A stretch of 64,000 nt of DNA from Liolophura sinensis (Eukaryota > Mollusca > Polyplacophora > Chitonida > Chitonidae): positions 22,313,808 to 22,377,807 of the forward strand of contig NC_088301.1 in NCBI RefSeq assembly GCF_032854445.1. The letters run 5' to 3'. The position numbers were made by a program, and so were the translations under genes. Below the pieces are notes generated by a model that was not told the origin of the DNA, ran no database searches, and saw only the letters and a program-made list of their open reading frames with translations. Below, piece by piece: positions 1 to 64,000 of this stretch; the stretch's first letter is position 1, and each line of letters begins with the position of its first letter.

Positions 1-261
1 TTCAGCTGTTTTCTTGTGGTTATACGTTTAGTTGCTGTCATATTTGTAATCCTTCTAATAATTTAAGACTATTAATGTAGAACAATTATTATATTAAATG
101 AATCATGCATTGTTTCTTTTTGGATGTTGAAACTGTGAGAGAGAGGAAACTTTGACATTTAATTTTTTCAGAGTACAATCTGGATGAGTATATGGTACAT
201 TGTTTATGTGTTCGGAAACTGGCTGCAAATTACCTGTGTATGCGTTAATTGTCACTCTTTG
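1..261. other. left-edge non-coding DNA
   Basis: AT-rich sequence leading into the 43-bp minisatellite. I see no gene, splice-bounded exon or recognisable element. Confidence 0.5.
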
Positions 262-730
262 GGGCTGAATATTGAGTTTGAGATGCAGTGTTACTCCATG
301 GAGTGGAATATTGACTTTGAGATACACTATTACTCGATGCAGGTGTCTAAATATCGAGTATGAGATGCACTGTTACTCTATGGAGCTCTGTGAATATTGA
401 GTATAAGATGCACTGTTACTCTATGGAGCTCTGTGAATATTGAGTATGAGATGCACCCTTACTCTCTGGAGCCATATGAATATTGAGTATGAGATGTAGT
501 GTTACTCTATAGAGCTTTTTAAATATTGAGTATGAGATGCACTTTTACTCTATGGAGCTCTGTGAACATTATGAAATCAACTGTTATTCTGTGGAACTCT
601 GTGAATATTGAGTATGAGATGGACTGTTAATCTGTGGAGCTCTGTGAATATTGAGTATGAGATGCACCGTTGCTCTATGGAGCTCTGTGACTATGAGATG
701 TATGAAATGCACTGTTACTCTGTGGTGAGA
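262..730. repeat. 43-bp minisatellite, about 11 degenerate copies
   Basis: A unit reading roughly GAATATTGAGTATGAGATGC followed by ACTGTTACTCTATGGAGCTC recurs every 43 bases (for example near 391, 434 and 477). Outer copies are more diverged and some have lost internal segments. The 43-bp period is not a multiple of three, so short ORFs across it are incidental. Confidence 0.85.
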
Positions 731-1557
731 AGTAATATGTCTGGGAAGTTATCTGTTTGAATCCTTTTTGCCTTTCGTTTGCGTTGGACAGTTGTTAATG
801 GGAACCTGTGTCTTCCAGTTAAACTTTGGGTGTGACTTACTGGATCAGTTTTCTCTAAATTCTGGAGTGTGTTACTTACTGGATCAGTTTTGTCTGAATG
901 AGAGGTGGTTATGCGTGGAAATTATACGAGATAAGAATCATGGCTATGTATACCAGAGCGGCAGTCCATAATTCATGGTTCTCAGCTATTGTCCGCAGAG
1001 AAACTTCGCTCCAAAATATAGGGGATCTCTGTTTGTCCTGGTCTAATGCTGAACTCATGAACAATTTTGTCTGATCAATACAGGCTGGGTCAACAGTTCA
1101 CGGCGTTCTCTGATCGAGGAATCGACGCAACGTGAGACGAATAGGAAAAAAATGCCTGTGGCGGTCTGGATTCGCAGTTCTGGCAAATTGCCACGCGCAT
1201 GTAAGACGTCATTGTTGACCCAATTCTGTATCTGATACAAACGTGTTTCAAATATATGTGTGTCCATAAGGAACGCCTGCGTTTTATGCCGGTTCATCCA
1301 TCCCACACCAAGTTTGTTGAATGCTGTACATTTAGCATCAGACATGTCCAGTTTGAAGCAGGGGTGCAACAGTAGAAAAAGCAACAACAACAAAGACATG
1401 AATAGTCATGAGTTGTCACAAAAATTCATGAATGCCTTTTCGCTTTGAGAACCTATATCAGTTCGTGTACATGTATGAACCATGTTGTTAGTATTTTGAC
1501 GTATTCATTGCATGAGGTGTTTCTTCATTATTCTATGCTGATGGTGACACATCTGGA
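731..1557. other. non-coding, nothing recognised
   Basis: Short open frames occur on both strands (for example 1055-1399 minus) but none has a recognisable domain, and none is bounded by convincing splice signals. A near-duplicate phrase (TTACTGGATCAGTTTTxTCT) occurs twice around 837-890. Confidence 0.4.
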
Positions 1558-1773
1558 CCCATGATCACGAACCGATCTTAGACGTGAGTCAAAATTTAAA
1601 AGCATTTGAAAATTCTTATTTCTGATGTAACCAGGTCAAAATGTTGATTGATAACGTAAATTCTGGGTAAGTTATTGTACAACAAATTTCCAGCTAAAAT
1701 AATACAAAGGAATACACCAGGTTTAATGATTAATATTTTGACTAAAATCCGAGATCGCTTCGTGATTCCAGGG
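1558..1773. mobile_element. MITE with about 40-bp terminal inverted repeats, copy 1
   Basis: The left end (ATCACGAACCGATCTTAGAC and on to GTCAAAATT) matches the reverse complement of the right end (GACTAAAAT through CGCTTCGTGATTCCAGGG). The element is about 216 bp and has no coding capacity, so it is a miniature inverted-repeat element. A second copy lies at 3041-3259 with its interior in the opposite orientation. Confidence 0.75.
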
Positions 1774-3040
1774 CCAGAGCTTCATTGGTTAATGATGCAA
1801 TACTGGTGAAGTGGAAGTTATTGTCTGATTTGGTTTTGAAAAGTCATGAATTTTTGTTTAATAAATCCGTTGCAACCCTATTGACATAAATTGATGGTGC
1901 ATAGACGTACTGTACACGTGACAGTAAAGTTTGATTAACGAAATACAACATCATACTTTGTTTGTACCCCCCCCCCCCTCCACAGTCCTGACGTTAGAAC
2001 TATCAATATATGCTGTAACTTTACCGTTATCTAATAATGTGTAGAACGGCCCTGGGGGAACATTCCTAACATTACGTATCACACTTGGGGCAGATCCAAA
2101 CACAGGTACATAAGCAATGCAGGTGTAGTGTAAACCTGCAGTGAAGCTGTGTCTCTTAGCTCAGCGTTGTGAAGTGAAAACCAGTTGTGCCACTCAAGGT
2201 CATGTGCTATTATTAGAGGCCTTGTGCAATAAAATAGGTTCAAATTGGCCAGATGTCATTAGTGTCGGTTAAAGCGCAAAGAATTTATCATGGAACTGAA
2301 ACATGCCCGTTCCAGTCTTTTCACCAACGTTTTTTGTTTCATCTCGTATTAAATAGGTGTGACTTCTTTTGTGACGTAGAATTTGAGATTAAAATATTTC
2401 ATTTCATGAAATGGGAGGATTGCATTATCAGTGTTCGTGTATATTAGGCTTTGGACATGTAGGTAATTTTTGTAAAACAACATGAAACTACGTATTTTTG
2501 AAGCGTATTCATGACACTTATAGCTTGCCAAGTGAAGCCAACTGGTGTTGAGACGCAACATTTATGTCTCGTACGAATTTTATACGCATTAAAAATTGTT
2601 TCATCTACAGTGCTTCCAAACTCTGTGATAAGTAAGGACATGTATTTGTAACTAGCTCTCAGGGAAGCTATATTATGTCGTCGTTGTTGTTGTTCAAAAT
2701 TCGAAAGATTATATGCTTGCAAATATTGAAATTCCTTTAACAGGTTGAGAGGGAACCACCTCTGAAAGGCGTGAGGAGACGAGTCTTATTTTGGAGGAAT
2801 TGCTTTGGAGTTGATTCTTACAAACTTAAACCAAATATTATATGCAAGTCATCTGCACATTATTACAAACTCTCGCTATTAAAGGCTATGTAGCCACATA
2901 GTAAACCTTTTATTTAATGTTTCTGTTCAATCCTAGTAAAGAGGCATTTGTTTTGAGGAGTTTTCAAGGTAAGTGTCGTTATATGCATGATGTAGATCAC
3001 CAGATATACCAGAGCTACATATTTTCATATTATCCCTAGA
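1774..3040. other. non-coding, nothing recognised
   Basis: AT-rich sequence with a short poly-C run near 1966-1977. The short ORFs at 2253-2722 have no recognisable motif and overlap each other on both strands, which suggests chance. Confidence 0.4.
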
Positions 3041-3259
3041 CTCGGGATCACGAGGCGATCTTAGACTTAAGTCAAAATTTCAACCATTAAAATTGGTGTC
3101 TTTTGAATTTTCCGTTGATTTAGCTGGAATTTGTTGTACAATAAATTACCCAGAATTCATACTGTCAGGCAGTATTTTGCCCTTGTTACGTAAGAAATAA
3201 CGATTTTAAAGTGATTTGAAATTTCGGCTTAGATCTAAGATTGCTTCGTGATCCTGGGG
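3041..3259. mobile_element. MITE with about 40-bp terminal inverted repeats, copy 2
   Basis: It has the same terminal sequences as 1558-1773 (GATCACGAGGCGATCTTAGA at the left; the right end is its complement ending GATCCTGGGG). The internal segment, which reads TTTAGCTGGAATTTGTTGTA here, is the reverse complement of the interior of copy 1. The two copies are therefore inverted relative to each other, 1.3 kb apart. Confidence 0.75.
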
Positions 3260-3329
3260 CCTGTACACTTAATTTAAAAAGGCAGAAGAAATTGTCCGAA
3301 CTTTTGTATTTAACAGGTCATGTGTATTG

Positions 3330-3840
3330 TAAAGTGGACTTGAATACTCGCCTAAACCGTTTTACAACACCTGTTATTAATAGTGACACCCATGTCATTT
3401 ACTGTGACACAATTATCACTGACACTTGACACCTGTAATAGCACTGAGTGTTGCACCGACATCAGTGATTGTGTTACCGTAAAAACAGACACTGACACCT
3501 GTGCCATTTAGTGTTACATTGGGTTTTCATCAGTTGCCCTATCTACAGTATATATAGTATTGACTATGGCGTTGGTATTATTGATTGTGTTACGTTAAAT
3601 ACACACACTGACACCTGTGCCATTTAGTGTTACACTGCTTTATCATCAGTTGCCATGTTTATATATAGTGTTGACTGGGGTGTTGGTATCATTAATTGTG
3701 TTACCTTAAATACACACTCTTATGCCTATAAATGTACAGACTCTGATGCATGTGTTATTTAGTACATAGATGTTACATCGATGTATCATTGATTTCGTCA
3801 TGTATATATGGTATAGGCTGTGACGCTACCATCATTGTTT
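3330..3840. repeat. degenerate repeat of about 115-130 bp, 3-4 copies
   Basis: The phrase ACTGACACCTGTGCCATTTA followed by GTGTTACA recurs at about 3491 and 3607, with a weaker copy near 3740. Intervening sequence (ATCAGTTGCC, GTTGGTATCATT, GTGTTAC) also aligns between copies. No reading frame is maintained. Confidence 0.65.
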
Positions 3841-4584
3841 GTAACTCAATTTAACAACCATATGCTGTCGTATTCCTTGCCTATGTGTTTATGGCCCTGT
3901 ATATGTATACCTGTACGTAACATCACCAGTTTGTGTATATAGCCATTTCAGGGGCAGCGTGAAGGTGGAGTCTATATCACCGGAGATTAACGCGTTAGTC
4001 AATCGTCGGTTACATTCAACGTGCACTGTATTAGAGACCTCCTAAACAGGATGTGTTTAACTTGGCATATATACACATATTTAGTACATGTATAATACGT
4101 ACAATATAATATAATACGTACATGCAGTAAACGATCGTGTATGTTATTTATGGATTGTTTGTTACTTCATGGGGCTGATGTTATTGACACTGTTTGTTAT
4201 GTTTTCTTTGCTGTTTTCGAATTTTACGATAACAAATAGTATTAACACGTAGGTGGTCATGCGTGCCTATACGATGGAAAACGTTTGGACCACTCGTACA
4301 ATTAGGGCTAACAGGCATGTTGCAATTTTGCAGATTTTTGCTAATTACTTTTGTAGTCATGGAATGTTTTTTTCTATGGAGTTTGTACCCTTCTGAACTG
4401 TATAAAGATGCAAATATAATTTAAAAAACAAGATGGGAGTTTTTACTTAATTTGCTTTCTGCATCGTGTTACATTGTAATTATACGGTCTATGCATAAGC
4501 CATTTGATCTATGTCAAATCCAGCTGAGGTTAAATTGATGGATATAGGTTCTTCGGAAAGATTAACTGTGTTATTGTATACTGT
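3841..4584. other. non-coding, nothing recognised
   Basis: AT-rich DNA without a supported gene or repeat. Confidence 0.4.
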
Positions 4585-4772
4585 GTGATGCGATCGTTGT
4601 GAGTCCAGCTGATACTGGGTCGCTCTCCGGTCGTATACATGGGAGGTCTATCGGCAGCTTTCAGATGGTCATGAGTTTCCTCCGGGCAGAACACCATATA
4701 CTGCAGTCCGCCGTCGTATATAAGTGACATACTCTTGAATACGGCGTAAAACTGCAACGAAAGAAAGAAATA
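4585..4772 (+). mobile_element. SINE family A, diverged, 5'-truncated
   Basis: It aligns with the body of the window's main SINE: the GTGAGTCCAGCTGAT segment, the CCGGTCGTA...GGTCT segment, GTTTCCTCCGGGC, GCCGCCGTCGTATATAAGTG and the ...TTGAATACGGCGTAAAAC tail. Substitutions throughout suggest an old copy. Confidence 0.8.
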
Positions 4773-5244
4773 TTTAAATGTATGTGCTGTATATAGCTGG
4801 AACAGCATATCGAACACACCAGAGATGCCCTGTATACACCCTATAGATACCCAGTCATGCTAACACAGGGCTGTCCATGCAGCTTGTTACACAGAACCAG
4901 ACCTTTTGCTGAATTTCATGCGATTCAGTACTAACCTGGCCAATTTAGAAGGCTTTAGCCAGACCCGACATGGAATTAGGGGCTTGAACATTCTTGCAGG
5001 ACCAAGTCGTTACTTCAATGTCGCGTAAGATTCATGACGGCGTTTATATACGGTACAGGTATATGTATGTCACCATAGCAAACCAACCAATGTTCCGACT
5101 GGTTTTAAATTATCGTTGCACGGCCAAGTACACTAAATGTCTTCTGTCACAAGCATTTGATCTGTGATATCGCCGAATCGTTCGAAAAGGAGGTTTGTTG
5201 CGGAATTAGCAAGGTGCCGATGCGGTTTCCAGTAGGTTTGCACA
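4773..5244. other. non-coding, nothing recognised
   Basis: No gene or repeat is recognised between the SINE and the satellite array. Confidence 0.4.
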
Positions 5245-7230
5245 GGTTAAATTTCCTCCACCTATAAACCTCGGATGAGGCAGATGAGGTTTCCACCAGG
5301 CTCTGATGTCTTTGCCCATAAACCTGGGGATAAGGTTTTGGCCAGAATCTGGTATGTTTCGTCCACTCATTAACCTGACCAAACCTGATGGTGCAGATGG
5401 GAAACCCTCCACCCATAAAACTGACCGAACCAGGTTCGGTTGGGAAATCCTCCACCCATAAAAATGACCAAACCAGGTTCGACTGGGAAATCCTCCGCCC
5501 ATAAAAATGACCAAACCATGTGCGGATGGGAAATCCTCCACCCATAAACCTGACCAAACCGAGGTGCCGTTGGGAAATCCTCCACCCATAAAACTGACCA
5601 AACCAGGTGCGGATGGGAAATCCTCCACCCATAAACCTGACCAAACCGAGGTGCGGGTGGGAAATCCTCCACCCATAAACCTGACCAAACCAGATGCGGA
5701 TGGGAAATCCTCCACCCGTCAGCCTGACCAAACCATTTGCGGATGGGAAATTCTCCACCCATTAACCTGACCCAACCGAGGTGCGGACGGGAAATCCTCC
5801 ACCCATAAACCAGACCAAACCAGGTGCAGTTGGGAAATACTTCACCCGTTAACTTGACCAAACCAGGTGCGGATGGGAAATTCTCCACCCATAAACCTGA
5901 CCAAACCAGGTGCGGATGGGAAATCCACCACCCATAAACCTGACCAAACCAGGTGCGGATGGGAAATCCTCCACCCGTCGGCCTGACCAAACCATTTGCG
6001 GATGGGAAATTCTCCACCCATGAACCTGACCAAACCGAGGTGCGGATGGGAAATTCTCCTCCCATAAACCTGACCAAACCGAGGTGCGGATGGGAAATCC
6101 TCCACCCATAAACCTGACCAAACCGAGGTGCGGATGGGAAATCCTCCATCCATAAACCTGACCAAACCAGGTGCGGATGGGAAATCCTCCACCCGTTAAC
6201 CTGACCAAACCATTTGCGGATGGGAAATTCTCCACCCATAAACCTGACCAAACCGAGGTGCGGATGGGAAATTCTCCACCCATAAACCTGACCAAACCGA
6301 GGTGCGGATGGGAAATTCTCCACCCATAAACCTGACCAAACCGAGGTGCGGATGGGAAATTCTCCACTCATAAACCTGACCAAACCATTTGCGGGTGGCA
6401 AATCCTCCACATGTTAACCTGACCAAACCAGGTGCGGATGGGAAATCCTCCACCCATAAATCTGACCAAACCATTTGCGGGTGGCAAATCCTCCACATGT
6501 TAACCTGACCAAACCAGATGCGGATGGGAAATCCTCCACCCGTCGGCCTGACCAAACCATTTGCGGATGGGAAATTCTCCACCCATAAACCTGACCAAAC
6601 CGAGGTGCAGATGGGAAATCCTCCACCCATAAACCTGACCAAACCATTTGCGGGTGGGAAATCCTCCACACGTTAACCTGACCAAACCAGATGCGGATGA
6701 GAAATCCTCCACCCATAAACCTGACCAAACCATTTGCGGATGGGAAATTCTCCACCCATAAACCTGACCAAACAGAGGTGCGGATGGAGTTTTGACCGGG
6801 TTCCCAAAATTTTCTTCCACCTATAAACCTGACCATCCCAGGTGTAGACCAGGTTTTCATACACTCATAAACCTGACCATCCCAGGTGTGGACCAGGTTT
6901 TCCTCCTCGCATAAGCCTGACCATTCAAGGTGTGGATGAGGTTTTCCTCCACCCATTAACCTGACCATCCCAGGTGTGGGTGAGGTTTTCCTCCACCCAT
7001 AAACCTGACCATCCCAGGTGTAAATGAGGTTTCCCTCCACCCGTAAACCTGACCATCCCAGGTGTGGGTGAGGTTTTCCTCCACCCATAAACGTGATCAT
7101 TCAAGGTTTGGATGAGGTTTTCCTCCACCCATAAACCTGATCATCCCAGTTGTGGATGAGGTTTTCTCCACCCATAAATCTGACTATCCCTGGTGCAGAT
7201 AAGGTATTCACCGGGGGCTTATACCTTTCC
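5245..7230. repeat. satellite of 43-44-bp units, about 45 copies, two subfamilies
   Basis: The core unit contains GGGAAATCCTCCACCCATAA then ACCTGACCAAACC and GGTGCGGAT. Units are 43 or 44 bp depending on CCAGG versus CCGAGG at the junction, so reading frames shift between copies. The long minus-strand ORFs here (up to 346 codons) are by-products of the array. From about 6790 to 7200 the unit changes to a diverged subfamily with GACCATCCCAGGTGTGGATG and AGGTTTTCCTCC. Left-edge copies (5245-5400) are degenerate. Other markers (ATTTGCGG versus AGGTGCGG; ATTCTCC versus ATCCTCC) mix among copies. Confidence 0.9.
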
Positions 7231-9849
<2,619 letters not shown>

Positions 9850-12800
9850 TTATCTTAAATGCAAGTTCTGGCTCGTTAAAATCGCAACCAGAGCTGCTGT
9901 TATACCGTCTAGGCACACCCTCTGCTCCGGGTTCTCAGCAAGAGCTGCCGCCGCCACATGCTCAAGTCCTGGCACACCTGATACTGTGGCAATATCCAGC
10001 AACAAGATGCCAAGACCCCAAATGTCTGAGAGGAATGACGTTGGGGCACCATGTTTTACTTCTGGGGCGATATGTCGGAGAGGTCGGAGTTCTTCTGCCG
10101 TGAAGTCATAGGAGATTCCTTGGCGAAATGTGGAAATGCCTAGGTCTATGAACTTAACGGCAGGTTGGCTTGAAATGTCCACCAATATATTATTTTCTTT
10201 GAGATCGTTGAAAATTACTTGCATTTCGTGTATCTTTCGAAGGCCCTTCGCCAGCTGAACACAAATATTCATCCAGTCGACTGGCTCAAGATAATAACTA
10301 GCCCCATGCATTATGTCAGCCAATGTTGTACCTCTGGCAAACAGTTCGGACACGAGGCAAATGGCCTGGCTGTCTTCGTCGTTCACAAAACCATAAAATT
10401 TGGGAAACACACCAGTTTTCTGCAGAAACTCCATCATCTTCCCCTCTCTGATGACTGCGTCACGGTTTTCCCATAAGTACCTCTTTACAGCTACCTCTAA
10501 AACCGGGCCAGCTGGGGATCTGTAAAACGCCGCCTCTACAGTGCCAAATGACCCGGATCCAAGGATCCACTTTGAGCCGTCATCCCGGAGCTGCTCTTCA
10601 ATGTCATCATTCCCTATGAGGGGTACCTCATTATTGGGAACCTGGTAGCCATCAGCGTCTTGGTAGAATCCTGGCTGGAAACATTCCACAGTAAAACCAC
10701 CAACTGCTCCACCTTCCGCTGCTGACCCTTCAGTTTGACATTCGTTGGTTGTGGTACGGCTCTCACACCCTTCCTGACTTGGCTGCCTGTTGGCTGGACA
10801 GAACTTTACTTCTTGCACATCCACCCATCCATCCTCAATATCGGCAGCTTCTGGTGTGTGTTGTGCATCCCAAAAATCTTCCACGTGCATTAAAGTCGGT
10901 GCGGCGTCATCTGATGCGACCATATTGCTATTGCATGAGTTGCTTCCCTTTCTTTCTTCATTATTCACAAAGGTGAACGATTCCAAGGAAAAATTCTTTG
11001 TCCCTTCGGCGAATCCAGAACCTTGGGCACTGCAGGAAGCAGATCCTCTCGCACTGTCTTTTACCTGCTGCAGAACCTGATTTAGGTGGACTGCAAAGCT
11101 GTTAACATGTTGCTGCAAGTCTCTGGGATGACTTTCAGAATTCTCACTCGGCCTGGGAGCTAATTCGCAGGTTTGACTAAAGTCAATGGCTTCATCCCAG
11201 TCAAAATCGTACCTGATACAGTCTTTGTCACCATCACTTTTAACCCCACCTCGTAAATACAAGGCATGACCCATTCGGTCAGGAATATCGTGATTTAGAA
11301 GAGCAAACCCTGGGATGCTGAGTGACTCGGTTAGCCTGTATGTGCCGGGTAAAGGTATGTCTCTGTGACTATTGAAACTTTCTCCCTCTTCCGACTTTTC
11401 TGCGTTCACTTGCTGGTTGGACATTTCAGGTTCTCCACACCCCTCCATTGCCTCCTCGATTTCACCCCAGATGTCCAATGACCCCGCGCCGTAAACTAAT
11501 GTGACCGACTGTGCGTGGCTAACCTTTGAATCGTCCTGGTTGTCGGAGATAGTGCTTGCTTGTGATCTGAGCGAATCAGTTGGAAGGATGACCGGGCCAC
11601 ATTGATTGCTGCGCTGATCAGGAATGTGCGGTCGTGTTGTTTGACCCGATGAACATTCTCGCCAAAACGATCCAATGTCTGCCAGAGTGTTAAAATAACT
11701 ACTAGGCAAACCATCCATGCCATTAGCAATATTTGAGTCGGGAATGTTGCCTGTATGCAAGTCCGGCGGTATTTGTTGGACACACTGGCTGCTGACTGGG
11801 AGGCCGCTGTGTGCAGAGTGCTCGAAATTCTTTGCACTTTCTTCATCTTTCTCTTGCTGACGAGGGTTTCGCGTATTTGACAACACTCCAGTCAGGCTTA
11901 AGACACATCCGGGGTCCTTGTTTCTAGTGGCAGCTTCACACCTTTGCCTAACCATAGATCCAGATGAATCCTGGTCACGGCGGCCTTCTGGCTTCCGTCC
12001 ATCTTCACCCAAAATATCTTCAACCCTTGTGCTGCAAAAGCTTGGTAAGCTTACAAGTGGTTGCACTTTGTAGTCGTCTTCTTGTTGAAGGTCTTCTTGA
12101 TAGATTAGTCCAGTATCGCTCTGAGACATTCCAAGAGCGGAGAATGTACCAGCCACCTGTTGTGATGCTGGGGCGTTTGGAGATTTACTACTGGATGTTG
12201 ATTCCTGGGTCTCATGGACTGAGGGTGCCATTTCATCAGATGCAGCACTATGGGAAGGATGAGACTCGGATTCAGGTTCTGGAGGACTTTCCTTGTATGT
12301 GTCCTCCATTATGTCCAAAAACTGTCGGACTTTATCTTCGACGTCGATGAATTTGTCCAGTTTAAGAACTTTACTGTCATTATGGATAAATTTCTGGACA
12401 AGACACACAATTTCTTCACGCAAGTTAGCTGGGCTAGTATCCTCCGTCTGACATTGCTCTTCGGTTTGTGTAAGCCTAGTTACGGAGACAACCTCGTATT
12501 GGGTGCCCTGGGTCTTGGTTTCATGGACAGCCTGTGTACCACTATTTTTTGTTACTACAGCAGCTTGACTTGCAGAGTTGACCATGTCCGCCATGACCTG
12601 CACCCCAGCAGATTGTACTGATGGACCAGCCTGTGTTGACGCGCTGACCATTTCGTGTGCGCACTGAATCCCCAGTGACTTTGTCTGGTGGGTGGCTTGG
12701 ATCGCCAGTTCCCTTGTCTTCAAGTCGTGTTGTGTGCCGGTGGAAGTCAGTGGCAGTCCGGCTTGAGTGGACGATGTTGCTGTTTGGAGAATGTGCGTAC

Positions 12801-15800
12801 TAGACGCTGTTGTGTGTTTCATAACACTCACTGGGCAATAATGTGGAGTCGAGTCTACATCAACCGTCTCGTACTGGGTAGCACAATCTACGGTGTTTAC
12901 TGTGAAGTCCTTCTTAACTGTTGTTGGGCGCACCCGGCACGTCGGTGCGGCCGAGAAGTCATCAACGGATTGGTCGGATTGTGGACAATGGAGTTCATCT
13001 GTGGATGTTGACGAAGAACTCATGCGCGCCAAAGTGCTTGGATGGTCATCATCTGAAGAGTAACATTTAGCTTTCATCGTGGTAGACCTACGGGCTACGG
13101 GCGAGGACTTGGTTGGGACCGGGGTCTCTTCCGCCGTCATAAACTGTGGAAGGCATATGTTCCGGTAAGATTCACTCAGAACTTTATTCATGGTGGCATT
13201 AGGCTGTTGGGTTGTCCTAGTGATGCCACTGGAAGACGAAGAACTCCTTGAGCAGCACAATGCTGATGGGCATAGGTCGAATGACCTCTCAGCAAAACGC
13301 CTGGCTACGTTTCGTAGCCTAGGGAGCCAACCATGTTTCAGGACCTCCTGTAACAGAAATAAATTACACCATCTAGTCCACAGGGTTAGGGGCATTGTTC
13401 TTTATATGATGATAACACAGCATTTTGAGTATGTCTAGACCAGTTGTGACATATAAATTGCAATTAACATTACTGCATTTTCTTTTTACCTCGTAAGAGG
13501 GAAGGTCTGTCAGCTACCTGCGGATGGTCGTGGGTTTCCCCAAGGCTCTGCCCGGTTTCCTCCCACCATAATGCTGGCCGCAGTCGTAAAAGTGAAATAT
13601 TCTTGAGAACGGCATAAAACACCAATCGATTAAATAAATAAATCTTTTTACCTAATTCTGCCTAAGCCATGGAGCTAGAGGGCGTGTAAATTGCTACCAT
13701 GTATGGTTTTACATGAACAGTTAGAATAATACCCTGACCCTCCTAAACTGATAGGAGGCCTTGTTTCACCGTTTACGTGTGGCCATTTGCCAGCTATCCT
13801 ACTGTCGCCGCTGCTCTGGCTTTACTCTCTATGCTGTACGTGTTTAATTATATTACTTACGTTTTGTACTGAATTGATTAAATTAAGTAGATGAAAAGTG
13901 AAAAGGAGGGTGATTGGTGGAATTATTGGAGTGTTTGTATGCCTTTTTTTGTCAAACCAGTATTCATATCTCATCTGTTTTCTTATAAGTAGTATCAAAT
14001 AATAATTTAAATTTGCTTATAAATGTGCAAATACCAAAAAGAGAAGAAACACTTGACAATTTACAGGCGCATTAGAAATACAATCTTTCCATTTTATAGC
14101 CAATTTTTGGATAGTAACAAACTTAACTTGCATCCATGCCAGTAAATGCATTAATTAATTTTTGTAAATTTAATGCCTAACTATTTGAAATAGTTAGAAA
14201 CTACTTAGACACACTTCCTGCACAGAAGCAAAGATAAATGCATTGGTAAACATTGTTGTTTAAGCGGTTGTTCAAGACTGATCTACTCTTTTCGTCTACC
14301 ATTTCCAATGTAGACAGAAGCATTATAAGTAGTTTTGTGGTGATATTTTACATCAAATGGGATGAGCCTGTCAGTTGGGCGAGTTGTAGTCAGGCATTAT
14401 GGAAATGAGTATATAGATGTGTATTGGCTGAGATCAGACAGATTAATTATTGATGTTTGCTGTTACAGTGCAAAACGTATGAATATTTGCAGGAGGTATT
14501 GCCTTCAGCATTTTTTTTTTTTTTGAGATAAACTTCCATGATTGGTTCAACAATATGTGTTCACCAGTTACATGGGTTCCATTCTGCAGGACGGAATGAG
14601 GATTTATAAGTATATAACTTTGTTAACCATGAAAATAAAAAAAATAAAAAACCCATCAATATGGATTTGATCCCTAACTAAAAAATTGTGTGGATATAAT
14701 GATGTTAAAGGGAAATTGTGCAATGTTATATTTCCTGGATGTTTAAACCGACAGGATACATGAGGAGAATGCTACACAAACAAATCCAGGATTTATAAAC
14801 GGCTAGTAATGTATATGAGTATACTTAAGTTTACCAACTCATACCTATGTTTGACAATTTCTGGTTATATTATTATATCCTTTTAAATGAGTATTTTTCT
14901 TTAAATTCAGAACCTGCATCAAACTGTGGAAGTTTAATTTAATGTACTTATTAGACATTCAACTCCAAAGCGTTTTTATATTGTTTACACAATGCATAAA
15001 TGTCCATATGAGTTACTCTCCACCCCACCCACCCCCCTCCCCAAAATAAAACTGAAGAACAAAATAAACAAAACAAAAACAGAGCAGACCATATGAGAAC
15101 GGAAGGAGGGGGATAACTCTATCGATAGCCCTATACATTATGGCACCTCCCCCTCCCCCAACACAAACACACCCACCGAAAAAAAATCTCCGAAAAGGGG
15201 AAGTGAATAATTTTCAATTGCTCCGAACCTACTGCTGATGGAAATTCAAAGTATTCATAAAACATAATGCATCACGAATAGTATGTAGATATATACCGGT
15301 ATTCAGAAAAAAATATGTATCAGTTCATAACTTTTCTGGAACAGTTTTAGGTCGTTGAAAGAATATACCAACGTCCATGCACAATATGTCCATGTATATG
15401 CTAAGCATTGAAAATACCAATGGAATCCGCAACTCTTGTGAACAACAACATGCCAAGATCACGGTTAACATTTACTAAATAATATCGTAATATACATTCA
15501 TCGAAAGCGTGCGGCTCGACCTTAATCTAGGACACATCTCTATGGCAAATGACGTCACGGTGACGAATGCGCGAGGCTTGAAGAGTGGGAGGAGCGGTGA
15601 ATTCAAAAACACTCTGAATGAGAGTAGCCAGATTAAGCGTTAAAACTTCACAACTGAAGTCTTTCAGTGTCCTGACCGATAATCGTCGGGTTATGAAAAT
15701 ACAGCAGCATAATGTCTGCGATATTTAAAAGGTATGGTCTTTGGTTTCTTCTGGGACTCTGGGACTGTGTCATGGTGGATGATGCAAGGCTGACTTATGT

Positions 15801-16830
15801 ACCTCGGTGATGTCATAGTGGGACCAATTACCGTGAATAGGATATGTCAGAAGATAGAGTAATTTACGGATTATGTAGGCCTGCATCAAGTGCATGATCC
15901 AGATCTATGTGTCTGTGGTAATCCTCACATATGGAAATCTAACGTAAGTATTTAGAAATTTAATTTCGTTGAAGGAAAATCTGCTGATTACAAATGCTAC
16001 TGGATGTGTAGCACATGAAGTGTACTGTAGAAGACATTAGAATTAGTATAGTGTTTACTTTTTCTGCATTACTGATAAAGATGGGATTTTATTCAACCGC
16101 TTTATACACTGACATAAAATAAATCTATCGCAAACTCCTTCAATCTCTTATTCACTGACTCTGTCTTACTCACTCTAACACGTCTCAGGCTTAGTTTCTT
16201 TGTGTTTTTATCTGCATTACCGTCATTATGCGTTCAACAGCAATCAAATGAGTATGCCGTTCAAACTTTTTATTTCACCTGACGTTTACTGAAAGTCTGA
16301 ATACGATTAAGTAGACTGCGGTGTACATACTGTACATTAAGGCACTTTCGACTAGTTCTTGCCAATACATCTGTAATACAATTCTTTCTCTTCAACCTCC
16401 CACACTATCTTTCCTCTGGCGTTAATACAACAAACATAATCTATTGTGATGAGGGTCTGTGGTGACACAAATAACAAAGAAGAAGATTTTTTTTTATTGT
16501 GAAGCAACGTCACAATCTTTGGTGGTCACAATAAACAACCACGTTATTCTATTGTGACGCAATTATTTCTATGTGTTGTACCATACACAACGATGATAAG
16601 CATGAGATGAGAACTATATAAAAGACAATGCAGATTTCTGTTGTAACACAACGTCACAATGTTCGATGATCACGATAAACGAACGCTTTATGGTACATCA
16701 AAATTATAAGGACGATGATTCATATAACTAGAATGGTCTACCTAAGACAAACTATAAACTATGAAGGTCTTGTAGGACTACATGTACTTACTCGACTGAG
16801 GCCTCTGTGGAGCTGTACGTCTTGCTCCAT
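9850..16830 (-). CDS. protein-kinase-like protein with N-terminal 11-residue Gln repeat and C-terminal kinase domain
   Basis: The main coding block is 13347-9850. Read from the ATG at 13395 the frame is 1181 codons. However, a good 3' splice site (TTATTTCTGTTACAG) sits just before 13347 in the same frame. A small ATG exon at 16830-16792 (MEQDVQLHRGLSR, then donor GTAAGT) joins it in phase 0, so I prefer that start (about 1178 aa). Residues below are numbered from 13395. Residues 100-320 are low-complexity; Gln recurs every 11 residues from 211 to 310. Residues 327-370 look helical. The kinase domain runs from about 935 to the end: glycine loop GSGSFG (946-951), Lys971 in AVKRY, catalytic-loop FNDLKENN with Asp1064, DLG in place of DFG (Asp1084), APE, and a C-lobe ending in ENPEQR. 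Lys and both Asp are present, so activity is possible, but HRD reads FND. I do not recognise the subfamily. Partners and pathway are unknown. Confidence 0.8.
13491..13643 (+). mobile_element. SINE family A, 5'-truncated, in kinase intron 1
   Basis: The body and tail are well preserved: GGAAGGTCTGTCAGCTACCT, GCGGATGGTCGTGGGTTTCC, CTCCCACCATAATGCTGGCC, then TTCTTGAGAACGGCATAAAA and a TAAATAAATAAAT tail. It is antisense to the kinase gene. Confidence 0.92.
13644..16791. other. intron 1 of the kinase gene (by the preferred gene model)
   Basis: Mostly AT-rich sequence. I see no further exon. Around 16495-16720 two diverged copies of a roughly 70-bp phrase (CAACGTCACAAT...TCACAATAAAC) lie about 145 bp apart. 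At 15540-15740 a GC-richer stretch with GACGTCACGGTGACG precedes a short plus-strand ATG (near 15712) followed by a GTATGG. It could be a plus-strand first exon, but nothing downstream supports it. Confidence 0.4.
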
Positions 16831-19202
16831 TATCCTGGGATAGTCCGTATAACCATCTTTTGATCGCGTTGCGATATATCATTCGTCATCATCTGTTCCG
16901 TGGAAAGAATTGACGTTGTCTAGAAAACGTCACGTAAACAGACGCGCTTATATACCCCAGGGTTGTCCCATTGTCATCGCTAGGGAGGCGTGTCAGCATA
17001 TCGGCTAAGTTTACTCCGATATGAAGATGCTTAACGTAGCTACATTTTATTACCTACTTTTTTGTTGATGTTTTTAACTCATTTGGTAGGAATCCCCTTC
17101 TAATAACCGAAGAAAAACAAAATTTAATCGAAATGCAACTGAATGTTCCTCCTTAGGTCTACAATGGACTCCACCGCATGACATCACAAACAGCTGACGC
17201 TTCGGAAACCGCTGTTTGAGTCCAATAAAATGCCTCGGCATATTTCGTCACTGTTACACGTCATAATGCTTGTGACGACAAAATGGCGTGAAACATTTTA
17301 TCGAGATTTTCAGAATACTGCACCGACACGCCTTTTGTTTTTCATTAATAAAGGCTCACGTGATTTTAAATTATTGCAGAAACATACTATATATAGTAAT
17401 CAATAACTTACAGATCACCTTGTTACTGCAATAGTATCAGATACTTATAGAATATAACAGAAATACTGCTGGAAGACAATGCTTTTGGCTATTTTTGAAA
17501 GGATTTTTTAGTGAAAACTGAAAATTGAAGACCTCATATCCCTTTATTTCGCAGTATTTTATGCGTATTATGCGGCAAATTGGGTCAATCATAAAATATT
17601 CTATATACTATTAAATATAAAAGAGTGTTCTGTGAGTACTAGGGATGCATTTAATAATAAATAGGCCTGTATAATGAACAAAAAAATGGAACCCTGTACG
17701 CTGTTTAACCTACTTACATGTTGGCCTACTATAAATGCATGTAGTTTAATTTTCAAGGTTTGAAAATGATCGATTACTGAATTATAAAGCATACAGTTCT
17801 CTGTGCTATCTCATACATAGTGCAGGTGTTTCAGGGATTTGTCATTATTTGGTGTTTGCTGACCTCTATACCACTGAATGAAGAGGCTTTAAAATAAAAG
17901 ACAACAAAAAATATAACCAAAATTATGTCAAAAGAGGGGTCCATACAGACCTAATCGGGCATAGGCATTATTATTACGAGCTTGGTAACCCTATAAAGCA
18001 GGGTGTATACTTTCGTATAGCTAATTAACAAAATGACTATCCACAGAAATAAAGGAGAAAAAAAACAAACAAACAAACAAAAAAACAAAACAGATTACAT
18101 GTATTTCACACTTTTAATTACATTTAAATTCCATTATATTTTTGTGATAAACAGAAATGATTAAGTGCTGTATTCAATGTTTTATAGTAACGACATAAAT
18201 ATAACTCCGTCAGCATGATTTTAAATGATAAGTTTCAATACAATTATAAGCTGGAAATTATGTAAAAATCAGTTAACTGTAAACCAAGCACAACCAGTTG
18301 TAAGAAAATAAAGATCACCCTTTTAAAACTAAAAAAATAAAAGAAACTGCCGCATAACAGCTAAATTATTATATATCTACCTCCATGCATGGGTGTTCAG
18401 TATGTACAATTTGTACCCAATACATTCAAAACAGGAATTATCATACACATACAAAAACTCAAAGTCTGAACATGCAAATGAACTCAATCATACAGTATTT
18501 ATCACTTTCTCAATTAAGCCAGACCCCTATAAACACACGGGTGACATAAATTCAAGAAATAATCCACAAACTAATTTTCAAATAAATAGCTTCCCAAAAT
18601 CTGGAGAAATTCTAAGAGCACAAGTTAGCAGATCATTTGATGAACTGATAATGCTGTCCAGGTTAAAATTTTTTGCAATGCCACATTAACTCTAACCAGA
18701 TTAGATCATTTATATTTCCGCTTTTCCTTCTATGCTAGGTTCTCAACTGGTGAGAGCCATGGTGGACAATAACCTGTTTGATGAAACCTGTTATATGTTT
18801 GAAGAGAAAACAATCGTTTGTAGCCATAGTGTCACGTGACTCTGGCTCACAAAGCCTAATGGCGACTCAGGTCCCAGCTGGTTCCATCATTGGTCTTTTG
18901 CAGTGCATGGGAATTATGTTACTATTGCAAATGGGGGAACGAACAACAGGCTACAAAGTTTTGGTCCAAAGCGTGAACGGTTCCGCAAACGTTCCCTCTA
19001 ACACATACGCTGATACGATATCAGTAAGCATGAAAATAAACATGGAAGGGGAAAATGCATTAAAATGTAAACGTCATATTTCGTATTTTACAGCGCGCGG
19101 GTTTCTGTTTCTTGCACTTGAATTCTCGAAGACGAAGAATATGAACAGCAAATGATAAGGCACAGTCACACACTATATTAGCAATGAACAGGTGATAGGA
19201 AA
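16831..19202. other. intergenic region between kinase exon 1 and CHID1 3' end
   Basis: The left part should contain the promoter and 5' UTR of the minus-strand kinase gene, and the right part the 3' UTR of CHID1. Several short ORFs (for example 18393-18689 and 18778-19155, plus) have no recognisable domain and lie antisense to or beyond CHID1. I annotate no gene here. Confidence 0.4.
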
Positions 19203-22200
19203 TTAGAACAAGTCATAGAAATAGTCCAGTCCTTGTCCGAGTTCCCAGATGGAAATGCCGGTATTGAGCTCTTGTGCCAGCCCCAGTCTCTGCTGTATGG
19301 AGTACAGAGTGGGGTAATACACTTTGTGGTTGCCGTCATTCGCTCTGTAACAGAATTACATACACTGTATCACACACTGAACATCAGAAGAAAAAAAATC
19401 CGAACAGAAAGACTAAAAACTGAAGCTACCACACGCTGGTCCACTTCGACAGAATGGAGTATCCTAGTGATTAACATGCACTTTTGTGGACGAAATTTTA
19501 GGTCAATTAGGGTAAGTCGATTTTAACGATCATTTAGGGAATGCAATGTCTGCATCAATTAGGATAAATCTGCTGGTGGACTAATGTTGATAACTAATGT
19601 CAACTAATGTTGACTATTGTTTTACTGGCATTTAGAAGTTGGCACGGAAGTACACTAGACAAGGCATTACTTATGAATTTACAACTTCTTGGTTTATTGT
19701 CACGACGTTTCGATGCAAATATTAGCATCGCTGTCAAGTGAATGATTGACTAGTAATGTTGACTATTGTTTTAATGTTATTGTATGTTAAATGTGATGAC
19801 AAAACAGGTGAGGTAAATTGACAAGTGTATTCAACGGTTACGTGAGACCATTTGCCAATTATAACCCTGTTGTCGCCGCTCTGGTTTTACTATCTAAACT
19901 GTATTAAATTGTCTTTTTTTTATATACACACACCAAACGAAAGAAATACAGACCATAACTTCGACGCCAAAAGGCACAATGTCCTTCTTGTGTTATGTCA
20001 CATTCATTGCATAAGATAAGTTTCATTTTAGCATTAGATTTGTTGACAATCAAGGCATGCAATTATTATAATGACTGCTAATGTCGCGGTACTGCTGAGA
20101 TACCTCTGACACTAGTTGGGTAAAACTTGATCACTTTGATTAAAGCCCAGGTAAAGTCTGGCACAAAAAAATCAAACATGGGGTATAAAATTGCTACCAG
20201 TGAATGTAAAACAACTGCTAAATGTTTAAAACTTACTCTGAATATACACACTGGAATTTATGCATTTATAAAATACGCATTCCATAGTTCAACAACAACT
20301 TGAATACAGGTGACACTTACTTGTATTCAATCACATGCTCCGCCTCGTTTTCGTTCCAGGTGAATTTGGGCTTGTGTCGTTTGAGAATTTCAATGTACCT
20401 GATAACGAAATAAAGATTCTGAGAGCATAAAGTTCAAAATGAAATAAGAGATGTATATTTCAATTTTTATGATATATGAGGGTTACATGAAAATACCAAA
20501 ACAGGAAATTTTTGTATATGTATGTACATTTTTACTGTTTACTGCAGTCTAAATTAATACAACATTTTCTGACAGGTCGTGATGTGTACTACCATGACTG
20601 TTAAACGCTGGTGCATATGCAAGGTTACATATGGGGGTTACATGAAAATACCAAAACAGGAAATTTTTGTATATGTATACATTTTTACTGTTTACTGCAG
20701 TCTAAATTAATACAACATTTTCTGACAGGTCGTGATGTGTACTACCATGACTGTTAAACGCTGGAGCATATGCAAGGTTACATATGGGGGTTACATGAAA
20801 ATACCAAAACAGGAAATTTTTGTATATGTATGTACATTTTTACTGTTTACTGCAGGCTAAATTAATACAACATTTTCTGACAGGTCGTGATGTGTACTAC
20901 CATGACTGTTTAACGCTGGAGCATATGCAAGGTTACATATGGGGGTTACACGAAAATACCAAAACAGGAAATTTTTGTATATGTATGTACATTTTTACTG
21001 TTTACTGGAGGCTAAATTAATACAACATTTTCTGACAGGTCGTGATGTGTACTACCATGACTGTTTAACGCTGGAGCATATGCAAGGTTACATATGGGGG
21101 TTACATGAAAATACCAAAACAGGAAATTTTTGTATATGTATGTACATTTTTACTGTTTACTGGAGGCTAAATTAATACAACATTTTCTGACAGGTCGTGA
21201 TGTGTACTACCATGACTGTTAAACGCTGGAGCATATGCAAGGTTACATATGGGGGTTACATGAAAATACCAAAACAGGAAATTTTTGTATATGTATGTAC
21301 ATTTTTACTGTTTACTGCAGGCTAAATTAATACAACATTTTCTGACAGGTCGTGATGTGTACTACCATGACTGTTTAACGCTGGAGCATATGCAAGGTTA
21401 CATATGGGGGTTACATGAAAATACCAAAACAGGAAATTTTTGTATATGTATGTACATTTTTACTGTTTACTGCAGTCTAAATTAATACAACATTTTCTGA
21501 CAGGTCGTGATGTGTACTACCATGACTGTTTAACGCTGGAGCATATGCAAGGTGGCGAGTTTTCATCCAAACTGTGCCGTTTCTATCCACCAGAATTCTG
21601 TGGGTGGAAATCTATCCTTTTTTTTAAAAAAAAAATCAGGTTGTAGAAAAAATATGATATATGAAATTAAAACCGGATGCGGAGATTCAATGCGATTTAT
21701 GTACATGGATATATATGGTAGGTTCATAATTACATTGCCCTTCCACGCAACTTACAGGGAATGAGACCTGCACTGAGGTCATCTGTAACAGAAAATAAAA
21801 CTCACTGATGAGACACAATCGGTCCTCCACCTCCTGGGTAAAAGTCATTCCCATAAAAGTTCAACCCTAACAATAGTTTCTGTCTCTCTGGTGCCCGATC
21901 GTCCGGTACTAGGTTCTCCACACAACGTCTTACCCAGTCGATAGGGCTGTTTGGACCAGGGCTATGTAATGTAAATGTAAATGTTAAATGTGATGGCAAC
22001 ACAGAATCGCAGCCAAAGTGCCACGTGACTTTAGGCTCATGAAACTTGTTCGAAGATAAAACGATCAAGTCATTCTAAATCAGTGACGTCTAATACACTC
22101 CAATTAACATCACTGTGTTTGTTTTACCTAATTTTGCTGAAGCCACGGTGCTACGAGACTTTAATGAAATTAAATGAAAAGTTATACTAAAACCCTAACT

Positions 22201-25200
22201 CAGGTGAACTGACAGGAGGCCAGATTTGACCGAATACGTGTGACCATTTGCCAACTTGTAACACTCTTACGTATAGCTTTTTCTCCCCAGGCTGTAGTCT
22301 TTTGTATTATAACACAATATAGTTAATGCCTTTAATATTTCATCGTAGCACATACGTGGACACAAGTATACTGAACTTTTACATATGCCTCAGCATATAC
22401 AAGTATAGGTCTTCCATGGTTAGTTAAGAAATTTATGACCTTAAATTCTGAAGTGGTGGTAAGTTGCACTTCAGATTCAAGGGCTCACGTTACAAAAATC
22501 AGCAAGCGTTCGAATTACCAAATCTCAGAAGTTTACTCAGATTTTCTTACACGAAATCATCTCTGCACGAAACTGATCAAAGCCTCAAACATCATGAAAA
22601 AAAAAGTTCTTACCTGTTTGGATTGGAATAGTCATACGTCATTAGACTGAAACCGTCAATGACTGTTGATAAAGCGTCGAAGTCAGACTTCTGAAACATT
22701 CCCTGGACGTTGCTGTAACATAGAATACATCAATGTATGCCCTGAATTTAGCAATGGGTTTATATATATTCCACGTTCCTTCAATACCAACGCAGCTTGG
22801 ATCAGGAATGTCTCGTTCGAAGTGCCCGTTCACTTAACGACTGCTGCATTTGCCCAATGGTTGCGGCTTCTTCGAAGAGGTAGTCGCGCCTTTTGACCAA
22901 TCACATGCGAATGTGAAAAAGTAGGTGGAATTCGATGTTTTCTCCTTGAAATCTTTCTCCGTTGTTTTTTTTAACGCAGGTTGTCTATATATAGCAGTGG
23001 TTTGGTACAGTGAAGATATAATAGACCAAATCCACTGCTATGCATGGTAAACAATGTATGGAGATAAAACATTTCCGTTACCTTGAAGTAGTTAAAAAGT
23101 GAACCAAGAACCATTTGCTGAATATTTCGGTGGATGGGAAACGTTATCCTGATCCGACGAACATTCTCTAAACATGCCAATAGATTTACCATCTCAATTA
23201 TCTCTCCATACAAAGCGACTGCGATATCAAATTGACGACAACCTACGGAGGGTCGTGGGTTTCCCCCGGGCTCTGCCCGGTTTCCTCCCACCATAATGCT
23301 GATCGCCGTGGTATAAGTGACATACTTTTGAGAACACCGTGAAACACCAATGAAATAAATAACCAAATCAAACTGATGACACATGCAGAAACCCCATTGT
23401 GATTTACATTTTCATTCTTGCACTGGTGTCTCCATATATACGCTTCTACAGGTGGTTCTGTCAGAGATTTGTCGCCCCATGTAAACTCAGGAGCAAGTCT
23501 ATAGCCAATAAGATTATACATGATAACGGCTTACCCTTTATATAAAGGAGGAGGTATCACCAGGATAAGGGTCTTCTTCTTGGCGTGGAAGCTTTCTGCC
23601 ATGTGTTCCAGGAAATGCACAAGTTCTCTGTTAGGGGATTTTAAACGGGACAAACACAAATTCATTCACTGTAAATGTATATTTATACTATTTACATTGC
23701 CACCTTGCATCTTGTTGAATTTCCTTTTTCTATATACCCTGGTTTATATATACATAGTACTTATTATAACGCGTGTGTATTAAGTATATTTATTTATTTA
23801 TTTGATTGGTGTTTTACGCCGTACTCAAGAATATTTCACTTATACGACGGCGGCCAGCATTATGGTGGGTGGAAACCGGGCACAGCCCGGGGGAAACCCA
23901 CGGCCATCCGCAGGTTGCTGGCAGACCTTCCCACGTACGGCCGGAGAGGAAGCCAGCATTAGCTGGACTTGAACTCACAGCGACCGCATTGGTGAGAGAC
24001 TCCTGGGTCATTACGCTGCGCTAGCGCGATAACCAACTGAGCCACGGAGGCCCCCTGCATTAAGTATAAAGTGCACAGATAATTCAACCTATAGACAATT
24101 ATACATATACATGCACATCACAGACCATACGGTACCTTTTCGCCTGGCCTCCGAGCTGTGACCAGATTTCTATGACCGCACCGCCAAACTTTTGTTCCTA
24201 CAAAAAACATGTCTACGTCAGTTTAAAGGACAGACGTTTCTTGAAGCGTATTTATTGTGAAGTAGCCTTTAGTCAAGTGCACTTCATGTCTCTAAAACAT
24301 GACTCACGAGGGGGCCTCCGCGGTTCAGTTGGTTAGCGCGCTAGCGCAGCGTAATGCCTCAGAAGCCTCTCACCAATGCGGTCGCTTTGAGTTCGAGTCC
24401 AGCTCATGCTAGCTTCTCCGGCCGTATGTGGGAAGGTCTGTCAACAACCTGCGGATGGTCGTGGGTTTCCTCCATCACGTCTTCACAAACCTGTATAGAG
24501 TTAATCATGGTGTCTATACAGTCCTCCATCACGTCTTCACTGACCTGTATAGAGTTAACCATGGTGTCTATACAGTCATACATCACGTCTTCACTCGCCT
24601 GTGTGGAGTTAACCATGGTGTCTATACAGTCATACATCACGTCTTAACCTGTATGGAGTTAATCACGGTGTCTATACAGTCCTCCATCACGTCTTCACTG
24701 AGCTGTATGGAGTAAATCATGGTGTCTATACAGTCCTCCACCACGCCTTCACTGACCTGTATAGAGTTAACCATGGTGTCTATACAGTCCTCCATCACGT
24801 CTTCACTCACCTGTGTGGAGTTAACCATGGTGTCTATACAGTCCTCCATCACGTCTTCACTCACCTGTGTGGAGTTAACCATGGTGTCTATACAGTCCTC
24901 CATCACGTCTTCACTCACCTGTGTGGAGTTAACCATGGTGTCTATACAGTCCTCCATCACGATTTCACTAATCTGTATGAAGTTAATCAAGGTGTCTATT
25001 CAGTCCTCCATCACATCTTCACTCACCTGTGTGGAGTTAACCATGGTGTCTATACAGGCACCCATCACGTTTTCACTGACCTGTGTGAAATTAACCATGG
25101 TGTCTATACAGGCAGCCATCACGCTTTCACTAATCTGTATGAAGTTAACCATGGCGTCTATACAGTCCTCCATCACATCTTTACTGACCTGTATGAAGTT

Positions 25201-28200
25201 AACCATGGCGTCTATACAGTCCTCCATCACGTCTTTACTCACCTGTATAGAGTTAACCATGGTGTCTGTACAGTCCTCCATCACGTCTTCACTGACCTGT
25301 GTGAAGTTAACCATTGTGTCTATACAGTCCTCCATCACGTCTTCACTCACCTGTATGAAGTTAACCATGGTGTCTACAGGGCCCCATCATGTCTTCACTG
25401 ACCTGTAGGGAGTTAACCAAGGTGTTTATACGGTCCTCCAACGCATCTTCACTTACCTGTATGAAGTTAACCATGGTGTCTACACAGTCCTCCATCAAGT
25501 CTTCATTAGTAAACACAGCTTTGTAATCTGCCCCTGTCCACCCATCAAACAAAATCCGAGGAACTGTCAACAAAGAGTTTGGCAGATTGTCGATTACTGA
25601 AATGAATTTTTCGCGCCTGGCGGATAAGTATATTCACCATATTGCAGATGGTAGTTTTTCTTCAAGACCAGAAGCAAAGAAAAACCTCGTCTGTCAGTCT
25701 CGAGAACTGGTACGTACAGGACCTGATAGTATTTTAACACAGTTTTGAGCACAAAAAAAACCTAAAGCGGTTAAGTGCACGTACAGTGTATGTGGTAATT
25801 ATTTGCTCTGGAATGTTTTGAAATACAAACCGGTACATAAACTTCATTCAAGTCCAGGTTATGCCGGCTTTCTGTCTGCACTGGAAGGTCTGTCAGCAAC
25901 ATGCAGATGGCCGTGGGTTTCCTCCAATAATAATGCTGACCACATTGGTACAAGTGAATAATGCTGCGTTCGGTACCACGCCCACGAGACGTATGTTCGA
26001 GTTCACGACATTTGAATCCGCTTCTTTGGCGGATCGTAGATACCACTTATGGACTCGAAAGTTATCTGAAGGATCCAGTTTGTAACCTTCACCTAGGAAA
26101 GTTTCGCAAGGATGCATGAAAAGTACACTAAGATGTCGGCTAACAATTTATAAATCTTCTCATGCCGTAAAACAACAACAGCAAACAAACTACTCGTTGC
26201 AGGCAAAACAGTAGCATGAACTGCCTACGCAGTTGCCATCTTGTTTCGTAGGCACGCCTGGCGAAACTGTCCCAATGATTTGACCAAATTAACGACATGG
26301 ATGATGTTTACGAGGGTTTGAGTCGGGCGTAAACTTATAAACTACATGGATCGATGTAATTATACTTGCCGATCTTGGTGTTCCTTTTGGAAGTGACGTC
26401 TGCAATCCACCCTGTGTACAAGAAAAGGCATAATACCAACTGCTATTACTATGACAGCTTACAATTACATGACAAGCCTTAAATCTGGAACATGCATTTA
26501 TCAAAACGAGCTACGCGCCATAATGCGAATGATGTTCTTACTGACGATAATCACGAACTAAACCTAACTGAGGATGCCCAAATAGAATGGATTGATGGGC
26601 TTTATATCTTGGGAACAACAGCCTTAAGCTTGTCCAGAATCTATATAGATAAGCGCAGATTGGGCGATAAAGTCCATCTCAGTGTGTTCCATCGATCACA
26701 CTCATATAACAAAATAAGATTATTAAAGTGAATATAAACATAGGTAAGATATAGGACACAGTTATCACAGAAAAATATGTAAAGAATTCTACAAAATTTT
26801 GAAAATCGAGAAGAAGTTTAGCATTTGGGACACGCCACTGACGAACAATTCACTCCTAGTAACCATGTTGAAGAAGCCCCTATGAACTTTGCCAATCACT
26901 AGCGCTCAGAGCGTAACGTGGCTGTCACGTCAAAAAACCTATTAGCTCTCGATTGTCAGTGTGGTTTCTTATAGTGGATAGACAAATACTGATGCAACAA
27001 CTGGACTTTGCGGTTAATTTAAGTGTTACACTGATGAATTTTTAGCCACACATTTATGAACAGGGAACTGAGGATGGCTGCCCGAGTCACAATGCGTAGC
27101 CTACATGTTGGGCTGGATAATACAGTAACTTGTCAGGGTGTGCCAATTCGGTCAATGAACCTCAAAGGGAAAGCCAACGATTGTCAGGTGGATGTACATG
27201 TAGCTGCATAGACAGTTTCCTTGTATAAAATAATGTTTACAATCAGAAATTATATTGCAAACGAGATTTACCAGAATCAATTTCACTTTTTATCTGGATG
27301 GGTTATTGCTGGAAGGCCAGATTCTCAATGGAATGGAAAATCAACACGAGTTCTGTCCACATATTCAAAAACGGGAGCACAACGGATTAGTGCTGTACCG
27401 TCCGTTCGGTAAGATTAAAAATCATGGTATTATGACTGCATGGCTAGAAATTTTATTCTTATTTATTCTGGATGCCAATAGCCGTCCATTTAGTATCGTC
27501 ATTTTCAGTTTGTTTGTTTTTTTTGTTTTTTTTTGGGGGGGGGGGGGTTCTGTTCATTTTCAAAGAAGCGCAATTTTGGACACTGAGTCATTTTAAGGAC
27601 ATATGGGAGGGGGATTCTTGTAGATGCATGTATAAACATCGATGATACGGCACACAAAAAAACATTTCAGATGTTGACATTCGTCTTAACTCGATCTTTG
27701 AAATGCGTATGAAGGTATATATGAATAAAGTTCTGGGCGTGTCACCTCTGTCAATGTCGTGGCCGCCTTGCATGACGAAAGCTCCCCCTGGCATCCTCTT
27801 AATCTGCAGCCACACCGGAGAGACGTAGGTGAACTTGGCACCGAACAGTTTGGCCACATCATATCCGTGATTATTCCACTGGAAACAGTATCATGCAATA
27901 TCATCAAGGACACGCTGAACGTAAAATCATTAATACACACGACGTGGGGAGACCCGGAATCAAACACGTGGAACTTGCTGGTCCCGTGTCCGTGTAATGT
28001 GGCTGGGTGAGGTGTCATGGGTGAGGTGTCATGTCTGGTGTCTCCGACATAATGCTTCAATGGCGACAGTGCTTTGGCGGCATTAACGTCGTACTTAACA
28101 ATTTTCCAGGCATATGACGACGAAGGAGTCTTTAGAGTGCATGCACGTGGTATGTGCCTTCTTGTTGCAGGACGGATTTCCACCACTCTTATATCTAGTG

Positions 28201-31200
28201 CTGTTTCACTAAAACGACTTACCGAAGGCAAGTAAGCCGACCCGCCCGAGCCATTATACTGGTACGGGTCAACCAGTCGTTGACCCATACACCCTTGAAG
28301 GAGAAAACATAAAAATGATGCCAAAATCAGATGAAAGAGCGTCAAAACTTATTTGCAAATATGATCTTGAATACTTTTTTTTTCAAGAGAAAAGGGTATT
28401 TGAAAATATTTTTGTATGATGGGTATTTGGGACCAACTTTTGGTATTTATCTTTGTTGCATAATAAGCTTTTAAATAGGGATGCGCTGCTTGTCTAATAA
28501 ATTCATTTGAATGTAAATTTGTTGTTTATATCGAAACAAATGCATTTAACCTAAACTGAGGTTGAGGTTTTATGAACATATTAAAAACATAAATATGATC
28601 GTAAATGAGGTTTAATACATTTGTTAGCTGAAAAAAAGAAAAACAAATTCTAGTGCAAAAATATTTATTAAACCTGTGTTACATCATTATGACATTATTA
28701 AACAAAGACTATAAATACCAACAGGTGGTACCAAATACCCACCATACAAAAATTATTTTCAAGTGTCTCTTTCTCCTTAAGGAAAAATCGGAAAAAATAA
28801 TGACGACCACATTCAAAAATAACTTTTCGCACTCTTTCATCTGATCTTTGTCATTTTTATGTTTTCTCCACCTTTAATGCTTAATGTCAGGGGAGGAAGG
28901 TGCAGGTTCCTCTCTAAGGTTATAGGTGTGACCCAACCGAGGATTGGTCATAACCGAGCCATCGGGTCCGGGTCCTGTCACAAGAAGACACAGTATATCT
29001 ACACACATCTAATGACTCCCCGTAATCATACTACTGAAAAGTTGCTAAGTAACACGTAAATCTCAAGCATACATGCGTACACTATTATCGAAACAACATT
29101 TTTGGTACGCTTTTAATGTTAAGATACGAAATATTTCTAATAACCACTGATCAAGATAGATAGATAACTGTAGGTCTGCGTGTACATCTACATGTAAGCC
29201 AGAATTTAAACCTTTAATTTAAAATAATTGGCTGATTGGAATACCAAACTTATCTAATTAATACAATATCATACAATATATTTTGTAAATGCACTAACTT
29301 TATTTTTATTCAATCAACGCTAGTTAAAGGACAAGACAGCACCTGATTAAAACATATTTCCATCGAAAGCAGAAAAATAAAAAAAATAAAAGAATCAAGC
29401 TTTCTAAAAAGTATCATACTTTATAATTTTACTGAGATTTCACCGAATACCACTCAGAACAAAATGACAACACTGCACAAATGACTGGTCGATGCAACCA
29501 TCTTCGCAGGTTGCTGACAGACCTTCCCACTTACGGCCGGAGAGGAAGCCAGCATGAGCTGGACTTGAGCTCACAGCGACCGCATTGGTGACAGGCTCCT
29601 GGGTCATTACGCTGCGCTAGCGCGCTAACCGACTGAGCCACGGAGGCCCCCTTATCCAATCAAATACGTGGCTATCAGATTGCACGGCCTAAGCTATGAC
29701 GTAGCCTTTAACCACCCACTCTATGAAGTGACAATATGACAACACAGAATTACTGCATAATACATAATGTTTAGAATGCTTACATCGAATTAGTTAGGTG
29801 TAGCCGAAGTGCCATTTTACAAAGTGTTGTGTTTATTTAATTTATTTATTTGATAGGTGTTTTACGCCGTACTCTAGAATATTTAACTTATACGACGGCG
29901 GCCGGCATTGTTGTGGTAGGAAACCGGCCAGAGCCCGGAGGAAACCCACGACCATCCACAGGTTGCTGGCAGACTTTCCGACATACGGCCATAGAGGAAG
30001 CCAGCATAAGCTCGACTTACAGCGACCGGATTGGTCAGATGTAAAATCAGCTGATTTACAAGCTGTGTGAGATTCAACTGAGGAATCACAAGTTATGCCA
30101 CACAATAACATACCATCTCGGCCCAAACCGCATTCATCCGCCTAAATACAGTTTTTTTGTCCTTCATTTTCGCATTTAGTCAGCAGTTTCTAAATTACAA
30201 ATATCGAAGTCAGTGCAAAATTCATTAGGGATGCCAAAGATTTGTGAGAATGAGAAGACGGCATCTCGTCGGGCAACGCTTGAAATTAATTCTTATGATA
30301 TAATTTTTTTTCTCTGAATTTATTACAACTGTAGAATTTAATTTTGCTCCCTCGTCTATGTCGCAAACAAAGGATTTTTTTTCTGTTTTCTTTTATAAAA
30401 TACAATGAATTTCTTGAAACGCCGTCTACAAATTGAGGTGAACATCCGAGATAACTAGGTCAGCACTGCTTTCATTTTAGAAGTCACAACTTTAAAACTG
30501 AAGCATAAAATCAAGCCACAGTCGAATGTCTAGATCAGTCTCAGTGGTGCTTAAATTTATTTCCATTTGTTTCAGAATTGAGCATGCATCTAGTTATACC
30601 ACAATCTTATTTGTAAACATTTAACTGGGATCAAAATCATCAGCACAACCCTTCTGGAGGCTACGAGCTGAACCAGGAATACTCGGAAAGCAGGAATAAA
30701 GCCGTGCATCTGCAGCTAGGCTATTTAAACAGGGTCGCTGAAGTTCTTTGTAAATGAGATACTAAGCCTACTGTATCAACAGTTCAAACAGTGGGCCGTA
30801 CGTGGGAAGGTCTGCCAGCAAACTGCGGATGGTCGTGAGTTTTCCTGCCCGGTTCTATCCCACCATAATGCTGGCCGCCGTCGTATAAGTGAAATATTCT
30901 TGCCTACGGCCTAAAACACCAATGAAATAAATAAATAAATAAATAAAGTAGTGGGAGGAATATTCTTCCAGTATGTCCAGTTTCCTAGATCCTATGTCCA
31001 GTTTCCTAGAAAACTATATTTATCACTTTGGCCTTCATCGCCGAAGGCCACAACCTTTATCGCCCATAGGCTACTGATTAGACTATTATACCAAATATAC
31101 CTTCGACATTAGAGAGCTAAACGTGGTGTCATCTTGCTCTCGATAATGGAAACGAGCTGAAGCTGTTTGAAGACGAAGTTTCACTAAAGTTTTACTGAGT

Positions 31201-33472
31201 TAAAAAAAGTCTAAAAAAAAAAAAATTTAATGCCGGTTCAGGATACTATGAATGGTTGTCTTTCAGTGGACATAAACATTAGTCAGGTGCTGTCTTTCAC
31301 TCTAAAATTAAATATATACCGAATTGACGCTGATTGGATGTCAGTGGAGATAGGCTTCTTGGGTTAACTCTGCCACTTTAGTCACGCATAATCTCTTGGC
31401 GATCTTTTCAGCCAATCAGCTATGTCCCTTTCAGTGAAACTATCCAACGAACTGAATATGGTCTAACGACACAGTCGAATTTAAGGAGGGTATTTTTGCT
31501 ATTGTTGTTGTCGTATATCCTCACCGGTGTGACGTAACCCAGAACGTCTCCCCCAAACCTCTTCTGCTCCCTCTCGGTCTCACAGAAAGCCGTGTGCTGT
31601 TTTAAGATTTCCTGAGCCCTGGTCGTCGCTGACACCAGCCCGCGGTCAACGGCGTTCTTCTCCACCTGCTAATTATTCACAATTCACCGTTTTATTCGTC
31701 ATCATCATTATTATTTCTTGATTTGTCTGACTAAGTGTTTTGGGTTTTTTTAAAAAGTCAAATGGGTACTTTCATTCGGTTCCAAGCTGATCTGACGATT
31801 GTTCTCTTGCAATGAATGAGTAGGTCTATCTTGAAACCAGTTTACTCATTGGGTGCGCTTGCGCAAAGCGATCGTAGGCTAAATAGGGCCTGCTCTGAAT
31901 TACTTCTATTGCCATACGACAGCGACGATCAAGTAACGCTATGCCCGGTTTCCTCTCACCATAATGCTGGCTGTCGTCGTGTTAGTGAAATATTCTCGCG
32001 CACGGCGTAAAACACCAATCAAATGAATAAGTAAATAAATAAATGACGTAACGCGAGATTAATTGTTGACGCGTGAATCTACTCGAAGTAGTAAAGTAGC
32101 AAAGGCGCGCATGAACAACAGACTACACACTTTACTTTAGGCGGGGAAAAGTTCCCTATGATATGAGAGCGAATGAGAAAACCGGACTGTCACTAAACTT
32201 TAGAGGGCAACTTGTGATAGAGGAGCGATTTCGTGAACTGATGAAAAGGTAGAAATTCCTCTGGCACCCATGACCCATAATGAGGCAGACCATGAAAATG
32301 CCAGGTGAAAGTGAATGGAATGATATATTACTGGCCCACAGCGGTGTTAGCTGTCCTCTCTGAATGTTCTGTGCTGTGAAATCGATGTGATGTGAATCGC
32401 TCAAAGCCATAGCACCTTCTTCATCAATAAAAGTGCTTCGTGGAAGTCAATGAAATGGTCTATTACTGTGAAAGGGAAATCATCGTGCCTTGTAATGTTT
32501 CTCTCATGGAAAACTTTGATTTCGACATGGGAGGCTGCATATTTGCCAAAAGGGGGTAGGTCCGGATGCTAAAGAAGAGATGTTAATATCAGTAAAAACG
32601 TACAGCACAGAGTAGGCAGCGATGATAGTGTGACAGCTGTGAAAAGGTCGCAAATAACCGGTAAAATACGGCCTCTTGTCAAATCTTGTCAGTCAGGGTT
32701 TTATTCTAACTGTTCATGGAAGTGTATAAATAGTATCAATTTACACCTCCCCTAACAGCATGGCTTAATCAGAATTAGGTAAATAGCACGCACTGATGTT
32801 AATTGCAATCTATCAGACATCACTGGTCTACAATTACTCCAAATATTTTTTCACATTTTTTACACAGGGTCGAATTTTTTACCATTATTAATGATATGTG
32901 AACGGATAATACTCAAAAATAACCACACAGAGTAATAATATTTCATTATTAATATTATAATCACTGAATTCCTGGTTCCTGAATTTCAGCGTTCTTGGTT
33001 CTGTCCCTCTTTTCTGTAGGCGAAGACAGTTCGACAGCACATAGTAATTCTGCCCTTATAAAAATTCCTGTAACAGAACTTCAGCACACGTATACATGTG
33101 TATTTGTGGTGGACAAAAACTTCATGTTGTTGAAGGAAGGAAGGCCACACCATTACCATTGGTGTTTTACGCCGTACTCAAGAATATTTCACTTATACGA
33201 CGGCTGCCAGCATTATGGTGGATGGAAACCGGGCAGAGCCCGGGGGAAACCCACGACCATCCGCAGGTTGCTACAGACCTTCCCACGTACCATAATATTT
33301 ATATGGAAGACCTTTCAAAATATTAATCTAGATGTAGATATGGTACCTTTTTCTTCGTCTTGCTTGAACTGCTTGTTTTGGAGAGGGTAGAGTCAGTCTG
33401 TATAAAGAGTAAGAAGGTGAGGACAATCTGAAACCATATTCTCCAGCCCGAGTCCGGTATCACGACCTTCAT
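19203..33472 (-). CDS. CHID1: chitinase domain-containing protein 1 (SI-CLP type GH18-like lectin), complete
   Basis: Eleven coding exons in transcript order: 33472-33347, 31665-31525, 27878-27746, 26411-26370, 25563-25457, 24197-24136, 23627-23535, 22712-22614, 21961-21806, 20398-20321, 19344-19203. Every junction is phase-consistent and they total 1179 nt, or 392 aa; human CHID1 is of practically the same length. Exon 1 encodes a signal-peptide-like start (h-region [13 protein letters not shown]) and STLSK. Family blocks follow: GDVLGYVTP / WNNHGYDV (residues 82-97), [88 protein letters not shown], and the C-terminus [16 protein letters not shown]. Family knowledge: secreted or lysosomal GH18-fold protein that binds sugars and has lost the usual chitinase motif; the human protein binds stabilin-1. 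Here the motif reads GGAVIE (Glu193 kept, leading Asp replaced by Gly). Intron 4 has a GC donor. Introns carry SINEs, a TIR element and two tandem arrays. Confidence 0.95.
19345..20320. other. CHID1: CHID1 intron 10
   Basis: Non-coding, AT-rich, about 1 kb. A short diverged phrase near 19600-19760 (TTGACTATTGTTTTACTGGC and similar) recurs, but no element can be identified. Confidence 0.5.
20481..21553. repeat. 155-bp tandem array, 7 copies, in CHID1 intron 9
   Basis: Copies start at 20481, 20636, 20789, 20944, 21099, 21254 and 21409. The unit is 155 bp except for one 153-bp copy with a 2-bp deletion. Each copy holds GGTTACATGAAAATACCAAA, TTTACTGTTTACTGCAG and CATTTTCTGACAGGTCGTGA. Copies are nearly identical, so the array is young. 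The plus-strand ORFs of 66-78 codons inside it are by-products. Confidence 0.95.
22713..23534. other. CHID1: CHID1 intron 7
   Basis: Contains a SINE (23233-23362) and no exon that fits. A minus-strand open stretch near 23520-23430 reads [10 protein letters not shown] but has no supported splice sites (see rejected items). Confidence 0.5.
23233..23362 (+). mobile_element. SINE family A, 5'-truncated
   Basis: GGTCGTGGGTTTCCCCCGGG, CTCCCACCATAATGCTGATC and the GTATAAGTGACATACTTTTG tail followed by AAATAAATAA match the family body and 3' end. It lies in CHID1 intron 7, antisense to the gene. Confidence 0.9.
23789..24058 (-). mobile_element. SINE family A, full length, with target-site duplication
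   Basis: On the minus strand the element starts GGGGGCCTCCGTGGCTCAGT, with an A-box-like TGGCTCAGTTGGTTATC and a B-box-like GAGTTCAAGTCC, and ends ...TACGGCGTAAAACACCAATC plus (AAATA)n. The 10-bp direct repeat ATTAAGTATA flanks it (23779-23788 and 24059-24068), as expected for LINE-mediated retroposition. It lies in CHID1 intron 6 in the sense orientation of the gene. It serves as the reference copy for this window. Confidence 0.95.
24310..24473 (+). mobile_element. SINE family A, 5' half only, cut at the 54-bp array
   Basis: The tRNA-like head (GGGGGCCTCCGCGGTTCAGT) and body run to GGTCGTGGGTTTCCTCC, and the sequence then changes directly into the CHID1 intron-5 array (ATCACGTCTTCAC). The 3' half of the SINE is missing. 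The shared CCTCC at the switch point suggests a microhomology-type junction. Confidence 0.9.
24474..25456 (-). repeat. 54-bp tandem array derived from CHID1 exon 5 end plus its 5' splice site, 18 intronic copies
   Basis: Each unit, read on the minus strand, contains GACACCATGGTTAACTxxATACAG followed by a donor-like GTGAGT, GTCAGT or GTAAGT and GAAGACGTGATGGAGGAC. This equals the last 36 or so bases of exon 5 (25563-25457) plus the first bases of the intron. Units recur every 54 bases (marker GTGTCTATACAG on the plus strand at about 24505, 24560, 24613, ... 25366, 25417), with the genuine exon end as the outermost copy. Because 54 is a multiple of 3, the 18-residue motif ([17 protein letters not shown]) stays open over long stretches; small indels near 25380 and 25000 break the frame. 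The protein aligns to CHID1 without these residues (exon 5 to exon 6 joins exactly), so I call the array intronic. Confidence 0.92.
25863..25960 (+). mobile_element. SINE family A, internal fragment
   Basis: GGAAGGTCTGTCAGCAACAT, GATGGCCGTGGGTTTCCTCC, ATAATGCTGACCAC and ACAAGTGAATA match the SINE body. Both ends are degraded. It lies in CHID1 intron 4. Confidence 0.75.
26364..26369 (-). promoter_or_regulatory. CHID1: non-canonical GC 5' splice site of CHID1 intron 4
   Basis: Exon 4 (26411-26370) must end after AAGATCG to keep frame with exon 5 (V-PRILFDGW). The intron then begins GCAAGT, a GC-AG donor with otherwise consensus bases. The nearby GT (GTATAA, 5 bases on) would shift the frame. 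A single base change (GC to GT) or a sequencing error is the alternative. Confidence 0.75.
26412..27745. other. CHID1: CHID1 intron 3
   Basis: No exon or clear mobile element is recognised. There is a T-rich run followed by a poly-G run (about 27535-27547). Short ORFs here lack support. Confidence 0.5.
28078..28255 (-). mobile_element. SINE family B, partial, in CHID1 intron 2
   Basis: On the minus strand it reads GGCTCGGGCGGGTCGGCTTA, GGTAAGTCGTTTTAGTGAAA, CAGCACTAGATATAAGAGTG, GGAAATCCGTCCTGCAACAA and CGTACTTAACAATTTTCC-like tail sequence. It matches the copy at 40594-40925. The tRNA-like head is missing. The 219-codon minus ORF through this region is a chance read-through from CHID1 exon 3. 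Confidence 0.8.
28256..29322. other. CHID1: CHID1 intron 2, non-repeat part
   Basis: AT-rich. At about 28925-29080 there is weak similarity to the tail of SINE family B (GACTCCCCGTAATCATxCTACTGAAAAGTTG); too diverged to bound. Confidence 0.35.
29505..29651 (-). mobile_element. SINE family A, tRNA-like half, nested in TIR element
   Basis: The minus strand reads GGGGGCCTCCGTGGCTCAGT through GAGCTCAAGTCCAGCTCATG to GGTCTGTCAGCAACCTGCG. The 3' half is absent. It interrupts TIR element copy 1 between CATCTT and TTATCCAATC. Confidence 0.92.
29832..30038 (-). mobile_element. SINE family A, 3' part, nested in TIR element
   Basis: The minus strand has the AATAAATAAATTAAA tail, GTATAAGTTAAATATTCTAG, GGTCGTGGGTTTCCTCCGGG and a partial tRNA-like segment up to GTCGCTGTAAGTCGAGCTTA. 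The 5' end is truncated. Confidence 0.9.
30795..30947 (+). mobile_element. SINE family A, 5'-truncated, nested in TIR element
   Basis: GCCGTACGTGGGAAGGTCTG, GCGGATGGTCGTGAGTTTTC, CCCACCATAATGCTGGCCGC, CGTATAAGTGAAATATTCTT and a long (AAATA)n tail. Confidence 0.92.
31939..32043 (+). mobile_element. SINE family A, 3' fragment
   Basis: CCCGGTTTCCTCTCACCATA, ATGCTGGCTGTCGTCGTGTT, AGTGAAATATTCTCGCGCAC, GGCGTAAAACACCAATCAAA and the (AAATA)n tail. It lies in CHID1 intron 1, antisense to the gene. Confidence 0.9.
32416..32568 (-). other. candidate cassette exon in CHID1 intron 1, unrecognised
   Basis: On the minus strand a strong acceptor (ATCTCTTCTTTAG) is followed by 51 open codons beginning [10 protein letters not shown] and ending ALLLMKK, then a possible donor (AAG then GTGCTA). 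The segment is exactly 153 nt and would fit between CHID1 exons 1 and 2 in phase 0 on both sides. Exons 1 and 2 also join well without it, and family members do not need it. I do not recognise the peptide. It may be an alternative exon or a chance open frame. Confidence 0.3.
33158..33290 (-). mobile_element. SINE family A, 3' part
   Basis: On the minus strand the body and tail (GTACGTGGGAAGGTCTGT, GCGGATGGTCGTGGGTTTCC, CCACCATAATGCTGGCAGCC, GTATAAGTGAAATATTCTTG) are well preserved. The tRNA-like head is missing. It lies just inside CHID1 intron 1, 57 bp from the exon 1 donor, sense to the gene. Confidence 0.93.
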
Positions 33473-35172
33473 GCTGCCACCTGTACAACAACAACGGAGC
33501 ATTGTATTCGCGAATCAAAAGCCATTGTCCAGTCCTTTGCATGTACGTGTTTGTATAGCTCGTGATGTTAATAGATTCATGTGTATCACATATAACATTA
33601 GAGTGGATATAGGTACAAAAAGATGTGAATCTAAGGCCCCGATTAATGCTCCTGCGAACATTTCTTACATAATTGTTCTTATTTATACTGAGCACAAAAA
33701 TATTCATATATAATGTCACGCTAATTACAGGAGAGAAAACACCCGTGGGCGTGCATATACCTACGTTCTGAGACTAACCATTCTTGAACGGGCTTTGGTA
33801 CTGAAATGCGACTTTTGATATACTAGGCCTATATAATGAACGAATTGGTCCCTCAGAGAATGATGTGTTGGATCCAACTTTCAAGCCATAATTGGTGAGT
33901 TTTTGCTGAGTGAGAATAATATTGTATTTATTTCACTTCAGTGGGACATAGGCTACTTCTATGCCCTATTCTGACGCATTTCATAAAGCCATGAAAATAA
34001 ACCCGAAACCTTCGTGCCCCAGCGGAAGACGCAATTTCGTGCCTGAGATGGCAGGCCTCTTAACAAGAGGTAGGTCTTCGGTTATCTTCGGTACGAGTCT
34101 TACCGAAGGCCACAGCCGAGCCAAGACCGAAAAGGGTCTGGAGTTAAGCTAGCGACCCTACTGACCAAGGGTGGCAAGGCCAACAAGAGCCCGCGAGTTA
34201 GCTACACTGCCTAACCTTGGGTTATTTGTTCGTAAAGGCTATAACGGTGTTAAGACGTGTACTGGTACGTTATCAAGGCATGCGTTGTCCACATTCAGGC
34301 ACGTGTACCCTATACAGATCTTGGCGTAACCCGTTATCATCATCATGGTGTGATGGCACACAGGCTTGACGTGACGTGTAACAAGTATCAAAATCTTTAC
34401 CTAATGACAGTTATTCATACAAGCGATCTAGGAAGACTGCGTCGTCGGCCACATCACAAAAAGGGTTATCACTGATACGCGCCTCGACAGGATTAACTCC
34501 GCCACGTGCAATTTTAATACCCCTCAAAACATGATCTTAAACTTGCCCCCGGATCTTATGAAACCCCACAGCATTTAGCAAACTGACTCTTTGATACCTT
34601 TTGCTTGTTTTACTTGCACACATGCACAGCTTTGTATTGAAAAATAAACACATCGAAAACAGAGGATGCTACTAGAGATATTTCTTGTCACGGCGCGTAT
34701 GGAAATGCAGGTTACTTAAAATTTTGTATGGAACAGTGTGGACGGAATGGTATAGATGAATTCTGACGCTAAAAATGGCTATTACCCGTCTCTTCACGAC
34801 CCCTTTCCAAATAAAAAGACGAAAAAGAAGGAAATTAAAATACAATACCCCCAGTCTTATAAAAGGTTAAGTTGTCTGATATTTAAAAAATTTAAATGGA
34901 GAACAAGTTAAATTAATTATTGACACTTATCAATATATTTGCGTCTTGAATTAATATGGTTTCGAGGTTTAACTATTTACAGTCTTATGGCACTTAATCA
35001 GTTGATGGCTTCAAACGTCATAACTTGAGTTCTTGTCGCAGTAACCATATTTCTCCTTCCATTAAACTCTGTATCCTTTACCACAGATCCGTAGATCCAT
35101 TTTCGGTTTTATTTGCTGGGTTTGGAATTTTTATCGCCTGCTGAATACAACAACAACATTAACAAAACAGAC
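33473..35172. other. head-to-head intergenic region between CHID1 and NIPP1
   Basis: 1.7 kb separates the two start codons, and both genes read outward. It should hold both promoters and 5' UTRs. A possible 3' splice site (TTGTTGTACAG) lies a few bases before the CHID1 ATG, so a 5' UTR intron is possible. A GC-richer stretch at about 33990-34240 contains a partly self-complementary phrase around TCTTCGGTTATCTTCGGTAC and TTACCGAAGGCC. No further gene is recognised. Confidence 0.5.
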
Positions 35173-38100
35173 ATGTCTCAACCGCTTGTTAATAATTTTG
35201 AGATTCCCTCGTGGTAAGTGAAAGTAACTGAGATGAAATCTAGGTTGCCGCCTGTCGCTATATTTACGTATGAAGAAATGTTTTCGTCCATACTGTTTAA
35301 TCTTATCGCTAAAGCCAGGTAAAGGTGCTCAAGTAAAACGACATGCACTGTCTCGCTGTCTTGTAACTTGAGTTCCCCACACGGTCATAATTTACAAACC
35401 CACAGACAGTGTTGACACATTGTGTTGTTGTATCTTGCTGTTGCATAGGATCTGATTGATCAGTTGAGTTTCTATTAACTGCACACTATTGCTATTATGC
35501 TTCCATAAGTAATGTGATTGTATATACGTTTTGAACCAAGGAATTAAATATGTAGAGAGGAAACAACAACAACGCCCCTAAATAGCTAGTTTTACTCTTA
35601 TGCCTGAGTGACTGTTGTCATACCAAAGACTTCTAAAGTGGTACTTGTTGCTGCCTGACTTGGCACTCAGCACAGGGAGGCTAGAGCAAAGAGACAAAAC
35701 TTTTTGACCTCTGTTTGGGACTGTTTGGGATGTCACATCTGATGTCTTTGGCACGATACAAGATCTTACAAGATACAAGATTGCAAGATCTTATCTTCAC
35801 AAAAATAAAAGGGCTAGTGTGCCTAGTTTTGAATTACTTGTTATTTATTTAGAATAAAGTGATCTGCTATCAAATGGTCAAAAGCCTTGTGTGATCATGC
35901 TACGATGTTATAGCATTTGTGACATTGCATGCGTAAGAGTTATGCACACCTATGAATACATGTGTCTCAGTTTTATACTGGTCTGCATAAAGGAGACAAC
36001 ATCGTGATATGCATTTAGATCTGGACAGGTTTATTTTATATTCACAGGAAAAAAATGGTTGAGCCAATGAGAATGTACACTTCAGTACTCTTGAGTGTTG
36101 AATGTGATTTATTACTAAAATGATATTTGTGTTTTATGTCCTCAGGGCTGGGAAACCCCCAGCAGGTCTTCATTTAGATGTGCTCAAGGATGGCAAAATG
36201 ATTCAGGTAGGAGCACAACTTACAGATCTGTTGTTTATATCTACATCATATCACACAGGGTCATGTGTGAGGTCATGTTACAAACCAGAAAAACATGCAT
36301 TAATCATAACAATGATGAGTTGCATGTTACTGGTCGTGACTGCAAGAGAGTTGCTTCCCTTTGTATGTCTACATCAGTGCACATATTTGTTTTGGTCACT
36401 GAGGTTGAAAGCTGATGTACTTGACACTTAACAGCCACTTGTATTTCGGTTTTAAAATACAATACAGTAGAAGATATACATGATTTTAATGCAATTGCTT
36501 CTTAACATTGAGATTTGTCCACTGTCTTTCAAGTTTTAAGTTTTAATAGATTACTGCATTTCACCTAGTTTAGCATTTTTCAGGTGACTTGATTCTGACT
36601 GATTCATCCAACTGATAAGGCCACTGAAGTATTTGTAAAGTTTGATTAATTTCTTGTGAGAATAATTTTTGATGTAACGCACAAGAACAGAGTTGGGATT
36701 TCATGATTTGCCAGGGTTAACCAGGTACCGGTTAATCACGGAGCAATCAGCTGTTGAGACTCCTGACATACAAGATGTGCTACAGTAATATCTGAGCCTC
36801 ATTTCTATCGGCATCCAGGCACAAGAGAACTGGTTGTTATTGATGGGCTGGACATATTCTGTTGTCACAAACCAGAAACCTGCATTACCCATGGTAAACT
36901 GTGATAATTTGGTTGTTACTTGTCCTTTAATAGTTGTTTTGGTCAGCAAAATAGTTACTTCCCAGTTAGTATGCCTGTTATAAGTGATCAGTTTTTGTAC
37001 ACCCTGTCGTTATCTAAAATTCCAGTTGAGTTATTTCCCTTTTCACAAGCTGACAATGGACGCGAAAAAATGTACACCCAGATGTAGTTGTTACAACTTT
37101 GTCTGATTAGTTGCAGGTGTGATTGTGTGCTTTATTTTTAGTTAGCACAGAATGGGGCCTTTGAGATGGATAGTGTGCCAGCACAGTGCATTGACCCAGG
37201 GGCGTCTCACCAATATGGTCACTGTGAGTTCAAGTCCAGCTCATGCTAGCTTTCTGTCTGGACATTCGTGGGAAGATCTGTCAGCAACCTTCAGAGGGTC
37301 GTGGGTTTCTGCCGGGCTTTGCCAGCTTTCCTCCCACCATAATGCTGGCCACTGTCGTATGAGTGAAATATTCTTGAGTACGGAGTAAAACAATAAGTTA
37401 GCATAGCAACAGGTGAAAAGCACGTGTATGCTTATTAATATTTTATGCATGAATTTTGGCCTGCAGAAAGTTTTATAGTCTTCAAAGCGAAGTTATTATC
37501 CTTCCACCGTATAAATGCTGGTCATCGTCATGTGTGAAAAATTCTTGGGCAAGGCGTAAAACATCGTTCAAATAAAGAAATATAGTTAATCTTTATAGGG
37601 TTTTCTCAAGTTGAATTCTGATTAATTTGAATTTTAACAAGTACATGTACGAGTAACATGTATTTCAGTTTTAAAATACAAAATAGTATTTTAATACAAT
37701 TGCTTGTTTAATAACAATGTGAGTTGTCCATTTTCTTGAATTTTGTTGAAGTCTGCCCCTGGCAATATAAAGCCGAAATAATACCAGATCAGATCTTCTG
37801 CTGTTCATGGTGGATGATGGTTAATAATACTGCGGGTAGTGCACATGAACAGAGTTGGGATGTTATGATTTGCCAGGGTAAGCCTGGTACTAATTAATCA
37901 GGGAGCAATCATCATTTGGGACTCCTGACATACAACACGTGCTACAGTAATATCTGAGCCTCATTTCCGTCAGCCACCAGACATAAGAGAACAGGTTGTT
38001 ATTGATGGACTGGACATTCTGTTCTGTCACAGACCAGAATAACCTGCATTAAACATACTCTCTATAAACTTGGTTGTTACTAGTCCTTTAATATATGTGT

Positions 38101-41100
38101 TGGTCTGCAACAGAGTTACTTCCCTTACTTTCCCTCTAAATAAATTTTCTCACATTCCAGTTATCATTTCCCTTTTCAGAAATTGATGATTGACGAGAAA
38201 AAATGTTACTTCTTCGGCCGCAACAAAATCATGTGTGACTTTGTGATTGATCACGCATCCTGTTCACGTGTTCACGCAGCATTAGTGTGGCATAAACACC
38301 TGTCAAGACCATTCATCATAGACCTGGGCAGCAGTAAGTAATTGTACTATTACACACATGGTTTACTGCACAGTGAAGTTTGACATGTAGTTGTTAATAA
38401 TAAAGAAATCAAGGCATGTCAGTGTAAATGTCAAATGTATTTATCATTTGATAAAGATCAAAAACTTGAGTAATATTTGAAATTTTGAGATACCTTGACA
38501 AGTTCATTAATATCGTTGAATCCATGTATGAATTTAAATCTGAAGCAGTATGTAGTTATAATTATCGCTTGAGTTAAAGGGTGAAAGATAACACATGACA
38601 AAGGGTCAAGGTCATTCACAAAGATCAAAGATATATGATCTCAAAATAAAAATCATGACCTCAAATTCTGTCCAGGTCATCACAAAGATGACTATGAATC
38701 ATGCAAATATTCATTATTTCAGACTCACAAATGATTGTTTTATTGTAATTTATACACTTTCGTGTTGTGTTACTATGGTTTTAATTGAAATTTTGTGTAT
38801 TTTACCCCTTTAAATCACATCGGATGACCTCAGTTTTGTCGAAGGCATAAGTCTGAAGAGCTCAAAATATCAAAGATTTTGCCCCCTGAATGATAAGCAC
38901 AGTGTTGAGTGGCTTAACCCTTTTTACCCATCACTTGCTGGCCAAATTCTCTGAAGGATTATACCATGAGGCAACTGGTCCTTCATCATTTTAATGCATT
39001 GCATGTTGGAATAGAGCTCCTGCTGCATCTTTTAAAGGATAGATGCAAAGAAACTCTAAAACAAAGATTATGGTTTCAAAGGAAATAAAGAAGGATATGA
39101 AAATAATATGAAGAAAAAAGTTCTTTGTTTTATATACCATAATTAACATTTCCATGACTAGCAGTGGTGGAAAATGACAACTTCTTATGTGGAAAATGTA
39201 AATGCAACCATATCCAAATATTCCTGTGGAGCACTATACTTGTAGTTATCATATTTATTGACAGTTTTTGTGTGAAAAGTGTGAAATTAGGTGCAGATTA
39301 AGCAGTATAATTTCCTCAAAATCCTGATTTTCAACTTTTTATGAAGTGAATTTTGTTGAAAAAAAGTGTATGAAGAAACAGACTAATACGCCCAATGCAA
39401 ACATAAAGCAGAGAAAGTTCACATGAGACAAACAAGGTTGTTCATTGGTTCAGTCAGCCAAACTCTCTGCACATGATTGGCCCCTGACCAATCAGATTGC
39501 AGGTTATGGCTAGTTCTGATGTGGCTTTAAGTCAGTAGATTTGTCAGGTACCTGATATTGGGCACACCATTTTCCTGCACTCATAAACCTGACCACCAAT
39601 CTAACATACTGTAATTATTCAATCTTTTCGCATGTTTGCAAGGGTTTTTTTTCAGATATATTCTGTTGGTATTATTTTGTGTAGACTGATAAAATTATAC
39701 TTTTTGCGAAGCCCTGAAATTGGTGAATCCAACCAATGCAATTTTTGTCTCCAAAAATGTGCATAAATTGCACTGAAAGTACAGAGCATAATCCACAGAT
39801 TTTGGGCTTGTGGGCAAATTTTAGTGCAAAACGGCATATTTTGTGAAAAAGGATATGCAGAAAGCTGTGATTTTTGTGTGTACTTTCCAGTTAACTAGTA
39901 CTGTAACCTCCATGTCTTTAATACCTTGAATTGAAACGTTTAAATGCATATTTAAGTTATTTTAAACTAAATTCAAGAAAAACAGATCTTCACCTCTCAA
40001 ATTATACGTTACCAGCAGTGTTAAAACAGTATAAGACAAGTGTGCGTATCTGAAAGTATTTACATTCCGGAAATCAGTTCCAAATTGGGACATTTGTGCC
40101 TGGAAATTGGGAAACAGACAATTGGGAATGAGGTGAAATATCAGTCCCTGGACACAAGGTAGATTGTGCAGTGCTTTAATAACAAATGGCATTTAATTCC
40201 AATAAAATAAAGTGATAATTAAAATAGCCATATTGCAACCGTAAAGCACTGAGAGAAAAGATACTGAAATGCAGCATGTGTGCATTTGTTTTCCAGCTCA
40301 CGGCACTCACATTGGTCACATCCGATTGGAAAGTCGTAAACCTCAGCAGGTCCCCATTGACAGTGAAATACATTTTGGTGCATCCACGCGCATTTACATC
40401 ATCCGTGAGCGACCTCAGTCTCTCTCTGGTTCACTTGCTGAAGAGAAGGAGAGGAAAGGCGAAGAGATCGACCGCAAGCTGTTGGGCTTACCCGATACAG
40501 AACCAGAACTTGATGTAAGTAGACGTGCACAGTCACGGAGTAGTAGTTGGGTATGGTGTATGCGTAGTCAGAGGTCCTGCTTTGCAGTAAGCACCGGGCC
40601 GGATGGCACAGTTGGTAGAGCGCCCGCTTCGGGAGCAGTAGATCCGGGATTAATCCTGGGTCGTGTCACACCTAAGACTTTAAAAGAGGAAGTTGTAATT
40701 TCCTCACTTGGCGTTCGGCGTGAAGGGGATAGGGGATATGGCTCGGGCGGGGCGGCTTACTTACCTTTGGTAAGTCATCTCAGTGAAGCAGCACTAGATA
40801 AAAGAGCGATGGAAATCCGTCCTGCAACAAGGAGGCACATTACGTGCATTCTAAGGATTCCTTTGTCGTCATGACTGAAAAATTGTTGAGCACCACGTTA
40901 AACCCCAAGAACTCACTCACTTACTCGGTCAGTAAGTAAGTTTGACAACTGACACTCATTCTTTTAGTAATCGCAAAATCTGTGGAGAGAAAAAATTTGA
41001 GCAGTTAAAGCATAAAACAGCTTGATTTGTTTCATCTTTTTATGACGTGTTTAAAAAATTTGGCTGGGTTTATTCTGTTGATCTTGTAGGAAAATAAAAC

Positions 41101-44100
41101 CAGTTATATCAACTTTCATTTTTATTTACAAATTGCTTTTTTCATATCAGGCCCAAGCTATGTACCTCTCTTGCATTTATAGACATATCATGAATACATG
41201 CCAGATATACATATGCTTTGTGATCTTTTGTCATACTGCAACTTAATAATTTTTTAATATTGTGCCATTTTTGGAGTGCTCTGTATGGAAAAGCAAGTCT
41301 GTATAAAGCTTTGTAGTATTTATTTATGTCTTTGATTGGCGCACCCTTCATTGGGTACCTGACAGCAGTTAGAGTTGGATTGTTGGGTTGGAGTCTGTTG
41401 TGACCCAGAAGGTATCAGTTACGCCACATCTATACTTTCTACCCGAATAATTCATTTCAAGGTCAAATCGGCGAAAACCTTATGTGACATCACTGTCCCT
41501 ATTTTGGTTAGAGAAGGTCACCATAGAACAAAATATTCAAATGCATTTTACCAGGTTAAGCAAAAAGTGTAAAAAAAAAAATAAATAAATAAGTCCAGCT
41601 GTTTTCCTGGACAGTTTTTAATGGTCTATTATCTGATACATACTTCATTTTAAGGTTTTCTTTACCTGTAAGTTTGAAGTAGAAGGCTGTAGTTTTGTGA
41701 TTTGAGGGTCTTGTTCCTCACAAGAAGTGAAGTAACCAGGAATTGATTCCACAAAGCCTTTTCAGGCCTAAGTCAGTATTTGAAATATGATTTTAAAGCT
41801 TATTTTTAGGTTTTATAAACTCAAAATTTGGCCTACTAATCAGTGTTATCTTAAATCAAATGTATCCAAACTTCATCTTTCAGTGCCAGTACCAAAAACT
41901 GGAAAAAGTAAATTTTGAAGTCAGAAATGCCTTTGTTGTATCGGCCCAGGTGAGGTATTGAAGCCATACCACAACCATGCTGTGCCAGCTAATACTGAGT
42001 TTTTATTTTCAGCAACATTCTTTTCTTTTCATGTGTGAATATAGTATGAACACATCTAGTGAAGGTTGGCCACCAATAAATACTTCAGTGATTGAGACTT
42101 GTATTTCAGAATCTGACAGAGTTTAACACAGCACACAATCGTAGAGTTGCCTCCCTTGTGGAGCTGGCAGACGTCTCAACGCCAGGTCCACTGAAGAGAA
42201 AACGGAGAAATAGTCACGTGTCGTTTAACGATGAGGAGGAGGTGATTAATCCAGGTGAGCGTGGTGTAACCATGTCATGTGATTTGTCATGTGACATCTG
42301 GACTTCCTCCTGTTTAGTTAAAATACTTTGGTATATGTGTATGAGCCAATGATTTTGTGATCATGATTTCTGAAAAGAAGAAATCAATACCTTACAGAAT
42401 TCACTTTAAGCAACACCAATTTTATTTGATGTTTTTTGGGGGATTCAACTCTGAAAATCCAAAAATGCAATAAAAATAAAGCTGAAAATTCACCCTTTTA
42501 TTTTGTCCGATCTTGAAGCTTTCATGGGTTCTTCAATAGTTCTTCAAGACTGATCATGTTAATATAATCTTCAACCAGAAACCTGGACCAGGGATGGTCC
42601 AGAGTGCCTGCAAATTACAGGATTTTCAAGTTTTATTTCTATTTTGAGACCTCCTTCTGACATTCAAAAAGTTGTATTTTGCCCATAAAAAAAAGCAATT
42701 GAAATTGGTCTGGCCATATGACTATGATCATGAGATAACTTTTGAGTTTTGTTTTTTTTACACCTTCAGTTTTTCATTTTTTTCTTGACCTGTTTATCTT
42801 CAATGAAACATTGTTCATGTCATGATTTTTACAGAGGATATTGACCCATCCATTGGTCGCTTCAGAAATCTTGTTCAGACAACAGTTATTCCTACAAAGG
42901 TAAGTTGATGAGGAATTGTTGTAACAGTCAGTTATTCTAATGGATATTATTGGAACAAACAGTACTCCTACAAAGGTAAGCTGGTATGGAATTATTGTAA
43001 CGTGCAAGCAGTTACTCTTACAAAGTGAAGTTTATGTGGAACGGTTAAATAAACAAGCAGTTTTGTTCCTACAAAGGTCAGTTGAATCATTGTGGAACTA
43101 TTGTAACAAACAAACTGTTGTTCTTTAGACAAGACGGTACCTGGCTAAAAACATATTTGAATCGAAAGCAGGATACTCAAGCTTTTTAAAACCTATCATG
43201 TTATTATTTTAATAAGATTTCACTTGTGGAACATGTGGAACAAAATGACAGTGCTGCACAAATGGCTGGTATGAGTCGCGGCAGCCATCTTGAGAATTTT
43301 ATCCAATCAAACATGTTGCTGTCAGATTACGTGACCTAAACTGTGAAGTAGCCTTTACCCATTCACTTATTGAAGTGACATATGATAACACACAACCACT
43401 GAATAAGACATCATTTTGGGATCATTTACAATGATTTAGTTTCATGCAACCGAAGGGCCATTTCACAAAGTGTTTTAGAGCAGGTCAGTATCATTTAGAT
43501 TTATGGACCATCACAGTTGTAAAATCAGATGATTTAAAAGCCGTGTAATATTCAACCACAACTAAGTCAGCACTGCTTTCATCTTTAAGCCACGGTTGCA
43601 AAGTTGAAGCATAAAATCCATCAACAGTCGAATGCCCAGATCAGTGGTGTTTAGGTTTGTTTCGATTTGTTTCAGATTTAAGGATGAATCTAGTTGTGCA
43701 ACAGTCCTGTTGTGCAAGTAAATTTTGTAAAGATTTATTACGGGTCAAAATCATCAGCATAATCCCTCTGGAGGCTATGACCTGAACCAGGAATACCCAT
43801 TCCGTGCATCTGTAGCTAGGCTATTTAAAAGAAGTGGCTGGAGTTCCTTGTAAATGATAGAGTAGGACTTCTGTATCAACAGTTCAAGCAGTGGAAGAAA
43901 TATTCTTCCAGTATATCCAATTTCCTAGAAAACGCTAAAGTCCACAACCTTTATCAGCCACAGGCTACTGATTAGACTATAATACAAAAAGTACCTTCCT
44001 CGTCAGAGAGCTAGAGTAAACGTGACGTCATCTTGCTCTTGATAATGAAGACGTGCTAAAGATTTGTGAAGACGGAATTTCACTGAACTTTTACTTAGTT

Positions 44101-45280
44101 TAAAAAGATCTAAAAAAAATATTTAATGCTGGTTAGAGGTAGTTTGATTGGTAGTCTTTCAGTGGACTAAGACATTAGTCAGGTGCTGTCTTCCACTTTA
44201 ATACAAAGGTATTTAAATATGATATGGAATTATTGTAACAAAGGTAACTTCCTGCAAAGGTAAATTGACGTGGAACTATTGTAACATGCAAGTGATATTC
44301 CTACAAAGGTGGGTTGAGGTGGGTCACAGACAAACAGTTATTTTTTAATACAAATGTATTTAAATATGATATGGAATTATTGTAACAAAGAGTTATTCCT
44401 ACAAAGGTGAGTTCATGTGGAACTATTTTGACAGGCAAACAATTATTTTTAAAGAGGGTAAGATTATGTGGAAGTATTTTAATCAATAGCAGTTGTTTCT
44501 ATAAAGTGTAAGTTGATATGGAACTGTTGTAACTGACAACAATTCTGCTTTGTTCATACAGAAGTAATTTGGTGTGGACTATTTAACTTACAATTGATGT
44601 CATCTGGATGTAGCATTATACTGAGCACGTTATTGTTTAGTACCAAATTTTTAATATATACAGAAATATGGGAGGAACATGCTGTAAGGAATGCATGTGA
44701 TGTTAACAGGGTTTAAAGATTGTGAAACTGTCTTCTAGCCCTCATTCTAAAGTTCAAATCCAGCTATTGTTTGTTTGGCTCCTGCTTTAGGTCAAGAGGT
44801 TTTACAGCTACCTGGCAAGGTTCGTTTGCCTGCCCATAAACCTAATTGTTGTAATATAAAGTAAACATTTTTGTATATTAAATGTATAACATGCTATTGA
44901 CACCAATCAAATGAATATTTATATTGATTTTTTTTTCTTTATTACAGAGGCCGAAAATAGAACATGGTATTCCCTCAGCTTCCATGACGGACAATATTAC
45001 CAAAAGACTGCAAAGTTTTTCTTACGCACAAGGTTTATATGGGGACCTACCCACAGCAGCAGGCACCAACCCTGTCCCGGCCCACAGTATCGCCTCCAAA
45101 CTGGGCCTCCCTGTGCCCAATCTAGCCCCCAGTCTGGAAGAGGAGACGGTGATCCCGACAGCCAATCAAAACATACCGGTCAGGTTCACAGTGGAAGAGG
45201 GTCAACGGGAGCCCAAGAAAAAGAAATATGCCAAAGAAGCCTGGCCAGGAAAGAAACCCACTCCATCGTTCTTGGTGTGA
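35173..45280 (+). CDS. PPP1R8: nuclear inhibitor of protein phosphatase 1 (NIPP1), complete
   Basis: Seven coding exons: 35173-35213, 36146-36206, 38180-38333, 40297-40514, 42110-42254, 42835-42899, 44948-45280. All junctions are phase-consistent with GT-AG introns; total 1017 nt, 338 aa, against 351 in human. The N-terminal FHA domain (about 14-140) shows WAGKPPAGLHLDV, FGRN (46-49), SCSRVHAAL (61-69) and STHGTHIGHIRLE (85-97). LLGLPDTEPELDNLTEFNTAHN, the PP1-docking segment RNSHVSF (191-197), NPEDIDPSIGRFRNLVQT and the basic C-terminus EPKKKKYAKEAWPGKKPTPS follow, as in the family. Family knowledge: a nuclear speckle protein that binds PP1 through RVxF and adjacent motifs, recruits phosphorylated splicing and mitotic partners through FHA, and binds RNA through the C-terminus. 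The RVxF core here is HVSF. Introns hold a decayed partial copy of exon 3 (intron 2), a SINE B copy (intron 4) and a donor-derived repeat array with a TIR element (intron 6). Confidence 0.96.
36430..37130 (+). repeat. tandem segmental duplicate of NIPP1 intron 2/exon 3 start (decayed copy)
   Basis: This block aligns with 37660-38260: GTATTTCGGTTTTAAAATAC versus GTATTTCAGTTTTAAAATAC; AACAGAGTTGGGATTTCATG versus AACAGAGTTGGGATGTTATG; CAGTAATATCTGAGCCTCAT in both; TTATTTCCCTTTTCACA versus TCATTTCCCTTTTCAGA. At its right end the exon 3 start is still visible (GACGCGAAAAAATGT versus GACGAGAAAAAATGT; ACTTTGTCTGATTAGT versus ACTTTGTGATTGATCA), but the splice AG is gone and stops are present. Offset between copies is about 1.13-1.23 kb, increased by SINE insertions. 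Confidence 0.8.
37048..37130 (+). pseudogene. decayed duplicate of NIPP1 exon 3 (FHA domain start)
   Basis: It aligns to the first half of exon 3 (38180-38260). The acceptor CTTTTCAG has become CTTTTCACA, and indels destroy the frame. It cannot be spliced in as coding sequence. It is described only as a relic. Confidence 0.7.
37154..37395 (+). mobile_element. SINE family A, near full length, diverged
   Basis: Head GGGGCCTTTGAGATGGATAG, GAGTTCAAGTCCAGCTCATG (B-box region), GTCGTGGGTTTCTGCCGGGC, CTCCCACCATAATGCTGGCC and TTCTTGAGTACGGAGTAAAA. It lies in NIPP1 intron 2, sense to the gene, between the two halves of the segmental duplication. Confidence 0.92.
37501..37582 (+). mobile_element. SINE family A, 3' fragment, diverged
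   Basis: CTTCCACCGTATAAATGCTG, GTCATCGTCATGTGTGAAAA, ATTCTTGGGCAAGGCGTAAA and an AAATAAAGAAAT tail. Confidence 0.7.
37660..38260 (+). repeat. tandem segmental duplicate, intact copy containing the real NIPP1 exon 3 start
   Basis: Partner of 36430-37130. This copy keeps the functional acceptor (TTTCCCTTTTCAG before 38180) and the exon 3 reading frame. Confidence 0.8.
38334..40296. other. PPP1R8: NIPP1 intron 3
   Basis: AT-rich intron of 2 kb. I see no clear repeat or exon; short ORFs (39652-40373 minus) are unsupported. Confidence 0.5.
40594..40925 (+). mobile_element. SINE family B, full length or nearly so
   Basis: The tRNA-like head GGATGGCACAGTTGGTAGAG with CGCCCGCTTCGGGAGCAG contains an A-box-like TGGCACAGTTGG. 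It is followed by a B-box-like region GATCCGGGATTAATCC and a family-specific body (CCTAAGACTTTAAAAGAGGA; GGGCGGGGCGGCTTACTTAC; GAAATCCGTCCTGCAACAAG). The tail is AAACCCCAAGAACTCACTC. Related pieces are at 28078-28255 and 47560-47650. It lies in NIPP1 intron 4, sense to the gene. Confidence 0.88.
41745..41960. mobile_element. possible MITE in NIPP1 intron 4
   Basis: The left end GATTCCACAAAGCCTTTTCA and the complement of the right end (GATACAACAAAGGCATTTCT) are similar over about 35 bp, and the roughly 210-bp interior is non-coding. The match is imperfect. Confidence 0.4.
42900..43124 (+). repeat. degenerate tandem repeat derived from NIPP1 exon 6 end plus 5' splice site, part 1
   Basis: The exon 6 end and intron start (CAGTTATTCCTACAAAG then GTAAGTTGATG...GGAATTGTTGTAACA) recur as diverged units of about 45-57 bp: near 42926, 42960, 43004, 43053 and 43109. 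Donor-like AAAGGTAAGC and AAAGGTCAGT are kept in some. The array is broken at about 43124 by a TIR element and resumes at 44203. Confidence 0.85.
43125..44202. mobile_element. non-autonomous TIR DNA element, copy 2
   Basis: The left end TTTAGACAAGACGGTACCTG and the complement of the right end (TTAAAGTGGAAGACAGCACC) form diverged terminal inverted repeats. The interior is collinear with 29323-31305 but lacks the three SINEs and a block of about 370 bp. There is no transposase ORF. It is inserted inside the exon-6-derived repeat array. Confidence 0.78.
44203..44600 (+). repeat. degenerate tandem repeat derived from NIPP1 exon 6 end plus 5' splice site, part 2
   Basis: About eight further diverged units: TATTCCTACAAAGGTGGGTT, GTTATTCCTACAAAGGTGAG, TTTTTAAAGAGGGTAAGATT, TCTATAAAGTGTAAGTTGAT and others, each followed by GTGGAACTATTGTAAC-like sequence. 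Unit length varies between about 42 and 58 bp, so no frame is kept. It is older and more diverged than the CHID1 array. Confidence 0.85.
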
Positions 45281-47214
45281 ATTTTTTCAGAGCCCTGTTG
45301 TTTTATTATCATTGACTGTGCAAGAAGCGTATTCGTCATTGTCACTTACAGTGCATTTTGAAAACCAGGTACTCAGACAGACACAATCCAAGCTGATCCA
45401 AGCATTTTCCAGTGACATGAACTATAGATTTGTAACGTACTGTCATGGACTCAGTACATGCTCTTGTCAGCTGTTTTATCATTGCTGATTCTGCTTCACC
45501 TCCGTATGTGTCTCCTTTCGTTTGTGAATCTTTGTTGTGGAACAATTTGCATGTTGGCATGTCAATATTATTTTATGGAAGTATCATTATCCATCATTCA
45601 TATCATCAAGTCACAATATTTTTACCTAAAATTTGCCGAAAACGTTGGGAACTTCGACTGGTTTGTAGCGTACCTTGTTAACTGGGTGGTAAGGGACCCT
45701 GCTCACTGGGTGGTAGGAGAGCTTGGCTGGTTGGTAGGATAGCCCAGTGGTAGGGGGGCATTGTCTGGATTGCGTAGGACTTCGTCTGGATTGTATGGGA
45801 CCCTGCTATCTGAGACTATAACCCTGTTGACTGGGTGGTAGGGGATCTTGTTGACTAGGTGTTAGGGCGCCCTGTCATTGGATTGTAGGGGACCTTGTAC
45901 CTCTGAGGTCGGTTCACGATGTTCCCAGCTTAGCTTCTACATTAACCGCTCTGCACCATTACAGTTACTAACCTGGAACTCGGTCCTGTCTTCAAAGTGC
46001 CAACGCTGTACGCCACAAAAAGAGGTGTCCCGTGATCTTAAAGTAATTGTGAATTCATATCACCTCATTATGGGGGGAATGATAAAGGTCATAACATCGC
46101 AAATAACACAAATGTAACCGACGCACCCACTTGGACAGCATCCGAAATTCCATTTTCATAAAAATGCAAAAATTCTCAAATTGAAAATGGCGGTTAGCGC
46201 AGTTTGGCTTGCCGCCGATGTAACAGATACGTCTTTATTATTCATTGTTTATTATTGACTAGGTGATATGAAGTAAGAATTACTGAAAGATTACAGGAAA
46301 CATGTTTTTGTAGCGTAGAGCTTTGACATTTTGAGGACAGCACACGCGAAAGGTCCGAGTTCCAGGTTAGTAAATGGAAAGGTACAGATCTGTGTTTTTA
46401 TAAGTTAAGATGGAAGAATGAAACAGATATGAGATCTAGGTACCTTGATGATTGGTGGTAGGGGAATTTTGTTTGCCCACACTTAAACCTAACCACCATC
46501 ATTTTCCGCAATAGGGTGTACAACACTCATAAAAAAAAAATAATTACAGTGGTACATGTACATGTGAACGTACACGTTAGACAAACTGGATGCTGTTCAT
46601 ACCATCGGTTGAATTCATTTACATTGAAACATATTTTCCGGATTGCAAGCTTACATTGCAAAGTGTAAGAGGAAGTTGATGTATGGGTATATGTGTGATT
46701 GCATGGCTGTGTTGTCAGACCTGTTAGGAGTCATTTATGAAACCGAGGCTTGCATAATCACCAGCTGTCATTAACATCCCGGCTTATTTTCTAATAGGTA
46801 TGCATGTATCATTTGTATGTACACATCAAAAACCACCATGCTGGCTAATTCTTTGTTCAGTTTTATGCTCGTGAAGAATTTTTTATCTGTTGCATATAAA
46901 TATGTACTGTAGTAGAAAACTATAAAAAGTTCTCTTTTTATAACACACAATTAAGCGCACTAGTCTGCCCCTTTCTTGAACTAAAGTTCGTCTTCAGCCT
47001 TCTTACTGCCAGAGTCTGCTTAGATACGCATAAATAATAATCTGGCACAGACTCTTCAGCGTCAGTGCTTACATGAGGATACTCTTGTACAAGGGGTTTG
47101 TAGGTATCTCTGTTCTCACAGCATGTACTTGGCATTGGAGAAATCAACTCTGGCGATGCTCTTGCCGTTTGTACAGCCTGTCTTTTGTTAAAGGCCACGT
47201 GCCTGTCACCAATA
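45281..47214. other. NIPP1 3' flank and intergenic DNA
   Basis: It presumably begins with the NIPP1 3' UTR; I did not find a convincing polyadenylation signal. At 45670-45900 a degenerate repeat of about 28 bp occurs (CTGGGTGGTAAGGGACCCTG, CTGGGTGGTAGGAGAGCTTG, TGGATTGTATGGGACCCTGC). No other gene is recognised. Confidence 0.45.
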
Positions 47215-47375
47215 TCTGTATGTCACATGTGGGTAAGTTTGTCAGTAACTTGCCAAAGGACAGTGGTGTACGTAGGGCACTCAGGTTTCCACCACCTATG
47301 AAAATGAGCGCCGTCATATATTTAAGTACAAAAATTCTTGAATGTGGAGTTAAACAACAATCAGATAGATAAATA
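47215..47375 (+). mobile_element. SINE family A, diverged, 5'-truncated
   Basis: GTAAGTTTGTCAGTAACTTG, GGTTTCCACCACCTATGAAA, GCGCCGTCATATATTTAAGT and TTCTTGAATGTGGAGTTAAA with an AAATAA tail match the family, with many changes. Confidence 0.7.
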
Positions 47376-48059
47376 AGTATACGAGGATAAACACTTGACG
47401 TTTATATAAATAAATATGCCATGAAGCAGTAATGTGGTCGCTTTGTTAAGGAGTTTGCCTTTCATGTCGGGACGTATGTTCAGTTCCATCGTTGAACAGG
47501 GAATTTTCATCATGTTTTTGCTTCCATTGTTCTGGAAATCTTGGTCACACAAAGGTCATATCCGCTTCGGGAACGGTAGATCCAGGGTCAATCCTGGATC
47601 GAGCCACACCTAAGACTTTAAAAGAGGAAGTTTCCGCAATTGGAGGCTATCGCGTAAGGGAAAAATTCTTGAATATGGCGGAAACTAACAATCAATGAAA
47701 TAAATTTATAAATCTAATAGGCCAGATGGGGTCAAATATCGGACTGAACTGGCCGTTACATTAAACTTTCCTCCACGTAGGCGTATACTCAACCATCTGG
47801 GTTCGGGTGTTCCAAAATCTATTGGCTCAAACCTGTAATAAATCATATACGGTTTAGATTTAGCGAAAGCCAGCTACCAGTGCAGATGTACAAATGCTAA
47901 GAATTGCAGCAGCTCATTCGGCTTATTCTTTATAAGCTCTGACACAAATAGTTTTGGATTATGCTCAAAACTGAAGAAACTTTTGAACTCGGCCTGGACC
48001 GAACAAAGAAAAGTTTTTAAAAAAAGTAAATTTAGAACGAGTGAATGAGATGCGATCCT
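47376..48059. other. non-coding, with a SINE B fragment
   Basis: No gene is recognised. The SINE B fragment at 47560-47650 is listed separately. Confidence 0.4.
47560..47650 (+). mobile_element. SINE family B, short fragment
   Basis: CCGCTTCGGGAACGGTAGAT, CCTAAGACTTTAAAAGAGGA and AGTTTCCGCAATTGG match the head-body junction of the copy at 40594-40925. It is followed directly by a SINE-A-like tail (ATTCTTGAATATGGCGGAAA), suggesting a recombinant or nested copy. Confidence 0.75.
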
Positions 48060-48222
48060 GTTTTGCTAGTAAATAGGGTCGACCAGTGTGTCATTCTGGT
48101 CTCAACCGATTTGTAACCAGCGCCAGTGAGGTCGCAAACTCGAATCCAGTTCCCGCCAGTGCTGGCCACCATCATACAAGTAAAATATTCTTCTTGAGTA
48201 CGACGTAAAACACAATAAGAGA
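48060..48222 (+). mobile_element. SINE family A-like, strongly diverged
   Basis: AACTCGAATCCAGTTC (B-box-like), GTGCTGGCCACCATCATACA, AGTAAAATATTCTTCTTGAG and TACGACGTAAAACAC correspond to the head and tail, with the middle deleted. Confidence 0.6.
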
Positions 48223-48959
48223 AATTTAGCCGGGATAGGAGTGGGTCACATATAGTGGAGGGTTCTGCTAGACTTCGAAACAAAGACTTCCATAAGAGCA
48301 TTTGGATCTTGATTGCACATGGACTAAAAATTCACTGAAAAAAATCCCAGAATACATTTACAAGTTGATTATACATAAGTATGTTTGTCGGGTTATTATC
48401 TAATGAAATGGGGAGAAATAATGAAAAATGTTAACTGACCAAGAACAACTTTTTCAAAAGAAAAAAGCCTTTGAACATAACTGTTTGGGTCACTAGTATC
48501 TGTCGACTAAAACAATGTTGGTTATCGGTACTTGTGTGACCAAACTTTTCTCGGCCAGCATGTCCACTAAACTTTAAGCTTGAGAAAGATATTTCTGCAT
48601 GATCATGTACTCGTATATATACACGCCTTCACGTTGAACACACTGTTTTTATAGGGGAATATATAGCCCTGTGGCCTACAGCCAGCCTTTTGACTTACCC
48701 CCACAGTCATTGCGCTTTTGACCTTTGTTCCGTTTTAACCATAGCTATTGTCATACGGTATCTAGTAACGAAATGCATTGAACACATAGACACATAACTA
48801 TTATATGTATATAGGTTGGATTATATACTACTGCTCCCCAAACAGATTTAACAGATAGAATTTCATCACTAATTCTTTCGGTGTTCAATAAAAACGGTCA
48901 CCGGAGGCACGAATCCTTCTTCAGTTCCACTGCGTACAAGAGTTGAAATTCATGGGACG
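48223..48959. other. non-coding, nothing recognised
   Basis: AT-rich, no supported feature. Confidence 0.4.
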
Positions 48960-49575
48960 TTTCAATGTTCACTGAGTTGCTTGAATTTCTCATTAATAAC
49001 ATCTATGTGATATTCGGGGAAACCATATATCAAAAGTGCATAGGTATTCCGATGGGTACAAATTGTGCCCCCCTTTTGGCCGACCTACACCTGTTCTCAT
49101 ATGAATAAGACTATATGCAGAAGATATAAAAGAGTGATCATCAGCAGGCCCGATCTTTTACATTCATTAAACGGTATATTGATGATCTGATGGCTTTAAA
49201 CAATCCATATATAGCAAAGGTTGTGACAGATATTTACCCACCTTAGCTGGATTTAAATGAAACCACAAACTCTTCAGATGGTACATCTTATCTGGACATA
49301 CATTTGTACAGACCAAAACGGTTTCCTTACTTGGACAACCGAAGGTTCCTGTATATGGCTTGTACATGTCTCGCCTTGTAACGTTTGTTAAATTCTGCGT
49401 GTTGTGTAACGAGTTCAATCAACGTCACAAGTTATTACTGCAAAAACTAGTGTGTCTATGTTATTCCATCAAACGCCTTCACTCCAAGTTTCTTAAGTTT
49501 TACAATGGGTATAATTCTCTTGTAAATAAATATGCACAGAGCGCTCAGAATCTCTGGCTTCATGATTGTGTCTAG
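48960..49575 (+). pseudogene. Penelope-like element reverse transcriptase fragment, decayed
   Basis: Conceptual translation gives LLEFLINNIYVIFGETIYQK and GIPMGTNCAPLLADLHLFSY, the typical Penelope-like RT core. After in-frame stops and frameshifts (about 49105-49360) there follow remains such as FKRYIDD, a YGLYMSRLVTFVKFC block and a RLHSKFLKFYNGYNSLVNKY block. The N-terminal RT motifs and the GIY-YIG endonuclease are absent. It is not functional. Confidence 0.8.
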
Positions 49576-51039
49576 TTCAGCTTAACCCGGTGCTATATAT
49601 TTATCGTACAGTATATTCATCGTACTGAATTAGATCGTCACGCTGGATATATGAATAGCTGCAATCAAAGCGCAACTGAGATACATATTTTGTTATCGAC
49701 AGTTGATATTCTAGCATGGTACACGATTTGAATGCTGATTTCATTCCGTCGGCTAGAACATACTTTGAGTCTTTCCAACATCACTGAAAACTGTGGACTG
49801 CTTCTCTTTGCATGATCCGTCTTATTTTGGTGCTTTATATACCTTATTATTTCTTTGTTGGTTTGTGTTATACGTCGTTTTGGGAACTGGTCTTGCGATT
49901 ATTAACCTGGCATTGGTTGACGGCTGGTATACGAATGTCTGTTTCGACACATAGATTCATAAAATATATATACATTTTATAGATTAATGTCACTTAACTC
50001 CAACATGCAGTCCTTCCTCCTAATTTAGAATAAAAAAAAACAAAATGCGCACAAGAGAAAGTTGAGCAGTAACTTGCCGAATGTAGATGGTTTACTCCGG
50101 GAACACCGATTTCCTCCACCCGTAAAACAGCATGTCCTTCCTCGTATAAGTGAAAAAATATTTGAGTCTGCATGGTGTTAAACATCCGCCAATCAAGCAC
50201 TCAGTCAGGAATAACAATTTGTGTGACAAAGTTCAATCAATCACTCAGTCAGGAATAACAATTTGTGTGGTAAAGGTCGTGTTCAGATCTCGCGTGTGAG
50301 GAGAGTATCGACCTATGCTGGCGTGCTGCCCAGGACAGAGCTGGCCCTCGATCACTGATAAAACTCGCCCTTTGGCCATTCACACTTTTATGATCGGAGG
50401 ATCTATGCCCTCGGATGGACGGTGATAATGAACATTAATTCACCAGAGTGCTGGTAGTTCTGACTCAGAGGCCACAATCAGATGACTTCGATGTAAACAG
50501 AACACAACACCAGCGCTTGCACAACGTGTAACGCGACCACAGTCTAGCGGCTAACTGTATTAACGTCAAGCCAGTGGACAATAGTCTTCGTTGGAAACAG
50601 ATTTTGGAAATGTTTGCTTTGACCAGTAATAATTACTTTAACAAATGGCCGTCCCGGTGATGTCTGCATTGGAGAATTAGTCGTTATCAAAGACCAAGTT
50701 GAATTGGTTTGTCGCGCAGGCTTACAGCGAGGACTTATATGTGCGTTCCACTCTGGATGACGTTCAAACTTGGTATCACGCGGCTTAAAACAACTTTCAC
50801 ATTATACTATCAACTTATACGCCCCTAGCACAATGGCTTAAGAAGAATTACGTTTAAAAAAACGCAGTGATGTTATTTGGCATTTTCAGACTTTATGTAC
50901 TGGTCAGGAATTAATCAACATACTGAGTTATCACATTTCATAAAGAATCCAAAACCAATAAAATAGGATCAGGCCTTGGTTTCGACATTAGAAATTCGTA
51001 ATTTTGACTTTCTTATGTCGACATCTCCACTTTCCACTA
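49576..51039. other. non-coding with one diverged SINE
   Basis: No gene is recognised. At 50068-50197 a diverged SINE A copy is likely (AGCAGTAACTTGCCGAATGT, GATTTCCTCCACCCGTAAAA, CCTCGTATAAGTGAAAAAAT). The phrase CAATCACTCAGTCAGGAATAACAA occurs twice in tandem at about 50197-50260. Confidence 0.45.
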
Positions 51040-51107
51040 TTTATCTATTTATTTGATTGGTGTTTTACGCCGTACTCAGGAATATTTCAATTATATGACG
51101 TCGGCTC
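51040..51107 (-). mobile_element. SINE family A, 3' tail only
   Basis: On the minus strand GTCATATAATTGAAATATTC, CTGAGTACGGCGTAAAACAC and CAATCAAATAAATAGATAAA match the last 65 bp of the family. Confidence 0.85.
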
Positions 51108-51394
51108 TAAATGATACGTCTAAATTCCTTTGCATTAAGGTCTACCACATCCGATAATGACGATGTATGAGCTACGTATGATATTCTTTATCTGGGGTAG
51201 AGCTGTGTTCTTCTCTTTCTGTTAGAAGAGCGTTTAGTTATTTTATCTATGAGTAGGCCAACACTAAACCAATACTTATAATAATCTTTCGGATTTCCTA
51301 GGCGTTACACTCAAATAAAACCACTGTAATCTGTGTTGCATATACATGTACAAAGTCAGTTTACCCATCAAGTCACAGCTTACAAGAGACAAAA

Positions 51395-51660
51395 GGGGGC
51401 CTCCGTGGCCGAGGTGGTTAGCATGACAGTGCGGCGCAATGATCCACGAACCTCTCACCAATGGGATCGTTGTGAGTTTCAGCTCATGTTGGCTTCCTCT
51501 TCGGCCGTACATGACAAGGTCTACTAGAAAGCTAAGGATGGTCGTGGGTTTCCCCCAGCCTCTGCCTGGTTTTCTCCCACCATAATGCTGGCCGCCGTTG
51601 TATAAGTGAAATATTACTGAGTACCGCTTAAAACACCAATCAAATAAATAAATAAAAAAA
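51395..51660 (+). mobile_element. SINE family A, full length, with target-site duplication
   Basis: The head GGGGGCCTCCGTGGCCGAGG through the (AAATA)n tail is present, with moderate divergence in the tRNA-like part. Flanking direct repeats ACAAGAGACAAAA (51382-51394) and ACAAGAAAACAAA (51662-51674) mark the target site. Confidence 0.93.
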
Positions 51661-54346
51661 TACAAGAAAACAAAGCTGAAATTTCGAGAGAAAAATCGAA
51701 ATATCGATGGACATAAGGAATTTGAAATATCGACATACCTAAATTGAAATTTGGGGAAAAAATGTAGAAATTTTGGCATCCCACCACCCATAATTTTTTT
51801 CACAATGACACCGGTACCCATTGACATTAACCAGCCTGCAAATGGTTGCGCCCCTGTTTATCTCGCCGATGATATACAACCCATCTCTTCCCCACCCCGA
51901 CTCCCCTACATGCGTTAGTTTGGGAATTTATTTATTACATCGAGATTTTCATTGCAAACATTAATTGTAACTACTGTTGCTTTTTTGTTTTCCTCAAATT
52001 GTCATAAACATGCAGTCATACTAAAACCGGTTAAGGCGTTGAACAACAATCATATAAATAAATACAGGATTAGAGCTGACACCGAGATATAACGTTGTCA
52101 CATGACCGTGTATGCGTAACTGTCACTGTAATATACATATATATAGAGAGAGGCGGTGGCGGTTAACACTAAAATGTCGCTGTCAGCACTCCTGTGGGTT
52201 TTATCGCTGAAAAATGGAAGTGGGGCATAATTATGTTGTGCTATTTTAGTGACTGCATGGCCTTCCAGTATACTATTAGACCGATCCCTCAAGATCTGGT
52301 AACGTTTAATCTTTTTGATGATAATGGAACAGCCATACGCACAACTATAGCCACAGCCCTCACATTTAATATACGACTGCAGCTCCGACGAGGCTCAGTG
52401 ATATGTTGTAAATTATTCACTATTGCCGACTATGGCATGCACTCATTTCTGGCACTAAAACACGGGTTTTATTTGTTGTTATTTTAAAAGCCGCAAACCA
52501 GAGCCCCACGTGTAATGTTCTATCGCACCTTGAGTTATTAAGTCTGTATATATCGCCGGTTATATATTGCTCCTGGCATATATCCCGCGAGACTTCGCGT
52601 GATGTGAGCAGATGATAATCGAAGTCCATCTATACGAATGCTGTCCATAAGTTCACACAGAGCGGGAGCTAAACAAATAAATATACTATACTATACATAA
52701 CATATAATTTGTGGAAATGGATTGATTCCATGGCAGCATATAACTCCTTAAAGTGAGTAGACTATGCACAGTTTCTGTCCGGTTTCCAACAAAATATCTC
52801 GGTAATCTCGTCATAATCTCATAACGACGTTACATTCTCGTCTGTGTCTCTATCAAGTCTAATCAAGCGTTGGTTACGTCGTTCACCTGGTACTTACAGA
52901 GTCTGTTCGTATCCGCGGTAAAAACGACGATAAGTGGACGACGGCTTCAATACATTGGACTTCCGTTGGAACCCACCAATTCATATGGCCCGTGAGTCAT
53001 GACATAACTGGAAAAAATAAGTATGGAGGTAAGTAATAATCTTAAAGGAAAATGGATAAATAATGAAATAAATGAATAAATAAATTAGTACTGACTGTCA
53101 TAAAACGTCCTACTTGTACCCGAGACAGAATGTCTAATCGTGGTACACGCTTCAAATTACCAGACTTCAAAATCGTCATTATTTGTATCCCTTTTCGCTC
53201 GATGTGTGGGACAAGTACAGATAAGCCTGATGTCAGTATACTGTGACTTGATGGGCCCCCATGTCTGCTGTATCCGGCATGGAATTCCTGGAAAGCAGTG
53301 TAATAAACATATCGGCGTTGAGTTGTCGTGAAACGACCGAAAAATTTTGGACCGACGCATGTTATCGCTGCTTTGGTTCACCTCATAAACTGTGTCATGT
53401 TTCTGTTGTCACTGCATTGGTTCACCTCACACACAGTGCCATGTTTCTGCTGTCACTGCATTGGTTCACCGCACACAACATGTCATTGTTTCTGTTGTCA
53501 CTGATTTGGCTTCTTTGTTTCTGTTGTTTTCTTTTGTATTTTGGTTTATCGCTTTCACGTTTCTGTACATCGAGCTAGCTCGCCGGCAAATATTAAGGAC
53601 ACAGCGCTCTGGGACGTTGTTAAGTTTCTACGTTTTTATTGTTGGTAGTGTTGAAACATTGATTTATGTGGATAGTTGGTCGCCATTTGTCCTTGGTAAA
53701 GCTTGCTCACAATGATCCATGTGGCGCACTGTCTGATTCTCTGAAACACGTGGTTGTGGTATTTATTTGCTGTGAAGTGTAAGGCCTCGAAAACTTATGT
53801 TAGTGCCTTTCACAATTCTGCTGATTGATAACCTGGGTGCTCAGTGTTTGCACAGTTGCCATGGTTACTATGAAATTCTGACGCCGCTAAAGGTGGTGTG
53901 GAAAATACGACAGATCGAAGTTTATTTTCGAGAAAACTGCAAGGTTCTAGCCCATAGAGAATGAAAACAAAGGAAAAAGGCGGCACAGAAGTGCGATGCA
54001 GACTTGTTAAAGGTAGCAGAGCAGAGGAGATTGTGAAACATCAAAGTCTAATGCATTCAACTATCGACCTGAGAGAAAGACATTGCAGTATTATTAAATC
54101 AAGTGTGCTCAGTAGTTACGTTGAACATACGGGATACTGTATGTCAATGTCGAGTATGCAATGATGTCAAACTGAACCGAAAGGACTACACTGTAAAGAC
54201 AAAATCAAAGTTGACCGACTTGCTGGACTTTGGGGAAAGAAATACTGCACAAATATGTCGACTGTAGTCAAATTTAGGACTGCACAGAAAGAACCGCAGT
54301 ATAAAACATAATGAGTTATTCGACTGAAAGGAACGGGCTTAACGAA
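51661..54346. other. gene-poor region
   Basis: No gene is recognised. At 53373-53510 there is a three-copy repeat of about 45 bp (TTGGTTCACCTCA...ATGTTTCTGTTGTCACTGCA). ORFs at 52194-52487, 53261-53715 and 53961-54164 (plus) have no domain I recognise. From about 54190 faint resemblance to the following 51-bp unit appears (GACTTGCTGGACTTTGGGGA). Confidence 0.4.
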
Positions 54347-56182
54347 ATGGGGTACGATCAATTGTTAGACTTAACAGCAGGGAATATTGTGCCCAAAATG
54401 GGGTACGATCAATTGTTAGACTTAACAGCAGGGAATATTGTGCCCAAAATGGGGTACGATCAATTGTTAGACTTAACAGCAGGGAATATTGTGCCCAAAA
54501 TGAGGTACGATCAATTGTTAGACTTAACAGCAGGGAATATTGTGCCCAAAATGGGGTACGATCAATTGTTAGACTTAACAGCAGGGAATATTGTACGCAA
54601 AATGGGGTACGATCAATTGTTGGACTTAACAGCAGGGAATATTGTACCCAAAATGGGGTACGATCAATTGTTAGACTTAAAAGCAGGGAATATTGTGCCC
54701 AAAATGGGGTACGATCAATTGTTGGACTTAACAGCAGGGAATATTGTGCCCAAAATGGGGTACGATCAATTGTTAGACTTAACAGCAGGGAATATTGTGC
54801 CCAAAATGGGGTACGATCAATTGTTAGACTTAACAGCAGGGAATATTGTACCCAAAATGGGGTACGATCAATTGTTAGACTTAACAGCAGGGAATATTGT
54901 ACCCAAAATGGGGTACGATCAATTGTTAGACTTAACAGCAGGGAATATTGTACCCAAAATGGGGTACGATCAATTGTTGGACTTAACAGCAGGGAATATT
55001 GTACCCAAAATGGGGTACGATCAATTGTTAGACTTAACAGCAGGGAATATTGTACCCAAAATGGGGTACGATCAATTGTTAGACTTAACAGCAGGGAATA
55101 TTGTACCCAAAATGGGGTACGATCAATTGTTGGACTTAACGGCAGGGAATATTGTACCCAAAATGGGGTACGATCAATTGTTAGACTTAACAGCAGGGAA
55201 TATTGTACGCAAAATGGGGTACGATCAATTGTTAGACTTAACAGCAGGGAATATTGTACCCAAAATGGGGTACGATCAATTGTTAGACTTAACAGCAGGG
55301 AATATTGTGCCCAAAATGGGGTACGATCAATTGTTGGACTTAACAGCAGGGAATATTGTGCCCAAAATGGGGTACGATCAATTGTTAGACTTAACAGCAG
55401 GGAATATTGTGCCCAAAATGGGGTACGATCAATTGTTAGACTTAACAGCAGGGAATATTGTACCCAAAATGGGGTACGATCAATTGTTAGACTTAACAGC
55501 AGGGAATATTGTACCCAAAATGGGGTACGATCAATTGTTAGACTTAACAGCAGGGAATATTGTACCCAAAATGGGGTACGATCAATTGTTAGACTTAACA
55601 GCAGGGAATATTGTACCCAAAATGGGGTACGATCAATTGTTAGACTTAACAGCAGGGAATATTGTACCCAAAATGGGGTACGATCAATTGTTGGACTTAA
55701 CAGCAGGGAATATTGTGCCCAAAATGGGGTACGATCAATTGTTAGACTTAACAGCAGGGAATATTGTGCCCAAAATGGGGTACGATCAATTGTTAGACTT
55801 AACAGCAGGGAATATTGTGCCCAAAATGAGGTACGATCAATTGTTAGACTTAACAGCAGGGAATATTGTGCCCAAAATGGGGTACGATCAATTGTTGGAC
55901 TTAACAGCAGGGAATATTGTGCCCAAAATGGGGTACGATCAATTGTTAGACTTAGCAGCAGGGAATATTGTGCCCAAAATGGGGTACGATCAATTGTTAG
56001 ACTTAACAGCAGGGAATATTGTACCCAAAATGGGGTACGATCAATTGTTAGACTCAGCAGCAGGGAATATTGTACCCAAAATGGGGTACGATCAATTGTT
56101 GGACTTAACAGCAGGGAATATTGTACCCAAAATGGGGTACGATCAATTGTTGGACTTAATTGCAGGAAACAGTGTTTACAAC
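54347..56182. repeat. 51-bp minisatellite, 36 copies with no length change, open on both strands
   Basis: Units start with ATG at 54347 and every 51 bases to 56132 (35 exact steps). Each encodes MGYDQLLDLTAGNIVPK on the plus strand. The array therefore gives a 625-codon plus ORF (54311-56188) and a 619-codon minus ORF (56198-54339). Variation is limited: TTA/TTG before GAC, GTG/GTA before CCC, GGG/AGG at codon 2 (units 4 and 30), CGC for CCC (units 5 and 17). I see no splice-bounded exon, no codon bias and no known domain. Double-strand openness is an automatic result of a stop-free unit whose length is a multiple of 3, so I classify it as satellite rather than gene. A real repeat protein cannot be excluded without RNA evidence. 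Confidence 0.93.
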
Positions 56183-56482
56183 TTTTGAGTATGACCAATT
56201 GTATAACTTAAGGACAGGGAATCCTGTACACAAAAATCGAGTAGAGCCAATTGTCGGGCTTAACGACAGGGAATCCTGTACACAAAAATCGAGTAGAACC
56301 AATTGTCGGGCTTAATCACAGGGCATCCTGTACACAAAAATCGAGTAAGGCTGATTATGAGGATTAACGACGGGGAATCCTGTACACGGAAATCGAGTAG
56401 GGCCAATTATCGGGATTAACGACAATGGATATTTCACACATAATTCGAGAATGACAAACTGTCGGACATTAAGGCCGGGAAT
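56183..56482. repeat. diverged flank of the 51-bp minisatellite
   Basis: About six degraded units with phrases such as GACAGGGAATCCTGTACACA and AATCGAGTAGAGCCAATTGT. They keep the order of the core unit (GGGAATATTGT...CAATTGT) but are longer (about 54-60 bp) and often out of frame. Confidence 0.8.
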
Positions 56483-56868
56483 GCTGTACACGTAATGTCA
56501 AGTGTATGTACACAGCTGCTCCGCAGAACGGATTACTGTATCCCAATAATGAAAACATACTGAGTTGTTCCCCTCAGAGAGAATCTGTATGATTGGCTTA
56601 TTGTGGAACAGTGGCAACATATCGAAAGATTTATTTTTTCATTTTCTGCTGAAGATTAAAGAAATGCAACTTGTGGTCGCACCTCGCTCCATACTACTCA
56701 CAGCGGGCTTTTCCGCGACTGTAGTTTTCGGACACACTTCCACACAGTCTTAAAATTGGGGTAACCGTCAGCACTATTTGCGAATGCCACTTGTTAAATG
56801 TTGATTAAGTTGGTCAGCAGTATCACTGTAGTGATGGGGAATGTTATATTGCTGCCAGTGGGAAAAAC
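56483..56868. other. non-coding, nothing recognised
   Basis: No supported feature lies between the satellite and the LINE remnant. Confidence 0.4.
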
Positions 56869-58430
56869 GTGTCAAACGACGTTGAAAAGGCGTATGGTAC
56901 AGAATCACGTCTCAGTTGTATACAGACCTGTGAAGATGAGATTAAACATTTCCTTGAGACTCTGAATACACGAAAAGCCTCAGGTACTGATGGTATAAAC
57001 AACTTGATGCTTAAAAATTCTGCTGATTGTACTGCGGCTTCCCTAAGGAATCTTTTTAATTATTCTTTCAGACAGCTGTCTTCCCAGCAGCATATAAGCT
57101 CTCTCAAGTCTGCCCTGTGTTTAAAAAAGGAGATAGACATGACGTTTCTAATTATCGACCACTGTTCCTTCAACTCTCTCTTTCTAAGGTCTTGGAGAAG
57201 GTCGTGTATAAACATCTGTATGAGTATTGTATGTCATATAATCTTATACCACAGGACTCTGGATTTAAACGGGGGGATTCGACTGTATGCCAGTATACAA
57301 AAATTGTTCATGACATATGCAGAAGTCTTGACAATGAAAATGACACCTGTTTACTACTTTTAGATGTCAGTAAGGCATTTGATAAAGTCTGGCATGATGG
57401 CATCCTGTTTAAGTTTGAGCAGCTAGGTATTGAAGATCCTCTACTTGCGTGGTTAAAAGATTATTTGTTGACAGAAAAATTAAGGTTTGCCTTAACGGCA
57501 CAGAGTCGACGACTTGTCCCATATATGCTGGTGTCCCACAAGGCTCTGTATTGGGCCCTCTTCTCTTTTTAATTTTTGTTAATGATATTGATATGAATAT
57601 TGAATGTAATATTAACATATTAGCAGATGACACATCCATGTCTGAAGAAATTTTAGACTTAGCAACATCTGAGGCTAAACTTAATCGTGATCTTGAACGT
57701 CTATCCAGCTGGGCTAGTCAATGGCTTGTGTCATTTAATGCTACCAAAACTCTTTATCTCCTAATATCATTGAAAAATAATCACTCACCTCCGAGATTGT
57801 ATTTAGATGTGAAGAGCGTTCCGTCCCATAAACATCTCGGAATTATTCTGCAACACAATGGTAAATGGAATGAGCATGTAAGAGCTTTAGTTAAGAAAAG
57901 TAATATGAAATTGAGTATGATTAGTCGGGCCAGGCGAAAACTTACTATAAAGTATGTGACCACTCTGTACTTTGGCTTGATCAGGTCATCTATTGAATAT
58001 GGAGACTTTCTATTTGACAACTGTAGCGTTTCAATATCCAACTCATTGGAAAATGTCCAACGCCGAGCAGCATTGTTATGAACAGGGGGCCTACGTCGAA
58101 CTTCATATAAATCTCTTTTAAATGAACTAAAACCCTTATACAGCGTAGATCCAAGCGCATTCTGTTTTTTTCATAAAATCATCAAAGGGCTCTCTCCTCC
58201 ATGCCTAAAAACCTTACTAACACAAAGGTATAACAGCGAAACAAATGCCTACATTCTTAGAATTAGACACCACTTTCGATTATTTAAATACCGAACTCAG
58301 ATTTTCTCTTCTTCCTTCTTTCCCAAGACTACCAAAGAATGGAATTCATTGCCTATTCATATTCAAAACTCTTCATTGGAAACAGTTAAGAACTTTTTGT
58401 ACTCTCAAACGGTATTAACCGTGATCTAAC
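56869..58430 (+). pseudogene. non-LTR retrotransposon (LINE) reverse transcriptase, 5'-truncated and decayed
   Basis: Translation in three frames gives the ordered RT blocks KASGTDGINNLMLKN, then (after a frameshift near 57072) PVFKKGDRHDVSNYRPL, LLLLDVSKAFDKVWHD, then (second frameshift near 57460) AGVPQGSVLGPLLFLIFVND, LADDTSM (Leu in place of the usual Tyr or Phe of the catalytic xADD block) and HKHLGIILQHNGKWNEHV. A stop at 58079 is followed by the usual C-terminal tail, TTKEWNSLPIHIQNSSLETV. The endonuclease and ORF1 are missing. It resembles the Jockey/CR1-like group; I cannot assign the clade. It is not functional. Confidence 0.88.
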
Positions 58431-59598
58431 ATCTATAACAAGTATAATGCATCTGACACCTTTCCCTCTGTGGAATGAGAATGGGACTGAGTGCTCTTCA
58501 CGGTGACCTCTTTAAATATAACATTATCGAGGATCAGTCATGTATGTGAAAATGCATATCATTATTTCCTTGACTACCCTGCCACTCATAGAAAGCACAT
58601 GCTAAAATGCATCTTTAGAATTATATCTCCTGGAGTTCACCGTTCTGTATTTTTGACTAGTTGTTCTAAACACATTTATACTATACTCTTATTTGGTTCA
58701 CTTGAACTAAGCACGAATAATAATCAATTGATCTTAAAATCTGTACATAATTTTATAATCTTGTCCAATAGATTCACCATCCAAACCCAGCATTAATCCT
58801 CAATAAACGAATGAAGAATTACAATTACAATTATATCTCGCTCGCAGATAGAAAGGCATCAGTCGCCGACAAACTGAATGTTCTCAAACTGTTAAGTGGG
58901 AACACATATCCGTTTGTTACCATAAAAATTCAGCCTACCCTATTTCTTCGGCTTTGTCGCATGTTCACCAGATTCTGTTGTAAGCCTTTTTTGAGTGTAT
59001 TTCTCTGTTTAAACAGAAAGAAGATATATTTTGTTGTGAAGCCATGATCTTGGCAAACACGCATGAGATACATTATCACCAAAGTGTAAAAATTGTCTTT
59101 AAAGTTACCGTTAAAATGCGATAAGGTTGAAGAAACAGGGCATTTTATCTGCCTTCCAGAATGGTCGATGCGCTAATCCATCAGTCGTCGACTAGTCAGC
59201 CCACATGTAAGTCTTGGAGTGAGGGGAAGAAGGTAAAAATGGTGACCGTTGGTTTCGCACGGAACCGTGTAGTCAGAGAGTCACACCATGTTTAAGTGCA
59301 AATGGAATACGGCAAATGCCCGCAAGCAGTGGTACAACGTGGAGGCAATGAGTGTAAGATAATGTCGTTTCTAGCACTGTGTCATGCATCCGTGTACGAC
59401 ACATGTTTAATTCAAAAGAACGCTGTTTATGTATAGTAGCGGTTTCAGGGCATATCACATTGTCTGATCCAGTTGCCTACTACTGGCGCGACCCATTAAG
59501 TGAGCGCGCGGAAGAGGGGCGGAGGGAAAAACAGGTGGGAATCAATAAAAGCTGAGTGAAGTCCTCCGCAAGCTTAGTCGCCTAGAGAAACGGCCAGC
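58431..59598. other. LINE 3' flank and potassium-channel upstream region
   Basis: A short ATTACA-type repeat at 58813-58833 (AATTACAATTACAATTATA) could mark the 3' end of the LINE. 59480-59598 is GC-richer and leads into the channel start codon, so a promoter or 5' UTR is likely here. No other gene is recognised. Confidence 0.4.
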
Positions 59599-62349
59599 AT
59601 GACGGCCACGCCGGATCGGCCGCAAAGACAGCCGATGGACTCCATAGACGAAAGACTTATCCTAAACGTGGGAGGGGTCCGTCACGAGACGCACGTGTCC
59701 ACGTTACGCAACGTTCCCAGCACACGCCTTTCGCGCCTCTCCGAGACACACGTGCAGTCGCGCCAACAAGAGGAGTACTTCTTTGATCGCCACCCAGCCG
59801 TCTTTAACTCCGTCATCGACTTCTACCGAACAGGTGAGTTGTTCGAATGAGAATGGTTATCTGTAAGACACAGGCATTGAAATGGTTACATGCAAATCAT
59901 GGTTACCTGTAAAACACCGTCAACGTACTATCTGCAACCATGTTTGTGTTTGAGGAACGATTTTTAGTAATAATATTTGTGTTCAATGATCAGCGTCTTT
60001 TTTTATAATCTCAGAAAGTGCCGACATTATCTGTGTTTGGACAAAACCGTATGTGGAAGAATGCATTTTTGTGTTTTGGCGTTACTGCGTTACTGGAATC
60101 AAGCGGTTTTGCCTTGACGATAGAATATTCTATGGAAATAAGTCGCTTACAATATATACACCTCAGATGAAGAGCATGCAGCTTGGCAGGACAGCCTACC
60201 ACTGGTTATATCTGGCCACAGATTATTGGTGGAATATCACGTAACAGATCATTTTGGTAAAACGCCAGTAAAACGCAGGCCAATATGCATGTGCCTGTTT
60301 ACAACAGCCAGCGTACAGCTGTAACGGTTGTCGATCGAACGGTGGATATTTGGGGAATTATTGGCCAAAATAACTAGCACCTTAATTTCATAATCATAAA
60401 CCATGATGTGGTTTTAATTGTGACATCTAATGTCAATGGGAAAACCTCCTGTCTAGGCCCATCTGTTAGTATTAGACTGTCATTTATTGGAAATATCTTA
60501 AATGTATGTATGTAGGCCGACACCAACTTTTTGTGATCGTTAATCAAAGCTAGTGTGTAGGAGCAACATCTTAAAACCACGGACCTATATATTAACTTCA
60601 CTTCAACGGACCGACTTTCGCTGACCTCAAATGCGTCCAGTGACTGAGCCGGATGCCAGTTCATGTCTAACAGAGATGCTATCTGATGTTCGTGGAATGC
60701 TGCTGCGCTGATTGTGGGCGTAATATTTAATTGAGGCGTTTCAAACACTCAGCAAGGCACACTTAATTATTAAAGGTTCTGCCTCACTGATCGTTACCCA
60801 TGGACTGATCACAGAGAAAAATCTGCATTCGTCTTTTTTTTTATATATATATATAGCCATCAATACGAACTCGGGAGTACAACTATATTACCCAACAGCT
60901 TAGACGCATAAGTTTATATAGCACAACCTGTGTATATGGCTAATTATTTTGCAAATGTGTACATAACTAAACTGTTTAAAAGAACATTCACATACATTTA
61001 TTTCCATTTGCAGAGTTTAAGAGTGACAAACTCACATTTTACATCTCAATTGAGGTGTGCTCCAAACGTTTAATCTATAATATTGAGAGGATACACCGCA
61101 TATTTATCGTAAAAATCCATACTCACTAATCGAATCGGTATATACCGCTCAAATATCCAGAAGAGATACTTCAAAACTGAAGACTCGAGCATGTACTATT
61201 TACAGTGTTAAAATGATTCCAAGTTTTGAACAACTTATATAATGCGACTCACGATATGACTTTTAGGAACTTTAAAACTGACTTTGACGAAGCTGGTATT
61301 TTGTGAAAGGTAATTTTTTGTGTCATCTTAAATCAGTAAGAAATATTCGATTAGATTTGCGCTGATGGCTTATGTCCATGCCCAGCACTTCCGGTATAGT
61401 CTCTTTAAGACTGATGCGTGTTGTGTTCACGTAGGAACGTTGAAACTGAGTGATGTGTGTCAGTTGGCAGTGTCAGTAGGATAATACAACCTGTTTATTT
61501 TTGTACACCAATATTTTGTTAGGTAAAGAAAATGTCGAACAATCAGTTTTTAGTCTTTTGGGTGAAAAACACCAAAAAATGTTTCAGCTTCTTGTATCAT
61601 ACTATTGTAGCTGGCATATTCAGTGAGAAGTCATACGCCTAATAGCTCAACCTCACGGTGTTATCATCATGCTCTAATAAGTCGATTGTTCGGCGATCAA
61701 TAATTCTGATCGAATTCATTTTGTTGCGGGGATTTGAATTACTTAGGATGATCAGTTACCATATTTCCACAGCGGTCTTGATCAGCCAATGAGGGCTTTG
61801 TCAATATCCTGGAATTACTTAACCCGCCATTATAACATCAGACTCAGTCGTACGCAACTCTCTTTAAGCTTCGAGTTCAGTCATCGAACTGGGAACAAAA
61901 CCGCATTATGGACCGAGATGGGTCGAACATAAACTGCCGTTGTAACGACTTACATAACGGTAAATAGACATGGAGCTCCGAATGATCAGAAAAGAGTTCA
62001 TCTAGTTTGAACTGAGACCCATAATTTCTAGTTGGAATAAATTGGAGGAATAAATGTTTGCTGATGTTAGATTGTCCTTCTAGGTGAACTGCATGTACCG
62101 CTGGACGTTTGCGGGGCGGTGGTCAAAAGGGAACTGGACTTTTGGCAAATTGATGAGTTTCAAATCCGAGCGTGTTGCTGGCGCCATTACCGCGTGTACA
62201 TCGACAACCAGCGCATACTGGAGGCGTACAACACGAACCTGGGCATCGAACACGACGACTGCAGCTTGGACGACCTGACCGGCTGGAAGAGGTTCCAGAT
62301 GAAAGTGTGGATCCTCCTGGATCACCCGCGCTCCTCTCGTGCCGCCATG
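59599..62349 (+). CDS. voltage-gated potassium channel, Shaw/Kv3-like, first two coding exons (partial at right)
   Basis: Exon 59599-59833 joins exon 62084-62349 within a Gly codon (donor GTGAGT, acceptor CCTTCTAG). Together they give 167 residues. Residues 20-125 form the cytoplasmic T1 tetramerisation domain: [63 protein letters not shown] and ACCW. The Zn-binding signature H-x5-C-x20-CC is complete (His82, Cys88, Cys109-110), which separates Kv2-4 types from Kv1. DVCG and CCW favour Kv3/Shaw. The second exon ends at ...HPRSSRAAM, where channel S1 normally begins. The membrane exons are not in the window, so the gene continues beyond position 64000. Upstream in-frame ATGs are absent near the start. 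Confidence in Kv is high; in Shaw class, moderate. Confidence 0.92.
59834..62083. other. intron 1 of the potassium channel gene
   Basis: AT-rich, 2.25 kb, with a short (TA)n near 60842-60856. No further exon or mobile element is recognised. Confidence 0.5.
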
Positions 62350-63760
62350 GTGAGCTCAGATTTTGACATAACTGTTTATAACTATAGGTTTTGTCTAGTA
62401 AATGCTAAAGTGAGCGCACGGATCATGGATAGTATTAATGGCCAGTTCATCAAGAGCGAAACTTCGGCGGAGAATATCGTAGAGTGTTTTAGCTTATATC
62501 GAGAGAAACGTGCCAGGAAAAGCTATAGCTTATTGTATCAGCCAGCAGAAAACGAACCATCTGCATTTGATAAAGCAGATATTTGCAATATTCATGAAAT
62601 CAATCTACACTCAATCTCAGTATCAATAGTTAATAACTCCTTCGGCGGCGGCAGTGAGTTGGCAGATATACAAAGCCAACAGTTTTTTGGGCAAGTCTCC
62701 TTTTCAAACTAACATTTGATGTCAGGTGAGCTGGTTAAACAATGGAGGTATTCGGGAGTTTGCTGAATTGATCATTATTCCCTTGCAATGTGGGAGTAAT
62801 ATCTTTTAGTTTGCTCACAAAACGTCTCGTAGACTGGAAATGAACAATGGGTTACAAAGCTTGAACCTGATCTACTCTACACAAGAAAGGTTCTTCATTA
62901 CCATGTTAAGCAACTTAGGCCTAAGTCTTTACTTTCTCATTAATTTTTAAAATAAAGTACATGTAAGTCTTTACTACCTCGTTAATTTTTTAATGTAAGG
63001 TAGATTCGGGAAATTCAAAACCTAATTAATTACACAGCCCAGCTACCCGTTAATAAGGCTTAGCAAATAATTATTATAATCGTATTATTGAATTGAACCA
63101 TCGGACCAAGAACTCAGCATCAAGCTGATTTTCACAATTTAGGTTTATAGCCAAATAAGTCACCATTACATGAACCAGCGGAGTTATATTGTATATGGCC
63201 ATTGAATTTCGCTAAACGCTATAATGTGCGGTGCTATGGGTTATGTCAATCGAAACATGGATAGGGCAAGCTTTTCGCATGACGGTCAATTATGTTGCGC
63301 CCGCGGCGACGTCACGTGGGACAAAATGAGCAATCACGAGATGGTACTGTGGGTTAACACACAACACTCTCAAAGCCGGTAATGGATTATATGTTATTGT
63401 CATATAGCAAATTACACCTGTCCAGGGCATGAACCGACCGCGTGTAAGCTCAGCTTTCGTGTCACACCGACTCTTGAAGCTGATACATCACAGGGGTATT
63501 ATAGCATGTACACTAAAAATATGATACAGGGCAACTCTCGTGGGGTTGATAGAGAATAACGCGTGGCAGTGCGTCCCCTCCACGAACACGAAGGCCTTGT
63601 GGACATAAATATAATCACGTGGAGTAAGCCAAAAATGTAGGTTCCCAATGCTCCAAACAAAAGATCGTTCATCAAATCGAAATAAAGTGGGTTATCCAGT
63701 TAGACGCACATACAGGACTGCGGTAAACGTTGATATCGGGGTCCATTATTCAGAATCATA
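62350..63760. other. start of intron 2 of the potassium channel gene
   Basis: The donor GTGAGC follows the ATG codon at 62347-62349. The reading frame of exon 2 stays open for another 121 codons to a stop at 62710-62712 (see findings). After that there is nothing recognisable. Confidence 0.5.
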
Positions 63761-64000
63761 TGGGCATTTAAGTCAGGCTGTACAAGTTCAGTGGTATTGA
63801 GTCCTAGGAATAGCTAAGTCAGGCTGTATACGTTCAGTGGTATTGGTGCATAGGAACAGCTAAGTTAGACTGTATACGTTCAATGGTATTGGTGCCTAGG
63901 AAGAGTTAAGTCAGACTGTACATGTTCTATGGTATTAGGGCCTAGGAACAAGGAACAACTAAGTCAGGCTGTATACGTTCAGTGGTATTGGTGCCTAGGA
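63761..64000. repeat. 46-58-bp minisatellite running off the window
   Basis: Units reading AAGTCAGGCTGTATACGTTC, AGTGGTATTGGTGCCTAGGA and ACAGCT repeat about five times to the last base. Units are similar but not identical. The array continues beyond the window. Confidence 0.88.

Follow-up and report, generated by a model that had tools for sequence, protein, structure and literature searches.

A probably neutral minisatellite bearing splice donors at the exon 5 border of CHID1 in the chiton Liolophura sinensis

Intron 5 of the gene CHID1 in the chiton Liolophura sinensis was found to begin with a tandem array built from the end of the preceding exon together with its 5' splice site. The array is real and striking and is probably neutral: a minisatellite of splice donors at an intron that appears to be ancient, and a variant of the kind known from human IFI6. 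The window analysed was a stretch of 64 kb of DNA, to which all coordinates refer. A published HiFi assembly of L. sinensis was first named L. japonica, a name that was later corrected (PMC12441733; PMC11068029).

An 11-exon CHID1 gene encoded by the minus strand, in which nine introns start with GT and one with GC, yields the 393 residues of P0001 plus the stop codon. P0001, 'chitinase domain-containing protein 1-like [Liolophura sinensis]', was the best match to a partial translation in a protein search and forms a single-sequence cluster that bears no isoform label. Independent support for the identity of the gene came from human CHID1 in the PDB (3bxw), which aligned across the exon 5-6 junction without a gap (E 2.6e-8). 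Exon ends were mostly searched within a few bases for their fit to P0001, those of exon 5 having been set beforehand. A preliminary description of this DNA had labelled the exon concerned as exon 5 of CHID1, and the gene model bears this out, with the donor starting at 25456 and exon 6 as the next exon. The following exons derive from the splice model fitted to P0001; exon 5 is additionally ungapped against 3bxw, and D0 is based on the splice model and the donor scores.

33472-33347, minus strand: CHID1 exon 1
31668-31525, minus strand: CHID1 exon 2
27878-27746, minus strand: CHID1 exon 3
26411-26370, minus strand: CHID1 exon 4
25563-25457, minus strand: CHID1 exon 5, 107 nt, ending in the source copy (unit 0, 48 nt, 25504-25457)
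25456..25451, minus strand: original donor D0, CAG/GTAAGT, used in the annotated protein
24197-24136, minus strand: CHID1 exon 6, 62 nt, preceded by the acceptor TTTTTTGTAG, which is not part of the array
23627-23535, minus strand: CHID1 exon 7
22712-22614, minus strand: CHID1 exon 8
21961-21806, minus strand: CHID1 exon 9
20398-20321, minus strand: CHID1 exon 10
19344-19203, minus strand: CHID1 exon 11

Intron 5 (25456-24198) comprises 1259 nt, the first ~989 nt of which are the repeat array. TRF placed a repeat at 24468-25505 with a period of 54, 19.3 copies, 87% matches and a score of 1467, that is, a head-to-tail array with a unit of tens of bases as in a minisatellite. In gene orientation the unit reads GTNAGT followed by GAAGACGTGATGGAGGACTGTATAGACACCATGGTTAACTCCATACAG, hence a donor of six bases and 48 nt that correspond to the exon end. 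The terminal 48 nt of exon 5 and the unit consensus are identical at 45 of 48 positions (94%). The tandem array of exon end plus 5' splice site that had been described beforehand was thus confirmed. The copy in exon 5 itself aligns ungapped to CHID1 of human and ten further species, which identifies it as the original from which the array was copied. Among the units, unit 1 has the lowest identity to the exon 5 end (79%). The features of the intron, with their basis in brackets, are as follows.

24468..25456, minus strand: array with 18 full units, of which sixteen measure 54 bp, one 52 and one 50, and a partial one of ~23 bp; every unit begins at a donor position (TRF and unit alignment)
25403..25456, minus strand: unit 1; 18 amino acids added in frame when donor D1 at 25402 (CAG/GTCAGT) is used (donor scores and translation)
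25351..25402, minus strand: unit 2, 52 bp; contains a TAA, first base 25363, that ends all D2-D18 products (translation)
24757..24918, minus strand: units 11-13, the most homogeneous part of the array, with 98% identity of each unit to the consensus (unit alignment)
24599..24648, minus strand: unit 16, 50 bp; a 4-bp deletion leaves a weak CAG/GTTAAG (unit alignment and donor scores)
24309..24473, plus strand: tRNA-like SINE, read by eye, antisense to CHID1 and lacking its 3' end, joined to the distal array end within a common TCCTCC (comparison with other copies in the window; join by eye)

At its far end the array abuts this SINE; six further copies from the window, aligned with it, extend past the point where it stops. 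Rfam gave 0 matches in the window at gathering scores, so that the apparent likeness to a tRNA stands as our own reading of the sequence. The TCCTCC carried by both array and SINE at the join, as judged by eye, suggests a deletion through microhomology. Altogether the window holds nine arrays of at least 230 bp, the one in intron 5 included, with a total of ~7.0 kb (summed by hand from TRF), and array growth is therefore common here.

Donors were scored with a position weight matrix of human frequencies. D0 scores 12.9, and its CAG/GTAAGT is present only at the true donor. Unit 1 begins at D0, and of the 18 extra unit starts that follow, 14 retain GT, the other four reading AT, AT, CT and GC. 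Those with GT comprise six CAG/GTGAGT (12.1), six CAG/GTCAGT (8.6), one GTTAAG (3.7) and one GTTTGT (5.6), so that 12 of the 18 reach a score of at least 8 and are plausible donors, half of these 12 with an unfavourable C at +3. The figure of about 18 extra donor sites given in the preliminary description was accordingly too high; CAG/GTAAGT, which it also listed among the motifs of its dozen or more usable units, occurs at the true donor only. Of the 3972 GT sites that the minus strand contains in this window, only eight score 11.5 or more, and since seven of the eight sit inside the array, D0 included, the array donors are not a product of chance. Six other CHID1 donors, those of exons 1, 4 and 9 being left out of the range, score 4.3-11.3; because six extra donors reach 12.1, close to D0 and above these six, some use of extra donors would be expected.

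Splicing from D0 to exon 6 reproduces the annotated 393-residue P0001. Use of D1 would add 18 residues in an open frame, and the earlier statement that the first downstream donor gives an in-frame insert of this length proved right on translation. With each of the 17 donors D2-D18 the reading frame of the lengthened exon changes in unit 2 and runs into the TAA at 25363. Transcripts with such a premature stop would be expected to be targets of NMD. The 18-residue insert is absent among the 120 listed homologues, P0001 included, of 1653 found, and the junction is of standard length in 119 of these 120, the exception being P0119.

Variation among the units was evaluated column by column. Positions +1 and +2 showed 0.11 against 0.08 in random column pairs and positions +1 to +6 jointly 0.15 against 0.07 in the remaining columns, with +3 the most variable of all (0.61); in this count the four deleted columns of unit 16 were taken as gaps, though its weak donor remains. 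The CAG at the unit end is unchanged throughout the 18 full units, which is marginal against random columns (P 0.08), and a donor core of eight positions chosen without +3 gave 0.035 against 0.080 in random positions (P 0.11), which leaves room for a weak constraint on the exon-side CAG or the donor core. Changes are distributed evenly over the codon positions (29, 25 and 25), and 20 synonymous and 59 non-synonymous changes stand against 28 and 134 possible ones. Neighbouring units are more similar to each other than in shuffled order (P 0.0096). As far as can be judged from such comparisons, there is no clear sign that donors or reading frame are maintained in the array, and the pattern of variation fits minisatellite turnover without selection. 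The roles previously proposed for the array, as a splice-site buffer, a source of protein-length variants or a brake on splicing, find no support here: conservation is no higher in the donor columns than elsewhere, variability peaks at +3 and the changes look neutral with regard to frame. The annotated protein uses D0, and 17 of the 18 extra donors would entail a premature stop. A coding role of the array was rejected in view of the frame shift in unit 2, the stop there and the neutral-looking changes. Folding of the units was not clearly better than that of shuffles, either as RNA (z -0.86, 0.03, -1.32) or as DNA (z 0.64, 0.40), and a hairpin role was dropped on this ground.

Regarding the origin of the array, the exception among the homologues is informative. 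P0119, a frog gene model, carries an insert of 147 residues, beginning with VSK, exactly at the exon 5-6 junction, and we read this insert as the gene model running into a frog intron; on that reading the position of intron 5 looks ancient and common to frog and chiton. Given the same position in the frog and an acceptor outside the array, the intron probably existed before the array, which would then have grown from an old exon border. A birth of the intron itself from a tandemly duplicated piece of exon with AGGT, as in the Rogers model, would agree with the fact that most units run GT...AG and derive from coding sequence; however, the acceptor in use (24197) lies outside the duplicated segments, the break in the frog model falls at the same position and the intron looks old, and this birth by duplication was rejected as hardly credible at all. 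It is likewise highly improbable that a dispersed satellite landed beside exon 5 and came to resemble it through conversion or chance, since the unit has no full-length match elsewhere in the 64-kb window (best outside hit E 0.74 over 26 bp) and the exon copy is ungapped against CHID1 of distant animals. The earlier proposal of an expansion seeded at the exon 5 border, with the donor carried along, was right, as supported by the 45 of 48 shared nucleotides and the lack of a clear relative of the unit elsewhere in the window.

As to function, the array could be in use, D1 giving rise to a minor CHID1 isoform with 18 additional residues and D2 onward to transcripts that stop early and are degraded, whereby array length would tune CHID1 output. 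The in-frame, open D1 and the strong D2 (12.1) located 106 nt downstream speak for this, as does human IFI6, which is said to use two downstream repeat units as donors (PMC4526556); yet D1 is the weaker CAG/GTCAGT with 8.6 against 12.9, the homologues listed (120 of 1653) include no isoform with the insert, unit 1 is the one least like the exon end and donor maintenance is not clear, so that we consider such use rather unlikely. In formal terms, any unit with its GT preserved amounts to a short GT...AG intron, and junctions of this kind are all potential sites of recursive splicing. A ladder of recursive splicing might be envisaged in which each ACAG/GTNAGT junction serves as 3' and 5' splice site, so that the intron could leave in 54-nt steps, the donor being regenerated and the mRNA left without a trace. 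Acceptor scores of 4.3-8.8 at the 18 unit ends, compared with -3.6 to 10.2 for ten real CHID1 acceptors, are compatible with this, and 13 junctions, D0 included, combine acceptors of 4.3-8.8 with donors of 8.6-12.9 on the human matrix. These make up 13 of the 14 minus-strand sites in the window with an acceptor of at least 4 and a donor of at least 8, a cut-off that was set for acceptors after the scores were known, is passed by nine of the ten real ones and leaves five plus-strand sites. When the acceptor limit is lowered to the weakest real one (-3.6) with the donor limit kept at 8, however, the array holds 13 of 24 minus-strand sites and 23 further sites lie on the plus strand, so that dual sites are not rare as such in 64 kb. 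Moreover, an intron of 54 nt would be very short, the sole branch-like TTAAC was seen by eye ~11 nt from the AG, the matrix consists of human frequencies and the entire intron measures just 1259 nt, which makes recursion unneeded. We therefore hold such a ladder to be very unlikely indeed. A working ladder of dual sites with entry at any of ~13 ACAG/GTNAGT junctions and hops of 54 nt, in which array length would set the shares of normal, 18-residue-longer and decayed CHID1 mRNA, appears very doubtful too, if slightly less so.

Instead, we regard it as likely that the array is a neutral minisatellite seeded at a pre-existing exon border and that the original donor dominates. The segment duplicated in tandem would have consisted of the final 48 nt of exon 5 and the first 6 nt of intron 5, and would have spread into the intron through slippage or unequal exchange; a later deletion presumably joined the far end of the array to the SINE. 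In the pre-mRNA ~12 extra plausible 5' splice sites would be offered, and D0, which has the top score, is met first and ends the 107-nt exon, would be joined to exon 6, the array being removed with the intron. The structure of the array, its source, its junctions and the annotated product are established; beyond them we infer dominance of D0 in the RNA as well as neutral turnover of the units, D1 with its 18 residues probably being in trace use only and transcripts from later donors probably decaying.

Recursive splice sites, or ratchet points, occur in very long introns and were demonstrated through RNA intermediates. The chiton array resembles them in that acceptor and donor motifs meet at each unit junction, and differs in lying in an intron of just 1259 nt. 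Closer is human IFI6, whose minisatellite begins at an exon's donor and has a unit of ~12 bp. The preliminary description knew of no named system of this kind, which was mistaken: according to its title, the work of Turri, Cuin and Porter (1995) deals with a minisatellite of IFI6 (G1P3, 6-16) that 'provides multiple splice donor sites', and use of two downstream units is reported to result in three mRNA species (PMC4526556). Multiple donor motifs in a minisatellite are common to both, whereas the genes are unrelated, the chiton unit measures 54 bp, 48 nt of which derive from a coding exon, and donor use is reported for IFI6 only. In human segmental duplications, one paper describes internal tandem repeats at the exon-intron boundary that may form novel introns, and transcripts that keep the repeat in an exon; these minisatellites concern paralogues and average four units of 30 bp, in contrast to 18 copies of 54 bp in an apparently old intron of the chiton (PMC2812944). 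Intron gain from tandem AGGT duplication is represented by the Rogers model and ATP2A1 (PMC4974935) and 24-nt repeats in introns by SPOG_01682 and SOCG_00815 of fission yeast (PMC3629103); tandem copies of an exon segment with splice signals lie inside the intron in these cases as in the chiton, but there a new intron arose, while here an existing one was filled from its 5' border. The matches listed from the open-licence literature included neither this array nor a second one composed of a donor and an exon tail of whole codons.

Intron 5 thus offers a natural experiment in splice-site competition, with a dozen similar donors in one intron at one apparently ancient exon border. To our knowledge, competition among near-identical 5' splice sites has mostly been studied in artificial constructs. 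Whether the first, the strongest or the acceptor-nearest donor wins can be tested cleanly in this array, and RNA data of L. sinensis from five tissues (digestive gland, foot, gill, gonad and heart), public under BioProject PRJNA973839 according to PMC11068029, could settle donor use. For comparison among chitons, an eLife paper mentions five genomes (PMC12005716). Beyond this, the array bears on how a gene tolerates a minisatellite at its splice site.

Minisatellites were abundant across the 64-kb window, and several features besides the donor-carrying array of CHID1 intron 5 were recorded with TRF, by splice modelling or by sequence comparison:

5362-7209, mutually related arrays of 43-bp and 44-bp units, about 42 copies combined (TRF)
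20474-21553, 155-bp tandem array in CHID1 intron 9, 7 copies, 98% matches (TRF)
23889-24056 and 24309-24473, two SINE copies in opposite orientations (sequence comparison)
26364-26411, minus strand, CHID1 exon 4 together with its GC donor TCG|GCAAGT (splice model)
54345-56166, 51-bp tandem array, 35.7 copies, 97% matches (TRF)

The 155-bp array lies about 75 bp from CHID1 exon 10. In the 51-bp array three frames are open, with stop-to-stop ORFs of 622-627 aa, because the unit is free of stops and 51 = 3 x 17; these open frames are no evidence of coding.

Within CHID1, the intron between exons 4 and 5 is of the GC-AG type, with exon 5 directly downstream. In the homologue alignment, the CHID1 model of the frog Gastrophryne carolinensis (P0119) carried 147 additional residues placed exactly at the exon 5-6 junction, an excess which probably reflects annotation extending into the intron. 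Exon 6 (62 nt) sits between the two inverted SINE copies, which share 88.7% identity, and its donor is weak (score 4.3 in a position weight matrix of human frequencies). Skipping or circularisation of exon 6 could be favoured if the flanking copies pair in RNA.
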